Shown: positions 1-64,000 of the stretch, piece by piece
How the letters are laid out: the number at the start of each line of letters is the position of its first letter
Position numbering within the stretch: the first letter of the stretch is position 1
Source of the DNA: Sulfuriroseicoccus oceanibius
Lineage (GTDB): Bacteria > Verrucomicrobiota > Verrucomicrobiia > Verrucomicrobiales > SLCJ01
Assembly: GCF_010681825.2 (NCBI RefSeq)
Contig: NZ_CP066776.1
Location: 3,286,001-3,350,000, forward strand
Length of the DNA stretch: 64,000 nt
Direction of reading: 5' to 3'
Program-made: the position numbers and the translations under genes
Notes under the pieces: generated by a model
Told to the model about the DNA's origin: nothing
What the model saw: only the letters and a program-made list of their open reading frames with translations
Databases searched by the model: none

Positions 1-96
1 AGAACACGGATCATAGGGACGAAAGAACAGGACTAACAGGAAGACGAGCCATCCAGCATCCACATCACCTGCCCTCTGTCGATCTTCATCCCCCCG

Positions 97-117
97 AAAA
101 TCCGCACAAAAGCGGAT
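97..117 (-). terminator. weak intrinsic terminator after crcB
   Basis: Read on the minus strand, ATCCGC and GCGGAT arms (112-117 and 100-105) enclose a 6-nt loop and run into four T residues, just past the crcB stop codon. The stem is short and the T tract brief, so this is a modest candidate. I see nothing else recognisable in bases 1-135. Confidence 0.45.
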
Positions 118-135
118 CCCTCGACGAACCAACGG

Positions 136-525
136 TTAGTCCTTCAGCAGCGCCCCGCCAGCAGTGGCGCCGGCCCAGACGGAGAGCAAGCACAGAACCA
201 AGGACACGCCAATGTTAAGCAGCGCGGCGGGCCAGCCGTCCTCCCGGATCAACGCCAATGTCTGCAGGCTGAACGAGGAAAAGGTCGTGAAGCCTCCAAG
301 CACACCGACGAGGATTCCCTGCCGCACCGGAACTGGGAGCCACCCGTGACGGTCGACAATCAATAAGTGGGCGAGAAACCCAATGAGGAAGCTGCCCAGC
401 ACATTGCACACCATCGTCCCCCACGGGAACTCGGCTTTGATCCGCTGGTCGACCAACATCGACAGGCCATAACGAGACACACTTCCCAGCGCCCCGCCGA
501 CGGCAATCCAAAACACAGCTCCCAT
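136..525 (-). CDS. crcB: CrcB/Fluc fluoride channel
   Basis: A 129-aa, four-helix inner-membrane protein of the CrcB/Fluc family, which exports fluoride as an antiparallel homodimer. Seen here: the start MGAVFWIAVGGALGSVSRY, the conserved asparagine segment WGTMVCNVLGSFLIGF (about residues 36-51) and the signature GVLGGFTTFSSFS (about 75-87), whose TFSSF residues line the fluoride path in characterised members. Length is normal for a single-gene homodimeric Fluc. It lies 74 bp downstream of the anti-sigma gene on the same strand, with a weak ribosome site. I looked for a fluoride riboswitch in the short leader and did not find a convincing one. Confidence 0.93.
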   Translation of the reverse strand: MGAVFWIAVGGALGSVSRYGLSMLVDQRIKAEFPWGTMVCNVLGSFLIGFLAHLLIVDRHGWLPVPVRQGILVGVLGGFTTFSSFSLQTLALIREDGWPAALLNIGVSLVLCLLSVWAGATAGGALLKD

Positions 526-599
526 AACAAAGAATTAGAAGCCGCACTAAAACGTCACGCGCCGATCAGGTCAAGCCCGCTCCGGCAATCGTGCCGCTG

Positions 600-1589
600 T
601 CACAGCGCTGCAACTTCGCCAGCCGAGAACGTGCGCAGCATTGCGTCAGCCGACGGCACGTCCGATGAAAGCGCAAACAACATGACGGTACGGCCGCCTG
701 CGTTCCACGCCACGGTTTGCCAACGGTCATCGCAGCGCACCTGAACCGCTTCACGCTGGCACTTCGGCATCACGACTTTCTGACGGTCGAAAACCGCCAA
801 GTGCATTAACACACCGTCGATGCGGAAGCAGATCAAAGCGTAGCGCCCGACTTCAGGGGAATCGATTGTCTGGCAAACCACCAACTGGCTCTCCGCCAAT
901 CGTGACTGCAGCGCTTGGATCGTTTCCTCCGCCGTGGCCTCGCTGCGGTGAATGGAGATCAACTCCTGCTTGAGCAGGTCCGCAGGCTGGAGCCCGGCTG
1001 GAACCGCTTGCGGCCTCACATTGCGGGCGATCATCCCTTCCACTTCGTCGATAGCATCCGATTGCCAGTTCGCAAACACGGCATTCGCTCCACCAGCAAG
1101 CGGCGTCACCACCGGCTGGGACGGATTGTCCGCAACCTGCGGCGGTGCATCGTCATGAAGCATCTCGGTGACCGCGAAGGTACCAGCGACCAGAAGCACA
1201 GCAGCCGCGGCCATTTGCCACCACGAACGACCACTGCGGCTGACCGGAAGCTCAACAACTTCCGCGTCTCCGCCAGACGCCTCGGCACGACGCTGAACAT
1301 CGGCCATGGAAAGAATGCGATCCTTAAGACCGGCGGGTGCGCGCACTTCGGAGAGCGCGGCCGAAACCTGGGCATCGAACTTCTGTTCTTCAATGAACCA
1401 ATCACGCAGCGTTGGATCCTTGTCGAGATGACGCAAGGCTTCACCGATCAGCGGGTCTTCCCGGTCCATCCCGTTCGGACGTGCCGCACCCAAAATCGTC
1501 TTAAGATCCTCGTTGTTCATTTGCTCGCTACTGATTGCTTCGATGAGATCCACGATCCCCTCGGGTTTATTCCCATTTTGATCCGGCAT
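600..1589 (-). CDS. probable membrane-anchored anti-sigma factor
   Basis: A 329-aa protein with a soluble N-terminal region (about residues 1-135), one transmembrane segment near residues 138-156 (WWQMAAAAVLLVAGTFAVTE) and a C-terminal extracytoplasmic region. That topology and its position directly after an ECF sigma gene indicate an anti-sigma factor; I do not see a canonical zinc-binding HxxxCxxC anti-sigma motif, so the family is unassigned. The ATG at 1589 was chosen because GGAGGA lies just upstream, inside the last codons of the sigma gene, and the sigma stop codon is one base before this start. Translation of the pair is therefore probably coupled. A longer open frame to 1685 exists but would overlap the sigma gene. 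Confidence 0.7.
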   Translation of the reverse strand: MPDQNGNKPEGIVDLIEAISSEQMNNEDLKTILGAARPNGMDREDPLIGEALRHLDKDPTLRDWFIEEQKFDAQVSAALSEVRAPAGLKDRILSMADVQRRAEASGGDAEVVELPVSRSGRSWWQMAAAAVLLVAGTFAVTEMLHDDAPPQVADNPSQPVVTPLAGGANAVFANWQSDAIDEVEGMIARNVRPQAVPAGLQPADLLKQELISIHRSEATAEETIQALQSRLAESQLVVCQTIDSPEVGRYALICFRIDGVLMHLAVFDRQKVVMPKCQREAVQVRCDDRWQTVAWNAGGRTVMLFALSSDVPSADAMLRTFSAGEVAAL

Positions 1590-1590
1590 G

Positions 1591-2223
1591 TTAATGTCCT
1601 CCTCCCGAGCGCTTGCGCGGTTTTGGCATTGGCACCACGGCTCCGCCGGATTGTTGTTCGCGCTGGGCTGCCATTTGTTCGCCAAGTTTAGGATTGGCGA
1701 GAGCCTTGCGCAGCGCGGCTTTGGCCCGCGACAAGCGGCTCATCACCGTGCCGATAGGCAACTCCAGAATCTCCGCGATTTCACGATACGCATAGCCCTG
1801 CAAGTAAAATAAAGTCAGCGGAGCGCGGTGCGATTCGTCCAGTGTTGCCAATGCGTCCACCACCATCCGCGAGTCGACATCCTGAGACGGCGTGCGCTCA
1901 CCTCCATCTCCGTCAAAGGGCTCGGACTCCTCGGTAAAAACCAGCCGTTGGTCCTTCCGGCGGCGGCGCAGAAACTCGTGGTACAAGGTGGTAAACAACC
2001 ACGACTTCGCTTTCGCCGGGTCGCGCAGTTGGTTCCCCTTGGATGCAAACACCAGAAAGGTCTCCTGGGTAAGATCCGAAGCGTCGGACTGCGACTTCGC
2101 CAAGCTCAATGCAAAGCGGAAGAGATCCTCGTAGTATTGGTTCACCAGCGAATGAAACAACGCAGGATCGACTCCACTGGAGGTAGTCTCAGCTGATGAC
2201 TTGGATGAAGATGCTCGGCCCAT
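1591..2223 (-). CDS. ECF-type RNA polymerase sigma factor
   Basis: A sigma-70 family factor of the extracytoplasmic-function class. Region 2 is recognisable at LYHEFLRRRRK and SDASDLTQETFLVFASKG; region 4 follows after a short acidic linker as DALATLDESHRAPLTLFYLQ, then GYAYREIAEILELPIGTVMS with the recognition helix SRLSRAKAALRKAL. The ATG at 2223 gives 210 aa; a GTG at 2280, with a GGAG further upstream, would add 19 residues and cannot be excluded. It is translationally coupled to the downstream anti-sigma gene. Targets are unknown; the adjacent molybdenum and nitrate genes are not evidently part of its regulon. Confidence 0.88.
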   Translation of the reverse strand: MGRASSSKSSAETTSSGVDPALFHSLVNQYYEDLFRFALSLAKSQSDASDLTQETFLVFASKGNQLRDPAKAKSWLFTTLYHEFLRRRRKDQRLVFTEESEPFDGDGGERTPSQDVDSRMVVDALATLDESHRAPLTLFYLQGYAYREIAEILELPIGTVMSRLSRAKAALRKALANPKLGEQMAAQREQQSGGAVVPMPKPRKRSGGGH

Positions 2224-2310
2224 GATGATTGGAAGTGAGGGAGATGGCTGAAGCGGCTGCGCTATTCCAAAGAATTTCACCGTGATGAAAATTCTCCATC
2301 CTTCGGCACA

Positions 2311-2336
2311 CGAGCAACATACGTCATTCTTGCTCG
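2311..2336. promoter_or_regulatory. inverted repeat upstream of the sigma gene
   Basis: CGAGCAA and TTGCTCG form perfect 7-bp arms around a 12-nt spacer in the short gap between the moaE stop codon and the sigma factor start. It could be the end of the moa transcript (no T tract follows, which argues against an intrinsic terminator) or an operator for the sigma gene. The two cannot be told apart from sequence. Confidence 0.35.
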
Positions 2337-2349
2337 GGCGCGATGCGAA

Positions 2350-2829
2350 TCAATGCGCATGCGGTGCCCCACCGTCTTTATCCCCTTCATTCCGCGTCTT
2401 GCCACATCCTTCGCATCCGACCCAGGCGTCGCTGCCGTCTGCATAAAACTCTTCCTTCCAGATCGGCACGCGCGCTTTCACTTCGTCGATCACATAACGA
2501 CAAGCGGCAAAAGCAGCATCTCGATGGGCCGAAGCAACCGCCACGCACACCGCCATGTCCCCGATCTCCAATCGGCCGACCCGATGACAACAGCGCACGC
2601 GCACGCCCGGCCATTTTGCCTCGGCCTCGGCAATCACGGCAGCGCCCTCCTTTTTTGCCAGCGCGTCGTAAGCCGAATAACACAAGCCCACCACGTCGCG
2701 TCCCTGATGATGGTCACGCACCCACCCCTCAAACGAAACAAAGCCACCGCAGTCCGGCTCGGCTACCGCGAGCTTCAGTCCGTCGCTGTCAATAGGTTGG
2801 TTCGTGATTTCAAACATCTGCTCGTTCAT
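2350..2829 (-). CDS. moaE: molybdopterin synthase catalytic (large) subunit MoaE
   Basis: MoaE builds the dithiolene of molybdopterin from cyclic pyranopterin monophosphate, using sulfur carried on the C-terminal thiocarboxylate of MoaD. Family hallmarks seen: GGFVSFEGWVRDHHQG (about residues 28-43), CCHRVGRLEIGDMAVCVAVA (about 80-99), the lysine-bearing VPIWKEEFYADGSDAWVG (about 121-138) and the preceding DEVKAR. At 159 aa the length is normal. It starts 7 bp after the mobA-moaD fusion, so both molybdopterin synthase subunits would be made from adjacent coding regions. The short tail CEGCGKTRN resembles no domain I know. Confidence 0.93.
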   Translation of the reverse strand: MNEQMFEITNQPIDSDGLKLAVAEPDCGGFVSFEGWVRDHHQGRDVVGLCYSAYDALAKKEGAAVIAEAEAKWPGVRVRCCHRVGRLEIGDMAVCVAVASAHRDAAFAACRYVIDEVKARVPIWKEEFYADGSDAWVGCEGCGKTRNEGDKDGGAPHAH

Positions 2830-2836
2830 TTACGAA

Positions 2837-3676
2837 TTAGCCACCAGCAAAGGGCGGCATGAAGGCCACGTCCGCCCCTGCCACCAAAGGCGCATCCCAC
2901 GCCACAAATTCGTCGTCAATGGCTGCCCGGATCACTGAGGCATCCTGCTCCAGCCCCAGCTGTGCTTTGCGCTCGGAAAACAACTCGCCCACCGTCGTCG
3001 CACGGGTCGCCACACATTCCTCCGACCGCCCCGTCTCAGCTCCCAGCACCCCAAAATAACGAACGCGCACCTCGATCAGCGGAGCCGACACACGCCGCGC
3101 GATTTCCTCTGCCTCCTCTGGCGTGTTCGCATTGTCCAACGCCATGGGATCACGCGGGGCGAGCGCCTTCACCACCAGCCCTTCGGATTCCAACAATCGG
3201 CGGGCACACAGACGCTGGGAGTCCACTTCATCGCGCACCGCCTGTGCCGATGACGGCTCCCAAATGGCGCACAAAGGTTCCGGCCGACCATCGAACCGAC
3301 TGGCAAAAAACGTGACCGCCGCGGACGGCACGCGTTCCTCGAGAAGCTGCGCCACCGCCGTCTCACTGAGCAATGGCAAATCGCACGCGACCACCAGCCA
3401 CGCGCAATCCGGATGCGCTTGCTGTGCCGAGGCCAACGCGCCGAGCGGCCCAGCATCCCCGAACGCATCCCGCACCACCGCAGCTCCATCGACAGGACTC
3501 TCCTGACCATCACGCAGCGACAAATGCACTGGCACCCCGACCTTGCTCAAAATGGCACTCACCAACTCGATCTGGGTGAGTCCGTCGCGAAAAACCATCG
3601 CAGCCTTGTCCTGCCCCATGCGCTTCGATTTCCCGCCAGCCAGCAACAAGCCACGCACCGTCGGCTCGGCGCTCAC
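2837..3676 (-). CDS. MobA-MoaD fusion: molybdenum cofactor guanylyltransferase plus molybdopterin synthase sulfur carrier
   Basis: Two Moco enzymes in one 279-aa chain. Residues 8-198 are a MobA-type nucleotidyltransferase: the GTP-binding loop [19 protein letters not shown] (11-29), the metal-binding ACDLP (97-101) and the late [14 protein letters not shown]. MobA attaches GMP to make the bis-MGD form used by NapA. Residues about 200-279 are a MoaD ubiquitin-like sulfur carrier, beginning [16 protein letters not shown] and ending exactly in the required Gly-Gly (PPFAGG) directly before the stop codon. The reading frame is continuous across the junction. It overlaps moaC by 4 bp and precedes moaE by 7 bp. 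A free C-terminal Gly-Gly implies the carrier half can still be thiocarboxylated while tethered to MobA. Confidence 0.92.
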
Positions 3677-4155
3677 GCCTCCACCTCCCAGTCTCCCGAC
3701 TTACCGCCCGTCTTCGACAACAAACGCGTGCTCTCAATCACCATTCCTTTGTCCAAGGCCTTGCACATGTCGTAAATGGTCAGCGCCGCCACCGAGGCCC
3801 CGGTCAGAGCTTCCATCTCAACGCCAGTGCGCGCCGTGGTCGTGCATTCACACGCGATTACCACGCGGTCTCCCACCAGTTGTGCATCGATCCGACAACC
3901 GTCCAACGGCAAGGGATGGCAAAACGGAATCAGCTCGCTGGTTTTCTTCACCGCCTGGGTGCCGGCAATGATTGCGGTTTGCAGCACCGCGCCCTTCTTG
4001 GTCATGAGATCGCCCTCCGCCAGCGCGGCGGCGACGACCGGCCCGACTTTGACCCGCGCTTCGGCCACCGCCCTGCGCGCCGTGATTTCCTTGCCCGAGA
4101 CATCGACCATCCCGGGTTTTCCAGATTCATCCAAATGCGTCCAGTCAGCCATCAT
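3673..4155 (-). CDS. moaC: cyclic pyranopterin monophosphate synthase MoaC
   Basis: MoaC converts the MoaA product, 3',8-cyclo-7,8-dihydro-GTP, to cyclic pyranopterin monophosphate, the first stable Moco intermediate. The family pattern runs throughout the 160 aa: [56 protein letters not shown], the conserved [20 protein letters not shown] and [20 protein letters not shown], then KTGGKSGDW at the end. It overlaps the mobA-moaD gene by 4 bp and follows moeA by 12 bp, so the four Moco genes are a tight unit. Its partner moaA lies at the far end of the divergent nap operon. Confidence 0.96.
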
Positions 4156-4167
4156 GCGGAGCCCTTT

Positions 4168-5400
4168 CTAACATGGGTAGAAATGAAGTCGAGTTCCGGC
4201 TGCAACAGATTCACCTGCAGCAGGTAATTCCACAAAACCAGCCAACCCACCGATCCCGGCAAAATCGCCTGAATTGCGCATCACCAAGGGAGCCACACGG
4301 TCCTCAGCAACGGCCGCCACCGGCTTGAGCAACCCGAAGTCCGGTAGCGGAGCGATCGGAGCGTCCAACTCACAGGTCGCAACCGCTGCCGGAGCCCCGC
4401 TCATCGCCGCCAACAACGGCCCGACATGCCGGCACAAACACGCCAGTACCGAAACCGGGTTGCCAGGCAATGCACAAAACAACGTGCTGCCACCATCCCA
4501 TACACCGAAGGGCTTGCCCGGACGCTGCCGCACCCCGTGAAACAAAGGCTCGCCACAACGGTCGCCCAATACAGACGGAACGTGATCCCGCCTCCCCATC
4601 GACACCCCGCCGGAAAACAACACCACATCCGCCAAGCCATCCAGCATCGCCACCAAGGACACCAGCTCCGCCCGCTCGTCCGCCACATGGTCGCAGCGGA
4701 TCAGCTTGGCCCCATGCTTGGTAGCGAAACCGGAGATCACCACGTCGTTCGACCGCCGGATCTGATGGGCCTCGGGTTGATCGCCGACCGCGACCAATTC
4801 ATCACCCGTGGAGACTACCGCCACGCGGATCTGGCGCGCCACGCGTACGTTTTCAATCCCGCACGACGCCAGGATCCCGAGCTCGGAGGGGCCAACCATC
4901 GCGCCCACATCGAGCAGCGTTGCACCAGCCGCCGCATCGGCACCGCACGGATGCACAAAGCGCCCGGGCTCCAAATCCGCCACCGAACCCGCATCCGCCA
5001 CCACCAGCCCACCTGCCGCCGGAATTCCGCCGACCAAGCGCTCGACCGGCACTACCACCGCCTCCGCTGGCGCCAATGGACAAACAGCGCCCGTCATCAC
5101 CTCAACAGCACAACCCGATGGCACACCCGCACGAGGTGCAGCCCCGGCCGCCTGAGTCCACACCAGCTGAAATTCCCGCAACCCGCTCCGCCAGTCGTCG
5201 GCCCGCACGACCACGCCGTCCATCATGACCCGATCGTACGGAGGCAGCGGACGGTCGGCTGCCACCGCTTGAGCCAACCGACGCCCCATTGCCTTGGCCA
5301 ACGGCACCGACTCATCGCGCTCGATCGCCGCTTCACGCCACCGCTCAACCCAGTGCTGCAATTGATCGTCTGCCTCGTCGATGGAAATCAGTGCGTGCAT
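4168..5400 (-). CDS. moeA: molybdopterin molybdotransferase MoeA
   Basis: MoeA inserts molybdate into adenylylated molybdopterin. Seen: the N-terminal DRPLPPYDRVMMDGVVVRAD (family PLPxxDxSxMDGYA region), the central DELVAVGDQPEAHQIRRSND, the MPT-binding VVLFSGGVSMGRRDHVP and the C-terminal LFCALPGNPVSVLACL. The 410-aa length is normal. The ATG at 5400 was preferred over the in-frame TTG two codons upstream. No mogA/moaB homologue for the preceding adenylylation step is visible in the window. It lies 22 bp after the Rrf2 regulator and 12 bp before moaC. Confidence 0.95.
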   Translation of the reverse strand: MHALISIDEADDQLQHWVERWREAAIERDESVPLAKAMGRRLAQAVAADRPLPPYDRVMMDGVVVRADDWRSGLREFQLVWTQAAGAAPRAGVPSGCAVEVMTGAVCPLAPAEAVVVPVERLVGGIPAAGGLVVADAGSVADLEPGRFVHPCGADAAAGATLLDVGAMVGPSELGILASCGIENVRVARQIRVAVVSTGDELVAVGDQPEAHQIRRSNDVVISGFATKHGAKLIRCDHVADERAELVSLVAMLDGLADVVLFSGGVSMGRRDHVPSVLGDRCGEPLFHGVRQRPGKPFGVWDGGSTLFCALPGNPVSVLACLCRHVGPLLAAMSGAPAAVATCELDAPIAPLPDFGLLKPVAAVAEDRVAPLVMRNSGDFAGIGGLAGFVELPAAGESVAAGTRLHFYPC

Positions 5401-5422
5401 CCACAAGGTCTACCAAATCATT

Positions 5423-5863
5423 TCAAGCCAGCCACTCTTCTTTGATCACATCCGGACGCATTTCACGGAACCCCTCAAAGTTCACCTCCTTCAGTTTGGT
5501 CACCATCATCTCGTGCAAATCGAGGATGTGCTGGTGCATCGCGCACGGAGGACCATTGCCACACCAAGATGCCCCCAACGGACACATCATCGGTTTCTCC
5601 ACCTGCCCAAACAAACTCACCACATCAAACAACGACAACTCCGCCGGTGGGTTCTTCAAACGGAACCCGCCACCGCGCCCTGGCGTGCCCACCACGATTC
5701 CCTCGGACGACAACGTGGTCATCAGCTTGCCCACCAGCGCGGTCGACAGCCCGCGCCGCTCGGCAATCTGCGAGGCGTTCAAACTGACGTCATCGGCATA
5801 CACCTCCGCCAAGCAGCTCACTGCGGAGACCGCCTTTTGCGCCATCTTTCCAATCGTCGTCAT
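5423..5863 (-). CDS. Rrf2-family transcription regulator with NsrR-like cysteine trio
   Basis: A 146-aa Rrf2-type winged-helix regulator. The DNA-binding part spans about residues 8-70: VSLNASQIAERRGLSTALVG is the helix-turn-helix and GRGGGFRLKN the wing. Residues C94, C101 and C107 (C-x6-C-x5-C) sit where NsrR, IscR and RirA carry the cysteines that hold an iron-sulfur cluster; the spacing is nearest to NsrR. NsrR senses nitric oxide, which fits a regulator placed between nitrate-reductase electron-transfer genes and Moco genes. By inference it controls the divergent nap/moa operons in response to NO or redox state; a direct target site was not proven. It follows the NrfD gene by 51 bp and precedes moeA by 22 bp. 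Confidence 0.85.
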   Translation of the reverse strand: MTTIGKMAQKAVSAVSCLAEVYADDVSLNASQIAERRGLSTALVGKLMTTLSSEGIVVGTPGRGGGFRLKNPPAELSLFDVVSLFGQVEKPMMCPLGASWCGNGPPCAMHQHILDLHEMMVTKLKEVNFEGFREMRPDVIKEEWLA

Positions 5864-5914
5864 GCGGGCACTATATGCGCTGATCCACGAACTACTGCCA
5901 ATTCTTCCTCAGCC

Positions 5915-7213
5915 TCACGCGGATTTCTTTCCACCTTCCTTGCGGATCGTCACCTGACCGGTGAAGATCGGGATCGCCACTTTCAGCAGCACGGTATACA
6001 CCAACATGCCCGCCGCCCAGATCCCGGCGGTCACTTTCCACTCCGTGGCGCTCGGCACGTATTCGACGATCTCATGCAGCGTCGATGGGATGAACCCTGG
6101 AATGATCAAGCCCATCCCTTTCTCAATCCATATCCCGACAAACGCCAACACACAGCCCGCATTGAGCCACTTCGCGTGACGGTAAACCTTCGGCCGCAAT
6201 AACAAGCCCGCGGCTACAACAGACATCGCAATCGACGTCCAGATCCATGGCACCAACGCGTCCTGCTCGCCATGCCCGAAATACAGGTATCCGCCAGCCT
6301 GGGCATGACTGCCTCCCGTGTAGAAAATCGTGAAGATCTCCGAGGCCGTCATCAGCAAGTTGATCAAGATGGTGACCCGCATGATCGCCACCAAGGTTCG
6401 AATGCTCCCCTCGCCCACCTGCATTGATGTCAGACGGCGGATCAACTGCAGCACCACGATGATGAACGCAGGGCCTGAGACAAAGGCGGACGTCAAAAAC
6501 TTCGGCGCAAGCAAGGATGTGTTCCAGAACGGCCGCCCACCCAGACCACAGTAGAGGAACGCGGTGACGGTGTGGATCGAGACCGCCCACACGATGCTGA
6601 TGAAGACAAATGGCACGTACCAGCGGGGATCCGGAGTTTCACCGAGAAAGCGCTTGTACAAAAGGTAGCCGCAGATGTGCAGGTTGAGCAGCAGGTACCC
6701 ATTGAGCACGATCACGTCCCACGTCAGCATCGAGATGGGAAAGTTGAACTTCCCGATCAACGGCAACATGTGCGTGAAACGATCGGGCCGCCCGAGGTCC
6801 GCTATCACAAACATCAAGCACATCACAATCGACGCAATCGCCAGCAACTCGCCGATGATCACCGTGTCGTGCATGTCCTTGTCATGGTACAAGTAAGCGG
6901 GGATCACCATCATCACGCCCCCCGCCGCCAGACCGACCATGAAGGTGAAGTTGGCAATGTAGAGCCCCCAGGACACGTGGTCGGTCATGTTGGTCACAAT
7001 CATGCCGTCGCGCACCTGGACCGCCCACGCGTTCGCCCCCACCAGCGCCACCGCAGTGAGCAAAATCATCCACCCGTAGAACATCCAACCACCATTCGTT
7101 GCCAGCCCAACAGCTCGCCACAAAAAGCGTGGATACGAGTAGTTCGGACGCTCGGTCGACAACGTCTCCCGATGCTCGACAGGGGACGAGGAGGCTTCTG
7201 CTGCGGAGTCCAT
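5915..7213 (-). CDS. NrfD/PsrC-type membrane subunit of a quinol dehydrogenase
   Basis: A 432-aa polytopic inner-membrane protein of the NrfD/PsrC family, which exchanges electrons between the quinone pool and an attached iron-sulfur subunit. About ten hydrophobic segments are visible between residues 40 and 415, with NrfD-like stretches VSWGLYIANFTFMVGLAAGG (about 80-99), LIGKFNFPISMLTWDVIVLN and VSIHTVTAFLYCGLGGRPFW. It follows the ferredoxin-like gene by 21 bp. Together with that gene and the tetraheme cytochrome it would form a quinol-oxidising module feeding periplasmic nitrate reductase; this module replaces napC or napGH, neither of which is present here. The partnership with NapA is inferred from gene order. 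Confidence 0.9.
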   Translation of the reverse strand: MDSAAEASSSPVEHRETLSTERPNYSYPRFLWRAVGLATNGGWMFYGWMILLTAVALVGANAWAVQVRDGMIVTNMTDHVSWGLYIANFTFMVGLAAGGVMMVIPAYLYHDKDMHDTVIIGELLAIASIVMCLMFVIADLGRPDRFTHMLPLIGKFNFPISMLTWDVIVLNGYLLLNLHICGYLLYKRFLGETPDPRWYVPFVFISIVWAVSIHTVTAFLYCGLGGRPFWNTSLLAPKFLTSAFVSGPAFIIVVLQLIRRLTSMQVGEGSIRTLVAIMRVTILINLLMTASEIFTIFYTGGSHAQAGGYLYFGHGEQDALVPWIWTSIAMSVVAAGLLLRPKVYRHAKWLNAGCVLAFVGIWIEKGMGLIIPGFIPSTLHEIVEYVPSATEWKVTAGIWAAGMLVYTVLLKVAIPIFTGQVTIRKEGGKKSA

Positions 7214-7234
7214 GGGGCTGATCGGTCGCGGTTT

Positions 7235-8221
7235 TTAGTTATCGAAGAAATAGAAAAAGTTCGGCTTGGTCCCGACCTCTTCCTTGAGCACAAACACACG
7301 CTTCTCGGCGAGCACGCGCCGGATCTCGGAGTTCGGATCGAGTAAGTTACCGAAGACACGCGCACCCGTCGGACACGCCTCCAAACATGCAGGCAGCTTC
7401 CCCTTGCGGGTGCGGTGCAAACAATAGGTGCACTTCTCCATCACCCCCTGGGGCCTCACCCGGTTGCTCAGGTACGCCTGGTCCGGATTGATCTCCTCGG
7501 CGGAAATCTCCGGCTTGGTCCAGTTGAAGCGCCGCGCATGGTACGGACAAGCGGCCTCACAATAGCGGCAGCCGATGCACCAGTTGTAATCCACCACCAC
7601 GATGCCGTCCTTTTCCTTCCACGTGGCTTCCACCGGACACACATCCACGCAGGGCGGGTTGTCGCACTGCTGGCATTGCACTGGCATGTAAAACTTATCA
7701 TCCTGCGGCACCGGATGATTGTAATCCGCCGTCCCCTGCTCCATGTCGATCGACCCCTTGGTCATCTCCAGCACACGGATGTAACTGGTGCGGGCCGCGC
7801 GGTCGTGGTTGTTCTCGACGTGACAGGCTTCGACACAACGCCGGCAGCCAATGCACACGCTGAGGTTCAGAGCATAGCCGAACTTCACGCCCTTCTGCGG
7901 TCGCACATCACTGATATTCACGTCCGCGCCGTAGTCGCGTTTGGTTTCATCCTCCAACCGCTGCATCACCGTCGCCAGTTGGTCGGCGTCCAATTCTCGG
8001 TAATGCCTTTGCAAAAACTCATCCACACTCAGCGTTTCCGACCACTCGGTCAGCGGCTTCAGGGCATAGGCAAAGGCAGCCAATCCGAGCGTCGCACCGC
8101 CGGCTTTCAAAACCGAGCGCCGCGACATCCCACTCCCGCCTCCGCATCCACAATTTCCTCCACATCCACCACCGCCCGCGGCGGGATCCTGTGGGTCTGA
8201 CGACTGCTGATCTTTCGACAT
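7235..8221 (-). CDS. NrfC/DmsB-like four-cluster iron-sulfur protein with Tat signal
   Basis: A 328-aa ferredoxin-like electron-transfer subunit. After a Tat motif (SRRSVLKAGG, residues 33-42) and hydrophobic stretch come four cysteine groups: CIGCRRCVEAC (123-133), QCQQCDNPPCVDVCP, CIGCRYCEAACP and CTYCLHRTRKGKLPACLEAC followed by P, the layout expected for four [4Fe-4S] clusters in NrfC, PsrB and related proteins. It probably docks on the NrfD-type protein encoded 21 bp downstream and sits on the periplasmic side. Odd feature: ahead of the twin-arginine lies a Gly/Cys stretch (GGGGCGGNCGCGGGSG, residues 16-31), unusual for a Tat signal n-region. It is preceded by the tetraheme cytochrome gene (20 bp). 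Confidence 0.92.
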   Translation of the reverse strand: MSKDQQSSDPQDPAAGGGGCGGNCGCGGGSGMSRRSVLKAGGATLGLAAFAYALKPLTEWSETLSVDEFLQRHYRELDADQLATVMQRLEDETKRDYGADVNISDVRPQKGVKFGYALNLSVCIGCRRCVEACHVENNHDRAARTSYIRVLEMTKGSIDMEQGTADYNHPVPQDDKFYMPVQCQQCDNPPCVDVCPVEATWKEKDGIVVVDYNWCIGCRYCEAACPYHARRFNWTKPEISAEEINPDQAYLSNRVRPQGVMEKCTYCLHRTRKGKLPACLEACPTGARVFGNLLDPNSEIRRVLAEKRVFVLKEEVGTKPNFFYFFDN

Positions 8222-8241
8222 AATAAATCTTGGCTCGGTTC

Positions 8242-8892
8242 TTAGTGATGGCTTCCTCCGCCCACGGGTTGAGTGCCCGCACGGATCATCGGCGGCGGCA
8301 TCGGCATCATCTGAGGGAACGCCGGCGCGTGCGGGTCATGGCAATCAATGCAGTGGTTTCGCTTCCGCCCGCCGCGCTGCAAATCCCAGTAGCCCGTCAT
8401 GCCTCCATGCGTTCCGCCCATGTAGTCGCGGTACTGCCGCCCATGGCACTGGGCACACAACTGCATCGAATCCGAAAACCGGACGACCATTCCGTCCGCC
8501 TTTCTCAAGGTCTCGTAGTCCTCGCTGTTATGACAAGCCATGCACGTGAGCGCGCCCTTACCATGATCAAACTTCAAACCGACGTGAAACGTCTGCAACC
8601 CGTCCGCCGACGCCAGCCACTTATTGGTCTCCATCCCCGCATGGCAGGTATCACAGCGCACGCTCACTTCTTTGCCATTCACCGTGCCAGCCACCACTGC
8701 CGCCCGCTGGCCTACGGCATTGACCACCACATCGTACTGCGGATCCCCGGGCGCCCACTCGCCGGCAAACTCACCCACCGGCCGCTTTTTTGAGTTCTGC
8801 ATCACCGTAGCCACCACGCTCCCGACCAATAGAGCCGAGCCCACCACCGCGATCATCACGACCCATCGCCCGGTTTGAGAATTTGCTGCCAT
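8242..8892 (-). CDS. membrane-anchored tetraheme cytochrome c
   Basis: A 216-aa protein with an N-terminal hydrophobic anchor (WVVMIAVVGSALLVGSVVAT, residues 10-29) and four heme-attachment motifs: CDTCH (80-84), CMACH (117-121), CAQCH (146-150) and CIDCH (181-185). The C-terminus is His/Met/Pro rich and ends SHH. It is the first gene of the leftward operon and lies next to the NrfC/NrfD-like genes, suggesting it carries electrons from that quinol module to NapB/NapA. It is not a NapC/NirT-type protein: the motif spacing and the region around the anchor differ. The ATG at 8892 was chosen because it leads directly into the anchor; the open frame extends further upstream into the divergent promoter region. 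Confidence 0.88.
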   Translation of the reverse strand: MAANSQTGRWVVMIAVVGSALLVGSVVATVMQNSKKRPVGEFAGEWAPGDPQYDVVVNAVGQRAAVVAGTVNGKEVSVRCDTCHAGMETNKWLASADGLQTFHVGLKFDHGKGALTCMACHNSEDYETLRKADGMVVRFSDSMQLCAQCHGRQYRDYMGGTHGGMTGYWDLQRGGRKRNHCIDCHDPHAPAFPQMMPMPPPMIRAGTQPVGGGSHH

Positions 8893-9057
8893 GATCTTGA
8901 GGATGCGAAAAATTCGATGACGCCCGCCGGGGATCTCCGGCCACGTCCGGACAGGCTCGCAATCCCAGCTCCAGCCGCACCCGTGGAAAGAAAGTCGCTC
9001 GATTTCCTCGATGCCACCGACGCCGAATTCGTACTGCGAATCAGAACCTGTCAGACC
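8893..9057. promoter_or_regulatory. divergent promoter region of the nap/moa island
   Basis: These 165 bp separate the leftward cytochrome-NrfCD-rrf2-moe/moa operon from the rightward nap operon and should hold both promoters. Short inverted repeats seen: CGAA-AAA-TTCG at 8906-8916, TCCGG-CCACGT-CCGGA at 8936-8951, and ATTCG-TACTG-CGAAT at 9027-9041. The last is a 15-bp dyad just ahead of napD and is the best operator candidate for the Rrf2 regulator. I found no FNR-type TTGAT-N4-ATCAA site. Short dyads are common by chance at this G+C, so each is weak alone. Confidence 0.5.
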
Positions 9058-9342
9058 ATGCCCATTTCCGGACTGCTCCTCACACTCTACGACCCCGCAG
9101 ACGCAGCGGACGTCGTCGAATCTCTCGCCGCGCTCGACCACGTGGATTGCGGTGCTCCCAACCAACGCTGGATCCCAATCGCAGTGGATTCACCGGACTC
9201 GCACAGCGCCCGCCAGCTCCACGAAGAGCTACTTTCAATCAAAGGAGTCGCCGCAGTCGACGTGGTATCCGTATCGTTTGACGAGGCACTCGCCCCTGAG
9301 CCGCCCGCGCCCCAACGCGCACACAACCCACCACCCGACTGA
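9058..9342 (+). CDS. napD: NapD, chaperone for NapA maturation
   Basis: NapD binds the Tat signal peptide of NapA and holds it back until the cofactor is inserted. The 94-aa product starts MPISGLLLTLYDPADAADVV and carries the ferredoxin-like alpha-beta fold pattern of the family, with the conserved late element IKGVAAVDVVSVSFDE. The ATG at 9058 gives the usual NapD length; an open frame reaching 8875 would add 61 residues unlike NapD and overlap the divergent gene. The stop codon is two bases before the napA start. The low-complexity Pro-rich tail is variable in the family. Confidence 0.85.
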   Translation: MPISGLLLTLYDPADAADVVESLAALDHVDCGAPNQRWIPIAVDSPDSHSARQLHEELLSIKGVAAVDVVSVSFDEALAPEPPAPQRAHNPPPD

Positions 9343-9344
9343 TC

Positions 9345-11744
9345 ATGAGCCAACTGGAACGTCGTCAATTTCTCAAGCTCAGCGCGCTCGCCGCCGCCAC
9401 CACCGCCGCCGCGGCCCGCGCCAACCCAGGATCCCATCCCGCCACTGACACCGCCCAACCGTCGCTGGCCGACCTCACTTGGGACAAAGCCCCCTGCCGC
9501 TTCTGCGGCACCGGCTGCCACGTCAAAGTCGGCGTGAAAAATGGCAAAATCGCCGCCATTGCCGGACATGAGAAAGCCGCCGTCAACCAGGGGCTGCTGT
9601 GCGTCAAAGGCTACCACGTCGGTGCCATCCTCTACGGCAAGGACAGACTCACCACCCCGCTGCTGCGCAAAAACGGCGAACTCACCCCAGTCAGCTGGGA
9701 CGAAGCGCTCGACCTCATGGCCGACCGCATCATGCAGGATCCCGCAGGCTTCGCATTCTACGGCAGCGGACAATGGACGGTGCCCGAGGGCTATGCCGCC
9801 CAGAAGTTGATGAAAGCCGGGCTTTCCAACAACCACATCGACCCCAATGCCCGCCTCTGCATGGCATCTGCCGTGACCGGCTACGTCTCCACCTACGGCG
9901 TCGATGAACCCGCCGGCACCTACGACGACCTCGACGCCTGCGACGTCGTCATCTGCTGGGGCAACAACCCGGCGGAGATGCACCCGATTTTGTTCTCACG
10001 CCTGATGGACCGCCGCTCGCGGGGCGAGACCGTACGCCTCATCGACATCGGCACCCGCCGCACCCGCACCACCGAGTTCGCCGATGATTACCTCGAGTTC
10101 CGCCCGCAGACCGACCTGGCCATTGCCAACTGCATCGCCAACCAGCTCATCGCCAATGGCACGTTCAGCAAGGAGTATGTCGAAAAGTTCTGCAACTTCC
10201 GCGGCGACAACGAGGAGCTCGACCTGATGGGCAAGCAGATCACCTTCGACGAGTACAAAGAACTGGTCGCCAGCTACACGCCGGAAGCGGTGAGCAAACT
10301 TTCCGGCCTCAGCGTCGACCAACTCACCATGCTCGGTGAGCTCTTTGGCGATCCGGAAGTCAAGATCACCTCGCTGTGGTGCATGGGCGTCAACCAACAC
10401 ACCCGTGGCACGGCGATGAACCGCTTGCTCCACGCCATCCACCTGCTTTCCGGTCACTTCGGCACGCCCGGCAACGCGCCCACCTCACTCACCGGCCAGC
10501 CCTCGGCCTGCGGCACCGCACGCGAAGTCGGCACGCTCTGCCACGCACTCCCCGGCGGACTTCTGGTGGCCAAAGAACCGGACCGCAAGCATTGCGAGAA
10601 ATTGTGGAACCTACCCGACGGCAGGATCAACCCAAAGCCGGGCTACCACACCGTGCTCATGTGGGAGAAGTTTTGTACGCCTACCGCCGAAGGAGGCGAC
10701 ATCCACACCATGTTTGTTCAGGTGACCAACCCGGGCCAGTCGTTGCCTCACCTGCAAAAGCTCTTCCGCAACAAAGAGGGGCTGGAGGACAAGTTCCTCG
10801 TGGTCTCGGACGGCTACCCGACCGCCAGCACCGAGTTGGCGGACCTGGTTCTACCCGCTGCGATGTGGGTTGAGAAAAATGGAGTCTTCGGCAACTCGGA
10901 GCGGCGCACCCAGCAGTGGTTCAAAATGGTCGATCCACCGGGTGAGGCCCGCGAAGATGTGTGGATGACCATCGCGCTGGCGCGCAAGTTGTACGACCGC
11001 GGCCACCCCGGAATGAAAGACAAAGACGGCGAGTTCCTCTTCCACGCGGTAGACGATGCGGGCCAGGAGATCCCATTCTGGGACTATGCGCACTTCCGCG
11101 ACATCAATGTCGACCGCTATCTTTACGAGGAGTACCGCCCGTTCACCCACAAGAAGCACAAGAACGTCGCGCCCTACGACGAACTGGCGAAAACCCAAGG
11201 GCTGCGCTGGCCGGTGGTGCAAACCGACAAGGGCACGTGGCGCGAGACACGCTTTCGCTTCGCCGAGTTCGACGACCCGTTCGTCGAGAAGGGGCGGGGC
11301 ATTCAGTTTTATCACTCGACCACCGGCGACGACCGCGCCCAGATCTGGTTCTGCCCGTACGAACCACACCCCGAGGAACCCGACGATGAGTTCCCATTCT
11401 GGCTCTGCACCGGCCGCGTGCTCGAACACTGGCACACCGGCACCATGACCATGCGCGTGCCCCAACTCGCCAACGCCATGCCCGACGCCTACGCCGAAAT
11501 CCATCCGGACGACGCAGCAGCCGCAGGCATCAGTAATGGCCAGCGCTGCGTGATCTCCACCCGCCGCGGTGAGATGGAAATCCCCGTCTGGACCAACGGC
11601 AGGGGCCGACCGCCCAGAGGGTCGATCTTTGTCCCCTTCTTCGACGAACGCCAACTAATCAACGTCCTCACGCTCGACGCACACTGTCCGATCTCGAAGG
11701 AACCGGACTACAAAAAGTGCGCCGCCCGTATCCGCCCCGTTTGA
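9345..11744 (+). CDS. napA: periplasmic nitrate reductase catalytic subunit NapA
   Basis: NapA reduces nitrate to nitrite in the periplasm using bis-MGD molybdenum and one [4Fe-4S] cluster. The 799-aa precursor begins with a Tat signal (ERRQFLKLSALAAATTAAAA). Cluster cysteines are C51, C54, C58 and C86 (CRFCGTGC then GLLCVKGY), with the conserved lysine after C86. The molybdenum ligand is C172 in NARLCMASAVTGYVSTYGVD, and the NapA-typical WGNNPAEMHPILFSR follows. C-terminal MGD-binding features include TGRVLEHWHTGTMTMRVP. Length and motifs fit NapA rather than assimilatory NasA or membrane NarG. It follows napD by 2 bp and precedes napB by 28 bp. Confidence 0.97.
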   Translation: MSQLERRQFLKLSALAAATTAAAARANPGSHPATDTAQPSLADLTWDKAPCRFCGTGCHVKVGVKNGKIAAIAGHEKAAVNQGLLCVKGYHVGAILYGKDRLTTPLLRKNGELTPVSWDEALDLMADRIMQDPAGFAFYGSGQWTVPEGYAAQKLMKAGLSNNHIDPNARLCMASAVTGYVSTYGVDEPAGTYDDLDACDVVICWGNNPAEMHPILFSRLMDRRSRGETVRLIDIGTRRTRTTEFADDYLEFRPQTDLAIANCIANQLIANGTFSKEYVEKFCNFRGDNEELDLMGKQITFDEYKELVASYTPEAVSKLSGLSVDQLTMLGELFGDPEVKITSLWCMGVNQHTRGTAMNRLLHAIHLLSGHFGTPGNAPTSLTGQPSACGTAREVGTLCHALPGGLLVAKEPDRKHCEKLWNLPDGRINPKPGYHTVLMWEKFCTPTAEGGDIHTMFVQVTNPGQSLPHLQKLFRNKEGLEDKFLVVSDGYPTASTELADLVLPAAMWVEKNGVFGNSERRTQQWFKMVDPPGEAREDVWMTIALARKLYDRGHPGMKDKDGEFLFHAVDDAGQEIPFWDYAHFRDINVDRYLYEEYRPFTHKKHKNVAPYDELAKTQGLRWPVVQTDKGTWRETRFRFAEFDDPFVEKGRGIQFYHSTTGDDRAQIWFCPYEPHPEEPDDEFPFWLCTGRVLEHWHTGTMTMRVPQLANAMPDAYAEIHPDDAAAAGISNGQRCVISTRRGEMEIPVWTNGRGRPPRGSIFVPFFDERQLINVLTLDAHCPISKEPDYKKCAARIRPV

Positions 11745-11772
11745 GCCATTCCCCCGGTAACCCGCCACCGAC

Positions 11773-12657
11773 ATGGACCCCACCCCACCATCACAACCGC
11801 CGGCCGGATCAAAGCGCTTGATGCTGGTGCTCTTCATCATTGTCTCCATCGTCGCCGCCAGCGGGTACTTCATGGGACTGAAACAAACCCGCGAAATCAC
11901 CGGTGAGCGCTCGCCCTCACCGTGGCAGGACAACCTCGCCTATCAAAGCGATGGCGGTATCATTCCGCAGGCCCCCGCCTACAGTGAGGAAGCCACCGCC
12001 AACTGGCAGGCCAATGACGACTGGCAGTCCCACTTCGCCCAGTTACGTTTCGACACGTCATTGCGGGCTCCAACCAGCAAACCGCGCGAAGACGAACTCG
12101 CCGCAGCGCTGATCGCAAGAAACGCCCGCCGCGCTTACGACACCGCGCCGCCTGTCGTTCCCCACGCCATCGACGAGCACAATCCCAACGCCTGTGTCGT
12201 CTGCCATACTCCGGGCAACTCGCGCCTCATCGGCAACCGCCTGACCCCGGAAATGAGTCATCCTTACCTGACCAACTGCACCCAGTGCCACGTCCCAGCC
12301 GCCGGCCAACACGAACTCCCCGAGCTACCGATGGCCACCGGTGCGCTGATGGCCTCCGGCAATACGTTTCAAGGGCTGCCGTCTGGAGCTGTCGCGGAAG
12401 TCGCTTATCAAGGTGCCCCTCCCGTGCTCCCCCATCCGGTATGGATGCGCCAAAACTGCATGGCCTGCCACGGCGAGGGCCGCCCGTCCGCCATCCGCAC
12501 CAGCCACCCACACCGGCAGAACTGCCTCCAATGCCACGCGCAGAACCACCTTTTCGATAACCGCGAACGGATGGTCAACGAACTCCCAATGGTCGTCGAT
12601 CTGCTGCTCAAGAACCCACCGGAACCCGCCGAGGAAACTCCTCCCGCATCGCAATAG
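11773..12657 (+). CDS. NapB-like cytochrome with duplicated diheme unit (tetraheme)
   Basis: NapB normally is a small diheme cytochrome that passes electrons to NapA. This 294-aa version has four heme motifs: CVVCH (141-145), CTQCH (169-173), CMACH (229-233) and CLQCH (251-255). Residues about 125-200 match NapB, including APPVVPH with likely axial H131, SHPYL with H163, CTQCHVP and GNTFQGL. Residues about 215-256 repeat the pattern: APPVLPH (H221), CMACHGEG, SHPHR (H245) and NCLQCH. That is an internal duplication with both distal histidines retained. The N-terminus has one hydrophobic helix (LMLVLFIIVSIVAASGYFMG, 17-36) that looks like an uncleaved anchor rather than a cleaved signal. About 85 residues between anchor and first heme are unassigned. 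Confidence 0.9.
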   Translation: MDPTPPSQPPAGSKRLMLVLFIIVSIVAASGYFMGLKQTREITGERSPSPWQDNLAYQSDGGIIPQAPAYSEEATANWQANDDWQSHFAQLRFDTSLRAPTSKPREDELAAALIARNARRAYDTAPPVVPHAIDEHNPNACVVCHTPGNSRLIGNRLTPEMSHPYLTNCTQCHVPAAGQHELPELPMATGALMASGNTFQGLPSGAVAEVAYQGAPPVLPHPVWMRQNCMACHGEGRPSAIRTSHPHRQNCLQCHAQNHLFDNRERMVNELPMVVDLLLKNPPEPAEETPPASQ

Positions 12658-12667
12658 CTCAGCCACC

Positions 12668-12970
12668 ATGAGCCAGCCCATCTCACGCCGCCACTGGCTT
12701 TCATCGCTTCTTCGTCCAACCCGTCCCACACCGTCCGGGGCGGGATCACCGGCCGTAGTGGCTGAAGTGATTGAGGCCCGCTGTCTCGCCTACCACCACT
12801 CGCCGTGCTCGACCTGCTACGAGCGCTGCCCACAGCCCGGCGCCATCCACGTGACCCAGGGCATGCCGACCATTGATCCGGAAGCCTGCACCGGCTGTGA
12901 AATCTGCATTGATCTGTGCCCCGCACCTATCAAAGCCATCCATCGGGTCCCGCGGTCCGTACCCAGCTGA
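12668..12970 (+). CDS. small NapF-like ferredoxin, two [4Fe-4S] motifs
   Basis: A 100-aa protein starting MSQPISRRHWLSSLLRP, which resembles the arginine-rich N-terminus of NapF. Two cluster motifs are visible: C39-x7-C47-x2-C50-x3-C54 and C74-x2-C77-x2-C80-x3-C84 (CTGCEICIDLCP). NapF usually has three or four groups of cysteines, so this is a shortened relative; its first motif has the long spacing found in the last clusters of NapF/NapG. NapF is thought to act in the cytoplasm in NapA maturation. It begins 10 bp after napB, firmly within the operon. The start at 12668 is the only one clear of the napB coding region. Confidence 0.78.
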   Translation: MSQPISRRHWLSSLLRPTRPTPSGAGSPAVVAEVIEARCLAYHHSPCSTCYERCPQPGAIHVTQGMPTIDPEACTGCEICIDLCPAPIKAIHRVPRSVPS

Positions 12971-13001
12971 AGCCAATTGCTTCAATTAGCCCATTCCCTC
13001 C

Positions 13002-13328
13002 ATGGACCAACCATTACCAGACCTCCAACAAAGCGTGCTCGATCCCGAAGCGCTGACGCAATTGATCACCGACATCCAGACCCTCACCGAGGTAGTCGAA
13101 GTGATTCCAAAAGGATCGCCCGCCGGCTACGTCGCCGAACCCGGTGCCCCAGTGGCAATGGACCTCGAACTCGCACGCGACCTGCTCCTGGCGGGCGAAC
13201 TTCACGGACTGCAGATCCGTTACCAACACGACGGTGCCCAGTGGTGGGACACGCTTCTTCAGTCACCGCAAGGCATCAAGATCGTGCGCATCCGCCACGA
13301 GTTCGACCACGACAACTCACCCATCTAA
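13002..13328 (+). CDS. nap-operon protein of unknown function
   Basis: I do not recognise this 108-aa protein. It has no signal peptide, membrane segment or cysteine, is acidic overall and looks soluble and cytoplasmic. The N-terminal half is helical with leucine-rich spacing (LDPEALTQLITDIQTLTEVV); the C-terminal half has an aromatic core (LQIRYQHDGAQWWDTLLQSP) followed by a basic strand GIKIVRIRH. It sits between the NapF-like ferredoxin and the beta-barrel gene with gaps of 31 and 40 bp, so it is probably co-transcribed with napDAB. A role in NapA assembly or regulation is possible but rests only on position. Confidence 0.75.
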   Translation: MDQPLPDLQQSVLDPEALTQLITDIQTLTEVVEVIPKGSPAGYVAEPGAPVAMDLELARDLLLAGELHGLQIRYQHDGAQWWDTLLQSPQGIKIVRIRHEFDHDNSPI

Positions 13329-13368
13329 CCCACTCCACAACCCAACAACCAACACATCAAACAAACCC

Positions 13369-14661
13369 ATGAAAACCTCCATCAAAACCACCGCTGCCCT
13401 CGCCCTCACGCTGACTGCCGCCACCGCCGGGGCCCCGGTTCCGCCGGAATCCGCGCCCGCTCCTGACAACAGCGCACCCAAAGGGCTCACCATGGAACGT
13501 CTCGGCTTGGTTTCCTCTGACGCCCATCCATTCCTGCGCGACACCCGCATCCTGGCAGAGGGACGCCTGCGCTACGAGTACGGCGACATCGATGGGCTGG
13601 AAAGCTCGGACGCCATCACCTTCCGCAGCCGTCTCGGGCTGGAAACCGGTGAACTCGCTGGGTTCAGCGCGCTGGTCGAAGGCGAAAGCACCTACAAACT
13701 CGGCGGCGACTATGCCGAGTTCCCAGGCTTCAACAACGGCCGCACCGTCATCGCCGATCCTGACAACTACGAACTCAACCGTGCCCAACTCCACTACGCC
13801 CACGAATCCTACGGCGCACTCACCGTCGGCCGCCAGTACATCAATCTCGACGACCAACGCTTCGTCGGCGCCGTCGGCTGGCGCCAGAATTCCCAAACGT
13901 TCGACGCCGTCACCGTCAACCTCACCGCTCTTGAGCACGTAACGGTCAGCTACTCGTGGATCGACCGCGTGAACCGCATCTTCGGAGACAAATCACCGAG
14001 CGCGAATCTGAAGCGCTGGAAATCAGACTCCCATCTGATTCACGTCGCCACCGACTCAATGCCTGGTGGCAAGCTCGTCGGCTTCGCCTACCTGCTCGAC
14101 TTCGAGAGTGCTCCCGCCAGCTCGTCCAACACCTACGGCCTAACGTACAGCGGCCAGACAGACACCGCATTGGCTGGCAGCCAATCATGGCACTACCTCG
14201 CTTCGTCCGCCTATCAGGAGGACGCCGGCAACAACCCGGACAGCTATGGCGCCTGGTACTTCCGCGGCGAAACCGGACTGAACTGGGCAAAGGTGACCAG
14301 TGGCATCGGAGCGGAGGTACTCGGCAGCGACAACGGCGACGCCGCATTCCAAACCCCACTCGGCACCAACCATAAGTTCAACGGATTCGCCGATGCCTTC
14401 CTCACCACGCCCGACAGCGGACTGCGTGACTTCTACTGCTGGGTCGGGGGAACGTGCCCGCTCAAGGTGAACCACAAGCTCATCTTCCACTACTTCCAGG
14501 GAGATCACGGCCGTGGTCACATCGGCAACGAGCTCGACTACGTCGCCACCAAGCAGCTCTACCCCGGCATCAGCGTCACCGGCAAGCTCGCCTACCTCGA
14601 CGGCCAAAACACACAGCCGGACACCTTCAGAGGATCAATCCAACTCGACTACAAATTCTAG
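13369..14661 (+). CDS. outer-membrane beta-barrel protein, alginate-export (porin) type
   Basis: A 430-aa exported protein with a Sec signal peptide (residues 1 to about 22). The rest is a succession of amphipathic strands typical of an outer-membrane barrel, beginning RILAEGRLRYEYGDIDGL and including AQLHYAHESYGALTVGRQYI and WRQNSQTFDAVTV, which resemble alginate-export-type porins, and it ends in an aromatic-terminated strand (SIQLDYKF). The terminal phenylalanine is the usual signal for barrel assembly. It lies in the nap operon, 40 bp after the unknown gene. Movement of nitrate or nitrite across the outer membrane is a reasonable guess, but no substrate can be read from the sequence. Confidence 0.8.
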   Translation: MKTSIKTTAALALTLTAATAGAPVPPESAPAPDNSAPKGLTMERLGLVSSDAHPFLRDTRILAEGRLRYEYGDIDGLESSDAITFRSRLGLETGELAGFSALVEGESTYKLGGDYAEFPGFNNGRTVIADPDNYELNRAQLHYAHESYGALTVGRQYINLDDQRFVGAVGWRQNSQTFDAVTVNLTALEHVTVSYSWIDRVNRIFGDKSPSANLKRWKSDSHLIHVATDSMPGGKLVGFAYLLDFESAPASSSNTYGLTYSGQTDTALAGSQSWHYLASSAYQEDAGNNPDSYGAWYFRGETGLNWAKVTSGIGAEVLGSDNGDAAFQTPLGTNHKFNGFADAFLTTPDSGLRDFYCWVGGTCPLKVNHKLIFHYFQGDHGRGHIGNELDYVATKQLYPGISVTGKLAYLDGQNTQPDTFRGSIQLDYKF

Positions 14662-14771
14662 CGCTCCTCCCCAGCGACTGCTGCATGGAGGGGCTCCGAC
14701 CAGATTTGCCCGTTGGCTCGTCAGCCCGCGGGCCAACTCCAAATCATTCCGACAAAAGGAAAGGACACCCC

Positions 14772-15800
14772 ATGAAAGCAGTCATTACTTCAAGTCTCGT
14801 CATCGCCGCCGCACTCGTTGCCACGGCCACGGTCCGCGCCGAGGAAAAAGAAGCTCCGGTCGCTGTCAACCTCTCCAACTTCGTGCGTGCCGAATCGGAC
14901 CAAATGCTTCGCAACACGATGTCGATGTCGGGAGTCAAGATCGGTGAATTCACCCATCTGCGAGAACCGGCGACAGCGGATAATCAGCCGATCATCCGCA
15001 TGAATCAGGACACGCTCTACTCCACCACAGTAGTAGACCTGTCCGAACCAGTGGAGATCACCCTCCCAGAAGTGGGCGACCGCTACATGTCCATGCACGT
15101 GGTCAACCAGGATCACTTCATGTTTGTAGAGTCGAAGCCGGGAACCTACATCCTGACGGAGGAGGAGATCGGCACACGTTTCGCGCTGGTGACGGTGCGC
15201 ACGTTCTACAACGCGTCAGACCCGGAAGATCTGACCAAGGCACACGGGGCCCAGGACAAGATCGAGATCACCGGCGGAGGCAGCGGACCATTCGAAGCAC
15301 CGAACTGGAACACAGAACACCTCGCCACCGCACGCAAGGCGCTGAGTGACCTCGCTACTCTTGGATTCGACAGCACCTATGCTTTCGGCACCAAAGATGA
15401 GATCCGCCCGATCGACCACCTCGTGGGCACCGCCGCTGGCTGGGGCGGGCTCCCCGCCAAGGACGCCTATTACATCCTCAGCAGCGTGCCCCAAAACGAC
15501 GGCAAAACCGCATGCGCCCTGACGGTCAAAGACGTTCCCGTCGATGCCTTCTGGTCGGTCACGGTCTACAACGCCGACGGCTACCTCGAAAAGAACGACG
15601 TCGGCCGCAATAGCTTCAACAACTACTCCGCGACACCCAACGAGGATGGCTCAATCACCATCCACTTCGGAGGAGATCCGGAAAGCAGCAACTACCTGCC
15701 CATTACCGAGGGCTGGAACTACGCAGTGCGCATGTACCAGCCACGCAAGGAATTGCTCGATGGCTCGTGGACCTTCCCCAGCCCGGAACCCGTGAAATAG
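14772..15800 (+). CDS. exported DUF1254/DUF1214-type protein (first copy)
   Basis: A 342-aa protein with a cleavable Sec signal peptide (MKAVITSSLVIAAALVATAT, cleavage near residue 21). It has the DUF1254-type core PIIRMNQDTLYSTTVVDLSE and DRYMSMHVVNQDH, then a DUF1214-like C-terminal part with DAFWSVTVYNADGYLEKND and SNYLPITEGWNYAVRMYQPR. Proteins of this group are periplasmic or secreted with no agreed activity. It follows the barrel gene after 110 bp, which contains a GTTGGC/GCCAAC hairpin without a T tract, so partial transcript uncoupling is possible. The second copy begins 41 bp downstream and shares the DTLY...DxxEP core. Confidence 0.82.
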   Translation: MKAVITSSLVIAAALVATATVRAEEKEAPVAVNLSNFVRAESDQMLRNTMSMSGVKIGEFTHLREPATADNQPIIRMNQDTLYSTTVVDLSEPVEITLPEVGDRYMSMHVVNQDHFMFVESKPGTYILTEEEIGTRFALVTVRTFYNASDPEDLTKAHGAQDKIEITGGGSGPFEAPNWNTEHLATARKALSDLATLGFDSTYAFGTKDEIRPIDHLVGTAAGWGGLPAKDAYYILSSVPQNDGKTACALTVKDVPVDAFWSVTVYNADGYLEKNDVGRNSFNNYSATPNEDGSITIHFGGDPESSNYLPITEGWNYAVRMYQPRKELLDGSWTFPSPEPVK

Positions 15801-15841
15801 CGGATCGAGAAGAGGGCAAAACCTTTACCACTCACAAAACC

Positions 15842-17284
15842 ATGAAGACGATCATGCGAACCCTTCCCTGTATCGCGGCCCTGGTGACGGGGCTGCTCAG
15901 CCACCACAGCGCCCTGGCCCAGCAAGAGCCCGCCAAGCCTCTGACCGAGGCTCAAATGGAGGAACTCGTCCTGCGCACCTATCCCTACGTGGCGTTGTTC
16001 AACGTGAACAACAAGTTCGCTCTGGACACCGACAACCCGATGAACACGGGCGGCTACAACAAGGTCAATGCCAGCACGGAACTGCAGGACCACAACATGC
16101 GTGCCATCGCGCGCCCCAACAACGACACGCTCTACATCACCGCGATGATCGACGTCACTGAAGAACCGATGGTGCTGAAAATCCCGGCATTCGACTCGAA
16201 GTACGTCTCGTTCATGGTCACCGCTTACGACCACTACGTGAACATTCCCCTGTCCTCGGGCAAAGGGGACTTCACCGCTCCGACGACGATGCTCTTCTAC
16301 AGCGAGCGGACGCCGGGTTATGCCGGTGAACCGGTCGATGGTGTGGAAGTCGCGATGGAGACATCAGGCGACTTCGTCAGTGCGGTATTCCGAGTGATGC
16401 CCCATGCGGCGGAACCAGAGCGTCTCGAAGCCAACCGCAACGCCATGAACGATGTGGCCCTCATGTCGCTGTCCGAGTTTCAGGGCGAAGCGCAGGAGGG
16501 CAAAAGCGCGCGCACGTTGGAGGAGGATCGGGCGCGTTTCCCTCAGTTTGGGTCGGACTACGAGATCTTCGGTGACCGGTTCCTCGAGGTGATGCAGTTC
16601 GTGGTAAACCACACGACCTTCGACCCCGACAACGATCTCGACAACGCGTTGCTCGCCCTGCTCAAGCCGCTGGGCGTGGAGCCGGGCAAGCAATACGATC
16701 CGGACGCGGTTGCCAAGATCGACGGTGCGGCACTGCGGGCTACTGCCGAGCGCTTTGCCGCCGCTCAATTGGCAAAGATGGGAGACCCTGAATTCGTCGC
16801 GACCAATCTGGTCTCGCTCTTCCAACCCAAAGGGCACATGACCCCGGAGTTGCTGGCATTCCAATCCGTAAGCGGTCCCATCGGCCAACCGGCCCAGGAA
16901 GCAGTCTATCCGCCGATCCAAACCGAAGATGGCCAGCCGCTCAATGCCCAGTACGATTATGAAATCGTGATGACGGCCGATGAAATGCCGCCCTCCAAAT
17001 CCTTCTGGTCCGTCACCCTGTATGACTTGGCCGAAGGGTTCTTCATCCCGAACGAACAAAAGAAATACAGCGTTGGCGAAAACGCCGGCATGAAGCTCGA
17101 TGAGGACGGCGGTATCCGCATCGTCATCGCCGCAGAGCGTCCCGCTGATGTTCCCGAGGAGAACTGGCTACCCATAGAGCGCAAAGATCTCGATCTGGAT
17201 CTGAACATGCGCATCTACACACCGGATCTCGAGAAATACAAAAGCTGGAACCCTCCAAAAGCCAGGAAACTCGACTCGCAGTAA
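15842..17284 (+). CDS. exported DUF1254/DUF1214-type protein (second copy)
   Basis: A 480-aa paralogue of the preceding gene with a Sec signal peptide (through SALA near residue 26). The N-terminal domain has YPYVALFNVNNKFALD and RPNNDTLYITAMIDVTEEP; the C-terminal DUF1214-type domain has KSFWSVTLYDLAEGFFIPNE and ends with ENWLPIERKDLDLDLNMRIY. It is longer than the first copy, keeping the middle region that the 342-aa copy lacks. Activity is unknown. It stands 41 bp after the first copy and 26 bp before moaA, so it is probably part of the same long nap transcript; a link to nitrate respiration is by position only. The ATG at 15842 was chosen as the start that opens the signal peptide. Confidence 0.83.
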   Translation: MKTIMRTLPCIAALVTGLLSHHSALAQQEPAKPLTEAQMEELVLRTYPYVALFNVNNKFALDTDNPMNTGGYNKVNASTELQDHNMRAIARPNNDTLYITAMIDVTEEPMVLKIPAFDSKYVSFMVTAYDHYVNIPLSSGKGDFTAPTTMLFYSERTPGYAGEPVDGVEVAMETSGDFVSAVFRVMPHAAEPERLEANRNAMNDVALMSLSEFQGEAQEGKSARTLEEDRARFPQFGSDYEIFGDRFLEVMQFVVNHTTFDPDNDLDNALLALLKPLGVEPGKQYDPDAVAKIDGAALRATAERFAAAQLAKMGDPEFVATNLVSLFQPKGHMTPELLAFQSVSGPIGQPAQEAVYPPIQTEDGQPLNAQYDYEIVMTADEMPPSKSFWSVTLYDLAEGFFIPNEQKKYSVGENAGMKLDEDGGIRIVIAAERPADVPEENWLPIERKDLDLDLNMRIYTPDLEKYKSWNPPKARKLDSQ

Positions 17285-17310
17285 CCGCAGGCCCAAGCCC
17301 CCTCAATCCA

Positions 17311-18330
17311 GTGGTCACGTCAGACACCCGCAACCGGCCGATGCGCGATCTCCGAATTTCGGTGACCGATCGCTGCAATTTGCGTTGCCGCTATTGCATG
17401 CCGGCTGAACGGTTCGGGCGTGACCACCGGTTCCTGCCGGACGACGCCGTCCTGACCGACGACGAGATTGTTCGTCTGGCGGGGATATTCGTCGGGCTGG
17501 GCACGCACAAACTGCGCATCACCGGAGGCGAACCGTTGCTCCGGGCAGGTCTCCCCCAGCTCGTGGCACGGCTGACATCGAGGCTACCCGCTGACGGCGA
17601 CCTGGCGCTCACCACCAATGGCACGCTGCTGCAAAAACTCGCACCGCGCTTGCGCGACGCCGGCCTTCACCGCGTGACCATTTCGCTCGACGCGCTCGAT
17701 CCCGATATTTTCTCCCGTCTGGGAGGCACATCGCTCGAACCAAAACGCGTGCTCGCCGGGATCAACGCCGCACTCTCAGCCGGACTGGGCGTCAAGATCA
17801 ACACCGTCGTGAAACGCGACGTCAACGAGTCCCAGGTCGTTCCGCTGGCCAAACTCGCCCACGATCTGCACGTGCCGATCCGGTTCATCGAATTCATGGA
17901 CGTCGGCACCACCAATGGCTGGAACCACCACCACGTCGTCCCATCGGCGGAACTTATCGCCCGACTCGCCGAGCACTTCGACTTGGCAAAAGTCCACCAA
18001 CCAGACCTCAGCGAGACCGCCAGGCGCTACCACCACACCGAGGCCCCGGAATCCGCGGAGGTCGGGTTCATCTCTTCGGTGAGCGAGCCCTTCTGCCGCG
18101 ACTGCACACGCGCCCGACTCTCCGCCGACGGCAAATTCTTCACCTGCCTCTTTGCCAGTGGCGGTCACGACCTCCGCTCGCTTTTGCGCATCGGCGCCGA
18201 TGACGCGGCACTCACCCGTACGATTACCGGAATCTGGAATGCCCGCGGTGACCGCTATTCCGAGCAACGCGCCCACGCCACGCCTGGCGACCGGCACGAC
18301 AAACCGGAGATGTCGTACATCGGCGGTTAG
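17311..18330 (+). CDS. moaA: GTP 3',8-cyclase MoaA
   Basis: MoaA is the radical-SAM enzyme that starts molybdopterin synthesis from GTP, supplying MoaC. The 339-aa product has the SAM cluster C22-x3-C26-x2-C29 (TDRCNLRCRYCMP), the GGEPLL motif (RITGGEPLLR) and the second, GTP-binding cluster at CRDCTRARLSADGKFFTCLF. It ends in the Gly-Gly (SYIGG) that is essential in characterised MoaA. The start is GTG at 17311, 26 bp after the DUF1254 gene. It closes the rightward nap operon, whereas the other Moco genes sit in the leftward operon, so both must be expressed for cofactor production. Confidence 0.95.
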   Translation: MVTSDTRNRPMRDLRISVTDRCNLRCRYCMPAERFGRDHRFLPDDAVLTDDEIVRLAGIFVGLGTHKLRITGGEPLLRAGLPQLVARLTSRLPADGDLALTTNGTLLQKLAPRLRDAGLHRVTISLDALDPDIFSRLGGTSLEPKRVLAGINAALSAGLGVKINTVVKRDVNESQVVPLAKLAHDLHVPIRFIEFMDVGTTNGWNHHHVVPSAELIARLAEHFDLAKVHQPDLSETARRYHHTEAPESAEVGFISSVSEPFCRDCTRARLSADGKFFTCLFASGGHDLRSLLRIGADDAALTRTITGIWNARGDRYSEQRAHATPGDRHDKPEMSYIGG

Positions 18331-18339
18331 CGTTCGCCG

Positions 18340-18357
18340 ATCGGTGATCCGACCGAT
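18340..18357. promoter_or_regulatory. short inverted repeat between moaA and hisS
   Basis: ATCGGT and ACCGAT form perfect 6-bp arms around GATCCG, 10 bases after the moaA stop codon. No T tract follows, so it is not a classical terminator; it may be part of the hisS control region or a processing site. I looked for a T-box leader ahead of hisS and saw none. Confidence 0.3.
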
Positions 18358-18489
18358 AGCGATCAGGATAGTTTGTTCGTGGAGGCGTTTAAGTCACTGC
18401 AACTATCGGCACTTCCCCCCCTTGCGCGGTGGCACATTCAGCCTTATCTCTCCGGTTCCCAGGTAGACCAAGCAACCCTGCGACCACAA

Positions 18490-19776
18490 ATGGCTGTAAT
18501 TAAGACACTTCCAGGCTTCAACGACTTCTTCCCCGAGGACCTTCGGGTGCGCACTTATCTCTTCGACACGTGGAGAAACGTGGCACATCGCTACGGCTTC
18601 GTGGAGTACGAGGCACCGATGCTGGAGTCGACCGACCTTTATCGCAAAAAGTCGGGCAACGAAATCGTCAGCCAGCTCTTTAATTTCACCGACCAGGGTG
18701 GACGTGATCTGGCATTGCGTCCGGAGTTGACGCCATCGCTCGCGCGCATGGCAGCAGCCCGTCAGCGCGACTACCGCAAGCCGATGAAGTGGTTTGAGAT
18801 CGGCCAGTGCTTCCGTTCGGAAAAGCCGCAAAAAGGCCGCTGGCGCGAGTTCATTCAGTTCAACTGCGACATCATCGGCACCGACTCGCCGGCTGCCGAC
18901 GCCGAGCTGATCGCCCTCAACGTCGACCTGATGCGTGATCTCGGTTTCACCGCCGAGGACGTAAAACTGCGCCTCTCCAACCGCAAAGCATGGGACCTTT
19001 TCCTCTCGTCGCGAGAGATCCCTGCGGACAAAACCGGCGAGTTCCTCTCCGCCCTCGACAAGCTCGAGCGTGACCGCGAAGGCACCGCCAAGAAGTTGGA
19101 AGCCCTCGGCATCGATGTCGCCGACGTGGAAGGCTTCATCGCCGACCCAAGCCAGGCGGCTGAAATCTTCGACCCGATCACCAACGACCTCGAGGCCCGC
19201 GGCATGATGGACTTCATCGAGATCGACCTCTCGATCGTCCGCGGCCTCGCTTACTACACCGGCACTGTGTTCGAGCTTTTCGACCGCGCCGGCAAGATGC
19301 GCGCTGTCGCTGGTGGCGGCCGTTACGACGAACTTCTCGCCCTCGTCTCCGATGGGGCCTGTGACCTTCCTGCAGTCGGCTTCGCCATGGGCAACGCCGT
19401 GATCCTCGACCTCATCCGCGAAACCGCCGAGCCGCTGGCCCAGATGGAGACGTGGCTCGCTGCACAGAGTGCGGCTGACGTTTTCGTCGTCATCGCCGAT
19501 GAATCCCAGCGTGCCGCAGCAGTGCAATCGGTTCAGCAATTGCGCGCCGCCGGCATCAAAGTCGACTATCCATTGGCTCCGCTCAAGTTCGGCAAGCAGT
19601 TCCAGGCAGCCGACGCCGTGGGTGCCAAGCTCACCGTCATCATCGGCAGCGAGTTCCCGGAACTCGGGGTGAAGAACATCGCCACCCGCGAAGAAACCAA
19701 AGCCACCGCCGACGAACTCGTCCCTGTGGTGAGAGAACTACTCGCCACCGAGCCAGCCACACCTCAACTCGCCTAG
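18490..19776 (+). CDS. hisS: histidine-tRNA ligase HisS
   Basis: Class II aminoacyl-tRNA synthetase that charges tRNA-His. The 428-aa product has the HisS-type start TLPGFNDFFPEDL, motif 1 region YGFVEYEAPMLESTDLY, motif 2 region WFEIGQCFRSEKPQKGRWRE followed by FIQFNCDIIGTDS, the histidine-specific RGLAYYTGTVFELFD and motif 3 region DLPAVGFAMGNAVI, with a C-terminal anticodon-binding domain (VFVVIADESQRAAAV onward). An upstream ATG at 18373 would add 39 residues unlike HisS, so the start at 18490 (MAVIKTLPGF) was taken. It is followed 58 bp later by aspS, a common pairing. Confidence 0.96.
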   Translation: MAVIKTLPGFNDFFPEDLRVRTYLFDTWRNVAHRYGFVEYEAPMLESTDLYRKKSGNEIVSQLFNFTDQGGRDLALRPELTPSLARMAAARQRDYRKPMKWFEIGQCFRSEKPQKGRWREFIQFNCDIIGTDSPAADAELIALNVDLMRDLGFTAEDVKLRLSNRKAWDLFLSSREIPADKTGEFLSALDKLERDREGTAKKLEALGIDVADVEGFIADPSQAAEIFDPITNDLEARGMMDFIEIDLSIVRGLAYYTGTVFELFDRAGKMRAVAGGGRYDELLALVSDGACDLPAVGFAMGNAVILDLIRETAEPLAQMETWLAAQSAADVFVVIADESQRAAAVQSVQQLRAAGIKVDYPLAPLKFGKQFQAADAVGAKLTVIIGSEFPELGVKNIATREETKATADELVPVVRELLATEPATPQLA

Positions 19777-19834
19777 TTGATCCATTTCTGACTTCTCATA
19801 CAGACTTTCCAATTTCAAATTTCCACCAGTCACC

Positions 19835-21652
19835 ATGCGCACCCATCACTGCAACGAACTACGCGAGTCCGACATCGACAGCACCGTCACCCTCGTCGGA
19901 TGGATCCAATCCGCCCGTGACCACGGCGGCGTCATCTTTGTCGACCTCCGCGACCGCGAGGGCCTGACCCAGGCCGTCTTCCGCCCGGAAGAAAACGCCG
20001 AAGCCGCCAAACTCTCGCACACACTGCGTGAGGAAGACGTGCTCCGCATCACCGGCCGCGTCGCCAAGCGCCTCGAGGGCACCAGCAACGACAAACTCGC
20101 CACCGGCGCGATCGAAATCGTCGTCACCGATCTTGAGATCCTCAACAAAGCGGAGGTGCTTCCATTCCGACTCGACAAGGAACTCTCCAACGAGGACCTG
20201 CGCATGAAGTACCGCTTCCTCGACCTGCGCCGTCCACGCATGGCCCGCAACCTTCAGTTGCGCCACCGCGCCACCAAGGCAACCCGCGACTTCCTCGACG
20301 ACGCTGGATTCCTCGAAATCGAGACCCCGGTCCTTTCGAAGTCGACTCCCGAAGGTGCCCGTGACTTCCTCGTCCCATCGCGTCTCAACCCTGGGCAGTT
20401 CTACGCCCTGCCTCAGGCCCCACAGCAGTACAAACAACTGCTCATGGTCGCCGGTGTGGAGAAGTACTTCCAGATCGCCCGCTGCTTCCGTGACGAAGAC
20501 TTGCGCGCCGACCGCCAGCCTGAGTTCACCCAGATCGATATCGAAGCCTCGTTCGTCGACCGCGAAGACATCATCAAGACCACCGAGGGATTGCTCCAGC
20601 GTGTGTTCAAAGAGTGCCTCGACAAAGAAATCGGCGGCAACTTCCTGCGTATGACCTGGCACGACGCCATGAACCGCTACGGCTCCGACAAGCCGGACCT
20701 GCGTTTCGGCATGGAAATCGAAGACCTCTCCGACGTCTTCGCATCGTCCGGATTCAAAGTCTTCAGCAGCGCGCTGGCCAGCGGCGGCACCGTCAAGGCC
20801 ATCAACGCCAAGGGCTTCGCTTGCGTGACCACCGGGCAGATCAACAACCTCACCGAACTCGCCAAACTCCACGGAGCCAAAGGTCTCGCCTTCATCAAGG
20901 TCGAGAACGGCGAATGGAAGAGCCCAATCGTGAAGTTCTTCTCGGAGGAAGAGAAAGCGGCTCTTGCTGAGAAGATGAAGATGGAAGAGGGCGACCTCAT
21001 TCTCTTCGGCGCCGGCGACTGGCAGACCTCGTGCGAAGTGCTCGGCCGCGTGCGCCTGGCCGTCGCAGACTACCAGAAGCTGCTCGAAAACGACGACCAG
21101 CTGAAATTCCTCTGGGTCACCGACTTCCCACTGCTTGCCTTCTCGCCTGAAGAAGACCGCTGGGTTGCCGTCCACCACCCATTCACCCGCCCACGTGCGG
21201 AAGATGTGGAGAAACTCCAAAAAGGTGAGTACGCGAAGATCCGCGCGGAAGCTTACGACGTGGTGCTCAACGGCCACGAACTCGGTGGCGGTTCGATCCG
21301 AATCCACGAACAGGACCTCCAGTCTGATATGTTCAAGGCACTCGGCATCTCCGAAGAAGAGCAGATCGAAATGTTCTCGCACATCCTCGACGCCTTCAAG
21401 TTCGGCGCCCCACCACACGGCGGCATCGCACTCGGCCTCGACCGCCTGGTCATGCTCCTCGCCGGCGAAGTCTCGATCCGCGAAGTGATCGCCTTCCCGA
21501 AAAACAACCGCGGCGCCGACCTCATGTCGCAGTCCCCTGCCGACGTCGAGTTTAAGCAACTGCGTGACCTCTACCTGCGCTCGGTTGCCAAGCGCAAAGA
21601 AGAGAAGCTCGTCGAGTCCACCAACAAGGACATCGAGCCAAGCTCGAACTAA
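19835..21652 (+). CDS. aspS: aspartate-tRNA ligase AspS
   Basis: Class II synthetase of the bacterial AspRS type, 605 aa. The N-terminal OB-fold anticodon domain begins MRTHHCNELRESDIDSTVTL; the catalytic core has YRFLDLRRPRM, FLEIETPVLSKSTPEGARDF, the motif 2 stretch ARCFRDEDLRADRQPEFTQID and the motif 3 stretch PPHGGIALGLDRLVMLLAG. A GAD-type insertion of bacterial length lies between motifs 2 and 3. Whether it discriminates Asp from Asn tRNA cannot be told by eye. A strong terminator follows the stop codon. Confidence 0.97.
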   Translation: MRTHHCNELRESDIDSTVTLVGWIQSARDHGGVIFVDLRDREGLTQAVFRPEENAEAAKLSHTLREEDVLRITGRVAKRLEGTSNDKLATGAIEIVVTDLEILNKAEVLPFRLDKELSNEDLRMKYRFLDLRRPRMARNLQLRHRATKATRDFLDDAGFLEIETPVLSKSTPEGARDFLVPSRLNPGQFYALPQAPQQYKQLLMVAGVEKYFQIARCFRDEDLRADRQPEFTQIDIEASFVDREDIIKTTEGLLQRVFKECLDKEIGGNFLRMTWHDAMNRYGSDKPDLRFGMEIEDLSDVFASSGFKVFSSALASGGTVKAINAKGFACVTTGQINNLTELAKLHGAKGLAFIKVENGEWKSPIVKFFSEEEKAALAEKMKMEEGDLILFGAGDWQTSCEVLGRVRLAVADYQKLLENDDQLKFLWVTDFPLLAFSPEEDRWVAVHHPFTRPRAEDVEKLQKGEYAKIRAEAYDVVLNGHELGGGSIRIHEQDLQSDMFKALGISEEEQIEMFSHILDAFKFGAPPHGGIALGLDRLVMLLAGEVSIREVIAFPKNNRGADLMSQSPADVEFKQLRDLYLRSVAKRKEEKLVESTNKDIEPSSN

Positions 21653-21677
21653 GCTGAGCGCTTAAAGCAAATCACTC

Positions 21678-21715
21678 ATGGGCGGATCCGGTCACTCGGG
21701 TCCGCCCATTTTTTT
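21678..21715 (+). terminator. intrinsic terminator of hisS-aspS
   Basis: ATGGGCGGATCC (21678-21689) pairs with GGGTCCGCCCAT (21698-21709), with one G-U pair, around an 8-nt loop and is followed by seven T residues. This is a clear Rho-independent terminator 25 bases past the aspS stop. An ATG inside the left arm opens the frame of the next gene but is not its likely start. Confidence 0.93.
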
Positions 21716-21764
21716 GTTTCGCCTGTCGCGGCATCCGGCACACACTGACGAATCCCGCCCCTCC

Positions 21765-22592
21765 ATGATCATGCTCAGCTCATTCGTCCGCACTGGCCTC
21801 GCCGTCGTCACTCTCGGCATGTGCCATTTCGCAGCCTCCGCAGGCGAGGGCACTCTGGACGAGCGCCCACAGTGGTCCACCCATTTTCAAAGCAACGGCC
21901 AACCCATCACCGGCACCGTCGCCATCGTTGATACCAGAACCACACCACCGGCTGCAGCATGCTTCAACCATGAACGAGCCACCACACGATTCTCTCCCGC
22001 ATCCACGTTCAAGATCCCACACACTCTCATCGCGCTGGATGCCGGAGTCGTTCGCGACGAATTTGAGGTCATCGAATGGGACGGGGTAGAACGCTCGCAT
22101 ACCCCGTGGAACCAGAACCAAACGCTCCGCAGCGCGATGCGCCATTCTACAGTTTGGGTCTACGAGCGCATCGCCGCAAAGGTAGGCATCGCCAAAGAAC
22201 AAACCTATCTCGAGAAGATAAACTATGGCAACCGGACTACCCGCGGGGCGATGCCGTTCTGGATCGAAGGCGATCTCTCCATCTCCGCCGCCGAGCAAAT
22301 CACATTTTTACGCAAACTCCACACCAACTCCCTCCCATTTAGCGAAGCACACCAACGGCTCGTGAAGGACCTCATGATCGTCGAGGCGGGCAAAGAATAC
22401 ATCCTACGCGCCAAAAGCGGATGGAACGGCCAACTCGGCTGGTGGGTTGGATGGATTGAACTCCCGTCCGGCACCGTCTTCTTCGCCCTCAATATCGACA
22501 CCCCTAACGGCATGGCGGACCTCCCTGCCCGCGAACGCATCACCCGCAATATCCTCAATTCACTCAACGCCCTGCCGATTAACAACCGGTAA
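21765..22592 (+). CDS. class D (OXA-like) beta-lactamase
   Basis: A 275-aa exported serine beta-lactamase-fold protein. All class D signatures are present: S80-T-F-K83 (catalytic serine and the lysine that is carbamylated in OXA enzymes), S128-T-V130, Y154-G-N156 and K217-S-G219, plus the conserved FWIEGDLSISAAEQITFL after YGN and WWVGWIE after KSG. The N-terminus is a signal peptide (LSSFVRTGLAVVTLGMCHFA). The ATG at 21765 was chosen because the frame upstream runs through the aspS terminator. The gene stands alone between that terminator and the convergent gmhA, with no mobile element near it, so it looks chromosomal and intrinsic. Which beta-lactams it hydrolyses is not predictable here. 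Confidence 0.93.
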   Translation: MIMLSSFVRTGLAVVTLGMCHFAASAGEGTLDERPQWSTHFQSNGQPITGTVAIVDTRTTPPAAACFNHERATTRFSPASTFKIPHTLIALDAGVVRDEFEVIEWDGVERSHTPWNQNQTLRSAMRHSTVWVYERIAAKVGIAKEQTYLEKINYGNRTTRGAMPFWIEGDLSISAAEQITFLRKLHTNSLPFSEAHQRLVKDLMIVEAGKEYILRAKSGWNGQLGWWVGWIELPSGTVFFALNIDTPNGMADLPARERITRNILNSLNALPINNR

Positions 22593-22658
22593 GACCGAGC
22601 CGACTGCAGGAATACCTCTCCTACAGCGCACCCCGCCAGCTCACCATTCCCCGCTGGA

Positions 22659-22680
22659 CCTACGACACTCCTGTCGTAGG
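22659..22680. repeat. palindromic hairpin between convergent genes
   Basis: CCTACGAC and GTCGTAGG form perfect 8-bp arms around ACTCCT in the 117-bp gap between the convergent beta-lactamase and gmhA genes. It has no T tract. The GACACTC motif running from arm into loop recurs in the hairpin at 45384, which suggests a dispersed palindrome family; it could also serve as a two-way transcription stop. Confidence 0.55.
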
Positions 22681-22709
22681 CACCCGAGACACTCCGTCCC
22701 GCCCTGAGC

Positions 22710-23288
22710 CTAACCGAACAAACGCTTCTCGAGCAGGCGGCACAGGATGTGAATGATCACCTTGTGGCCTTCTTGGATGCGGGCAGTCGAGCGCACAGGC
22801 ACGATCAGCTCCACATCCGCCAGCCCCTTGGCATTGCCGCCATCGCGACCAAGCAGCGCGATCGTCTTCACCCCGAGATGCTTGGCGGAATGAATCGCTT
22901 TGATCACATTTGGAGAGTTACCGCTGGTGCTCATCACCACGAGCACATCCCCCTCGCGGCCGAGTCCGTCGATCTGACGCGAGAACAAATCCTCGAACGA
23001 GTAATCATTGCCACAGGCGGTCATGAACCCACCGTCCTGGGTCAGCGCGATCGCAGCCAATGCCCGGCGGTCATTTTCAAAGCGGCACAGCAACTCTGTC
23101 GTGAAGTGTGATGCGTCGGCGGCACTTCCGCCGTTGCCACAAGCCATCACCTTGCCACCAAACTTGAGCGTGGTCTCAATGAGCCCGACGGCATCCAAGC
23201 ACGCCGGTTCGAGTTCGCGCACGGTCTCGATAGCACGTGTGGCGTCGGTGATCAGTTGGTTGAACTCAATGGATTCGCTGGCGGACAT
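22710..23288 (-). CDS. gmhA: sedoheptulose-7-phosphate isomerase GmhA (SIS domain)
   Basis: A 192-aa single SIS-domain protein. GmhA isomerises sedoheptulose 7-phosphate to D-glycero-D-manno-heptose 7-phosphate, the first step to the heptose of lipopolysaccharide core. Seen: GGKVMACGNGGSAADASHFT with the family Ser, FENDRRALAAIALTQD, FSRQIDGLGREGDVLVVMST followed by SGNSPNV, and the C-terminal IQEGHKVIIHILCRLLE. The close relative DiaA (replication initiation) has a similar fold, but the ELLCRF and TACGNDY elements favour GmhA. An ATG at 23312 would add eight residues. No other heptose gene is adjacent; malQ lies just upstream on the same strand. Confidence 0.85.
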   Translation of the reverse strand: MSASESIEFNQLITDATRAIETVRELEPACLDAVGLIETTLKFGGKVMACGNGGSAADASHFTTELLCRFENDRRALAAIALTQDGGFMTACGNDYSFEDLFSRQIDGLGREGDVLVVMSTSGNSPNVIKAIHSAKHLGVKTIALLGRDGGNAKGLADVELIVPVRSTARIQEGHKVIIHILCRLLEKRLFG

Positions 23289-23324
23289 GATAGTGGTGGC
23301 TGAAAAAGTCATCGGCGCGACACG

Positions 23325-25019
23325 CTATGCCCGGCCGGTTTGTTCGAACATCATGCGCATGCGTTGGGTCACGTCAACCCATCGTGGCGCGGTCATCAAC
23401 TCTTTGACGGTCATCGGCAGGCGCTGCGACCAATTCTGCACACCTGCAACACCCGGCACATTGAAGCGTTCGCTACTGCCCAAGAAATCGTTGATCATGA
23501 TCACCGCGTAGCGGGAATGGGACAGGCAGAGCCCGTGCAAAAGCTGCTCTTTGACCGCGTCGTCGTAGGCTGGAATGGGCGACTCGACATCCATTCCGGC
23601 AAAGAGACGGAAGTGGTAAAGCTGCTCCCCAGCCTCTTGACGTTCGTCGTGCGTTGGCGCGTCATGCATATCCCGGCGCAGGCGCTCCCACAGGGTCGCC
23701 ATCGGTTCGTGGTCGTGAGTGGCATAGGTGGCCAGTGTGCATTCCTCGTAGCGGCTGCCATCGGTGAAGCGACCATCGGTGTGCTCCCATTGGGGCACTT
23801 TGGTTCCCGGGATCCCGAGGTCGAGCAACGCGGGGCGCACGTAGGGCGGCACCGTCCCCAGGTCCTCGGCGATAATCCCGGCACCCGCGGAAGCCGCAAC
23901 TTCCTGAACCATCCGCAAATACTCCATTCCCGCGGCGCGGTTGGCTTCGCGATCGGCTTCGGTGTCGTCCCCTTGCGCGACAAACCCCGGCAACTTGCCG
24001 CCAGTGCGAGCCATGGCTTCCTCTTGGCTCAACGGCAGGAACTCCTGGTTGCGCTCCGGACGCCATGGGAACGCATAAATCCGGAAAAACCCAAGCACGT
24101 GGTCGATTCGGAACAAATTGAAAACCTCACAAGTCTTGGTGACGCGACGCTTCCACCAGCGGTAATCGTTCGCCTTCATCACATCCCATCGGTACAGCGG
24201 GATGCCCCAGTTCTGGCCCCACTTGATCACGAAGTCGTCATCTTTGAAGACCTTCTCCGGCGGTGCCCCGCCAGACCACTCCAAATTGAACTGCCCCGGC
24301 TCGGCAAACACATCCGCGCTGTAGTAGCTGACTCCAAACGGAATATCGCCCATCAAATAAACGCCGCGCCCCTCCGCGTGCCCGCGCACGCCGTGGAACT
24401 GATCCCAAAGCACCCACTGCACGTAAGCGAAGTAGCCCAACTCGTGCGCCGAGTCGGCCTGTGCGGGCACAAACGCACGCGCCTTCTCGATCGTATTGTA
24501 CTCGGAGCTCCAGCGGTCCCAGCATTCGCTGCCGCCCTCGCGCTGCATCAGGTAGCGGAAAATGCAGTAATCCTCCAGCCACTCGGATTCCTGCTCGCGG
24601 AACGCATCAAATGCCGCTTTGCGCTGGGCACCTGCGTTCTCCACAAAGCTATCGTACGCCGAGCGCAGACGCCGCACCTTAACTTTGAGCACTTGGTGGT
24701 AATCGACATTGAGCACATTGCCTCCGCTCATCGGCTGCTCGCCATGAGCATCCTCTGGCAGATCTACCAGCGCCGCATCCGAGACGTCCGCATACACCGG
24801 ATCCAAAGCCACCGAGCTGATCGCATTATACGGGCTGTGATCGCCACCGCCCTCGTTGATCGGAAGCAACTGCACAATCTTCACCCCGGCCTTCGCCGCC
24901 CAGTCAATGAACTGCATCAAAGTTGATGAATCTCCAATCCCCCAGTCATTCTCATGACGAAGGGCAAACAACGGAGCCACCACTCCGGAACAACGCTCGT
25001 GATATTTCGCTATGCTCAT
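23325..25019 (-). CDS. malQ: 4-alpha-glucanotransferase MalQ (amylomaltase, GH77)
   Basis: A 564-aa GH77 enzyme that transfers alpha-1,4-glucan segments in glycogen or maltodextrin metabolism. Motifs seen: WGIGDSSTLMQFIDWAAKAG and VQLLPINEGGGDHSPYNAIS near the start, FGVSYYSADVFAEPGQFNLE, the nucleophile region FRIDHVLGFFRIYAFP, the acid/base region IIAEDLGTVPPYVRPALLDL and the late THDHEPMATLW. The ATG at 25019 was taken because the frame upstream (to 25061) has no family similarity. It is on the same strand as gmhA 36 bp downstream; the pseudopilin modules begin upstream. Confidence 0.93.
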   Translation of the reverse strand: MSIAKYHERCSGVVAPLFALRHENDWGIGDSSTLMQFIDWAAKAGVKIVQLLPINEGGGDHSPYNAISSVALDPVYADVSDAALVDLPEDAHGEQPMSGGNVLNVDYHQVLKVKVRRLRSAYDSFVENAGAQRKAAFDAFREQESEWLEDYCIFRYLMQREGGSECWDRWSSEYNTIEKARAFVPAQADSAHELGYFAYVQWVLWDQFHGVRGHAEGRGVYLMGDIPFGVSYYSADVFAEPGQFNLEWSGGAPPEKVFKDDDFVIKWGQNWGIPLYRWDVMKANDYRWWKRRVTKTCEVFNLFRIDHVLGFFRIYAFPWRPERNQEFLPLSQEEAMARTGGKLPGFVAQGDDTEADREANRAAGMEYLRMVQEVAASAGAGIIAEDLGTVPPYVRPALLDLGIPGTKVPQWEHTDGRFTDGSRYEECTLATYATHDHEPMATLWERLRRDMHDAPTHDERQEAGEQLYHFRLFAGMDVESPIPAYDDAVKEQLLHGLCLSHSRYAVIMINDFLGSSERFNVPGVAGVQNWSQRLPMTVKELMTAPRWVDVTQRMRMMFEQTGRA

Positions 25020-25119
25020 GCGCCGCAACCATCCACAGATCCGCAGCCCGAAGCAAGCCACGATATTGAAACCCCTTACGTTAGGTCACCCGATTCACGG
25101 CGGCAACCTCCACCAATCG

Positions 25120-25890
25120 CTAGAGCTCGGGCAACTTGAGATTGCTCATATGGAACTTCGCTCCCTTGCGACTAAACTTTGGGTTCGCCTTATAAAACAA
25201 CAGGCAGGTGTAGTTGTCCTTCGGTGGCTTCACCCTCCTCTTTCGTATGAACGGCGAAGCCAACTTCTTGTTTCTATCAACGGCCGCCGCCGTCACCTCA
25301 ACGCCCTGCGTTCCGAAAACAAGAGAACCATAAGGTCTCAGCAAAGTCTTTTTGTCGTTCACCTGCACCGCGATCCGCATGTCTCCTGCCGTATTGATCA
25401 AAACCACTCCCTGGTGCCCACGCTTGGAGGGGAGCTCATATGGCTGAGCCGTAAATGAGCTCCATTGGGACTTCGAGTCCCCGGTTGGAACCAGAGAAAC
25501 CAGATAGGCGGACTTGCCTCCGGAGACCTTGATTTCCCCTACCTTCACCGGGTCGCCCGATTCTCCCCCCGCGCCATAGACCTCCAACACCTCGCCCTTG
25601 AACGCGACCATCTTGAAAGGAAGAACGGTATTCCGCCCGACTGGCAACTCCTCGAACTTCCCCTCCCCGATCTTCACTTTGATTCGCCGTGGCGCGACCT
25701 CATCTTCCGATTTCTCTTTTACAACCACCGTTCCGTCCTGAGCGACAAACTCGGCCAGCTCACTGGGCTCAACCGCACAGAACGTAACAGCAATACGCTG
25801 CTTTCCGGTTACATTGCTGTCGGCTGCCCGGCCGGCTCCAAGCAAAACAAAAAACAAACAGGTGACCGCCAAAATCTGCTTCATCATCAC
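25120..25890 (-). CDS. secreted partner protein of pseudopilin module 2 (unknown)
   Basis: A 256-aa exported protein with a clear signal peptide (MMMKQILAVTCLFFVLLGAG, cleavage after GRAA). The mature part is beta-rich with no catalytic motif I recognise. It shares with the 250-aa protein at 29703-30455 the overall plan and a late element, DKKTLLRPYG here and DKQQLLRPGG there, preceded by an N-x10-12 strand. Both are encoded directly downstream of a giant pseudopilin-like protein; here the gap is only 6 bp. I infer a paralogous periplasmic partner of that protein. The function is unknown. Confidence 0.75.
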   Translation of the reverse strand: MMMKQILAVTCLFFVLLGAGRAADSNVTGKQRIAVTFCAVEPSELAEFVAQDGTVVVKEKSEDEVAPRRIKVKIGEGKFEELPVGRNTVLPFKMVAFKGEVLEVYGAGGESGDPVKVGEIKVSGGKSAYLVSLVPTGDSKSQWSSFTAQPYELPSKRGHQGVVLINTAGDMRIAVQVNDKKTLLRPYGSLVFGTQGVEVTAAAVDRNKKLASPFIRKRRVKPPKDNYTCLLFYKANPKFSRKGAKFHMSNLKLPEL

Positions 25891-25896
25891 TTCTAC

Positions 25897-28800
25897 TTAA
25901 TTCTTGGGGAGACTCTCAACTTCCGCAGGTGACAGCCACCGTAACGACAAGATCTGGAACTTGCGACCTCTGTCTCTCTCCGTGCCAAGTCCGATCGGGT
26001 TGAGGTACGCCTGATCAGGATCCGGCTCCAGCGGAGTCGCACTGCGTGCGACCACCGCCTCGCAATACGCCTTGGCCACGACCGCTCCCGAAGCATCCCG
26101 CTTATCGCCATAGACCAAGATCTTGAACGTATCAGAGCGCGCCCGAAGAAACGGCCCAATCGACTGCAGCACATCCGCCTGCGTCAGATAGCCGGGCGCC
26201 TGCGCAGCAAGCGACAGTGAACGCTCTCCATCGTCCGCCTCAGCCACCGCAGCCGACGTCTCGACCTCCTGCTCCACAACCTGACTTCCGTACACGCCAC
26301 CGCCCCAACCCGGAAGGTTCCCCACACGGAAATCATCAAGATCTGCCGGGTAAGTCGTGGCCTCCAACTGATCCTTCAAGCTTCCCGACGGCGGAGGCAG
26401 ATCCAGTTGTTCGTTCAACTCGGCACGCAGGATTGCAGCCTGAATCACGCCCATTTGATGGTCCAGCCGAGGTTGCATTCGCAAGCCCTCCGCATCGCTT
26501 TCGCTAATCAGCCTCCGGTTTACAAAGTCCGACACACTGATGAACGGACCCCGCGCTTTGACCTCGACCACAATCGCCGCGGCAAGGCGTACAATTTCTT
26601 CGTCCGTCAGTGCTCGGAATGCATTCCACGTTTCCCCGTCGTAAGCGGATGTGGAGCCCCCGTCGGCACGACCACGGTTGAGCGGGTTGAGAAACCGGGG
26701 GAACGCCGTCTTATCGGCATACGACGAGACCTTGCCATCATTCACAGTTTGCACCGAAGCCCCCCTGGCAGTGCGCAGAAGGGCAATCCAACTGGAGAGA
26801 CTAGTTGAGTTCACATTAAAGCCGCCCTCCAGATACAGGTTTCGTGCAGCCAAATGATAATCAGTGATCACAGCACGCTCCGCGCCCCCCGCCTGCGACT
26901 TATCCACCCGGATCTTCACATTCGGAAATGATTCACCGGATAACCAGCTTTCCCCTGGTCCGGACCACTTCATCCCCGGGAGGTCCGTGCCCACGGAAGG
27001 AAAAAAGAACCGGTCCCACAACTCATGGTTAAGCTCAAAACTATAGTCCAATAAGAGATTGTTCGACTTGGCCGCTCCCAATTGAGCGATGTGTTCATTC
27101 AATGCATAGGTCCCGTTCAGAGACGGAAACATCCTCTCCCAACTCCGCCATTCATCCCGTAAGGCATCGGACGAGCCATCGGTGGACTCCAAGTAGGAAG
27201 GGATAATACTATTGCCAATCGCATAACTTGGCTGCCACACCCGCGCACCAATTTGCATATGCTGAAACCCGGCGAAAGACAGCGGAGGAATCTCGTTAGA
27301 CGGCAGATCAAAGAGCGGAAACTGCAGATCTCCCGAAATATCAATGCTTCTACAAAACGGCGAAACCCGCCCATCTGAGTCCGGTAGATAATCGGAGTCG
27401 TTCCAGTCCGTCCATTGCCGCGCGGTTGCCAGAGGGCCGTAGGTGTAATGATGACCACTCCATCCCGGAACCGGTTTGTTTAAAAAGGCCATTCCGAACA
27501 GATTGCAGCCTGGCCACGGGTGGATGTGGGGCGCTCGCAAGTTGTGGTGCGCGATCAATGCTGCGTACCACGGTTCATTGGCCGCACCGTGATACAGATT
27601 GGAGGCGCTCTCGGCAAAATGCTTCAAACGATAGCCATACGCCGAGATATTGTCGGGCGGGAGGTTACGACTTCGCACATCGGTGAGACGATACAACTCC
27701 GCATTACTTCGCGTGGCAGTCCAGCGGCAGTTATTGCCGCGGGAGTACTGATCAAGAAACACCCGCTGGATAGGAGCACCGGTGGGCGTGACACCGCCAT
27801 TCCGGTTGTAACGAAGTCTACCAGCCTCCCCTGCCCGGAATAGATAGACCGACCGCGTGGGTCCCGGCGACCAATGACCGTTGATCGCCTCTCCATTAAA
27901 GTTGGAAGCGGCGTGCCAATGAATGTTGTACCGAGCCCTGACATTGTCGGGCAGGCTTACATTGCTAAATCGGGCGATCTGACGCGCAAAGCAATTCTGG
28001 GCGTAGTCACTGGGATCGCTCGCCCGAACCAACCGGTTACCGCTGATCGACGATGTCGGTGCCTGATAAGCCGCGGCGAAACCTTCTCCGGCAATAAAAG
28101 TCACGGCCTCCCCGGGCTGCAATGCCACACTCTCAGTCGCGAACACATAATGCCCTTGCATGTTGTTCCTGCGCTGGCGGTCATCCACCACTCGGTTCGG
28201 CTGAAAATACTGGCCGGGGGTGAAGCGATACTCATTCCCAGTTCGGTAGTCGAAATGAACGACATACGAGTCCTGCTCCACCACGACATTGTAGGGGTTC
28301 CATATGGTCACCCGCGGGTAGCAAAGCTCTTTGAACGACCTCCCATCCAACACGTGGCGCAAATAGAACGTGGCCTCAACCAACACGGGCTGCACCGCGT
28401 GCCTCGCGTTCTCGTTCAGATTGGCATACCCCTCATGAAGCAAGGTTCCATCGCCCTGTTGTAGAGCACCAATACTACGCACGCCAATCTTCCGGTCCGC
28501 CGACTCAAGCCCGCCATCGACCAAGTCCTTGAGCGAATACCAATCCCGGAACAACCCAAACCTCGGCGACACCACATTGCGGCTACTCCCCGATATCACC
28601 GCCTCATCATCAGAAATTCCCGCTACCTGCCGGCCACCACCCAATGCCGGCACAGCCCCTCCCGACTCCAAATACGCCTGAAAGTTTTTCTGAAGCCCGC
28701 CCCTCCCAGTATCCGTAAAGAGCGAGCGAGAATAGACGGTAAAATCGTCCGGGTGCTGGTCGATAATTTCCTCCCATCCATCGGCACTCGCATGCAGCGA

Positions 28801-29568
28801 TGCGGATGACAGCGTGATGAACTTGTTCACTTCATCGAGCGCTTTGTCGTAGTCCGGCAACAAGGGGTAATCCAATGCAAGTGCTGGATCGACAGCTTGC
28901 TGCGTCACGTTATATCCGCCCGCGCCCCGCAATCTCAGAAAGTCCCCGACCTTCTCATCCAAGCCATTGGCATCGATCCCAATGTGAGCCTTCTGGTTCT
29001 CATCGCCCACATGGTAGGCAATCGCCCCAATACGGTCTGACATGTCAAACTGCACCACTGGCACTGCGAGCCCGTCTTTCCTCAAGACCACGGTCTCCGT
29101 TCCAGAGGCGATCCCGATCACAGGATCCGGCTCCACTCCGCTGACTAACCACCGCTCGACCACCGCTGGCGCTGTCCACTCTTCGTACTTCCGTGCCCGC
29201 CGATCCAAATAACTGCCGGACGCCGACCGCTCAATGATCACTTCATCATCCAAACGATCCGTTCTCACCACTCCAACCCAAGAGCCTTCTTTGACAGATT
29301 CCGTATCGTCGTAAAGCTCCGCGGTTACGCTCGTTCTCTGATCCGGCCCCGCATACTGCTGCAAATCGCCCAACGCGATCATCAGAGCCATCTTCGCGTT
29401 TGCCCGCGCCTCGGCCTGATCCCGGGACTGCGTTGACGTTCCCTGATCAGTAGCAGCGAGACTCAAAAGCCCCACCAGCAAAACGATCAGCAACGACATC
29501 AATGCGAGCACCGTCACTAACGCGATGCCCTGCGTTGACCGTCTAATCCTGGGGAAATCAGCTATCAT
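25897..29568 (-). CDS. giant GspK-like pseudopilin, module 2 (Verru_Chthon cassette A-like)
   Basis: A 1223-aa protein with a type IV pilin-like N-terminus: a short basic leader (IADFPRIRRSTQ) then G-IALVTVLALMSLLIVLLVGL. As in GspK, the glutamate normally at position 5 of the mature pilin is absent. Next come EARANAKMALMIALGDLQQY, a long beta-rich middle, and near residues 914-922 GGFNVNSTS followed around 1005-1020 by RGPFISVSDFVNRRL, which recalls the helix-hairpin elements of GspK. The end has APGYLTQADVLQSIGPFLRA and RWLSPAE. Its closest neighbour is the 1205-aa protein at 30496-34113. The ATG at 29568 was preferred to the TTG at 29649. GspK caps type II secretion pseudopili; a similar tip role is an inference. 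Confidence 0.8.
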   Translation of the reverse strand: MIADFPRIRRSTQGIALVTVLALMSLLIVLLVGLLSLAATDQGTSTQSRDQAEARANAKMALMIALGDLQQYAGPDQRTSVTAELYDDTESVKEGSWVGVVRTDRLDDEVIIERSASGSYLDRRARKYEEWTAPAVVERWLVSGVEPDPVIGIASGTETVVLRKDGLAVPVVQFDMSDRIGAIAYHVGDENQKAHIGIDANGLDEKVGDFLRLRGAGGYNVTQQAVDPALALDYPLLPDYDKALDEVNKFITLSSASLHASADGWEEIIDQHPDDFTVYSRSLFTDTGRGGLQKNFQAYLESGGAVPALGGGRQVAGISDDEAVISGSSRNVVSPRFGLFRDWYSLKDLVDGGLESADRKIGVRSIGALQQGDGTLLHEGYANLNENARHAVQPVLVEATFYLRHVLDGRSFKELCYPRVTIWNPYNVVVEQDSYVVHFDYRTGNEYRFTPGQYFQPNRVVDDRQRRNNMQGHYVFATESVALQPGEAVTFIAGEGFAAAYQAPTSSISGNRLVRASDPSDYAQNCFARQIARFSNVSLPDNVRARYNIHWHAASNFNGEAINGHWSPGPTRSVYLFRAGEAGRLRYNRNGGVTPTGAPIQRVFLDQYSRGNNCRWTATRSNAELYRLTDVRSRNLPPDNISAYGYRLKHFAESASNLYHGAANEPWYAALIAHHNLRAPHIHPWPGCNLFGMAFLNKPVPGWSGHHYTYGPLATARQWTDWNDSDYLPDSDGRVSPFCRSIDISGDLQFPLFDLPSNEIPPLSFAGFQHMQIGARVWQPSYAIGNSIIPSYLESTDGSSDALRDEWRSWERMFPSLNGTYALNEHIAQLGAAKSNNLLLDYSFELNHELWDRFFFPSVGTDLPGMKWSGPGESWLSGESFPNVKIRVDKSQAGGAERAVITDYHLAARNLYLEGGFNVNSTSLSSWIALLRTARGASVQTVNDGKVSSYADKTAFPRFLNPLNRGRADGGSTSAYDGETWNAFRALTDEEIVRLAAAIVVEVKARGPFISVSDFVNRRLISESDAEGLRMQPRLDHQMGVIQAAILRAELNEQLDLPPPSGSLKDQLEATTYPADLDDFRVGNLPGWGGGVYGSQVVEQEVETSAAVAEADDGERSLSLAAQAPGYLTQADVLQSIGPFLRARSDTFKILVYGDKRDASGAVVAKAYCEAVVARSATPLEPDPDQAYLNPIGLGTERDRGRKFQILSLRWLSPAEVESLPKN

Positions 29569-29702
29569 CAGAGAGGCGGGAGTTCTGCAAACACCTAACG
29601 GCAAGAGACTTGCAGCAGGTACGCACAAACACACACCTCGGGTAACCAAAATCTTACTCTCTCTTTACCCAAAGCCCCCTCTCGATTGAAACTCCGCTTG
29701 GA

Positions 29703-30455
29703 TCAGAGAGTTGCTTCCTGTGAAGGCTGGAAATCCACCAAGGCCTTAACCCCCATCTTTCCTGTCTCCTCAGGATAAAAAAACAGAAACATACGTTTTG
29801 CCTGACGGTTCTTTAACATTGACGAGTAGACCAACTTGGGATTTCCATCCTCCCCTTTTGCAGCAACTCGCAACCAAACATTCTGCCCATCTTCCACAGC
29901 GCCTTTGAAACGCTTGGCCCCGCCCGGTCGCAACAACTGCTGCTTATCGTCGAGTTTGGCAATCAGAGGAACCTTGCTCAAGTTCACCATTTGGTAACCC
30001 CCATACGGAAACGCATCCGGCGCAAGATCGAACACCCGGCACCCTGGGCTGCCTTTCTCTGAAGGAAATAGCAACACCAATGGCTGTTTCACATCACCCG
30101 GCACACGAATGTCCATCATCTTGATAAACTCGATCGTCCCGTCCTCGGCCTCCCGTTGAGTGAAAAGCGCCAACCCTGCCTTGCGGGAAAACGGCAACAC
30201 CGGAGAATATCCCATATCGAGCAACTCTAGTTTGAAGAAGTCATCAGGCGACGTCCCCTTCCCTCTGCCGTTGCGGATGAAGAGCTCTTGCCCTTGCCAA
30301 TTCCCCCACACTGAGAAACGCACGCCTGGGCCTTTCGCCACGACCTCTCCGCCCACCGCCGCGTCTACCGACTGCGCGCCTGCATCAACGCCTCCCAGTG
30401 ATGCGGCGATCATCGCCACAATCACACACTGAATCATTCTGAATCTCTTCATCAT
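29703..30455 (-). CDS. secreted partner protein of pseudopilin module 1 (unknown)
   Basis: A 250-aa exported protein with a signal peptide (cleavage near DAGA, residue 27). The sequence is beta-rich, with FPYGGYQMVNLSKVPLIAKL and then DKQQLLRPGGAKRF, an arrangement also seen in its counterpart at 25120-25890 (DKKTLLRPYG). The N-terminal half contains FSVWGNWQGQELFIRNG. It begins 40 bp after the stop of the 1205-aa pseudopilin-like gene and is followed by the second module after 134 bp. It contains a single cysteine in the mature part. I do not recognise a domain of known activity. Confidence 0.75.
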   Translation of the reverse strand: MMKRFRMIQCVIVAMIAASLGGVDAGAQSVDAAVGGEVVAKGPGVRFSVWGNWQGQELFIRNGRGKGTSPDDFFKLELLDMGYSPVLPFSRKAGLALFTQREAEDGTIEFIKMMDIRVPGDVKQPLVLLFPSEKGSPGCRVFDLAPDAFPYGGYQMVNLSKVPLIAKLDDKQQLLRPGGAKRFKGAVEDGQNVWLRVAAKGEDGNPKLVYSSMLKNRQAKRMFLFFYPEETGKMGVKALVDFQPSQEATL

Positions 30456-30495
30456 CTCAAATCTAGTTAACTAAACCTCATCTCGCATCTCCCGG

Positions 30496-33400
30496 TTAAA
30501 CTTCATCCGGAGTCAACCACCTGAAGGAAATGACTTTGTAACGACGACCAAACTTACGATTAAGTTCCGGGAAGGCGGAATTCTCTCGCCACGGGCGCAC
30601 AACCACATCCCCCTTGGGCGAATTGCTATTATAGCTAGGATCCATTTCGGTCGGCTGTTCATCCGTCGGCTCAATCCAATTCGGAGAGCGCTGAACAACT
30701 GCCTCACACCATGCTTGGGAATTGACCGAGCCGTCAGGGTTTCGCTTCTCGCCATAAGCGCGAATCACAAAGGTATCCGAGCGTGCCCGCAGGGTGCTCC
30801 CCAAAGAACTCAAGATATCACCCTGCATCAAATAGCCAGGCGCACCCACATAGGTACTGAAGTCGCGGGTCTCCCCCGCCACGGAGAAACGTCTGTGGCT
30901 CATCGAGCGATGCGTAACCGGGTTCGAGACTTCCGGCCGGGAGTTCAACCCAGCCTTCTCGATCGCCGCCTGAAGGGCGCCCAGAACTCCGACATCAGTG
31001 CCCAGTGAGCCTTTTGTGCTATCCAGTCGACGATTTACAAAGTCGCTCATCCCCATAAACGGCCCCCGCTCCTTCACCTGCTCGACCATCGCTTCTGCAA
31101 GCGCGTCAATCTGCGCGTCGTTCAAACTATGATACCCGCCTGCCCAAGGATCATTGGGTTTGGCAGTAGGCAGCGAAAATCGACTGAATACATTCTCCCC
31201 GTCCAACTCTCTCACATTTCCGCCATCTACATACTTGAGTTCCGCATCGCGCAAAGAAGAAAAAACCGCACGCCAAGCATCCTTGGAGGTGGAGTTCACA
31301 TTAAATCCCCCCTTGATCGCCAGGAAGCGACCTATCTGATCGTAGCGTTTGAGCTTCGCTTCCGTCAGATCCTCGTCCGCAAGCCCAGACATCACGATAC
31401 GTGAGTTGTAAAACGGATGCGCATCGCTATCCCTCTCGATCATTGCAGTCACCGCCTCGTCATGGGTCGCATACGGCTGCTTGGCTCCATTCAAAGCGAG
31501 CTCGCTATCCCCCCAGTTCACACCGGAAAAGAAATAACGATCCCACAGCATCTCATTAGACGCCCACGCTAAGTCCCCTAGGCTCTGCATCGCCTTCTCC
31601 ACAGGAAATACTCCCCGCCCGGAGCTGCGATTCTTGCGCCCGAGAATCGCAGTCGTATCAGAAATCCCAGGATGTGCGAACGAGTTACCAATCTGCAGAG
31701 AACCTCCCGATCCCATCACCCCCGTGTCGACATGCTGAAACTGGGCCAACGACGTCATCGGCAACCGGGGAACCTCATAAAGAACCACTCGATCGCTTCC
31801 GTCCTGAGCCGTATACCCCTCGCCCCAAAAGCCATTGCCTTGTGGGTTACCCACGATCTCCAGTTCGGACAAGTCGTTGATGCGGTCCAATGTCGCGGTC
31901 CACATTGGACCAACCCGGCCGGTGCCATCGTATTCCCGGGTATCAAAGGCCTTGCCCCGAGGATTGAGCCAAAACGCTGGGGTATCCTCCAGCGCACCTT
32001 TCATCTTCAAATCCAACACTGCAACATAGGCTGCCGAAGCCTGGCGAGTCGTAGGAATCTGACTCGTGTTCACCTCACGCTCGGCAAATAGAAACTGTCC
32101 GCCCAAGTCGGGGCAACTCACCATGTTGACTTTGCTCAACGCTGGATCGTCCATGATGTCGTTATCACCGTAGAGTTGTTTGGGCGGCAAATCCGTCATC
32201 AAATCACGCCCGCGACCCGAGTGATCCTTCGCGTAAAAAAGAGAATTCACAAACATCGTCGCCTCGGTACCGTTCTTGCCACGAAGACGCACCTTCACTG
32301 TAGTTCCCTCACGCGGGTAAAGGTGGAGGTGGTTCCAATACAAACCGGATCCTTCGCTGTAGGAAAACTGGCCTTGGACACCTGTCGGGTTCTCCCAGTT
32401 AATCGCACCTCCACTTACGACCTTCGCGGGGCTAACAACCTTCACTTCGCCTGGCTGCAACACCCACGCATCCTGCCCTGCCGGTGGCGCCAACCGCACG
32501 GCAAACGCACCTTGTCCATAGAGGTTGGGACTGAATGGCTGCCCTTTGGTGACCCGCACCTTGCGCCCGGATGAACGATCAACGTACTCAAACTCCGCAT
32601 CCAGTGGACTGAATTTCGCGGAATAGATTCCAACCGATTGAAACGAGATCGGCACGTTGTATGGGTTCACCACTGTAAAATACGGGTCAAACGATAAGGC
32701 CAGCTTCCAGTTCGGCGACTCATGCTTGACTAATCCAATCGCGATCGCGATACGCGTCACAATCGGCGTTAGCTGGGGCGACTGCTCAACCCGCATTCCA
32801 CCGGGCCCTGCCTCGTTGAACCCGCCTCGGGCACGCAACAGGTCCTTAGTCATCGCCCAATACCCTCGAAATCCCTTACCATAAAATGCGGACGGCCCGC
32901 CACGGTAACCATAACGCCCGATCGGATTACCGAACGCATTCGAGTAGGTATGAGGCAATGAACCACGCGCCGCGAAACTGTCCGCCTCGGGCGCTCTGTA
33001 GGCACGTTTCCATGAGGTCGAAGCATCCCACTCTTTTTTATAAAAGCGATAGTGGTTACGCATCAAATCCCAGGAGGGACCTCGCAAGAGTCCACTTGCT
33101 CTATCGCCCTCACGAATCTCCGCCACATAGCCAAGGTTCGGAGCCTTCCCCTCCCCGTAAAACTTAGCATCGTTGTAATCCCCAGAAAGCCGGCTGTAAA
33201 AGTTAGTCACGTTGCGCTCGTTGCTGCCATGAAACTCCTCCAGGCGATTAAACTCGTCTAAACTCAACTCAAACGCAGTGGATAGATCGCGAGCGTCCCC
33301 TCCATTGCGCACATCGGTCAGCAGCGACAAATTCATCGGAGCAATGTCGTGAAACGTCTCCTTGGAGAGTCCCTCTCCGTGCAGCAGGTCTGCCATCTTG

Positions 33401-34113
33401 GCCGACACCGACGCCTTGGATAGCATCTCATCCGAATTTTCCCCGTAGGTGGCCAACCCTGGATGCACATCCTCCAGCGCCCCCAGTCCAAACCGATCAA
33501 CCGAAATCACCCCACCCAACGCGTCCCAGTCGGCAACCTCACTGGAGCGCGCCACACCAAAGCTAGCCTTGGTTCCTTGGTCACCAATCCAAAAGCCATA
33601 CGCAAATTCATCCACATTGGAGACCACCTTCTCCACCCTCACTTCATCACCTGGGGTGACCGACCCGCGGCCTACCACCTCAACCAGCTCAGAATCACCG
33701 GTAAATCCGGACCGCACAGCCTCCAATCCGAAAGCCCGCGCCAGATTACCAGAAACCAACCAACGCTCAAAAAACTTATTGTCGTTCGGGTCAGTAGGAT
33801 CCCATTGCTCGGTCGACCAAACGCCCGCCCAATGCATCTTTTCGTCGGCCACTCCATCCACGATCGACGCGGTCGCAGTCACTCGCTGATCCCAACCCGA
33901 GGCCTCTTGCAACTCACCCAGCGCCATCATCAACGCCATCTTCGCATTGGCACGCGCCTCGGACTGATTCTTCGACTGACTCGCCGCTGACTGGTCACTG
34001 GTCGCCAGACTAAACAGACCTAGCAGCAACACAATCAACAGCGACATCAACGCCAGCACCGTCACCAGGGCAAGCCCCCGCTTTCTTTGAGAGTTCAATG
34101 TAGGCTTCATCAT
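30496..34113 (-). CDS. giant GspK-like pseudopilin, module 1 (Verru_Chthon cassette A-like)
   Basis: A 1205-aa paralogue of the gene at 25897-29568. The leader MMKPTLNSQRKR precedes G-LALVTVLALMSLLIVLLLGL, again with no glutamate at position 5, then EARANAKMALMMALGELQEA. GGFNVNSTS lies near residue 935 and RGPFMGMSDFVNRRL near 1015; the end has APGYLMQGDILSSLGSTLRA, then RSDTFVIRAYGEKRN, and finishes RWLTPDEV. Such proteins are exported to the periplasm and cleaved by a prepilin peptidase in characterised systems; whether this one is cleaved is not shown. No other pilus or secretion gene is nearby. A perfect 21-bp palindrome lies 64 bp upstream of the start. Confidence 0.8.
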   Translation of the reverse strand: MMKPTLNSQRKRGLALVTVLALMSLLIVLLLGLFSLATSDQSAASQSKNQSEARANAKMALMMALGELQEASGWDQRVTATASIVDGVADEKMHWAGVWSTEQWDPTDPNDNKFFERWLVSGNLARAFGLEAVRSGFTGDSELVEVVGRGSVTPGDEVRVEKVVSNVDEFAYGFWIGDQGTKASFGVARSSEVADWDALGGVISVDRFGLGALEDVHPGLATYGENSDEMLSKASVSAKMADLLHGEGLSKETFHDIAPMNLSLLTDVRNGGDARDLSTAFELSLDEFNRLEEFHGSNERNVTNFYSRLSGDYNDAKFYGEGKAPNLGYVAEIREGDRASGLLRGPSWDLMRNHYRFYKKEWDASTSWKRAYRAPEADSFAARGSLPHTYSNAFGNPIGRYGYRGGPSAFYGKGFRGYWAMTKDLLRARGGFNEAGPGGMRVEQSPQLTPIVTRIAIAIGLVKHESPNWKLALSFDPYFTVVNPYNVPISFQSVGIYSAKFSPLDAEFEYVDRSSGRKVRVTKGQPFSPNLYGQGAFAVRLAPPAGQDAWVLQPGEVKVVSPAKVVSGGAINWENPTGVQGQFSYSEGSGLYWNHLHLYPREGTTVKVRLRGKNGTEATMFVNSLFYAKDHSGRGRDLMTDLPPKQLYGDNDIMDDPALSKVNMVSCPDLGGQFLFAEREVNTSQIPTTRQASAAYVAVLDLKMKGALEDTPAFWLNPRGKAFDTREYDGTGRVGPMWTATLDRINDLSELEIVGNPQGNGFWGEGYTAQDGSDRVVLYEVPRLPMTSLAQFQHVDTGVMGSGGSLQIGNSFAHPGISDTTAILGRKNRSSGRGVFPVEKAMQSLGDLAWASNEMLWDRYFFSGVNWGDSELALNGAKQPYATHDEAVTAMIERDSDAHPFYNSRIVMSGLADEDLTEAKLKRYDQIGRFLAIKGGFNVNSTSKDAWRAVFSSLRDAELKYVDGGNVRELDGENVFSRFSLPTAKPNDPWAGGYHSLNDAQIDALAEAMVEQVKERGPFMGMSDFVNRRLDSTKGSLGTDVGVLGALQAAIEKAGLNSRPEVSNPVTHRSMSHRRFSVAGETRDFSTYVGAPGYLMQGDILSSLGSTLRARSDTFVIRAYGEKRNPDGSVNSQAWCEAVVQRSPNWIEPTDEQPTEMDPSYNSNSPKGDVVVRPWRENSAFPELNRKFGRRYKVISFRWLTPDEV

Positions 34114-34361
34114 CAGCAAGAATTGGGATCGAAATCAGCAAACCCCAAATAGGGTCAGCCCGAAAACCTAAGTACCCGTATTTACAATGTAAATACGAAA
34201 GGTTCCTTTCTGCGCCCTTTTTTGTAGGCGCTCGAGAAGCGGTCGGATCACGCGCCATATTGCCCCCGCTAAGCACCTCCCTACTCCCAGATCTACCCCA
34301 CTCCCAAATGTCAGAATCTCGAAAACCCTTACAGAGAAAACACACTGCACCCGTGCCCCAC
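34114..34361 (-). promoter_or_regulatory. leader region of the pseudopilin modules with 21-bp palindrome
   Basis: This gap between the nadK terminator and the first pseudopilin gene contains a perfect dyad at 34177-34197: CGTATTTACA, one central base, TGTAAATACG. It is strikingly AT-rich for the region and sits about 64-84 bp ahead of the start codon, where an operator would lie. TTTACA inside it could also serve as a -35 element on the minus strand, with a poor -10. No T tract follows, so it is not an intrinsic terminator. The rest of the gap shows nothing I recognise. Confidence 0.6.
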
Positions 34362-34398
34362 AAAAAAGGACACCATCCCGCCTACGGGGAAGGTGTCC
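34362..34398 (-). terminator. intrinsic terminator of the pbp-tlyA-nadK operon
   Basis: On the minus strand GGACACC and GGTGTCC arms (34392-34398 and 34368-34374), extended by an inner CCC/GGG stem, are followed by six T residues. It lies 23 bases past the nadK stop codon and separates that operon from the pseudopilin modules. Confidence 0.92.
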
Positions 34399-34420
34399 GG
34401 CAGAGCACGCCGCTCAGTCC

Positions 34421-35287
34421 TTAAACATTCGAGCCGTGCCAGCGCAACTTGAGGCGCAGGGTCTCGTAGAACGATCGATCACTCCGCATCACCAGCGGCA
34501 GCGGGTTCTCCGCCAGCCGCACCTCGAGCACATCGGCGTTGGTGATCGGAATTCGCGCATGCCCATCCACGGCGAGCACCAGTGTATCACCGTCCTCGCC
34601 GCCTTTTCCGCACAGATTGATTGTCTCGTCGTCCCCCACCACCACGGCGCGGTTGCTCAGTGCGTGCGGGCAAATCGGAGTGATCACGATCACCTCGGAG
34701 CGAGGCGAAACCACCGGACCTCCAGCCGACATCGAATACGCGGTCGATCCGGTCGGTGTGGCGACAATCAAACCATCGGCGTGGTAGCGGTTGAGTACGT
34801 CTCCGCGAACACTTGCCTCGACGCTGATCATTCGCGCGACGTTCTCGTGCTTCAACGTGACCTCATTGAGTGCCTGAAAATGGGCTTTCTCCACACCATC
34901 GCGGCGCACCACGCCGTCGAGCAACCGACGTTCACTGATCGCGTAATCGCCAGCCACCAAAGCCTCCGCAGTTTCCTCAGGATCATCACCAGTGGAAAAG
35001 GTAAGGAATCCGAGAGTCCCCACATTCACACCAATCACCGGCTTTAGATCGGGCAACATCCGATGCACACTGTGAAGCATCGTGCCATCGCCGCCGAGCA
35101 CGACCACCATGTCGGCAGCAGCGACCATTTCACGGAACGGAACCACCCGACCACCGGAAAAGTGTGCACCTGCATCTTCATCCAGCACGACGGAGACACC
35201 TCGCTCTTCCAGAGCCGGCACAAAGCGCTTCAAGAACCCGGAGGCACCATTCTTCCCACGGTTTGCCGTAATGCCTATACAATCCAT
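34421..35287 (-). CDS. nadK: NAD kinase NadK
   Basis: NadK phosphorylates NAD to NADP. The 288-aa protein starts MDCIGITANRGKNGASG and carries the defining VVVLGGDGTMLHSVH (GGDGT), GVNVGTLGFLTF and HADGLIVATPTGSTAYSMSA followed by GGPVV, then ITPICPHALSNRAVV. The ATG at 35287 was chosen because it opens the family's first beta strand; this start lies 13 bp inside the 3' end of tlyA, so the two genes overlap and are likely co-translated. A strong terminator follows. Confidence 0.95.
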   Translation of the reverse strand: MDCIGITANRGKNGASGFLKRFVPALEERGVSVVLDEDAGAHFSGGRVVPFREMVAAADMVVVLGGDGTMLHSVHRMLPDLKPVIGVNVGTLGFLTFSTGDDPEETAEALVAGDYAISERRLLDGVVRRDGVEKAHFQALNEVTLKHENVARMISVEASVRGDVLNRYHADGLIVATPTGSTAYSMSAGGPVVSPRSEVIVITPICPHALSNRAVVVGDDETINLCGKGGEDGDTLVLAVDGHARIPITNADVLEVRLAENPLPLVMRSDRSFYETLRLKLRWHGSNV

Positions 35288-36006
35288 GCGAGATACTCCT
35301 GGTTGCCGTCGGTTCCTGTGATCGGCGATTCCACAACGCCCTTCCACTCACGCCCCTGATCAGAAACAAAGCGGCGGATCTTGTCGACCGCTTTCGCACG
35401 CAATGCTTCATCACGCACGATGCCCCCTTTGCCGATTTCATCCCGATCGAGCTCAAACTGAGGCTTGATAAGGCAAACCACCGCCCCGCCATCGCCGAGC
35501 ACTGAAAAAACCGCAGGCAGCACTTTCGTCAGCGAAATGAACGACAAATCCATCACCGCCAGATCGACAGGCTCCCCAACGTCCTCTGGAGTCAAATAAC
35601 GCGCATTGAACTTCTCACGCGCTACCACCCGCTCGTCCTGGCGAATCCGATAGACCAACTGATTGGTCCCAACATCAAAGCAATACACCTTGGCCGCCCC
35701 GGATTGCAGCAAACAATCAGTAAACCCACCGGTCGATGCTCCAATGTCCGCACATACCAGCCCCGACGGATCGACCCCAAACTCCTTCAGCGCCCCCTCG
35801 AGCTTCAACCCGCCACGACTAACGTATTTGGGCTTTTCCTTTACCTCCACCCGGTCGCTCTCTCCAACCTTGCGCGCCGCTTTATCTACCAACTGGTCAT
35901 TCACTCTCACCTCACCGGCAAGGATCAATCGCCGCGCCTGTTCACGCGAGTCACACAACCCACGGTTCACCAGGGAAACATCCAGTCGCTCTGCCTTTGC
36001 TGCCAT
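35275..36006 (-). CDS. TlyA-family rRNA 2'-O-methyltransferase
   Basis: A 243-aa protein with an N-terminal S4 RNA-binding domain (RLDVSLVNRGLCDSREQARR, then LILAGEVRVNDQ) and a SAM-dependent methyltransferase domain: YVSRGGLKLEGAL, DIGASTGGFTDCLLQSGAAK (motif I), VDLAVMDLSFISLTKVLP and CLIKPQFELDRDEIGKGGIV. In mycobacteria TlyA methylates 16S and 23S rRNA and was first described as a haemolysin; only the methyltransferase role is assumed here. It overlaps nadK by 13 bp and follows the PBP gene by 40 bp. Confidence 0.92.
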   Translation of the reverse strand: MAAKAERLDVSLVNRGLCDSREQARRLILAGEVRVNDQLVDKAARKVGESDRVEVKEKPKYVSRGGLKLEGALKEFGVDPSGLVCADIGASTGGFTDCLLQSGAAKVYCFDVGTNQLVYRIRQDERVVAREKFNARYLTPEDVGEPVDLAVMDLSFISLTKVLPAVFSVLGDGGAVVCLIKPQFELDRDEIGKGGIVRDEALRAKAVDKIRRFVSDQGREWKGVVESPITGTDGNQEYLAWIV

Positions 36007-36046
36007 AATCTCAATCTGAATGAGGAATCACCGGAGCGCAATCGCC

Positions 36047-38503
36047 TCACTCATCCTCGAAAGTTAACTCACCCGGTCCCTTGAGACGAACCCGGAAGGG
36101 TGGATCGTCATCGGTTTGTCCACCAACCTGAACCGGTCGCACCACGGTAGCGCGCCGCACTTCAGGTTCCTTCTCCGGAGCCTTCTCGGGCTCCTGCACA
36201 ATCGACTGAACCGAGGAATACGGATCCAAGCCGGTCAGAACAGGCGCGAGCGGAATCACCGAACGGGAAGTCACCGTGGGAGCAGCAGCCTCGCCCGGCT
36301 GAAGTTGCAAATTGTCCGGCTGCAGATCCGGATCGCGCTCGTGCACGTCACACAGACCTCCCGGGTCGGTACCCTCACGCACATACTCAAAGTACGTCGT
36401 GCGCACCAACCGCGAATCCGTGCCTTCCAGCATCCCTACATCTTCGTAGCAATAGTCCGTCGCACGCTTTCCGGAAGTCCTGCAGATCTCCACCCGCATC
36501 GCCTCGGCCGGAGGGAAGATCGGAGTCGGCGGATAACTCTCCACCGAGGCATTCATCACATCCACCCACACCGGCAGAATGGTATCACTGCTGAACGCCC
36601 CCTCATAGATCGACTGCGGACGGTTCAAGCCCGCCCAGACGCCGCACGTAATGCGCGAGTTGTACCCGATGAACCAGTTGTCCGTGAAGCCATACGCAGT
36701 CGAGGTCTGCCCCCCGGCATCCATTTCCTTCAAGCCATAACGAGTCGTCGCCTTTGCCGCGGTCCCCTGGCTCAGCGACTCCTTCAAACAAGAATGCAGC
36801 TGGAACGCAGTCACAGGATCTGTCACCTCAACCGAGGTGTCCTCATCAAAGCGGCGGTAGATCTCCTCGCCATTGCGGTCGAGCACCCGTGTCACCAGAT
36901 GCAACTGATTCGGCCCCTTGCCACCATGCGCCATGAACGAATAAGCGCGGCAGTACTCAGCCAACGTCGTCTCCGTCTGCCCGACGAAAGTCGACGGGAA
37001 ATTCTCCATCTCCTTCGGCACATCCACGCCGGCACGTCGCGCGAAATCGACCACGTTCTTCAACCCGACCTCTTCTCCGATGCGCACCGATGCGGCGATC
37101 TTGGAGTTCACCAGCGCCCGGCGCGCAGGAATCTTCTCCTCATAGAAAACCTCTTCAGACTCCGCCCCCCACTCTCCAAGAATCCCCACCACGTCACCGA
37201 CCATCACCCGTTTGTTATCAATAGGCTCATCATCCACTTCGGTCCCTGGGAACATTCCACGCTCGAACGCCGCACCATAGATGAATGGCAAAAAGCCGGT
37301 TCCCGCACGACGGCGCGCCCACAACGCGATGTTGAACTTATTGTCCGCATAGTTGCGGCCGCCCACCATTGCCAGAATCCCACCGCTCTGGTTGTCGATC
37401 ACCAACGTAGCTCCCTGCAGGTACTCACGCTCCACCTCACCGCCCGTGAGCTGGGCCCGGTTTTCTGCAGCCTGGTACTGGGCAAAGGTTTGATGCGGAT
37501 AGCCACGACGGGCCTCCACTTCGGCCAACCGCTTGATCAAACTTTGCTCCGCGACCTCCTGCAACTTGGTGTCCAGCGTGGTGTAAATCTTGAAACCGCC
37601 AGTCGCCAACTGCTCAGGCGTCAGCACCGACTCCAACTGCTTGCGCACCTCGATGTACGGATACGGGTGGCTGGTGTTCGCAAGTTCTGGGTTCAGCGTC
37701 AGTGGCTTTTCCTGCAGTGCCTTCGCCTCATCCTCGGAAATCATCCCCTCCACAGCCATGCGACGCAGCACGTTGTTGCGGGTTCCGATCGCTCCCTCTG
37801 GGTTGCGCAACGGCGACAAGCGGTTGGGAGCCTTGACCAAACCGCACAGCAACGCAGCCTCGTCGATTGTCAGGTCCGCGGGTTCTTTGCTGAAGTAACG
37901 CCGCGACGCCGCCCGGATCCCGTAGGCCCGTGGTCCGAAGTAGACGCGGTTGAAATACAGCTCAAGAATCTCCGACTTGGTGAATTCGTCTTCGATCCGG
38001 CTCGCCAAGAACGCTTCCACCAACTTCCGCTCGATCGACCGCTCCCGCAGATCAAAGGCATTGCGCGCCAACTGCTGGGTAATTGTACTGGCCCCCTGCG
38101 TCGTGGCACCTGCTTTGAAGTTCAGTATCGCAGCGCGGGCGATCCCCATGAAATCCACTCCCCGGTGCTCGTAAAAACGCGAATCCTCGGCCGCCACCAG
38201 TGCCTGCACCAAATGGTATGGCAGATCGTCAATCTCGATGTGCTCACGGTTCTCGTCGGCGAAAATCAACCCCACCTCAACCCCGCGCCGATCGTAGATC
38301 ACACTCGCCAGATCAACATTATCAATCTCGTCCAGATCGAACTCCTGCGCCCGATCATAGTATGGCTTGAGGAAAATCAACGTCCCAAGCGCACCCAGCA
38401 CCCCCAGCAAAATCAACGCACCCACCAACCGCTTGAACCACACCCGCTTGTAAATCGGAACGTGGAACAGTGAGAGCTGGCTCTTGTCGCGCTTGCGGGG
38501 CAT
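36047..38503 (-). CDS. class A penicillin-binding protein with intact glycosyltransferase but degenerate transpeptidase domain
   Basis: An 818-aa PBP1A-like bifunctional architecture: basic N-terminus, one membrane helix (about 26-45), a GT51 domain with E106-D in AAEDSRFYEHRGVD, GASTITQQLARN (137-148), ERKLVEAF with E163, and ILELYFNRVYFGPRAYG. This half should polymerise lipid II. The penicillin-binding half keeps its fold signatures (VIDNQSGGILAMVGGRNYAD, GFTDNWFIGYNSRITCGVWA) but not its catalytic motifs: SxxK reads T402-G-F-L405, SxN reads S467-K-I469, and KTG reads Q599-T-S601. All three key positions are changed, so acylation by substrate or penicillin is unlikely. The C-terminus is a long Pro/Glu-rich tail. 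First gene of a pbp-tlyA-nadK unit. Confidence 0.9.
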   Translation of the reverse strand: MPRKRDKSQLSLFHVPIYKRVWFKRLVGALILLGVLGALGTLIFLKPYYDRAQEFDLDEIDNVDLASVIYDRRGVEVGLIFADENREHIEIDDLPYHLVQALVAAEDSRFYEHRGVDFMGIARAAILNFKAGATTQGASTITQQLARNAFDLRERSIERKLVEAFLASRIEDEFTKSEILELYFNRVYFGPRAYGIRAASRRYFSKEPADLTIDEAALLCGLVKAPNRLSPLRNPEGAIGTRNNVLRRMAVEGMISEDEAKALQEKPLTLNPELANTSHPYPYIEVRKQLESVLTPEQLATGGFKIYTTLDTKLQEVAEQSLIKRLAEVEARRGYPHQTFAQYQAAENRAQLTGGEVEREYLQGATLVIDNQSGGILAMVGGRNYADNKFNIALWARRRAGTGFLPFIYGAAFERGMFPGTEVDDEPIDNKRVMVGDVVGILGEWGAESEEVFYEEKIPARRALVNSKIAASVRIGEEVGLKNVVDFARRAGVDVPKEMENFPSTFVGQTETTLAEYCRAYSFMAHGGKGPNQLHLVTRVLDRNGEEIYRRFDEDTSVEVTDPVTAFQLHSCLKESLSQGTAAKATTRYGLKEMDAGGQTSTAYGFTDNWFIGYNSRITCGVWAGLNRPQSIYEGAFSSDTILPVWVDVMNASVESYPPTPIFPPAEAMRVEICRTSGKRATDYCYEDVGMLEGTDSRLVRTTYFEYVREGTDPGGLCDVHERDPDLQPDNLQLQPGEAAAPTVTSRSVIPLAPVLTGLDPYSSVQSIVQEPEKAPEKEPEVRRATVVRPVQVGGQTDDDPPFRVRLKGPGELTFEDE

Positions 38504-38605
38504 GAATTCTCGGGTAGGTAATAATCAGATCACTCGCACCGCCAAACTATCATCAGCGGTGCGCCACCGAATTGTTCACTGTTCCTGAAGGAAAGCAACC
38601 CAACG

Positions 38606-39751
38606 ATGCCTCACATCCAGCAGATTCTGACCGAGATCCGGCGGAAGATCGAATCCTCGGATTCCCAATCGATTCCGTTCAGCCTGTTCATGGAGACGGC
38701 ACTCTATGGCTCCGATGCTGCCTACTACCGACAACCCGACCGCAAGGTTGGCCGGGAAGGCGACTTCTTCACCAGTGTCAGTGTCGGTCGCTGCTTCGGG
38801 ATCGTGCTTGCAGAATGGATCGCCACCCAATGGCAACAACTCGCATCCCCCTCACCCTGCCGACTAATCGAACAAGGCGCCCACAACGGCCAACTGATGG
38901 CAGACATCCTCGATCACCTGCAGTCAGCCCACCCGGAATGCTACGCAGCCCTCAGCCCGACGATCATCGAACCATTCGCCACCGCCCGCTCGCGCCAGCA
39001 ACAATTCCTCGGTGCCACGGGACACTCTATCGACTGGGCCGACGACTGGCAGGACCTCGCACCCGCGCCCGGCATCATCGTCTGCAACGAACTACTCGAC
39101 GCCTTCCCATTCGAGCGCATTCGCTGGTCCTCTGAGCTGACCGCCTGGCAGCAACTCCACGTCACCATCACCCCGGAAGGCGAGCCGCCATTCAGCGAAA
39201 ACTTCGTGCCAATCGAACCAGGCACCCCGCTCGCGAGGGAAATCGAAGCCACTCCAGACCTCGCTGAGCCCAACCTACCTGACGGCTACGTCACCGAAGT
39301 CCTCACCACCGCCAGCAACTGGCTCCGCTCGGCCTCGTCAACACTCACACAGGGCACGTTGCTGCTCATCGATTACGGATTCGCCGACACCGATTACTAC
39401 CACCCCGAACGCACCGCCGGCACGTTGCGCACCTATTTCCAACACAACGCGCTCGACGATCCGCTCCAACACATCGGGGACTCCGACATCACCGCCCACG
39501 TCAATTTCTCCTCACTCAGCCGCCACGCCTCAGCAATTGGGCTCAATCCCAAGCCGTTGCTAGACCAAGGCCCGTTCATCGTCGCAGCCGCGAAGAATTG
39601 GTTGCTAGCCACTGAATCCAGCGGAGATTCCACATCACCCGCATTTCTTAAACTCCTCAGACAGTTCAACTCGCTTACCCATCCCGCATCCATGGGTAGC
39701 CAGTTCAAAGTCTTGGTAATCGAGAAATCGCCAACTGACTCTCATTCGTAA
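38606..39751 (+). CDS. MidA/NDUFAF7-like SAM-dependent methyltransferase
   Basis: A 381-aa protein of the DUF185/MidA family. Seen: IPFSLFMETALYGSDAAYYR and KVGREGDFFTSVSVGRCFGI at the start, the SAM-binding LIEQGAHNGQLMADILDHL (normally E-x-GxGxG), then IIVCNELLDAFPFERIRW and LLIDYGFADTDYYHPERTAG. The mitochondrial member methylates an arginine of complex I subunit NDUFS2; bacterial members have no settled substrate. The usual GxG is Q-G-A-H-N-G here, a modest deviation. It is divergent from the PBP gene and 41 bp upstream of miaA. Confidence 0.88.
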   Translation: MPHIQQILTEIRRKIESSDSQSIPFSLFMETALYGSDAAYYRQPDRKVGREGDFFTSVSVGRCFGIVLAEWIATQWQQLASPSPCRLIEQGAHNGQLMADILDHLQSAHPECYAALSPTIIEPFATARSRQQQFLGATGHSIDWADDWQDLAPAPGIIVCNELLDAFPFERIRWSSELTAWQQLHVTITPEGEPPFSENFVPIEPGTPLAREIEATPDLAEPNLPDGYVTEVLTTASNWLRSASSTLTQGTLLLIDYGFADTDYYHPERTAGTLRTYFQHNALDDPLQHIGDSDITAHVNFSSLSRHASAIGLNPKPLLDQGPFIVAAAKNWLLATESSGDSTSPAFLKLLRQFNSLTHPASMGSQFKVLVIEKSPTDSHS

Positions 39752-39792
39752 TCTTTCACATCCGCGGGCCATTTCAGCCCGCTCCCGTGCCC

Positions 39793-40731
39793 ATGAGCGC
39801 GACACCCCCAGAGCTTATCCGTCAATCCAATGCGGTCTTCGTCACAGGACCCACCGCATCGGGAAAGAGTGCCCAGGCCGTCGAGGTCGCAAAAGTCATC
39901 GACGGTGAGATCATTAATGCCGACCCATACCAGTCGTATGCCGGCATGCCCATCCTGACCGCGCAACCCGAGCCGGAACTCACATCCCAGGTTCCACACC
40001 ACCTTTACAGCGTCACTCCTCTGGCCCAGGACCTCACCGCCGCCGACTTCGCCACTCAAGTGGCACGCACCGCAACCGAGATCCACCAACGAGGCAAACG
40101 CCCGGTCATCGTCTCCGGCAGCGGACTCTACATCAAAGCGCTCACCCACGGCCTCGACACCACACTCCCCGCCGCAGACCCGAAAATGCGCGCCGCCCTG
40201 GAGGCCACTCCATTGAGCACTCTCGTCGACCAACTGCGCGAGCTCGACCCCGCAAGCGCCGTAACCATCGACCTGCAAAACCCGCGCCGCGTCATCCGCA
40301 CACTTGAGATCTGCCTCCTCACCGGAAAACGCGCCAGCGAACTCCGCAAGGGCTGGGACCCCGAATCCGTCAGCTGGGTCAATGGCGTCTTCATCGATGT
40401 CGACCGCGTCGCCCTAGCCGAACGCATCCAAGCCCGCACCGAAGCCATGTTCGCCCACGGACTCATCGACGAAGTCCGCAAGCTCGACAACTGCATCATC
40501 TCCACCACCGCGGAAAACACATTGGGACTCTCGATTGTACGTGAAGTCATTGCCGACCGCATGAGCATCGAGTACGCGATCGAACAAATCGTCACCCTCA
40601 CCCGCCGCTACTCGAAACGTCAGCGCACCTGGTTCCGCAAGGAGTCCGCCCTCACCCCCATCCCCGTCGACAACGACGAAGACGCCTCCCCCGCGGACCT
40701 CACCCAGCGCATCATCGCGAGCTTGGGGTAA
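39793..40731 (+). CDS. miaA: tRNA dimethylallyltransferase MiaA
   Basis: MiaA adds the isopentenyl group to A37 of tRNAs that read UNN codons. The 312-aa protein has the P-loop VTGPTASGKSAQAVEVA, INADPYQSYAGMPILTAQPE (family DSxQxY region, with Pro for Ser), PHHLYSVTPL, VIVSGSGLYIKALTHGL and the arginine-rich QNPRRVIRTLEICLLTGK. A GTG six bases upstream is in frame, but the ATG at 39793 is preferred. It follows the MidA-like gene by 41 bp, likely in one transcript. Confidence 0.94.
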   Translation: MSATPPELIRQSNAVFVTGPTASGKSAQAVEVAKVIDGEIINADPYQSYAGMPILTAQPEPELTSQVPHHLYSVTPLAQDLTAADFATQVARTATEIHQRGKRPVIVSGSGLYIKALTHGLDTTLPAADPKMRAALEATPLSTLVDQLRELDPASAVTIDLQNPRRVIRTLEICLLTGKRASELRKGWDPESVSWVNGVFIDVDRVALAERIQARTEAMFAHGLIDEVRKLDNCIISTTAENTLGLSIVREVIADRMSIEYAIEQIVTLTRRYSKRQRTWFRKESALTPIPVDNDEDASPADLTQRIIASLG

Positions 40732-40865
40732 GACTACACCAGAGCTTGATCGGACGCGGTTTAAGCGCCCCCGACAACCGGACAAAAAGAAACGCCCGCC
40801 GGTCAGAGTTGACCAACGGACGTCAATAATCAGCGGAGGCCTGAATAGCCCCTCTGTGATAAGGA

Positions 40866-41612
40866 TTATTTGCGGCGGCGCAAAATCACCGCCAAACCAC
40901 CAAGACCGAGCAGCGCAGCCGAGCTTGGCTCCGGAACCGCAGCGAAATTCGCATTCACTTCGTACGAGGTCGTCGTCTCAACACCTGGAGGAGGTGTTCT
41001 TTCCCCGTCGACCTGACTATCGATGACACTCGATGCGGTTACCGACAAGGTGTATTCCCCCGCATCAAGAGCAATCGACTCAGAGAACGATGATCCGGAT
41101 GCATAGAAAATATCGCCACCGCCCGAATCCTTCAAAGCAAGCTCTGCAACACCCAACCACCATGTCCATGGATCAGGAGCACCTGGACCACTCGCATTCA
41201 CAAAACCTGAGAGTTCCAGAACCCGCGACGACGACACATTGAATGTAATGGAGAACGTCGACTCCACCAGCATCTGGAAGGATGGATTCCCCACTTCCGA
41301 TGGCTGCGTATAGCTCCCGGATGTTCCGCCGGAGAAGTTGAACCCAGTCGACGTAACACCAGTGGAATCAAGCGTCGCGGAACCGGATGCATAAGAGTTC
41401 GCCTCGGAAGCAAGAAGACCAGGAGTCACGATCACGCCGGAATCGGTAGCTTGGGTGGAATTATCAAATTGCCCCAGTTGCCCTGGATCACTGCTCTGGC
41501 TCATCACCATTACGCTTCCCTCAGTGGAGGAGTAGGTAACAGTTGCATGAGCAGAGCCCAAAGAAAGAGCCGACGCGAATGCCAGCACTGCGAGTTTGTT
41601 GTTTACCTTCAT
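40866..41612 (-). CDS. PEP-CTERM-anchored secreted protein
   Basis: A 248-aa exported protein with a signal peptide (NNKLAVLAFASALSLGSAHA) and a C-terminal PEP-CTERM sorting tail, VPEPSSAALLGLGGLAVILR followed by RRK. In organisms with exosortase this tail is cut on the outer face of the inner membrane and the protein is passed to the exterior or extracellular matrix. The middle is rich in Ser, Thr and Gly with one tryptophan-rich patch (DPWTWWLGVAELALKD). No function is evident. It is convergent with miaA across a 134-bp gap holding only a GGTCA/TGACC hairpin. No exosortase gene is in the window. Confidence 0.88.
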   Translation of the reverse strand: MKVNNKLAVLAFASALSLGSAHATVTYSSTEGSVMVMSQSSDPGQLGQFDNSTQATDSGVIVTPGLLASEANSYASGSATLDSTGVTSTGFNFSGGTSGSYTQPSEVGNPSFQMLVESTFSITFNVSSSRVLELSGFVNASGPGAPDPWTWWLGVAELALKDSGGGDIFYASGSSFSESIALDAGEYTLSVTASSVIDSQVDGERTPPPGVETTTSYEVNANFAAVPEPSSAALLGLGGLAVILRRRK

Positions 41613-41784
41613 TGTTAACTAACGTTTCTATAACGAGCGCCCTCTATACCTCGCAACAAAGACACCGCAACCAAAAACTACAAATTCAGTCTAAAACTAT
41701 CGAACGTCAGCTTTTTCACTTTCCACAGGCAGACACGCCCCTCTCACCATCCAACTAGGAACATAAACAACAAAGACACGTCAT

Positions 41785-42573
41785 CTATAAGCCCGTCGGG
41801 TGATCAAGGAACAAATGCTCGGCACCGAATCGATTGGCGAGCCATTTTGCCAACGCCCTCACGCCGAAGGTCTCGGTCGCGTAATGCCCGGCGTAGATCA
41901 AATTCACGCCCAACTCCTCCGCCAGAGGGTACGACCAATGCGGCCCCTCACCCGTGATGAAGGTATCGACGCCAGCCGCGGCAATCGCAGCCACTTCGCT
42001 ACCCGCCCCACCCGTAATCACCCCGACACGACCAACTGTTGAGTCCGCCCGTCCGGGGCAATGATGCACAGCCGCCCCGGTCGCGTCTCCCACCCGGGCA
42101 ACCAATTCATCCAAACTGATCTCCATCGGTTGCTGCAGCCCGAGCTCGATCCCCTTCCACGGGAAGAATGGCTCAGGAGAGTCCATCCCGATCGCCTTGG
42201 CGAGACATTCGTTGTTCCCCAACATCGGATGCACATCGAGCGGAATGTGGCTGGAATAAATCGCCATCCCCGCGTCCATCGCCAGCTTGAGTTTCCGGAA
42301 CATCGAGCCCGTTACTGGCTGCGCCCCCTGCCAGAACATACCGTGATGCACAAGCAAGAGATCACAGCCCGAAGCCACTGCCTTTTCGACCACCGGCAAG
42401 GAAGCATCCACCGCCGCACCAATCCTGGTCACCGTCCCCTTACCCTCGAGCTGCAGACCATTCATTGCCCCGGAATAATCCGGTACCTCAGCCACATTCA
42501 ACTCGGCATCCATCATCGCCACCGCACGTTGCAATGCGGTCACTCCATCGTTGGAAGTCATCTGTTCTGACAT
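41785..42573 (-). CDS. Nif3-like dinuclear metal centre protein (YbgI/DUF34 family)
   Basis: A 262-aa Nif3/YbgI-family protein. Members form toroidal hexamers with a two-metal site; the reaction is unsettled, with GTP cyclohydrolase I type 2 suggested from annotation transfer only. Seen: DYSGAMNGLQLEG, the metal-binding DLLLVHHGMFWQGAQP with its His pair, IYSSHIPLDVHPMLGNNECL, VGVITGGAGSEVAAIAAAGV, DTFITGEGPHWSYPLAEELG and the closing NLIYAGHYATETFGVRALA. The ATG at 42573 (MSEQMTSNDG) was chosen; a longer frame to 42783 is only the tandem repeat read as protein. It has a 349-bp repeat-laden upstream region. Confidence 0.9.
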   Translation of the reverse strand: MSEQMTSNDGVTALQRAVAMMDAELNVAEVPDYSGAMNGLQLEGKGTVTRIGAAVDASLPVVEKAVASGCDLLLVHHGMFWQGAQPVTGSMFRKLKLAMDAGMAIYSSHIPLDVHPMLGNNECLAKAIGMDSPEPFFPWKGIELGLQQPMEISLDELVARVGDATGAAVHHCPGRADSTVGRVGVITGGAGSEVAAIAAAGVDTFITGEGPHWSYPLAEELGVNLIYAGHYATETFGVRALAKWLANRFGAEHLFLDHPTGL

Positions 42574-42685
42574 ACCAACCAAGCAACCACAGACCACACA
42601 CCACGCACAGTGATTTTTTCCTCGGAAAAATCCACAGAGCAGGAATCGCTGCGCTCCGATTGCGACAGAGATACCGAAGTCGCGT

Positions 42686-42757
42686 CCGACCTTCCGACCT
42701 TCCGACCTTCCGACCTTCCGACCTTCCGACCTTCCGACCTTCCGACCTTCCGACCTT
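42686..42757. repeat. 8-bp tandem repeat, nine perfect copies
   Basis: The unit CCGACCTT occurs nine times without a mismatch, followed by a broken copy. The length is not a multiple of three, so an open frame through it (reading GRKVGRSE repeatedly on the minus strand) is an artefact. It lies 113 bp upstream of the Nif3-like start codon. Copy number is likely to vary by slippage. Confidence 0.97.
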
Positions 42758-42764
42758 CCAGACT

Positions 42765-42827
42765 CCCCGAAGGGGAGACGCAAACCAGCCCAGGGTGAAG
42801 GGAGCCTCAGGCGACCTCACCCTGGGA
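42765..42827. repeat. interspersed palindromic repeat, family 1, copy 1
   Basis: A 63-bp element aligning without gaps to 47072-47134 with 57 of 63 positions the same by my count. It begins CCCCGAAGGGG (itself a small palindrome) and contains a 10-bp perfect stem, CCCAGGGTGA at 42789-42798 and TCACCCTGGG at 42817-42826, around an inner GAGCCT/AGGCGA stretch. This is REP-like: short, palindromic, intergenic. No transposase is nearby. Confidence 0.9.
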
Positions 42828-42922
42828 GAAGGCGACCAATCCCAACCGGCCGAGCGTAAGACGCTGACGGAGCGCACAGGGAGCCCGATGGCCGCGCCCT
42901 GCACTCCGCCACGTCACGTCAC

Positions 42923-44116
42923 TTACGATGCCTTCACATCCGCAGACACTGTATCAGCCAGCTTTGCCACGTTGATATAATCGATCAGCTCACGCCAACG
43001 ACCGAAGCGATTACGATGAGGCCGGCAGATCAGCCGCGGCAGCTCCTCCAACCCCTTCTCTGTCTGCTCTGGGATCAGCGGCCCGCCCTTCTTAAACTCG
43101 CCACTCACCAACAAATCACTAAAGCGCTTGTTAATTTCGTCCACCGCATCGTCGTGCAACTCGTGATGCATACGAATCGACATGCGGTCGCGGCAGAACC
43201 GATACGAATGGAAGTTCGTGTAGAAACGCAGCACCTGATCCACGGCATCCTCCACACTGTCCGTCACGGTGAACAAACTCATATCTTCAGGAGAGATCAA
43301 CTCACCTGCCAACAAGTGCTCTTTGATAAAGCGCTCAAAGCTCTTCCAATACGTACCGCCCGGTTCATCAAGCAATATGATTGGCTGGATCGCCGCCTTG
43401 CCGGTTTGGATCAATGTGAGAATCTCGAACCCTTCGTCCATCGTACCAAAGCCCCCAGGGAAGAGTACAAACGCATCCCCTTCTTTTACAAACGACAGCT
43501 TGCGCGTGAAGAAGTAGTTAAATGTAACCAACTTCTCATCGTCGCGGATTGTCTCGTTGGCGCTTTGCTCAAATGGCAGGTCGATGTTCAGCCCAAAACT
43601 GTGCTCGCGCCCTGCTCCGAGCTGGGCCCCGCCCATGATGCCATCGCCGGCACCGGTGATGGCCATCCACCCCTTGTCGCGCATCTTCGCAGCAAAGGTC
43701 ACTGCCGAGCGGTACGACGGCAGGTGCGAATGCGTCCGTGCCGATCCATAGCAAACCACTTTACGGTGGTTACGGTAAGGCTTGAACATCTCATTGGCTT
43801 CGCGCATTTCCTTCATCGCGCGGTTGATCAACTTCATGTCGCCCTGGCCCGTATTATCCGCACCGATCTTGAGGGCCGTGATGATCATCTCACGCACGAG
43901 GCTGTTGCAGGAATCGTCGCACGACCACTCGGAAACAATTTCGTTCAATTGCGCATCAAGGCGCTTGTTTCCTGTCGAGCCGCGATACTCATCCGGCAAC
44001 GCCAGGATTCCGCCACCGGTGAAATCACGGTCGTGAAGGGACTCATCAACCCCCGCGTTATCAGCGTCGTTGAGTTTGGATCCTCCGGTCTTCAAGGCAT
44101 ATGGTCGTCTGCTCAT
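42923..44116 (-). CDS. LOG-family protein (TIGR00730-like, long form)
   Basis: A 397-aa member of the LOG ('lysine decarboxylase-like') family, whose characterised members are cytokinin riboside 5'-monophosphate phosphoribohydrolases or nucleotide 5'-monophosphate nucleosidases. The core lies at about residues 115-285: VVCYGSARTHSHLPSYRSAV, AITGAGDGIMGGAQLGAG and the signature VLFPGGFGTMDEGFEILTLI (PGGxGTxxE). About 110 residues precede the core and about 100 follow, so it is longer than the plant-type enzymes and closer to the long bacterial form. It stands alone, divergent from the first DAHP synthase gene. Confidence 0.88.
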   Translation of the reverse strand: MSRRPYALKTGGSKLNDADNAGVDESLHDRDFTGGGILALPDEYRGSTGNKRLDAQLNEIVSEWSCDDSCNSLVREMIITALKIGADNTGQGDMKLINRAMKEMREANEMFKPYRNHRKVVCYGSARTHSHLPSYRSAVTFAAKMRDKGWMAITGAGDGIMGGAQLGAGREHSFGLNIDLPFEQSANETIRDDEKLVTFNYFFTRKLSFVKEGDAFVLFPGGFGTMDEGFEILTLIQTGKAAIQPIILLDEPGGTYWKSFERFIKEHLLAGELISPEDMSLFTVTDSVEDAVDQVLRFYTNFHSYRFCRDRMSIRMHHELHDDAVDEINKRFSDLLVSGEFKKGGPLIPEQTEKGLEELPRLICRPHRNRFGRWRELIDYINVAKLADTVSADVKAS

Positions 44117-44240
44117 GGCGCTGAGCTTGCCCGATGATTCTCAACACGGTCAATCATTACCGATTCATCGCGCATATTCCTCGCACCGCCCCCAGTCCCC
44201 CCTTGACCCACCGCCAATGCTCCGGCACTAGTCCAGTGCT

Positions 44241-45296
44241 ATGGAAATCACCGAGGACTTGCGCATCCGCAACATCGACCCGCTCATCTCACCAGTTCTG
44301 CTCGAAAAGCAGCTCCCGCTTGGTGATGCAGAAGCGGCCACCGTCAGCAACGCCCGCAAAGCTGCCGCCGACATCCTCCACGGTCGTGACGACCGCCTGC
44401 TCACCGTCGTAGGACCATGTTCGATCCACGACCCAGCCGCAGCGCTCGACTATGCCGCCCGCCTCAAAGAAGTGATTCCCCAGTATCAGGACGATTTGCT
44501 CATCATGATGCGCGTCTACTTTGAAAAGCCACGCACCACCGTCGGCTGGAAAGGATTGGTCAACGACCCCGACCTCAACGGATCCTTCGAAATCAACAAA
44601 GGCCTCAAGATCGGCCGCAAGCTCTTGCTCGACCTCGCCGCCATGGGCATCCCATCGGCCACCGAGTTCCTCGACACCATCACCCCTCAGTACATCGCCG
44701 ACCTCGTCGCGTGGGGCGCCATCGGTGCTCGCACCACCGAAAGCCAGATCCACCGCCAACTTGCCTCGGGTCTTTCGATGCCGGTCGGGTTCAAGAACGG
44801 CACAGGCGGCAGCTGCCAAATCGCCGTCGACGCCATCCAGGCCGCCCAAGGCGCTCACCACTTCCTCGGTGCCACCAACCAAGGTCTGTGCGCCATCGTC
44901 GAAACCTCTGGCAACGAAGACTGCCACCTCATCCTGCGCGGCTCGTCCGCCGGCCCGAACTACGACGCCGCCTCGGTCGCCGATGCCGTCGAATTGCTCA
45001 CCAAGACCGGTCTCGACCCTCAGTTGATGATCGACTGCTCGCACGGCAACAGCTTGAAAAAGCACGAAAACCAGCCGCGTGTCGCCGCTGAAGTCGGTGA
45101 GCAAATCGCAGCAGGCAACGAGGCCATCGCCGCGGTCATGATCGAGAGCAACCTCGTCGAAGGAAACCAAAAGCTCACCGACGACCCATCCCAGCTCACC
45201 TACGGCCAGAGCATCACCGATGCCTGCATCAACTGGGACACCACCCTCGAAGTCTTCGACACCCTGGCTCAATCCGTCCGCGCCCGCCGCGGATAA
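44241..45296 (+). CDS. 3-deoxy-7-phosphoheptulonate synthase (type I, AroG/F/H-like), copy 1
   Basis: Condenses phosphoenolpyruvate with erythrose 4-phosphate to open the shikimate pathway. The 351-aa product shows the type I core: VVGPCSIHDPAAALDYAARL, MMRVYFEKPRTTVGWKGLVN with DPDLNGSF after it, GIPSATEFLDTITPQYIADL, the WGAIGARTTESQIHRQLASG stretch, MPVGFKNGTGG, ILRGSSAGPNYD and MIDCSHGNSLKKHENQP. The N-terminal ITEDLRIRNIDPLISPVLL is the region that carries feedback-inhibitor binding in AroG/F/H. A second gene of identical length lies at 45990-47045. A terminator begins 87 bases after the stop codon. Confidence 0.96.
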   Translation: MEITEDLRIRNIDPLISPVLLEKQLPLGDAEAATVSNARKAAADILHGRDDRLLTVVGPCSIHDPAAALDYAARLKEVIPQYQDDLLIMMRVYFEKPRTTVGWKGLVNDPDLNGSFEINKGLKIGRKLLLDLAAMGIPSATEFLDTITPQYIADLVAWGAIGARTTESQIHRQLASGLSMPVGFKNGTGGSCQIAVDAIQAAQGAHHFLGATNQGLCAIVETSGNEDCHLILRGSSAGPNYDAASVADAVELLTKTGLDPQLMIDCSHGNSLKKHENQPRVAAEVGEQIAAGNEAIAAVMIESNLVEGNQKLTDDPSQLTYGQSITDACINWDTTLEVFDTLAQSVRARRG

Positions 45297-45312
45297 GGCA
45301 AAGGCTTGATGG

Positions 45313-45342
45313 CCACAAAAAGGCGCGAAAAGACACAAAAAA
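45313..45342. repeat. left inverted repeat of the GxxExxY element
   Basis: Thirty bases starting GCCACAAAAAGGCGCG and continuing AAAAGACACAAAAA. The reverse complement occurs at 45828-45857 with one mismatch (G for A at the 14th base). The pair encloses the GxxExxY gene and a terminator, defining a 545-bp unit inserted 16 bases after the first DAHP synthase stop codon. GAT occurs beside both ends, which could be a short target duplication or chance. Confidence 0.92.
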
Positions 45343-45383
45343 GAATTGGCCAAATAACCTTTACTCCCGATTCCCCAAAGATG

Positions 45384-45420
45384 CGTTCAGGACACTCTTC
45401 AGTCCTGAACGTATTTTTTT
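45384..45420 (+). terminator. strong intrinsic terminator overlapping the GxxExxY stop codon
   Basis: CGTTCAGGAC (45384-45393) pairs perfectly with GTCCTGAACG (45402-45411) around an 8-nt loop, then T-A and seven T residues on the plus strand. It would stop transcripts from the upstream DAHP synthase gene. Its right arm also encodes the last residues (VQD) and stop codon of the minus-strand GxxExxY gene, so it lies inside the inverted-repeat element. Confidence 0.9.
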
Positions 45421-45770
45421 ATGAATAGCTTTGGAGCACCGAAGTTGATCAACAGCCCATCTCGCGTCTTCGAGGACCTCAAGTAATCAAGGAGTTGAGC
45501 AACGTGCTCAGTTGTGATCGCCCGACAGGCCTTGAGTTCGATGATTAACCGACCATCAACGAGCAAATCAACGAAGTACTCCCCTAAAACAGCCCCGTCC
45601 TCATCGTAGACGGTCAACGGGTGTTGTTGAGCAACCGGGATGCCCTGTAACTTCAACCGATGAAACAAAGCGTTCTCATACACTTTCTCGAGGTGTCCGC
45701 TGCGATGGTACCTGTGGATGGAAAAGCTGGTTTCCCGAACAATATCGCATAGCTCGTTGATCGCTTTCAT
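45399..45770 (-). CDS. GxxExxY protein, PD-(D/E)XK nuclease-like
   Basis: A 123-aa protein of the GxxExxY family, named after the motif seen here as G25-H-L-E28-K-V-Y31. Further on, D68 in EYFVDLLVDG and E78-L-K80 in RLIIELKA give the D-x9-E-x-K arrangement of PD-(D/E)XK nucleases; the family is counted in that superfamily but its activity is not established. The ATG at 45770 has a good GAGGGAT ribosome site upstream; an open frame to 45908 would run through the right inverted repeat. The gene is enclosed by 30-bp inverted repeats, and the enclosed DNA looks less G+C rich than its neighbours. It interrupts a tandem pair of DAHP synthase genes. Confidence 0.88.
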   Translation of the reverse strand: MKAINELCDIVRETSFSIHRYHRSGHLEKVYENALFHRLKLQGIPVAQQHPLTVYDEDGAVLGEYFVDLLVDGRLIIELKACRAITTEHVAQLLDYLRSSKTRDGLLINFGAPKLFIKKYVQD

Positions 45771-45827
45771 ATCCCTCAGGCACCATAGCAACACGCACAA
45801 ACACGTTAGAAAAGAACCACGCTTAGC

Positions 45828-45857
45828 TTTTTGTGTCTTTTCGTGCCTTTTTGTGGC
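45828..45857. repeat. right inverted repeat of the GxxExxY element
   Basis: Inverted partner of 45313-45342, 29 of 30 positions complementary. It lies 57 bp upstream of the GxxExxY start codon, so it may also carry that gene's promoter. The second DAHP synthase start is 132 bp further on. Confidence 0.92.
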
Positions 45858-45989
45858 GATCCCAAATGATCCGCAGATGGGCTCGTCAGCGGTTGACGGC
45901 TTCTCCACTCACACGCACAATCGGAAGTGAACTTGGCGGACGCCGCCGAATCACCCCGATTCATTTTCCCAGCAATTCTCCAGTACCCG

Positions 45990-47045
45990 ATGAAAAACAC
46001 AGACGACCTCCGCATTGCCGAAATCGACCCATTGATGGCACCACAACTTCTCATGAAGGAGTTGCCGGTTTCGGACAAAGCCTCCGAACTCGTTGCAGCC
46101 ACCCGCGCCGCCAACGAAGCTATTCTCAACCGCAACGACCCGCGGCTGCTCGTCGTCGTCGGCCCATGCTCGATCCACGACACCGATGCCGCTCTGGAAT
46201 ACGGTCATCAGCTCAAGGAGCTCGCCGAAAAACACAAGGACACCCTCGTGATCGTGATGCGCGTCTACTTCGAAAAACCGCGCACCACCATCGGCTGGAA
46301 GGGACTCATCAACGACCCATGCCTCGACGACTCGTTCGACATCAACCGCGGCCTCCATACCGCACGCAAGCTGCTCATCGATCTGGCGAACATGGGTGTC
46401 CCAGCCGGCACTGAGTTCCTCGACACCATCTCCCCGCAGTACATCGCCGACTTGGTTACCTGGGGCGCCATCGGAGCGCGCACCACGGAGAGCCAGGTCC
46501 ACCGCGAACTCGCGTCCGGTCTGTCGATGCCAGTCGGCTTCAAAAACGGAACCGGCGGCAGCCTCCAAATCGCCATCGACGCAATCAAGGCCGCCAGCTA
46601 CCCACACCACTTCCTCTCGGTCACGAAGCACGGTGTAGCCGCCATTGTCACCACCGAGGGCAACGAAGCCTGCCACGTCATCCTGCGCGGTGCGTCGTCC
46701 GGCCCGAACTACGACGCCGGCAGCGTAGCCAAAGCCTGTGCCGACTTGAAAGCCGCCGGACTCACCGAGACCGTCATGATCGACTGCTCGCACGGCAATA
46801 GCAAAAAAGACTACCGCAACCAACCAGGAGTTGCCTCCACCGTGGCCGCCCAGATCGCCGAAGGCAACAAAGCCATCACCTCGGTCATGATCGAGAGCAA
46901 TCTCCACGAAGGCAATCAGCCTCTCGCCGCACGCGACCAACTCGCCCACGGCGTCAGCATCACCGATGCCTGCGTTAACTGGGAGACCACCGTCGCCATG
47001 ATCGAAGAGCTCTCCGACGCCGTGAAATCCCGCATGGCCAAATAA
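45990..47045 (+). CDS. 3-deoxy-7-phosphoheptulonate synthase (type I), copy 2
   Basis: Paralogue of the enzyme at 44241-45296, also 351 aa, and co-linear with it throughout: NTDDLRIAEIDPLMAPQLLM, VVGPCSIHDTDAALEYGHQL, VMRVYFEKPRTTIGWKGLIN, WGAIGARTTESQVHRELASG, MIDCSHGNSKKDYRNQPGVA. The catalytic core is nearly the same in both; the N-terminal regulatory stretch and the outer helices differ more. In enterobacteria such paralogues respond to different aromatic amino acids; whether these do is unknown. The ATG at 45990 matches the copy 1 start; a frame to 45927 is non-homologous. Confidence 0.96.
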   Translation: MKNTDDLRIAEIDPLMAPQLLMKELPVSDKASELVAATRAANEAILNRNDPRLLVVVGPCSIHDTDAALEYGHQLKELAEKHKDTLVIVMRVYFEKPRTTIGWKGLINDPCLDDSFDINRGLHTARKLLIDLANMGVPAGTEFLDTISPQYIADLVTWGAIGARTTESQVHRELASGLSMPVGFKNGTGGSLQIAIDAIKAASYPHHFLSVTKHGVAAIVTTEGNEACHVILRGASSGPNYDAGSVAKACADLKAAGLTETVMIDCSHGNSKKDYRNQPGVASTVAAQIAEGNKAITSVMIESNLHEGNQPLAARDQLAHGVSITDACVNWETTVAMIEELSDAVKSRMAK

Positions 47046-47071
47046 GCCAGCACTCACCCGTCGAAGATTTT

Positions 47072-47134
47072 CCCCGAAGGGGAATCGCAAATCAGCCCAG
47101 GGTGAACGGAGCCTAAGGCGACGTCACCCTGGGA
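47072..47134. repeat. interspersed palindromic repeat, family 1, copy 2
   Basis: Second copy of the 63-bp element at 42765-42827. The stem CCCAGGGTGA (47096-47105) and TCACCCTGGG (47124-47133) is fully conserved, while four of six differences lie outside it. It starts 26 bp after the second DAHP synthase stop codon in a 229-bp gap that holds nothing else I recognise. Confidence 0.9.
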
Positions 47135-47274
47135 ACTCCAAACGCAGCCATCCGGCCAAGCGTGCGATCCATTTACCCCGATGAACTCGCCCGCCGGCCG
47201 CTCCCACACCTACGCCACGCCTGAAACGGGCACCGACTGACACCCACCACATCTGCAAGAAGCGCCCACCCACC

Positions 47275-47694
47275 ATGCCCGACTCCTACCAACGCATCCG
47301 CCTGCTCAAAGACTGCCCATGCGGCAGCGGCCGAAACTACGGCGAATGCTGCCACCCGTACCACAAGGGCAAGGCCTATCCGGAAACAGCGGAACAACTC
47401 ATGCGCTCACGCTATTGCGCATACTTCTTCCGCCTCACCGACTACCTCGTCAGCACCCACCACCCCGACACCCGGGACAAAAACCTCCGCGACAAACTCG
47501 AAGAGGAAATCTACGACCTCAACTGGGTCGGACTGCGCATCATCAACTCAAGCAAGGGCCAGGCCGATGACAAAACCGGCAAGGTCGAGTTCTCCGCCGG
47601 GTACTTCTACCTCAACGAAAAACTCGACCTCCACGAGAAGTCACGCTTCCGCCGATTCAAGGGCAAATGGAAGTACCTCGACGCGAAAGGCTAG
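47275..47694 (+). CDS. YchJ-family SEC-C motif protein (UPF0225)
   Basis: A 139-aa protein with an N-terminal SEC-C zinc-binding motif, CPCGSGRNYGECCHPYHKG (C-x-C-x8-C-C type), followed by the YchJ core AYPETAEQLMRSRYCAYFFR and DYLVSTHHPDTRDKN, and the closing strand region VEFSAGYFYLNEKLDLHEKS then RFRRFKGKWKYLDAKG. The family folds like a cystatin/NTF2-type domain; its role is not known. The ATG at 47275 places the zinc motif at about residue 14, as in relatives. A strong terminator follows 26 bases after the stop. Confidence 0.9.
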   Translation: MPDSYQRIRLLKDCPCGSGRNYGECCHPYHKGKAYPETAEQLMRSRYCAYFFRLTDYLVSTHHPDTRDKNLRDKLEEEIYDLNWVGLRIINSSKGQADDKTGKVEFSAGYFYLNEKLDLHEKSRFRRFKGKWKYLDAKG

Positions 47695-47720
47695 CCCACC
47701 AGTTTTACAGAAATTATAAC

Positions 47721-47753
47721 AACCACCCGCTTGTCACGAGCGGGTGGTTTTTT
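47721..47753 (+). terminator. intrinsic terminator of the YchJ-like gene
   Basis: AACCACCCGCT (47721-47731) pairs perfectly with AGCGGGTGGTT (47739-47749) around a 7-nt loop and runs into six T residues. It separates this gene from the L,D-transpeptidase gene that begins 15 bases later. Confidence 0.95.
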
Positions 47754-47767
47754 GCATGCTGCCGCCC

Positions 47768-48766
47768 ATGCGATCCCTCCGTCCCCTTGCCTACGCGGCA
47801 GCAATTCTCTCGACCTGTGCAGGGTTGATCTCTTGCGCCACCACCGCCCCAACCCACAGAAAACTCGCCCCCGGGGAATACGAATGGGCACCGCATCGCG
47901 CGAAGTCCGGCCCGCTACTCGTCGTTGTCAGCATCGACGACCAAATGGCCTACGTGTACCGCAATGGCCTGGAGATTGCCCGCTCCACAGTCAGCACCGG
48001 CCGCCCGGGCAAGGAAACCCCGACCGGCGTATTCACCATCCTTCAACGCAAAGTCGAGCACGAGTCCAACATCTACAAAGGCGCACAAATGCCCTACATG
48101 CAGCGCCTGACCTGGAGCGGCATCGCAATGCACGCCGGCAACCTGCCAGGCTATCCGGCATCCAGTGGCTGCATCCGCCTGCCTCTCGAGTTCTCAGAGA
48201 AAATCTACTCGATCATGGAGAACGGCTCGACCGTGGTGATCACGCGCAAGGCCTCGATCCCGAGCAAATCAGAGAAACCCGCATCGCTACTCCTTTCGAG
48301 CCGCCACCCGGTTCCCAGCGAACGCCCGACCGCCGACCCCGTGGGCACCACCATTTGGCAGCCCGAAAAAAGCCGTACCGGGCCCGTCAGCATTCTCATC
48401 AGCTATGCTGACCGCTCGCTCTACGTCTGGCGCAACGGCAAAAAGATCGGCCAGGCTCCGATCGACATCCGCGACAACGTGCGCGCAATCCCCGAAGGCG
48501 TCTTTATCATGCTAGAGGGCAAGGAATACTCGAAAGCACTCGGCCGCAATGTAAACCCATGGTCGGTGGCCAGCCTCACCGGAGGCCCGCCCAGCAGCAA
48601 CGTGGTGGAAGAACTGCGCGCACGCCTCATCCTTCCACGCGGTTACATGGAAAAGCTCAAGACCGTCGTCTCCCCTGGCACGATTCTGCTCGCAACCCGT
48701 GAACCTAGCAACCGCAGCACCCGCTCAGCTCCCGGCTTTACGATCATGAAGCCTCAGGGCAAGTAG
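47768..48766 (+). CDS. YkuD-type L,D-transpeptidase lipoprotein with a degenerate second domain
   Basis: A 332-aa predicted lipoprotein: the signal peptide ends in a lipobox, LISC (cysteine near residue 21). The first YkuD domain (about residues 40-165) has LLVVVSIDDQMAYVYRNGLE, STGRPGKETPTGVFTI and the catalytic HAGNLPGYPASSGCIRLP with its His and Cys. Such enzymes make 3-3 peptidoglycan cross-links or attach proteins to the wall. A second copy of the fold (about residues 200-315) starts VSILISYADRSLYVWRNGKK and has IPEGVFIMLEGKE, but no SxGC motif and no catalytic Cys, so it is probably structural or ligand-binding. The ATG at 47768 was chosen to place the lipobox correctly. Confidence 0.88.
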   Translation: MRSLRPLAYAAAILSTCAGLISCATTAPTHRKLAPGEYEWAPHRAKSGPLLVVVSIDDQMAYVYRNGLEIARSTVSTGRPGKETPTGVFTILQRKVEHESNIYKGAQMPYMQRLTWSGIAMHAGNLPGYPASSGCIRLPLEFSEKIYSIMENGSTVVITRKASIPSKSEKPASLLLSSRHPVPSERPTADPVGTTIWQPEKSRTGPVSILISYADRSLYVWRNGKKIGQAPIDIRDNVRAIPEGVFIMLEGKEYSKALGRNVNPWSVASLTGGPPSSNVVEELRARLILPRGYMEKLKTVVSPGTILLATREPSNRSTRSAPGFTIMKPQGK

Positions 48767-48795
48767 CACCCTCCGCGCCCCTCAATCTCTCCAAT

Positions 48796-48827
48796 CACGG
48801 CATCCCATCCAGCTGCCGTGTTTTTTT
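48796..48827 (+). terminator. intrinsic terminator of the L,D-transpeptidase gene
   Basis: CACGGCA (48796-48802) pairs with TGCCGTG (48814-48820) around an 11-nt loop, followed by seven T residues. It sits 29 bases after the transpeptidase stop codon. Confidence 0.88.
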
Positions 48828-48830
48828 CCA

Positions 48831-48860
48831 CATAGAGCGAACGATCGCCCGCGCTCTATG
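48831..48860. promoter_or_regulatory. 9-bp inverted repeat upstream of the beta-galactosidase gene
   Basis: CATAGAGCG (48831-48839) and CGCTCTATG (48852-48860) are perfect 9-bp arms with a 12-bp spacer, about 170 bp ahead of the beta-galactosidase start. It directly follows a terminator and has no T tract, so it is more likely an operator, possibly for the GntR/LacI hybrid regulator encoded downstream. The remaining 170 bp show no further clear signal. Confidence 0.5.
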
Positions 48861-49031
48861 CGTAAGTGCCTCCGCATTCCGTTTACGCTGCTAAATGGAA
48901 TCGACCAAGTTCCTGCCAAAAGCTCGACCAAAAAGGCAAGAATCCAGTCGATCATCGGGCCATCGTGGGTCACCCTATTCCACCCACGGTTCCCGACGCA
49001 GCTCAGGAATTCCTCCAACACGAATCACAGC

Positions 49032-52000
49032 ATGATGATAAAGACAACCACCCTAGGCCTGATGATGAGCTTGGCCGCTCCGTGTTTCGCCGCGCCCACC
49101 GCGCTGGACGGATTCACGTTCGGATCCAAGGAAGCCCCAGCCGGCAACGAATGGGAAAGCCCGGAACACCTGGCGCACAACAAGGAACAACCACGTTCGA
49201 TCTTTTACTCGTTCGGTGACGTGGAGAGCGCACGCAAAGTGCTGCCAGAAGCTTCTCAGTTCTGGAAATCGCTCGACGGTCAGTGGAAGTTCAACTGGGC
49301 AAAGGATCCGGACAGCCGCCCGAAAGACTTTTTCAAGCCATCGTTCGACGTCTCCAAATGGGATGAGATCCCAGTGCCATCGAACTGGAACCTACTCGGC
49401 ATCAAGGACAACCTGAAATACGGCGTCCCGATCTACTGCAACCAGCCGGTCATCTTCAAGCACACCGTCGCCGTCGACGACTGGCGTGGTGGCGTCATGC
49501 GCACCCCACCAAAGGATTGGGTGACCTACGAGCACCGCAACGAAGTGGGCTCGCACCGCCGTACGTTCGAAGTCCCTGCCGACTGGGACGGCCGCGAACT
49601 CTTCGTCAAATTCGAGGGCGTCGATTCGTTCTTCTACCTCTGGATCAACGGACAGTACATCGGCTTCTCGAAGAACTCGCGCAACGCCGCCATCTTCAAC
49701 ATCACCGATTACGTCAAAAAGGGCGAAAACGTGATCGCGGTGGAAGTCTACCGCAACTCAGACGGCTCGTTCCTCGAAGCGCAGGACATGTTCCGCCTCC
49801 CTGGCATCTTCCGCTCGGTCTCGCTCTACTCGACACCGCAGGTTCAGGTCCGCGACCTCTTCATCCTGCCTGACCTCGACGACAACTACGAGAACGGCAA
49901 ACTCAAGGTCACCGCGGACATTCGCAACCTCAGCGAGGCCAAGGCCGCCGGCTACACCATCGATTACTCGCTTTACGCCAACAAGTTGTTCTCCGATGAG
50001 AACGAACTGGTCGACGGCGTGACTGCTACCGCACAGGTTCCTGATGTGGCAGCCGGCAGCGAGCAGGAGGCCGTTGCAGAACTCAGTATGACCGCACCGA
50101 AACTGTGGTCGGCTGAGAACCCATACCGCTACACCGTGGTCGCCCAGCTCAAGGACGCCTCCGGCAACGTGGTGGAGACCGTTTCCGCATTCACAGGCTT
50201 CCGCGAAGTCGAGATCAAGGAAACCGCAGCGGAAGACGACGAGTTCGGATTGGCTGGCCGTTACTATTACATCAACGGCAAGCCGGTGAAGCTCAAAGGC
50301 GTCAACCGCCACGAAACCCACCCGGCCACCGGCCACGTGCTCACCCGCGAGCAGATGGAAGAGGAAGTGATGCTGATGCGCCGCGCCAACATCAACCACG
50401 TCCGCAACTCGCACTACCCACCAAACGAGTACTTCTACTACCTCTGCGATAAGTACGGCATCTACCAGGAAGACGAAGCCAACATCGAATCGCACCAGTA
50501 CTACTACGGCGCCGCGTCGCTCTCCCACCCACCGGAGTGGAAGAACGCCCACGTCGGCCGCGTGCTGGAAATGACCCACCAGAGCAAGAACTACCCGTCG
50601 ATCGTCATCTGGTCGCTCGGTAACGAAGCCGGCCCTGGCCAGAACTTCGTCCACGCTTACGACGCCCTGAAGAAAGTCGACACGTCGCGCCCTGTCCAAT
50701 ACGAGCGCAACAACAACATCGTCGACATGGGCTCGAACCAGTACCCATCCATCGGATGGATGAAGAGTGCGGTCACCGGCAAAATGGGCATCAAGTACCC
50801 ATTCCACATCTCGGAGTACGCCCACTCGATGGGTAACGCCGCCGGCAACCTCGTCGATTACTGGGAGGCAATCGAATCCACCAACTTCTTCTGCGGTGGC
50901 GCCATCTGGGACTGGGTCGACCAGTCGATCTACAACTACGATCCAGAAACCGGCGAGCGCTACCTCGCCTACGGCGGCGACTTCGGCGACAAGCCAAATG
51001 ACGGACAGTTCGTCATGAACGGCATCATCTTCGCCGAACGCGATCCAAAGCCACAGTACTTCGAAGTGAAGAAGGTCTACCAAAACCTCGCGGTCTCCGC
51101 TCAGGACACCCAGGCTGGCACCTTCGAAATCTTCAACAAGAACTACTTCAAGTCGCTCTGCCACTTCGACCTCTCATGGTCGCTTTGGAAAGATGGCTCC
51201 CAAGTCGAGGAAGGTACCATCGACCTGCCGGAAATCGCAGCCCGCACCAAGGCGTCGATCACCGTCCCATACGATGTGACCAAGTTCGACCCGAGCTCCG
51301 AGTACTTCGTGAAGTTCCAGTTCAAGCTCGCTGAAGACCAGCCATGGGCCGAAAAGGGCTACGTCCAGGCGGACGAGCAGATCCTGCTGCAGGAAGCCGG
51401 CACCCAGCCGTCGATCGCAGAGGTCTCGAAAGCCAATGGCGGTGAGCTCAAAGGCACCAAGTTGAGCGATGACATCACCTTGATCGAAGGCGACAACTTC
51501 AAAGCCAAGTTCAACACCAAGGACGGCTCGCTCTACGCCCTCAGCTACGATGGCAAAACCATCATCGCCGACGGCAATGGCCCGCAGCTCGACGCATTCC
51601 GCGCCTACGTCAACAACGACGTCTGGGTCTACACCAACTGGTTCGACCGCGGCTTGCACAACCTCAAGCACACGGCCACCAGCTCGAAGATGCGCCGCAA
51701 TGACGACGGAACCCTGACCCTCGCGTTCATCGTAGAGTCGCAGGCTCCGAACGCAGCCCGCCAACACGGCGGCACCAGCGGCGGCGTCATCCGCGTCGAG
51801 GAACTCACCAACCGCAAGTTCGGACCGGAGGACTTCAAGTTCACCACCAACCAAATCTGGACCGTCTACCCTGACGGCTCGATCGAACTGCAGTCGAGCA
51901 TCACCTCGAACGATCCGGGCTTCATCCTGCCACGTCTCGGCTATGCCCTGACCGTGCCTAAGGAGTTCTCCGAGTTCACCTACTACGGCCGCGGACCGAT

Positions 52001-53054
52001 CAACAACTACAACGACCGCAAGACCAGCCAGTTCATCGAGAAGCACGTCACCAAGGTCTCTGACATGGTGCTCAACTTCCCGAAACCTCAGGACATGGCC
52101 AACCGCGAAGAAGTTCGCTGGTGCGCCCTGACCAATGGCAATGCCGGTGCTGTCTTCGTCGCAACCGGTGACATGGCGGTCAGTGCGTTGCCATACACCG
52201 ATCTGGACCTGGCAGTCGCCGGTCACCCGCACGAACTGCCTGAAGCTGGCGACACCGTGCTTCACCTCGATGCCAAAATGACCGGCCTCGGTGGTGCGAG
52301 CTGCGGCCAGGGCGGCCCGCTCGAGCACGACCGCGCCTACGCCAAACAAACCGACTTCGGGTTCATCATCCGCCCAGCAGGCGCTGACCTGGCAAAAATC
52401 GCCAAAGTCTCGCCAGCCGGCCAGGTGCCAATCTCGATCACCCGCTCGTTCGCTGGTGACGTGACCATCGCCTCGGCCAAGGATGGCGCCGAACTCGAGT
52501 ACTCGGTCAACGGCGGTACCGCCAAAGCCTACACCACTCCGGTTCCTCTCCGTGAGGGCGGCACCATCCAGGCGTGGTACAAGGGCGACAAGCAGTCCAG
52601 CACCGAGATGACGTTCGCCAAGATCGATAAAATCGCCACCCGCGTCGTCTTCGTCAGCAGCGAAGAACCAGGCGGCGGCAACTCGGCCAAGAACCTCGTC
52701 GACAGCAACGCCTCGACCATCTGGCACACCATGTACTCGGTCACCGTTGCCCAGTACCCACACTGGGTCGACTTCGACGGTGGTGAGGTGAAAGAGATCA
52801 AAGGCTTCACCTACCTGCCACGTCAGGACGGCGGTGAAAACGGCGACATCAAAGACTTCACCATCCAGACCAGCCTCGACGGCAAGGAGTGGAGCGAGGT
52901 CATCCACAAAGGCACATTCAAGCGCAACAAAGCCGAGAAGCGCGTAATCTTCGACAAACCAGTCAAAGCCCGCTACGTCCGCTTCACCGGCGTGAACTCG
53001 CAGAACGGTCAGGACTTCGCCGGCGGTGCCGAGTTCAGCCTCCTCGCTGACTAA
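49032..53054 (+). CDS. secreted GH2 beta-galactosidase with C-terminal F5/8 type C (CBM32-like) domain
   Basis: A 1340-aa exported glycoside hydrolase of family 2. A signal peptide (TTLGLMMSLAAPCFA) precedes the LacZ-like domains: sugar-binding (IPVPSNWNLLGIKDN, RRTFEVPADWDGRELFVKFE), immunoglobulin-like, then the TIM barrel with VNRHETHPATGHVLTREQME, the acid/base E486 in DEANIESH, and the nucleophile E595 in ISEYAHSMGN. A small-chain-like domain follows (YYGRGPINNYNDRKTSQFIE). The last ~140 residues, with HWVDFDGGEVKEIKGFTYLP and KARYVRFTGVNSQNG, form a discoidin-type galactose-binding module. The ATG at 49032 opens the signal peptide; an upstream frame to 48858 is unrelated. The substrate is probably a galactose-containing polysaccharide outside the cell. 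Confidence 0.93.
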   Translation: MMIKTTTLGLMMSLAAPCFAAPTALDGFTFGSKEAPAGNEWESPEHLAHNKEQPRSIFYSFGDVESARKVLPEASQFWKSLDGQWKFNWAKDPDSRPKDFFKPSFDVSKWDEIPVPSNWNLLGIKDNLKYGVPIYCNQPVIFKHTVAVDDWRGGVMRTPPKDWVTYEHRNEVGSHRRTFEVPADWDGRELFVKFEGVDSFFYLWINGQYIGFSKNSRNAAIFNITDYVKKGENVIAVEVYRNSDGSFLEAQDMFRLPGIFRSVSLYSTPQVQVRDLFILPDLDDNYENGKLKVTADIRNLSEAKAAGYTIDYSLYANKLFSDENELVDGVTATAQVPDVAAGSEQEAVAELSMTAPKLWSAENPYRYTVVAQLKDASGNVVETVSAFTGFREVEIKETAAEDDEFGLAGRYYYINGKPVKLKGVNRHETHPATGHVLTREQMEEEVMLMRRANINHVRNSHYPPNEYFYYLCDKYGIYQEDEANIESHQYYYGAASLSHPPEWKNAHVGRVLEMTHQSKNYPSIVIWSLGNEAGPGQNFVHAYDALKKVDTSRPVQYERNNNIVDMGSNQYPSIGWMKSAVTGKMGIKYPFHISEYAHSMGNAAGNLVDYWEAIESTNFFCGGAIWDWVDQSIYNYDPETGERYLAYGGDFGDKPNDGQFVMNGIIFAERDPKPQYFEVKKVYQNLAVSAQDTQAGTFEIFNKNYFKSLCHFDLSWSLWKDGSQVEEGTIDLPEIAARTKASITVPYDVTKFDPSSEYFVKFQFKLAEDQPWAEKGYVQADEQILLQEAGTQPSIAEVSKANGGELKGTKLSDDITLIEGDNFKAKFNTKDGSLYALSYDGKTIIADGNGPQLDAFRAYVNNDVWVYTNWFDRGLHNLKHTATSSKMRRNDDGTLTLAFIVESQAPNAARQHGGTSGGVIRVEELTNRKFGPEDFKFTTNQIWTVYPDGSIELQSSITSNDPGFILPRLGYALTVPKEFSEFTYYGRGPINNYNDRKTSQFIEKHVTKVSDMVLNFPKPQDMANREEVRWCALTNGNAGAVFVATGDMAVSALPYTDLDLAVAGHPHELPEAGDTVLHLDAKMTGLGGASCGQGGPLEHDRAYAKQTDFGFIIRPAGADLAKIAKVSPAGQVPISITRSFAGDVTIASAKDGAELEYSVNGGTAKAYTTPVPLREGGTIQAWYKGDKQSSTEMTFAKIDKIATRVVFVSSEEPGGGNSAKNLVDSNASTIWHTMYSVTVAQYPHWVDFDGGEVKEIKGFTYLPRQDGGENGDIKDFTIQTSLDGKEWSEVIHKGTFKRNKAEKRVIFDKPVKARYVRFTGVNSQNGQDFAGGAEFSLLAD

Positions 53055-53080
53055 GCCCCAATTCCCAACATTCCAACCAA

Positions 53081-53113
53081 AGGCAGCACGCATCCCGCGT
53101 GCTGCCTTTTTTT
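53081..53113 (+). terminator. intrinsic terminator of the beta-galactosidase gene
   Basis: AGGCAGCACGC (53081-53091) pairs perfectly with GCGTGCTGCCT (53097-53107) around ATCCC and is followed by a run of T residues. Confidence 0.95.
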
Positions 53114-53209
53114 GTCCCCTCCACATCCACCCCGTCGCTCGCCATCGGACCACCGGATTTCACCTGCCCTGCATCCCATTCAGGCGGAGCCTGCCACCCG
53201 CGCCGCCAC

Positions 53210-53361
53210 GACGGTGAGGACACCGTCACTCCAACCACCCCGCATCGTAGCAATGCCCATCAGGAGCCTCGACGTCCCCGTCGATTCCACCCCCAAGCGA
53301 GCGCAGCGAGCACTCCTGCCCTCCTGCAAGGAGGACGGATCAAAGCACCGGGCTGCAGCCC
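53210..53361. repeat. composite interspersed repeat, family 2, copy 1
   Basis: Three palindromic blocks in the 460-bp gap after the beta-galactosidase gene: GACGGTG-AGGA-CACCGTC (53210-53227), the CGAGCGCAGCGAG block (from 53298) with a CCTCC/GGAGG hairpin at 53320-53334, and the perfect 12-bp palindrome GGGCTGCAGCCC (53350-53361) preceded by ACGGATCAAAGCAC. The same blocks in the same order occur at 56541-56757. Apart from this repeat, a terminator and a regulator-proximal dyad, the gap 53055-53514 contains nothing I recognise. Confidence 0.8.
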
Positions 53362-53457
53362 TGTGTCACCACGCCCCGCCCAAATCAGGCCACGCCAAAC
53401 CAGATCGACCAACCTGCCCTCCGCTCAGCCCCCCATAACACACCTCTAAAGTACTCA

Positions 53458-53470
53458 AGATGATACATCT
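53458..53470. promoter_or_regulatory. 13-bp dyad ahead of the GntR/LacI hybrid regulator
   Basis: AGATG-ATA-CATCT lies 45 bp upstream of the regulator's GTG start, in an AT-rich stretch compared with its surroundings. An autoregulatory operator is plausible but unproven. Confidence 0.4.
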
Positions 53471-53514
53471 ACGACTCAATTGTCATCCTGCTCACCCACC
53501 AATAAATTCTCCCC

Positions 53515-54615
53515 GTGGCATCCCTCCCTTTACCTGATAACCGAACACTGCAGACAGTCGACGTCTTGAAGGGCGAAATCGATGCTGGCAGGTTCGCCAA
53601 CTATCTTCCAGGAGAGCGTGAGCTGGCCCGCCGGATGAATGTAAGCCGCAAGACACTGCGCAAAGCCATCGACATCCTCGAAGCGGAGCAACGCCTACTG
53701 CCGGCAAGCCCGGGAAAACGGCGCCAGATCCGCAACGGCCCACACAAACGCACCACACCAAAGGACACCGCGATGGTCACACATCAGCGGGTCGTCACCA
53801 TTGCCCCCAAGGCATTGGATCAGATGGGCGGCCCCGAGCGACTTTTCCAAAGCACACTGAACCGGCTTTGCACCAAATCAGGGATCGATCTGACACATCG
53901 CCACATCGACATCCGCCACATGCAGCGCCCCTCGCACAGGTTGACTGAGTTCGTCGACCGGAATCCGGCCGAGCTCTATTTGCTGCAACATGGGTCGCTG
54001 GCAATGCAGCGATGGTTCAAGTCAACACAGACCCCATGCCTGGTTCTTGGAGACCGCTGGGATGATCTCAAGCTCCCGAACGTGTCCGCAGACATGGGCG
54101 CCATGGCAGTCCACGCTGCGTCATTGCTTCAACGAAAAGGACACCAACACGTCGCCATGCTCTTCCCATCTCCCAGTAAAAGAGGCCTAGAGATCTTTGC
54201 CGACCGTCTGGTGGCTACCCATCAATCGCTAACGTTGACCCTCGCGAAGCACAACGAATCTCCGGAGAGCATCGTGAACGCCGTTCGAAAACTCCTCACC
54301 GACGTCCGCCCACGCCCCACCGCAATCCTCACTCCAACCGTATTTTGCGGCGTCACAGTGTTAACCACGGCGAGCCAACTCGGCCTCAAGGTCCCGCAAC
54401 AGCTCTCGATCATGTGCCTCAGCCACGATCGTCTGTGCGACTACACCTCCCCCTCCCTCGCAGGCTATTCGTTCAGCATGGATCGCTTTGCAAAAGAGGT
54501 GCATCGCAGCATCACCCACACGTTGCGACACCCCACCACCAATGCCAAATCGACCTCACTCATCATGCCCGACTTCGTCCCCGGCGACAGTGTGGGATTG
54601 GCCACGGCTTCCTAA
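53515..54615 (+). CDS. GntR-type HTH fused to LacI/GalR-type sensor domain (transcription regulator)
   Basis: A 366-aa regulator. The N-terminal winged helix (about residues 10-75) is of GntR type: LKGEIDAGRFANYLPGEREL, ARRMNVSRKTLRKAIDILEA. The rest (about 90-360) resembles LacI/GalR periplasmic-binding-like sensor domains, with HAASLLQRKGHQHVAMLFPS, TAILTPTVFCGVTVLTTASQ, LGLKVPQQLSIMCLSHD and SLAGYSFSMDRFAKEVHRSI. This hybrid is frequent in sugar-responsive regulators of Verrucomicrobia and related phyla. It follows the beta-galactosidase gene on the same strand, so control of that gene by a sugar ligand is a reasonable inference. The start is GTG. Confidence 0.83.
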   Translation: MASLPLPDNRTLQTVDVLKGEIDAGRFANYLPGERELARRMNVSRKTLRKAIDILEAEQRLLPASPGKRRQIRNGPHKRTTPKDTAMVTHQRVVTIAPKALDQMGGPERLFQSTLNRLCTKSGIDLTHRHIDIRHMQRPSHRLTEFVDRNPAELYLLQHGSLAMQRWFKSTQTPCLVLGDRWDDLKLPNVSADMGAMAVHAASLLQRKGHQHVAMLFPSPSKRGLEIFADRLVATHQSLTLTLAKHNESPESIVNAVRKLLTDVRPRPTAILTPTVFCGVTVLTTASQLGLKVPQQLSIMCLSHDRLCDYTSPSLAGYSFSMDRFAKEVHRSITHTLRHPTTNAKSTSLIMPDFVPGDSVGLATAS

Positions 54616-54758
54616 GCTCCATCAAGTTCGCCACAAACCGGCACCCTAGGAGACCACCTGAGACGCCTCGCGGACGCCCCCTCACCATGTGTAGATTCCG
54701 GCCTCTGATGAGATCCGGTCAGGACCCGCCTGCCGGATAACCCCGAATCAAAAGAACC

Positions 54759-55394
54759 ATGATTAAGCAAACACTTGCGGCTCTTGTCGCTACCACCCTG
54801 GGTGCCAGTGCAGCAACCATCATCGCCTCCACCAGCTTCGAGACCTCCGATGGCTTCCCTAACAACACCGTTACAGGTGGCTTCAACGTCGTCACCTCGG
54901 ACGGTGCCACCTGGACCGCTGGCGGTGCCACTGGAAACTACGCAGGCGCATGGGCTGGACAAGCCCTCACCGGCACGCAATCCGCTGTGATCGGTAACGT
55001 CTCCACCACCGACCAATTCATCACCGTCGATGCCGCAGGCGCGGACGGCGTCGGATCGATCACCTTCAGCTGGGAACGCTTCACCACCACAAGCACGCCT
55101 CTGCAGGTTCAGTGGACCACCGACACCATCGACGGAAACGAACTGTGGAATACCGTCAGCACCATCGACCTCACCGGACCTTCCCCTTCTAACGGAGGTG
55201 GCGGCTGGACCACCGAAACCATCGCCATTAATCAGACCGGCGACGTCAAAGTCCGACTCTTCCTCTCAAGTGGCGCGACCAACACCGGCGGTGCCAGCTT
55301 CGATGACATCTCTGTGACCGCGGTTCCAGAGCCATCCTCAGCAGCTCTCTTCGGCCTGGGCGGCCTCGCGCTCGTCCTTCGCCGCCGCCGCTAA
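54759..55394 (+). CDS. PEP-CTERM-anchored secreted protein
   Basis: A 211-aa exported protein with a signal peptide (IKQTLAALVATTLGASAA), a beta-sandwich-like middle (IIASTSFETSDGFPNNTVTG, ITFSWERFTTTSTPLQVQW, ASFDDISVTA) that recalls the concanavalin-like folds of carbohydrate-binding modules, and a PEP-CTERM tail VPEPSSAALFGLGGLALVLR followed by RRR. The tail is nearly the same as that of the protein at 40866-41612. No function is assigned. It lies 143 bp after the regulator gene and ahead of a terminator. Confidence 0.88.
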   Translation: MIKQTLAALVATTLGASAATIIASTSFETSDGFPNNTVTGGFNVVTSDGATWTAGGATGNYAGAWAGQALTGTQSAVIGNVSTTDQFITVDAAGADGVGSITFSWERFTTTSTPLQVQWTTDTIDGNELWNTVSTIDLTGPSPSNGGGGWTTETIAINQTGDVKVRLFLSSGATNTGGASFDDISVTAVPEPSSAALFGLGGLALVLRRRR

Positions 55395-55424
55395 GGCTGG
55401 CCATTTTAAATTTCGTTTCACCAC

Positions 55425-55464
55425 GAGCCGGTCGCATCACTCGATGTGGCCGGTTCTTTTTTTT
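55425..55464 (+). terminator. intrinsic terminator of the PEP-CTERM gene
   Basis: GAGCCGGTCGCAT (55425-55437) pairs with ATGTGGCCGGTTC (55444-55456), using G-U pairs at three positions, around a 6-nt loop and is followed by eight T residues. It lies in the gap before the convergent oxidoreductase gene. Confidence 0.92.
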
Positions 55465-55480
55465 CGCCCCGCTCGCGCTT

Positions 55481-56422
55481 CTATTCGAGTATCACCACCG
55501 TCTTCTGCTTCGTGCCCTCGCTGTGTCTTAGCGCCAGATCCAATTGATCAAACGGGAAGGTGACCGGTTCTTCCACATTGATCTCTCCGGCCAAAACCTG
55601 AGCCAACAGGCTCTCACCATCCGCCATCAATTCTTTCCATGCCTCACGATCTCCATACTCATGAAGCGCGCCTAGAGCGATCTCATGATAGGAAATGGTG
55701 CGGGTGAATGGCGCATCTACAGGCGATGGGATGCGGTCTTGGATGCACACAATGTGACCGTTGGCCATCAAGCAGGGCACCACCATCGCTGCATTCTTGC
55801 CGCCGACCGCGTCAAACGCGGCAAAGTAAGACTCAGGCACCTCAGTCAGGGCCCGATAGATGCGTCGAATGCCCAGCTCTGCGGCCTGGGCGTCACTTAG
55901 GCTGGCCGACACCACGTCGATCACAAATCCGCGCTGCGCGAGCAATTGAACCAGCAGTTTGTTCACCGCCCCCAAGCCAACCACCAGAGCACGTTTCCCT
56001 TGTTTGACAGGGATCTTCTCGACCGCTTGCCACGCGGTCAGCATTGGGCAGGGCAAGGCCGCCGCCAAACTGGCAGCCATGCCCACGGGTGTGACCATCA
56101 CCCGTTCCGCATTCACAAGCGTATGAGTGGCGAAACTCCCATCGCTCGTCAGGGACGCGTGATAGGCCACCTGCATCCCGACAAGCTTTGGATCACCACC
56201 ATCACCTACGGCGACCACCGTACCAGAGCCATCTACCCCGGGAACATGTCCCTCCTGCCAAGCCAGCGGATTCGCTTGAATGAACTTCCAATCCACCGGA
56301 TTGATGCCGATGGCCAGGTTCTCGATCAAGAGCTCGCCCGCAGCCGGCGCGGGCTGAGGAAGGCGGCTGAGGGCAACTTGGTTACGAAGCGGGTCGAAGG
56401 CCCAGGCGTTCATTGTGGTCAT
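55481..56422 (-). CDS. MDR-superfamily alcohol dehydrogenase / quinone oxidoreductase-like protein
   Basis: A 313-aa medium-chain dehydrogenase/reductase without the structural zinc cysteines, nearest the quinone-oxidoreductase branch. Seen: NLAIGINPVDWKFIQAN, VPGVDGSGTVVAVGDGGDPK, SFATHTLVNAERVMVTP and the Rossmann segment QGKRALVVGLGAVNKLLVQL with GxGxxN where GxGxxG is usual. The substrate is unknown; the cofactor is presumably NADPH. The ATG at 56422 is taken; a GGGAGG lies rather far upstream, and an ATG at 56413 is an alternative. The frame continuing to 56506 is not homologous. Confidence 0.85.
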   Translation of the reverse strand: MTTMNAWAFDPLRNQVALSRLPQPAPAAGELLIENLAIGINPVDWKFIQANPLAWQEGHVPGVDGSGTVVAVGDGGDPKLVGMQVAYHASLTSDGSFATHTLVNAERVMVTPVGMAASLAAALPCPMLTAWQAVEKIPVKQGKRALVVGLGAVNKLLVQLLAQRGFVIDVVSASLSDAQAAELGIRRIYRALTEVPESYFAAFDAVGGKNAAMVVPCLMANGHIVCIQDRIPSPVDAPFTRTISYHEIALGALHEYGDREAWKELMADGESLLAQVLAGEINVEEPVTFPFDQLDLALRHSEGTKQKTVVILE

Positions 56423-56750
56423 GATGGCTGCTTGTTTTACCTCCCCGAGACACGTGCAATTCGAAACCAACCGAAGAAGCCTATTCCCCGAGGAGTTCTC
56501 CAACAAGCCATTTCACGTCAGGTTCGCCCGCACTCCCTCCGTCGGTGAGGACACCGTCAGTCCAGCACACGTAGAACTCCCCTTCTCTACGTCTAGCCAT
56601 CTCTGCGTAAGCTCGCCCCTTTCGCTCACCGCTCACACTCCAACCTGCGCCCTACCGGACCGCCGTTCTCCAGTACGGCCACCAGACCCCAACGAGCGCA
56701 GCGAGCAATACGCCCCCATTTCGACAGAGAACGGATCAAAACACAGAGCT
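56423..56750. other. repeat-bearing intergenic region
   Basis: The 328-bp gap between two minus-strand genes carries most of the second family 2 repeat copy. It also has an ACGTAGA/TCTACGT inverted repeat at about 56569-56592. No coding frame here has protein-like composition. The promoter of the oxidoreductase gene should lie at its left end. Confidence 0.6.
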
Positions 56751-56757
56751 TCAGCCC
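56541..56757. repeat. composite interspersed repeat, family 2, copy 2
   Basis: Blocks shared with 53210-53361: GTCGGTGAGGACACCGTC (56541-56558) followed by AGTCCA, CCCCAACGAGCGCAGCGAGC (56687-56706), and ACGGATCAAAACACAGAG then CTTCAGCCCT near 56731-56758. Order and orientation are the same; the spacing is longer. The last block overlaps the stop codon of the MFS-acyltransferase gene at 56751-56753, so the element abuts or has replaced that gene's 3' end. Confidence 0.75.
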
Positions 56758-58619
56758 TCCCGTCCCCCCTCATCCAACATCCGTTGAATCGTTTGCTGGA
56801 CATCGGCGGCGCGGGCATCATCGGCGTTGAGTAGCTGAGCAAAGGTAACATCCACCTTGAGAGGGAACCGCTTGGATCGCCCTTTCATCATGCCTTTGCC
56901 CCAATGGCTGAAGAACGATCCGTAAAGCCCCGCCAGTGCGACGGGTACAACTTTGGCCCCAGAGCGCTTGGCGATGATCTCCATGCCTCGCTTGAACTCA
57001 TTCATCCCACCGTGGCGGGTCAGTTTTCCCTCGGGAAAAATGCAGACCACTTCGTCGTTGTTCAACGCATCGACACAGGCCTTGATCGCGGCGGACGCGT
57101 TCTTCGAGGTATCAATCGGAATCGCCCCGCCGATGCGGAACGCCCAGTTCGCCCACCACATGTCATAGTAGGACTTGAGCATCAGAAAGCGCACGGGGCG
57201 ATGGCACGCCGCCATCACAATGAACGCATCGACATAGCTGACATGATTTGCAGTGAGCAAGACCGGCCCATTCGCCGGCACGTTGTCAGGATGGTGGCTG
57301 CGCACGCCGTAGACCACACGCACCACAGGAAGGACGAGCGCTTTAAGCGTATCCAGCGGTAGCAAGCGCATGGTGTAAAGCGTGACCAACCCTGTCGCCA
57401 CCGCGGCCACGAGCAGTTGGGCGTTGATCGAAAGATTGAGTCCATCGCGCAGCGCGAGCTGAACCCCAACGGCGCCTAGGTTCGCCAGAGCATCAAGCAA
57501 TGCCGAGGCCGCGAGCATCCGTCCACGGCGCGTCGGCGTGCAGACATCCTGCAGGTAGGCATTGAGCGGAGTCAGGAAACAACTACCGGCAAAACCCAAC
57601 ACAAAAAGCACCGCAATATAAAGCCACTCACCAGGTTCGCCGGCCCACGGCAGCACCGCCATCGACAACGCAAAAAACGCGCCACCAATCGGGACGATTC
57701 CAAGTTGGATCCGCCGCTTGGACACCGCGGCGGTAAACGCGCCACCGATCGCCACGCCCAGCCCCATCCACGCCATCATCTGACCGGCAATCCGCCCGGC
57801 CTCACTGGTGCCGCCCGCGATCTGGTCCGCCTTCTCGGTCACCACCAGCAGGATGAACATGCCAACGCCCCAGAAGTACGCCTTGCCCAACGCGCTGCGC
57901 CGCTGGCGCTTCTCGGCACACAACTCGGCAAAGTAATGGAACTGCTTGGTCAGGATAGCTGGCGAGAATGGCTTCGGATCGTGCGCTGGCGTGCGCCGGA
58001 TCCGTCGACTCACAATCACCGCTGCAATCGACACCACAAACAACGCGGCCATCGGCGCTGCTGCTGCTGACCACGGACCGAGCGAACCCGTCAATCCATC
58101 GTAGACCGATCCACCCAACGCGGAGCCCGCGATGATCGCCACGATTACCCACATCTGCATCCACCCCGCAGCCGCGCCCAGCCTGCTGCTGCCCAACAGT
58201 TCTTTGACAATCCCTACCTTGGCCGGTGAGAAAATCACCGACTGGATGGAGATCAACACGAAGCCGATCACCGCTCCCCAGATCCACTCAGCATACAAGG
58301 AGCCCGCAATGATAAGAAAACAGAGCAACTGCAACCACATGCAGGAGACAATGACCCCCGCCTTCGAATAGCGGTCGGAAAACCAGCCAGCCAGCGGCGA
58401 GAAAACGATGAACGTCAACGCGGCCAGCGCGCCCAGCACGTGCTGGAAGGGCATCGCATAACCCGAGCCCGGCACCGCCCAAACGATTCCCAGGTTCAGC
58501 GCCACACCGATCAGCAGGAACTTTACGACGTTATCGTTGAGTGCATTCAAGGTTTGAACGCTCAACAAGCCGCGGAACGACGGCCAATCTTCTTGGTGGT
58601 TTTCGGTTTCCGGATCCAT
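56751..58619 (-). CDS. MFS transporter fused to PlsC-type 1-acylglycerol-phosphate acyltransferase domain
   Basis: A 622-aa inner-membrane protein. Residues about 15-410 form a twelve-helix major-facilitator transporter resembling LplT (LSVQTLNALNDNVVKFLLIG, FSPLAGWFSDRYSKAGVIVS, LTPLNAYLQDVCTPTRRGRM). Residues about 430-620 are an acyltransferase with the catalytic NHVSYVD (N-H-x4-D) and FPEGKLTRHG. In E. coli LplT flips lysophospholipids inward and the separate Aas re-acylates them; here a transporter and an acyltransferase are one chain, without the acyl-ACP synthetase part of Aas. A role in lysophospholipid recycling is inferred. The ATG at 58619 was preferred to the TTG at 58640. Confidence 0.9.
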   Translation of the reverse strand: MDPETENHQEDWPSFRGLLSVQTLNALNDNVVKFLLIGVALNLGIVWAVPGSGYAMPFQHVLGALAALTFIVFSPLAGWFSDRYSKAGVIVSCMWLQLLCFLIIAGSLYAEWIWGAVIGFVLISIQSVIFSPAKVGIVKELLGSSRLGAAAGWMQMWVIVAIIAGSALGGSVYDGLTGSLGPWSAAAAPMAALFVVSIAAVIVSRRIRRTPAHDPKPFSPAILTKQFHYFAELCAEKRQRRSALGKAYFWGVGMFILLVVTEKADQIAGGTSEAGRIAGQMMAWMGLGVAIGGAFTAAVSKRRIQLGIVPIGGAFFALSMAVLPWAGEPGEWLYIAVLFVLGFAGSCFLTPLNAYLQDVCTPTRRGRMLAASALLDALANLGAVGVQLALRDGLNLSINAQLLVAAVATGLVTLYTMRLLPLDTLKALVLPVVRVVYGVRSHHPDNVPANGPVLLTANHVSYVDAFIVMAACHRPVRFLMLKSYYDMWWANWAFRIGGAIPIDTSKNASAAIKACVDALNNDEVVCIFPEGKLTRHGGMNEFKRGMEIIAKRSGAKVVPVALAGLYGSFFSHWGKGMMKGRSKRFPLKVDVTFAQLLNADDARAADVQQTIQRMLDEGGREG

Positions 58620-58704
58620 GGGGGTCGGTAGGATTTTCAATCACCCTGCCCAGAGAACGGCATCATCGCAGGGCATTGAGCGCGCATAGTTTGCGCGATC
58701 CCCA

Positions 58705-59121
58705 CTACGCCACAAGCCCGAAAAATAGCAACACGGCAAAGCCTCCTTTACAGGCAACATGCAGCAATTGATCTGCAACAAACCCAAGTTTCCCCTCACA
58801 CCGGATGGCGTCTATCACCGCATGGAGAACCAGTTCGGTACATCCCAACACCACGGACCCGGTCAGAGCCCAGACCAAACCTGCGTGGATCAGCGCATGG
58901 GCGATCAAACAAACAAACCACCCACCACCAACCAAATCACCACCTTTTTCCGTTACGAGGTGGCGGTTCTTCCCCGTCGCCAGAAACTCTCCCTGCAGAG
59001 GAAAATCCCCGAGAGCGTGCCCGATCAACAGCGCGAAAAAGAGCGTCAGCGCGCCAGCGACACTGCCGAATGCATCGAGAGACAGCGTGGGCGAGGCGAG
59101 CATGATTAAGGGGTCCATCAT
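58705..59121 (-). CDS. DUF3307-family membrane protein
   Basis: A 138-aa polytopic membrane protein with three or four hydrophobic segments. The DUF3307 signature LIGHALGDFPLQGEFLATGK lies in the N-terminal half, with FVCLIAHALIHAGLVWALTG and ELVLHAVIDAIRCEGKLG after it; the conserved His and Asp residues in these helices suggest metal or proton chemistry, but no function is known. The ATG at 59121 or the one three bases later is the likely start. It follows the cyclic-nucleotide-binding gene by 16 bp on the same strand, so the two are probably co-transcribed. Confidence 0.85.
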   Translation of the reverse strand: MMDPLIMLASPTLSLDAFGSVAGALTLFFALLIGHALGDFPLQGEFLATGKNRHLVTEKGGDLVGGGWFVCLIAHALIHAGLVWALTGSVVLGCTELVLHAVIDAIRCEGKLGFVADQLLHVACKGGFAVLLFFGLVA

Positions 59122-59137
59122 CGAGGCGAGTAATAAT

Positions 59138-59623
59138 CTATTTCCAGCCCGCGTGGTCCGCCATCGCCCGCTGGAGCATGGCAAAGCGTTCGTTCATGGC
59201 CCGCAAGCGTTTGCTAAGCATCCGGCTGATCCCCAACATCAACGCCGCACCGCTGGCGGGATGCGAGTCGACAAACGTTTCCAAATCCTCACGCCCCACG
59301 CGCCAAACCCGAGAGTCCTCGTGAGCGGTCACATCCGCACTGCCCTCGCCCGGATCAAACACATTCACCTCGCCAATAGCCTCGCCGGGAGCCGCGCGCC
59401 ACAGCAAGGTGCGCGTTCCGTTGCGCTCGCGCGAGACATGAAGAAGCCCCGAGAGCAACAAATAGAGTTGCCCTTGGGGCTCGCCTTCTTTGATTAGTTC
59501 ACTCCCCTCGGTTGCGTCTATAAACTCACCATATGAGCTGAGCAATTTGCGATCCTCGTCGCTCATCTGCTCCAAGAACCCGATGGCAGGAAGTTCTGGT
59601 GGTGATTGGGGCGTCTGGGGCAT
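59138..59623 (-). CDS. stand-alone cyclic-nucleotide-binding domain protein
   Basis: A 161-aa protein consisting of one cyclic-nucleotide-binding (cNMP) domain: FLEQMSDEDRKLLSSYGEFI, GSELIKEGEPQGQLYLLLSG, the phosphate-binding cassette region APGEAIGEVNVFDPGEGSAD, then VWRVGREDLETFVDSHP. There is no helix-turn-helix of the Crp type; the C-terminus is an amphipathic helix (LMLGISRMLSKRLRAMNERF). It may act as a regulatory subunit for a partner. Whether it binds cAMP or cGMP is unclear, as the usual arginine of the cassette is not evident. An ATG at 59635 would add four residues. Confidence 0.87.
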   Translation of the reverse strand: MPQTPQSPPELPAIGFLEQMSDEDRKLLSSYGEFIDATEGSELIKEGEPQGQLYLLLSGLLHVSRERNGTRTLLWRAAPGEAIGEVNVFDPGEGSADVTAHEDSRVWRVGREDLETFVDSHPASGAALMLGISRMLSKRLRAMNERFAMLQRAMADHAGWK

Positions 59624-59705
59624 AGCTGCTGGCAATGAGTTCGACCAGCAGTCTAGCCCGCGCCCCCACCCGAGGTAAACGCAATTATCCGGAGGGGATC
59701 AGCGC

Positions 59706-61241
59706 TTACTTGACCGCGGCGCCCAACACAGCGCGCACACCACGCCCGTCGGACTTCAGCTTTTTGAGCAAAGCGGTCAGCTCCTCGACCTTCTGCGGTT
59801 GCTCTCCTGCCAGGTTCTTTTGCTCACCTGGATCAGCATCCAAGTCGTACAACTCGGCAGCTCGGTTGGCGTAAGCCGGAATAAACTTCCACTTCCCTTG
59901 GCGGATCGCGACGATCGCCGCTTCTTCCAGCATTACTTCGGCTCCCTTGTCCGCGTTGGCAAACCAGGCACCGGACATATCGCGGCTGTCGATCGCCTGA
60001 GTCGCCGGCACCTTCACATCGAGCATCCCGGCAAACGAGGCCAACAGATCGATCTGATTTACCATCGCGTCGGAAACTTCACCCGCCTTCACATTACCAG
60101 GCCAACGCACGATCGTAGGCACACGGGTGCCCCCCTCGTAGATCTGGTACTTGCCACCACGGAATGGCCCCGAGCCATCATGCCCTCGGTCACTCTCCTG
60201 GCTCGATGTTAACACGGTCGTGCCATCATGATAGCCGTCGTCATAAACAGGACCATTGTCGCTGGAGAAGATCACGATCGTGTTTTCCGCCAGTCCCTGC
60301 TCGTCGAGCGCCTTCATGATCTCGCCGACCGACCAGTCAAACTGCACCATCGCATCACCGCGGTAGCCGAGCTGAGACATCCCTTTGAAGCGTGGATGCG
60401 GCGCGCGTGGGACGTGGATGTCCTGCGATGCAAAATAAAGGAAGAACGGCTGGTCTTTTTCTTTAGCCTTCGCCAAGTACTCGCGGGTCTTCTCGACGAA
60501 CACATCGCTCATCGTTTCATCGTTCCACAGCGCGGACTTGCCCCCCCACTGGAACCCAATACGGCCGATCCCATTGATGACCGAATTGTTGTGCCCGTGC
60601 GAGCTCTTGTAATAAGTCATCGCTTCCGGGTTCTTGCGTCCATCCGGGTATTCGGTCGCTTCCACCCCGTTCGGCTTGCTGCCAACAAAGAGCGGGTCTT
60701 TCGGATCCAAGTTCACGACCCGGTAATTCTCAAGATAGACGCATGGCACGCGGTCATTTGTCGATGGCAGGAGGAACGAATAATCGAAGCCAATCTCGAG
60801 CGGTCCGGGTTTCACATCCCCATTCCAGTCGACCGGCGTCTTGCCGTCACCGAGCCCGAGGTGCCATTTGCCGATCACCGCTGTCTGATAACCCGCCTGC
60901 TTGAAAACCTGTGGCAGCGTGAGCATCTCTGGCTGGATCGCCATCGGCGCATTCGGCGCAAGAATCCGCACCCCGTGACGGAAGCCGTGACGCCCGGTCA
61001 GCATGGAAAAGCGCGAGGGCGTGCACGTGGCCGCGGAACAATGCCCGTCGGTGAAGCGCGTTCCTTCATCTGCGAGCTGGTCAATGTTGGGAGTCGGGAT
61101 CATCTCCGCGCCGTAAGCGCCCACATCACCATACCCCACGTCGTCACCATAAATCAGAACGACATTGGGCTTTGATTCAGCAGCATGCACGGCACTGACG
61201 GCCAGCGCTCCAGCGAGGATGAGAGAAAGTCGATGCATCAT
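59706..61241 (-). CDS. secreted Cys-type sulfatase (arylsulfatase A family)
   Basis: A 511-aa exported sulfatase. After a signal peptide (SLILAGALAVSAVHA) comes the metal-binding YGDDVGYGDVGAYG, then the active-site motif C73-T-P-S-R77 in CSAATCTPSRFSMLTGR, whose cysteine must be converted to formylglycine, and the conserved GYQTAVIGKWHLGLGD. Further active-site elements are HVPRAPHPRF and IVIFSSDNGPVYDDGYHDG. The C-terminal subdomain has AAELYDLDADPGEQKNLAGE. The family is that of the S1 sulfatases common in Verrucomicrobia that strip sulfate from algal or mucosal polysaccharides; the substrate here is unknown. No formylglycine-generating enzyme is in the window. Confidence 0.93.
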   Translation of the reverse strand: MMHRLSLILAGALAVSAVHAAESKPNVVLIYGDDVGYGDVGAYGAEMIPTPNIDQLADEGTRFTDGHCSAATCTPSRFSMLTGRHGFRHGVRILAPNAPMAIQPEMLTLPQVFKQAGYQTAVIGKWHLGLGDGKTPVDWNGDVKPGPLEIGFDYSFLLPSTNDRVPCVYLENYRVVNLDPKDPLFVGSKPNGVEATEYPDGRKNPEAMTYYKSSHGHNNSVINGIGRIGFQWGGKSALWNDETMSDVFVEKTREYLAKAKEKDQPFFLYFASQDIHVPRAPHPRFKGMSQLGYRGDAMVQFDWSVGEIMKALDEQGLAENTIVIFSSDNGPVYDDGYHDGTTVLTSSQESDRGHDGSGPFRGGKYQIYEGGTRVPTIVRWPGNVKAGEVSDAMVNQIDLLASFAGMLDVKVPATQAIDSRDMSGAWFANADKGAEVMLEEAAIVAIRQGKWKFIPAYANRAAELYDLDADPGEQKNLAGEQPQKVEELTALLKKLKSDGRGVRAVLGAAVK

Positions 61242-61316
61242 AATTATCTACTAGCAGGGCGCCTTAACGCCGACGAGAAAGACCTACCTTTCACCGAAAG
61301 TGCAAAAAAAGATACA

Positions 61317-61353
61317 TAAAACGCCCTGCGGATCACGGGGAATCCACAGGGCG
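61317..61353 (-). terminator. intrinsic terminator of the outer-membrane barrel gene
   Basis: On the minus strand CGCCCTGTGGAT pairs with GATCCGCAGGGCG (arms within 61342-61353 and 61322-61334, with a G-U pair) and is followed by four T residues. It lies 70 bases beyond the stop codon of the gene ending at 61423 and upstream of the sulfatase start. Confidence 0.72.
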
Positions 61354-61422
61354 CCTCTTTTCAGATCTACCATTAATCTCTCGCGAGCGATGGAATCCAC
61401 CATCGCTAGCCGGCCATTCTCT

Positions 61423-62157
61423 TTAGAAGGTCACGGCAAGCGAAACGCCTCCAATAAGCAAGTCATCTTCGCTGTCTTCCAACACATCCATCGCCAGCGT
61501 ACCGCGGATGAATGGAGTCAGTGTTGCGTTATCGGTAAGAGTGATCGGAGCCGAGATCTCAAGGAACGAGTGGTTGAAGCCGTCCCCATCGACGTAGTAG
61601 TCGACGTTGTACGCCACGCCAATCTCAGCGGCCCATGTCAGCCGGTCCCAAATCAGGCATTGGGTCTCCGCTGCGAGTGAGGTTTCGATATAGGTGCCCT
61701 CGGTTTCGAAATCGTAATAGCCTCCCAGGTTCCACGCCACAGCAGGCACGATCTGATAGGAACCGAATAGACCAACCTCGTGTGCCTTGGCCCCACTCTC
61801 ACCAAAGTAGTAGTACGTGTACCCAGCTCCGAGCTCGAATGCACCAAAGCTCTTGGTCACATCGGCCACCAAGTTGAGCTCGGTATAATCGTCCTGAACC
61901 AACGATCCGTACCACGTACCGAGACCGAGCTCGACATCGTTTCCGAGGTCAAACCCCGTCGACAAACACACATCCACCAGATGGTCGCCAAAATCGACGC
62001 CTCGGAATTCATAGCTGCTCGAGTAGCCGGCAACCAACTTGCCCGAGAAAACCGAAGGGCTTTCACTAACCACCTCAGTCGCTTTTGGAGCCTCACCAGC
62101 AATAACAGGAGCGGCAACCATCAACGATGCCGCAAGGGTTTTAATCTCTAATTTCAT
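61423..62157 (-). CDS. outer-membrane beta-barrel protein, TorF-like putative porin
   Basis: A 244-aa exported protein with a signal peptide (IKTLAASLMVAAPVIAGE). The mature part is made of alternating aromatic/glycine amphipathic strands: KLVAGYSSSYEFRGVDFGDH, ELGLGTWYGSLVQDDYTELN, FELGAGYTYYYFG, ending with GGVSLAVTF, whose terminal Phe is the barrel signal. The SYEFRG element and size resemble the TorF group of putative porins. The substrate is unknown. The ATG at 62157 opens the signal peptide; a frame to 62259 is not homologous. It stands alone between the sulfatase and MATE genes. Confidence 0.78.
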   Translation of the reverse strand: MKLEIKTLAASLMVAAPVIAGEAPKATEVVSESPSVFSGKLVAGYSSSYEFRGVDFGDHLVDVCLSTGFDLGNDVELGLGTWYGSLVQDDYTELNLVADVTKSFGAFELGAGYTYYYFGESGAKAHEVGLFGSYQIVPAVAWNLGGYYDFETEGTYIETSLAAETQCLIWDRLTWAAEIGVAYNVDYYVDGDGFNHSFLEISAPITLTDNATLTPFIRGTLAMDVLEDSEDDLLIGGVSLAVTF

Positions 62158-62406
62158 ACATTTCTGGGTTTTGTGACGCTTTACGATCCCGATCAATGAG
62201 CCTCCTAGCATCATGCGACTCACGGGAGGGCTCCAGCCACACAAGCGGATGGAACCCACTGGTCCTCAAGCACTAGACGTGCCAACAAACCCAAATGACA
62301 CAAATTTGTCATACAGGGTCAACAATTCCCCCCGTCAAACACACTGGTCTCCAGCTAATCCTCTCTTGCGATCACTCGCATCCACCACCACGGTAACTAT
62401 CAGCCT

Positions 62407-63828
62407 ATGTCAAAATCCGGAGTCACAGTGGATGCCGCAAACGATGGGGCCGCCCGGCGCGAACTCGGCGGCAACCTCGCGGGAAAGTCCATCCCCCACC
62501 AAGTCGCGGTACTCGCGATCTGGCCGCTGTTAGAACAACTTCTAGGGTTCCTCGTCGGCATGACCGACTCCGTACTCGCAGGCCGCATTGGCGAAGGCGC
62601 GGAACGTGTCGCGGCACTGGATGCTCTGGCTCTGGCTGCCTACCTCACTTGGTTGATGATGATCCTGCAAGGCGCAGCCGCGACCGGTGGCATGGCGATG
62701 ATTTCCCGCGCCACTGGAGCTGACGACAAGGAACTCGCCAACCGCTCGCTAGGCCAGGCGCTTTTGCTCGGCTGCGTTGCCGGTATTCTGGCGGGTGGTG
62801 CCCTGCTACTCTCTATGCCACTGCTGGTGAAACTCTTCGGGCTCTCTCCCGAAGCAGGCCGGCTCGCCACCATCTACATCGATATCGTCGCGCTCAGCGC
62901 GCCATTCAGCGGCATCATGTTCGCCGGCAACGCCGCGCTCCGAGGATCGGGAGACACGCGAACCCCGTTCTTCGTGATGACCTTGGTCAATGGCATCAAC
63001 ATCGGACTGAGCTGGCTCTTCGTTTACGGCCCCGAGCCATTTGGAGGCAGAGGCATGACCGGCATCGCTCTTGGCACGACCATTGCCTGGGTCATGGGGG
63101 CGCTGGTCCTCACCGTGGTTCTTTTGGTTCGTTCAAAGGGGCTCAAACTAAACCTCAACGCACTGCGCCCGGACTACGACGTCATGCGGCGCATCGTGCG
63201 CGTCGGCGTCCCATCAGCGATCGAAATCTTCGGCATGTGGACCATCAACGCCCTCGTCGTGCGCATCATCAGCGGACTCCCCGCCGAGGGCACGCTCGGC
63301 GCCCACTTCATCGCAATCCGCTGCGAATCGCTCAGTTTCCTGCCGGGCTTCGCGCTCGGCGCCGCGTCTGCGACTCTCGCCGGCCAGTACCTGGGGATGG
63401 AGGACAAATCGCGAGCCAAGCAAGCCGCATGGACCTGCTGGATCGGCGGCGGTGCATTGATGACACTCATTGGAATCGTCTTTCTGGTCTTTTCAGAACA
63501 ACTGGTCGGCCTGATTGCTCCGGACTCCCCAGTTCACTTGGAATTGGCCGCTCCCATCGTCTTCCTCTGTGGTCTGACCCAGCCCATGTTGGCCACGTGC
63601 GTGATCCTCAAAACCACCTTCCGTGGTGCTGGGGATACCAAAGCCGTCATGCGCTACTCCTACGGCAGCATGCTCATCGTGCGCCTCGGCGGTGCCTATC
63701 TGGTCGGCTCCGTGCTGGGATTGGGCCTGTGGTGGATCTGGCTGGTCATGTCGTTTGACCTGCTCACTCAGGCCATCATCTTCGGCATCCGCTTCCACTC
63801 CGCAAAATGGATGGACGCCAAGGTCTGA
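62407..63828 (+). CDS. MATE-family multidrug/sodium antiporter
   Basis: A 473-aa twelve-helix transporter of the MATE family, which exports cationic drugs or metabolites in exchange for Na+ or H+. Seen: VLAIWPLLEQLLGFLVGMTD, SVLAGRIGEGAERVAALDAL, the family's LSPEAGRLATIYIDIVALSA, the NAALRGSGDTRTPFFVMTLV NGIN region, VGVPSAIEIFGMWTINALVV, and the second-half GAASATLAGQYLGMEDKSRA. The N-terminal 30 residues are polar and outside the family core. The substrate cannot be predicted. It is convergent with the gene that runs off the right end of the window. Confidence 0.92.
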   Translation: MSKSGVTVDAANDGAARRELGGNLAGKSIPHQVAVLAIWPLLEQLLGFLVGMTDSVLAGRIGEGAERVAALDALALAAYLTWLMMILQGAAATGGMAMISRATGADDKELANRSLGQALLLGCVAGILAGGALLLSMPLLVKLFGLSPEAGRLATIYIDIVALSAPFSGIMFAGNAALRGSGDTRTPFFVMTLVNGINIGLSWLFVYGPEPFGGRGMTGIALGTTIAWVMGALVLTVVLLVRSKGLKLNLNALRPDYDVMRRIVRVGVPSAIEIFGMWTINALVVRIISGLPAEGTLGAHFIAIRCESLSFLPGFALGAASATLAGQYLGMEDKSRAKQAAWTCWIGGGALMTLIGIVFLVFSEQLVGLIAPDSPVHLELAAPIVFLCGLTQPMLATCVILKTTFRGAGDTKAVMRYSYGSMLIVRLGGAYLVGSVLGLGLWWIWLVMSFDLLTQAIIFGIRFHSAKWMDAKV

Positions 63829-63862
63829 CCCGCCGCCTCGTTACACTATCCCATCAAGGCGC

Positions 63863-63898
63863 AAAAAAGCCGCCACCAGGAATCACCCCAGTGGCGGC
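63863..63898 (-). terminator. intrinsic terminator of the truncated right-end gene
   Basis: On the minus strand GCCGCCAC and GTGGCGGC (63891-63898 and 63869-63876) form a perfect 8-bp stem with a 14-nt loop and are followed by six T residues. It lies 22 bases past the stop codon at 63921. Confidence 0.88.
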
Positions 63899-63920
63899 CG
63901 ATTGAACTTCTTCGAAACGA

Positions 63921-64000
63921 TTACCGCTCGCTGCCGCTCTTGGCTTTACCTTTGCCGGTGCGCCCGGTGACATCGAACTCAAGCGCGTCCTCACTGTCGG
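63921..64000 (-). CDS. 3' end of an unidentified gene (truncated by the window edge)
   Basis: An open frame entering from the right edge codes for 25 final residues, DSEDALEFDVTGRTGKGK and AKSGSER, then TAA. The acidic-then-basic, Gly/Lys/Ser-rich tail looks like a disordered C-terminus, as found on RNA helicases, ribonucleases and topoisomerases, but that is not enough to name it. The terminator directly downstream supports a real coding end here. Confidence 0.6.
   Translation of the reverse strand, partial: DSEDALEFDVTGRTGKGKAKSGSER

Follow-up and report, generated by a model that had tools for sequence, protein, structure and literature searches.

A 546-bp unit bounded by inverted repeats, found in the 64,000-nucleotide stretch of DNA analysed here (the window), represents a class of small mobile elements that is very widespread and apparently has not been described before. 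The class is best explained as REPIN-like, with a small RecB/Cas4-type nuclease that recognises the repeats (arms), a reading to which we give a probability of roughly two in three. Comparisons of sequence between genomes show a mobile, arm-bounded unit for the class; the nuclease itself may be what moves it.

A nuclease gene between inverted arms

The unit lies at 45312–45857 of the window, between two DAHP synthase genes, and was delimited by an inverted-repeat search with shuffles. It had originally been predicted as a 545-bp unit at 45313–45857, which is right as to the unit and one base late as to its start. The arm 3' of the gene's stop codon (GCCACAAAAAGGCGCGAAAAGACACAAAAA, 45312–45341, plus strand) comprises three CRCNAAA-type units (CACAAAA, CGCGAAA and CACAAAA) about 10 bp apart, and the arm 5' of the gene (45828–45857, minus strand) has GCCACAAAAAGGCACGAAAAGACACAAAAA as its reverse complement. 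The predicted identity of these 30-bp terminal arms at 29 of 30 positions is confirmed, with 32 of 34 positions identical in the extended arms (45308–45341 and 45828–45861), and the alignment scores 29, whereas 3000 shuffles of the two flanks that preserved dinucleotides never scored above 16. That an ordinary chromosomal nuclease gene merely adjoins a chance inverted repeat might be suggested by those family members that have no repeats, but shuffles never come near the observed score, and the recurrence of the pattern throughout the family refutes this explanation, to which we assign next to no probability.

The gene (45399–45767, minus strand, stop codon included) encodes a predicted GxxExxY (TIGR04256/PF13366) PD-(D/E)XK nuclease, and its 122-aa reading starts at an ATG after the upstream arm. 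A terminator-like hairpin at 45377–45418, with 17-nt arms that are 88% complementary and a T-run on the plus strand, encloses the stop codon in its loop, where a terminator had been expected. Both neighbours lie outside the element on the plus strand (44241–45296 and 45990–47045) and are indeed DAHP synthase genes, 63% identical to each other, as their description as paralogues had implied. Just beyond the right arm, at approximately 45870–45880, stands a lone CCGCAGATGGG unit that belongs to another arm type. The reported lack of a transposase inside the unit is borne out: it has no DDE, serine or tyrosine transposase. Profile searches with the protein gave only PF13366 and TIGR04256 matches. 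No known RNA family was found at 44000–47500.

The encoded protein is a clear family member, scoring 113 bits against a cut-off of 35 for TIGR04256 (8.9e-33) and 103 bits against a cut-off of 22 for PF13366 (1.5e-29). It has both the PD-(D/E)XK active site E / D / E-x-K and a QxxxY motif, which marks the RecB/Cas4 branch of these nucleases; the GxxExxY and D-x9-E-x-K motifs named in the original prediction are present, the latter as D67-x9-E77-x-K79. Among 16 aligned family members, E27, Y30, D67, K79, Q91 and Y95 are invariant, with G24, L26 and E77 nearly so. No solved structure is convincingly recognisable from the protein's sequence. Its AlphaFold model (pLDDT 96.2) finds its nearest PDB folds in Cas4 SSO0001, LHK-Exo, lambda exonuclease, AdnAB/AddAB and MGME1, and these matches are modest (best E 6e-4, TM-score 0.5–0.6). 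In its modelled fold the protein is similar to Cas4 and lambda exonuclease, and it is predicted to be a RecB/Cas4-type PD-(D/E)XK nuclease. In two orthologous copies of one element (L275 and L279), differences at the three codon positions amount to 0.029, 0.036 and 0.261, and this 7–8-fold excess at third positions indicates that the protein is maintained by purifying selection in this one copy family.

The entries TIGR04256 and PF13366 in the family library offer a name only. The GxxExxY name occurs in two papers of the open-access literature searched; an excerpt from one of them deals with annotation beside a reverse transcriptase rather than with mobility, and searches of that literature with the arm sequence and the family names returned nothing relevant; an earlier description elsewhere is possible. 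Identity with a defence family was rejected, the only matches being weak ones to PDC-M36A (4e-4 to 7e-4). A phage origin of the element was likewise set aside, since tblastn gave no match in 50,697 phage records and plasmids alone matched the nuclease, in seven records.

Recurrence and movement across genomes

Inverted repeats stand beside most other GxxExxY genes as well, in keeping with a search that had been proposed for them. The window's own genome (one 3.5-Mb contig) has seven GxxExxY genes and, by inspection, repeats beside all seven, each locus with a different arm sequence and at an unrelated place. Among relatives, repeats scoring at least 13 were counted at 31 of 36 loci, mostly the best-scoring locus per genome, compared with 7% for pairs made of the upstream flank of one locus and the downstream flank of another (swapped flanks) and 0 of 27 DAHP control genes. 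A phylum-wide set gave 22 of 26 loci. In a set from many phyla (80 loci from named genomes plus seven plasmid loci, 84 usable), which covers Planctomycetota, Pseudomonadota, Bacteroidota, Chloroflexota, Acidobacteriota, Cyanobacteria, Spirochaetota, Methanosarcinales and others, repeats were present at 62 of 84 loci against 19% of swapped flanks, a control rate raised by the likeness among arms of one type. Of another sixty loci, 36 had repeats, against 3.8% of swapped flanks; within this set the loci L299–L305 and L307–L313, which score among the lowest and include 270-aa proteins, have no inverted repeats and are a built-in negative control. The share thus ranges over the samples from 60 to 86%, compared with 4–19% for mismatched flanks.

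The original reading of the unit as a mobile element is upheld by these family-wide repeats, by the arm type that relatives share, by a same-genus genome without the unit and, for a relative, by orthologous sites that are full in some genomes and empty in others. The same-genus genome is G001, in which the two DAHP genes are about 636 bp apart with other sequence between them; a comparison with related strains had been proposed. The window's own arm sequence is a single copy in its genome, so the movement of this particular element rests on its absence in G001. For other members of the class, a unit lies between fabD and fabG in Sphingomonas parapaucimobilis, and these genes are some 15–35 bp apart in S. 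paeninsulae, Methylobacterium and Sinorhizobium. At one orthologous intergenic site of genus g9, 16 of the 29 loci with both flanks read contain an insert of 540–757 bp, six have just 40–76 bp, and seven have remnants, single arms or different hairpins built on a similar plan; in further genomes the flanks at this site are close together too.

Copies that have no gene are abundant. Triple-unit arms, mostly gene-less, number 30, 29, 37 and 11 in the genomes G000, G001, G048 and G055, where they far outnumber the genes, and a reversed control pattern has zero copies in the same four genomes. In G048, near-identical gene-less units, each about 180 bp long, have the arms as their termini and lie in unrelated flanks. 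These units (L373–L390) are present in many copies and nest one arm type within another, with CACAGAG as the outer type and ACAGAATTA as the inner; the nested second type is that of another nuclease element of this genome (L262). The Akkermansia-like genomes G029 and G363 yielded three copies of one element, two of them internally deleted, with the full copy and both deleted copies in G029. Both genomes also hold many scattered gene-less units of about 190 bp with three CGGAA motifs per arm (L239–L253); these are enclosed by a longer inverted repeat containing AGACTTC..CACCGC..GTGGTAG and were therefore set aside as main proof of the boundaries. One arm sequence of G000 occurs as three direct copies exactly 376 bp apart (L410 1026–1802; G000 C1:528322–529101).

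Direct repeats of at least 4 bases beyond the arms are found in 13% of 95 elements and in 15% of permuted pairs, and the GAT target duplication once suggested for the window unit is not sustained by this lack of any excess. Nor was a target common to the loci found, the flanks outside the arms being unrelated and near background. Insertion into terminator hairpins or palindromes was also rejected, as extra inverted repeats occur in the outer flanks of only about 7% of elements. For lack of a target duplication and of a shared target, both homing and ordinary (DDE-type) insertion sequences fit poorly. A homing-type element, in which the nuclease would cut unoccupied alleles at a fixed target and recombination would copy the unit, would agree with the small size of the nuclease and with the presence or absence of the unit at one orthologous site, but it is made very improbable by the unrelated outer flanks, by gene-less, MITE-like copies at many unrelated sites and by a single genome in which seven copies, differing in their arms, occupy unrelated places. 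The homing comparison offered in the original prediction is likewise unsupported.

Arm design and probable recognition by the nuclease

Among 120 elements with clear arms, 78 have exactly three units, and the spacing is mostly 8, 9 or 10 bp. The units are CRC-N-RA-K or ACAGGAT with close variants, neither of which fits in only four of the 120. When the two arms of one element are compared, unit positions 1, 3, 6 and 7 differ in 0.3–1.7% of cases, compared with 21% for position 4, which is free, and 33% for the spacers; the definition of the units favours low difference at the fixed positions, and the spacer value stands independently of it. Each arm seems to be read as sequence. At L103, L106, L110 and L169, idiosyncratic insertions are common to both arms, as if one had been copied from the other.

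These differences bear on an RNA-level explanation, in which the unit would behave like the intervening sequences of 23S rRNA: the arms would pair in the transcript, RNase III would cut the stem, the unit would be silent or removed as RNA, and the nuclease would be secondary. The sense strand of the gene does fold with the arms paired (z = -6.0), elements lie between adjacent co-directional genes such as fabD and fabG, and S23 genes share the architecture, the intervening sequence (IVS) of Coxiella having inverted repeats, RNase III excision and three tandem heptamers (PMC4990558). We nonetheless consider this explanation unlikely. Mismatches between arms fall in spacers and not in units, and those that a G-U pair in the sense RNA could tolerate show no excess (173 vs 159, P = 0.48), so that RNA pairing was rejected as the constraint on the arms for want of any G-U asymmetry. 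In addition, arm type follows nuclease clade, a correspondence that base pairing by itself does not demand, and the spread of gene-less copies would still need a route.

The agreement between arms and protein was examined in 69 elements from family searches in one phylum, sorted into four arm types by the last letters of the unit; the types were defined after inspection of the arms, though ahead of tree building. On the tree of the 69 proteins, which has 120 columns, many weak forks and a single phylum, the four types require 4 changes, with a minimum of 3 and a mean of 33.6 after shuffling, and none of 200 shuffles was as low. The window protein clusters with L289, L295, L297 and L306 (100% SH-aLRT), its four nearest relatives, which are 56–69% identical to it, come from genomes of other families and all have its arm type. 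This comparison ties arm type closely to nuclease clade. It shows that the arms are part of the same unit as the gene and have been constrained over long times, and it suggests that the nuclease probably recognises the repeats. Direct recognition would be the simplest reading of the concordance, which could also come from joint inheritance on one unit without such recognition. In some genomes, for instance G001, numerous arms are of a type whose corresponding nuclease was not recognised in that genome.

It is also conceivable, if about equally unlikely, that the arms are moved by some other, unrecognised enzyme, and that the GxxExxY gene is cargo or a host-type control nuclease riding along. 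This would account for arms that outnumber genes (in the window's own genome, 30 arms of the searched pattern against seven genes), for unrelated four-helix-bundle genes in similar arms and for a unit that encodes no integrase. However, such a close match of arm type to nuclease clade would be unexpected, as would a nuclease so regularly inside such arms across phyla, and the gene-less arm pairs examined in the window's own genome have no substantial ORF between them.

In the preferred, REPIN-like reading, the window unit would be an autonomous copy, in which inverted arms, each repeating a short motif about three times at intervals of roughly one turn of the helix, enclose one small nuclease gene. 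At both termini the nuclease would recognise, as DNA, the motif that is repeated in its own type of arm and would cut or trim the arms, probably in a single-stranded or hairpin form. Replication and repair by the host would then set the unit elsewhere without a target duplication. Hairpin copies that have such arms and no gene would be served by the same nuclease, much as RAYT enzymes are believed to serve REPINs, and it is by analogy with REPIN/RAYT that we infer recognition and cleavage of the arms and the route of copying. RecB/Cas4-type nucleases are not known to act as stand-alone transposases.

A broader proposal can be made only tentatively, at slightly short of even odds: a nearly universal new class of mobile elements, with a stand-alone enzyme like Cas4 or lambda exonuclease, arms of three helically phased motifs and no transposase or integrase, in which enzyme and arms would co-diversify, and to which the S23/IVS elements would form a parallel class with an unrelated protein and the same arm design. 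The window class places a very common protein family, one of unknown function, in a biological context and ties many short scattered genomic repeats to an enzyme that likely recognises them. Its many natural enzyme–arm pairs are test material for how a minimal nuclease might mobilise DNA.

Relation to known mobile and intervening elements

MITEs and classical insertion sequences share with the window class their terminal inverted repeats and internally deleted, gene-less copies, but the window class has neither a DDE, serine or tyrosine transposase nor a target duplication. Homing endonuclease elements differ in having a conserved insertion target, whereas the flanks of the window class are unrelated between loci.

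A closer likeness exists with the intervening sequences of 23S rRNA. These also have one small ORF (S23) inside an inverted repeat, at about 430–550 bp, with tandem short units beside the ORF, and in the window element, too, the ORF is enclosed by inverted repeats composed of short tandem units. In Coxiella, three tandem GACAGAT heptamers lie upstream of the S23 ORF, and a past as a mobile element has been discussed for this sequence (PMC4990558). The protein is an S23 four-helix bundle in the one case and a PD-(D/E)XK nuclease in the other; the units are spaced 7–8 bp in the IVS and 8–10 bp in the window class, which is intergenic and not in rRNA. In the phylum of the window, TIGR02436 (S23) genes (L071–L077 and L314–L342) have inverted repeats at 23 of 31 loci, compared with 4% of swapped flanks, and their arms consist of tandem 7–8-bp units in the layout of the Coxiella IVS. 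The parallel bears on the old question of whether rRNA intervening sequences descended from mobile elements. The window itself has about nine tandem copies of the 8-mer GACCTTCC at approximately 42683–42755, with a period like that of the arm units of S23-type elements.

The REP-type comparison of the original prediction was apt, given the abundance of gene-less hairpin copies. REPIN/RAYT systems, like the window class, combine an autonomous enzyme gene flanked by inverted motifs with many short gene-less hairpin copies per genome and an arm type linked to the enzyme type, and no target duplication is seen in either. Gene-less palindromic copies in the same genome were found for relatives of the window element, whose own arm sequence is single copy. 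The arms differ, with about three units 8–10 bp apart in the window class and one REP hairpin with a GTAG-type tag in REPIN/RAYT, and so does the enzyme, a Y1/HuH tyrosine transposase in REPIN/RAYT and a PD-(D/E)XK nuclease of RecB/Cas4 fold here. Since the defining RAYT enzyme is absent, the window unit is a variant of the REPIN/RAYT kind rather than a member of it.
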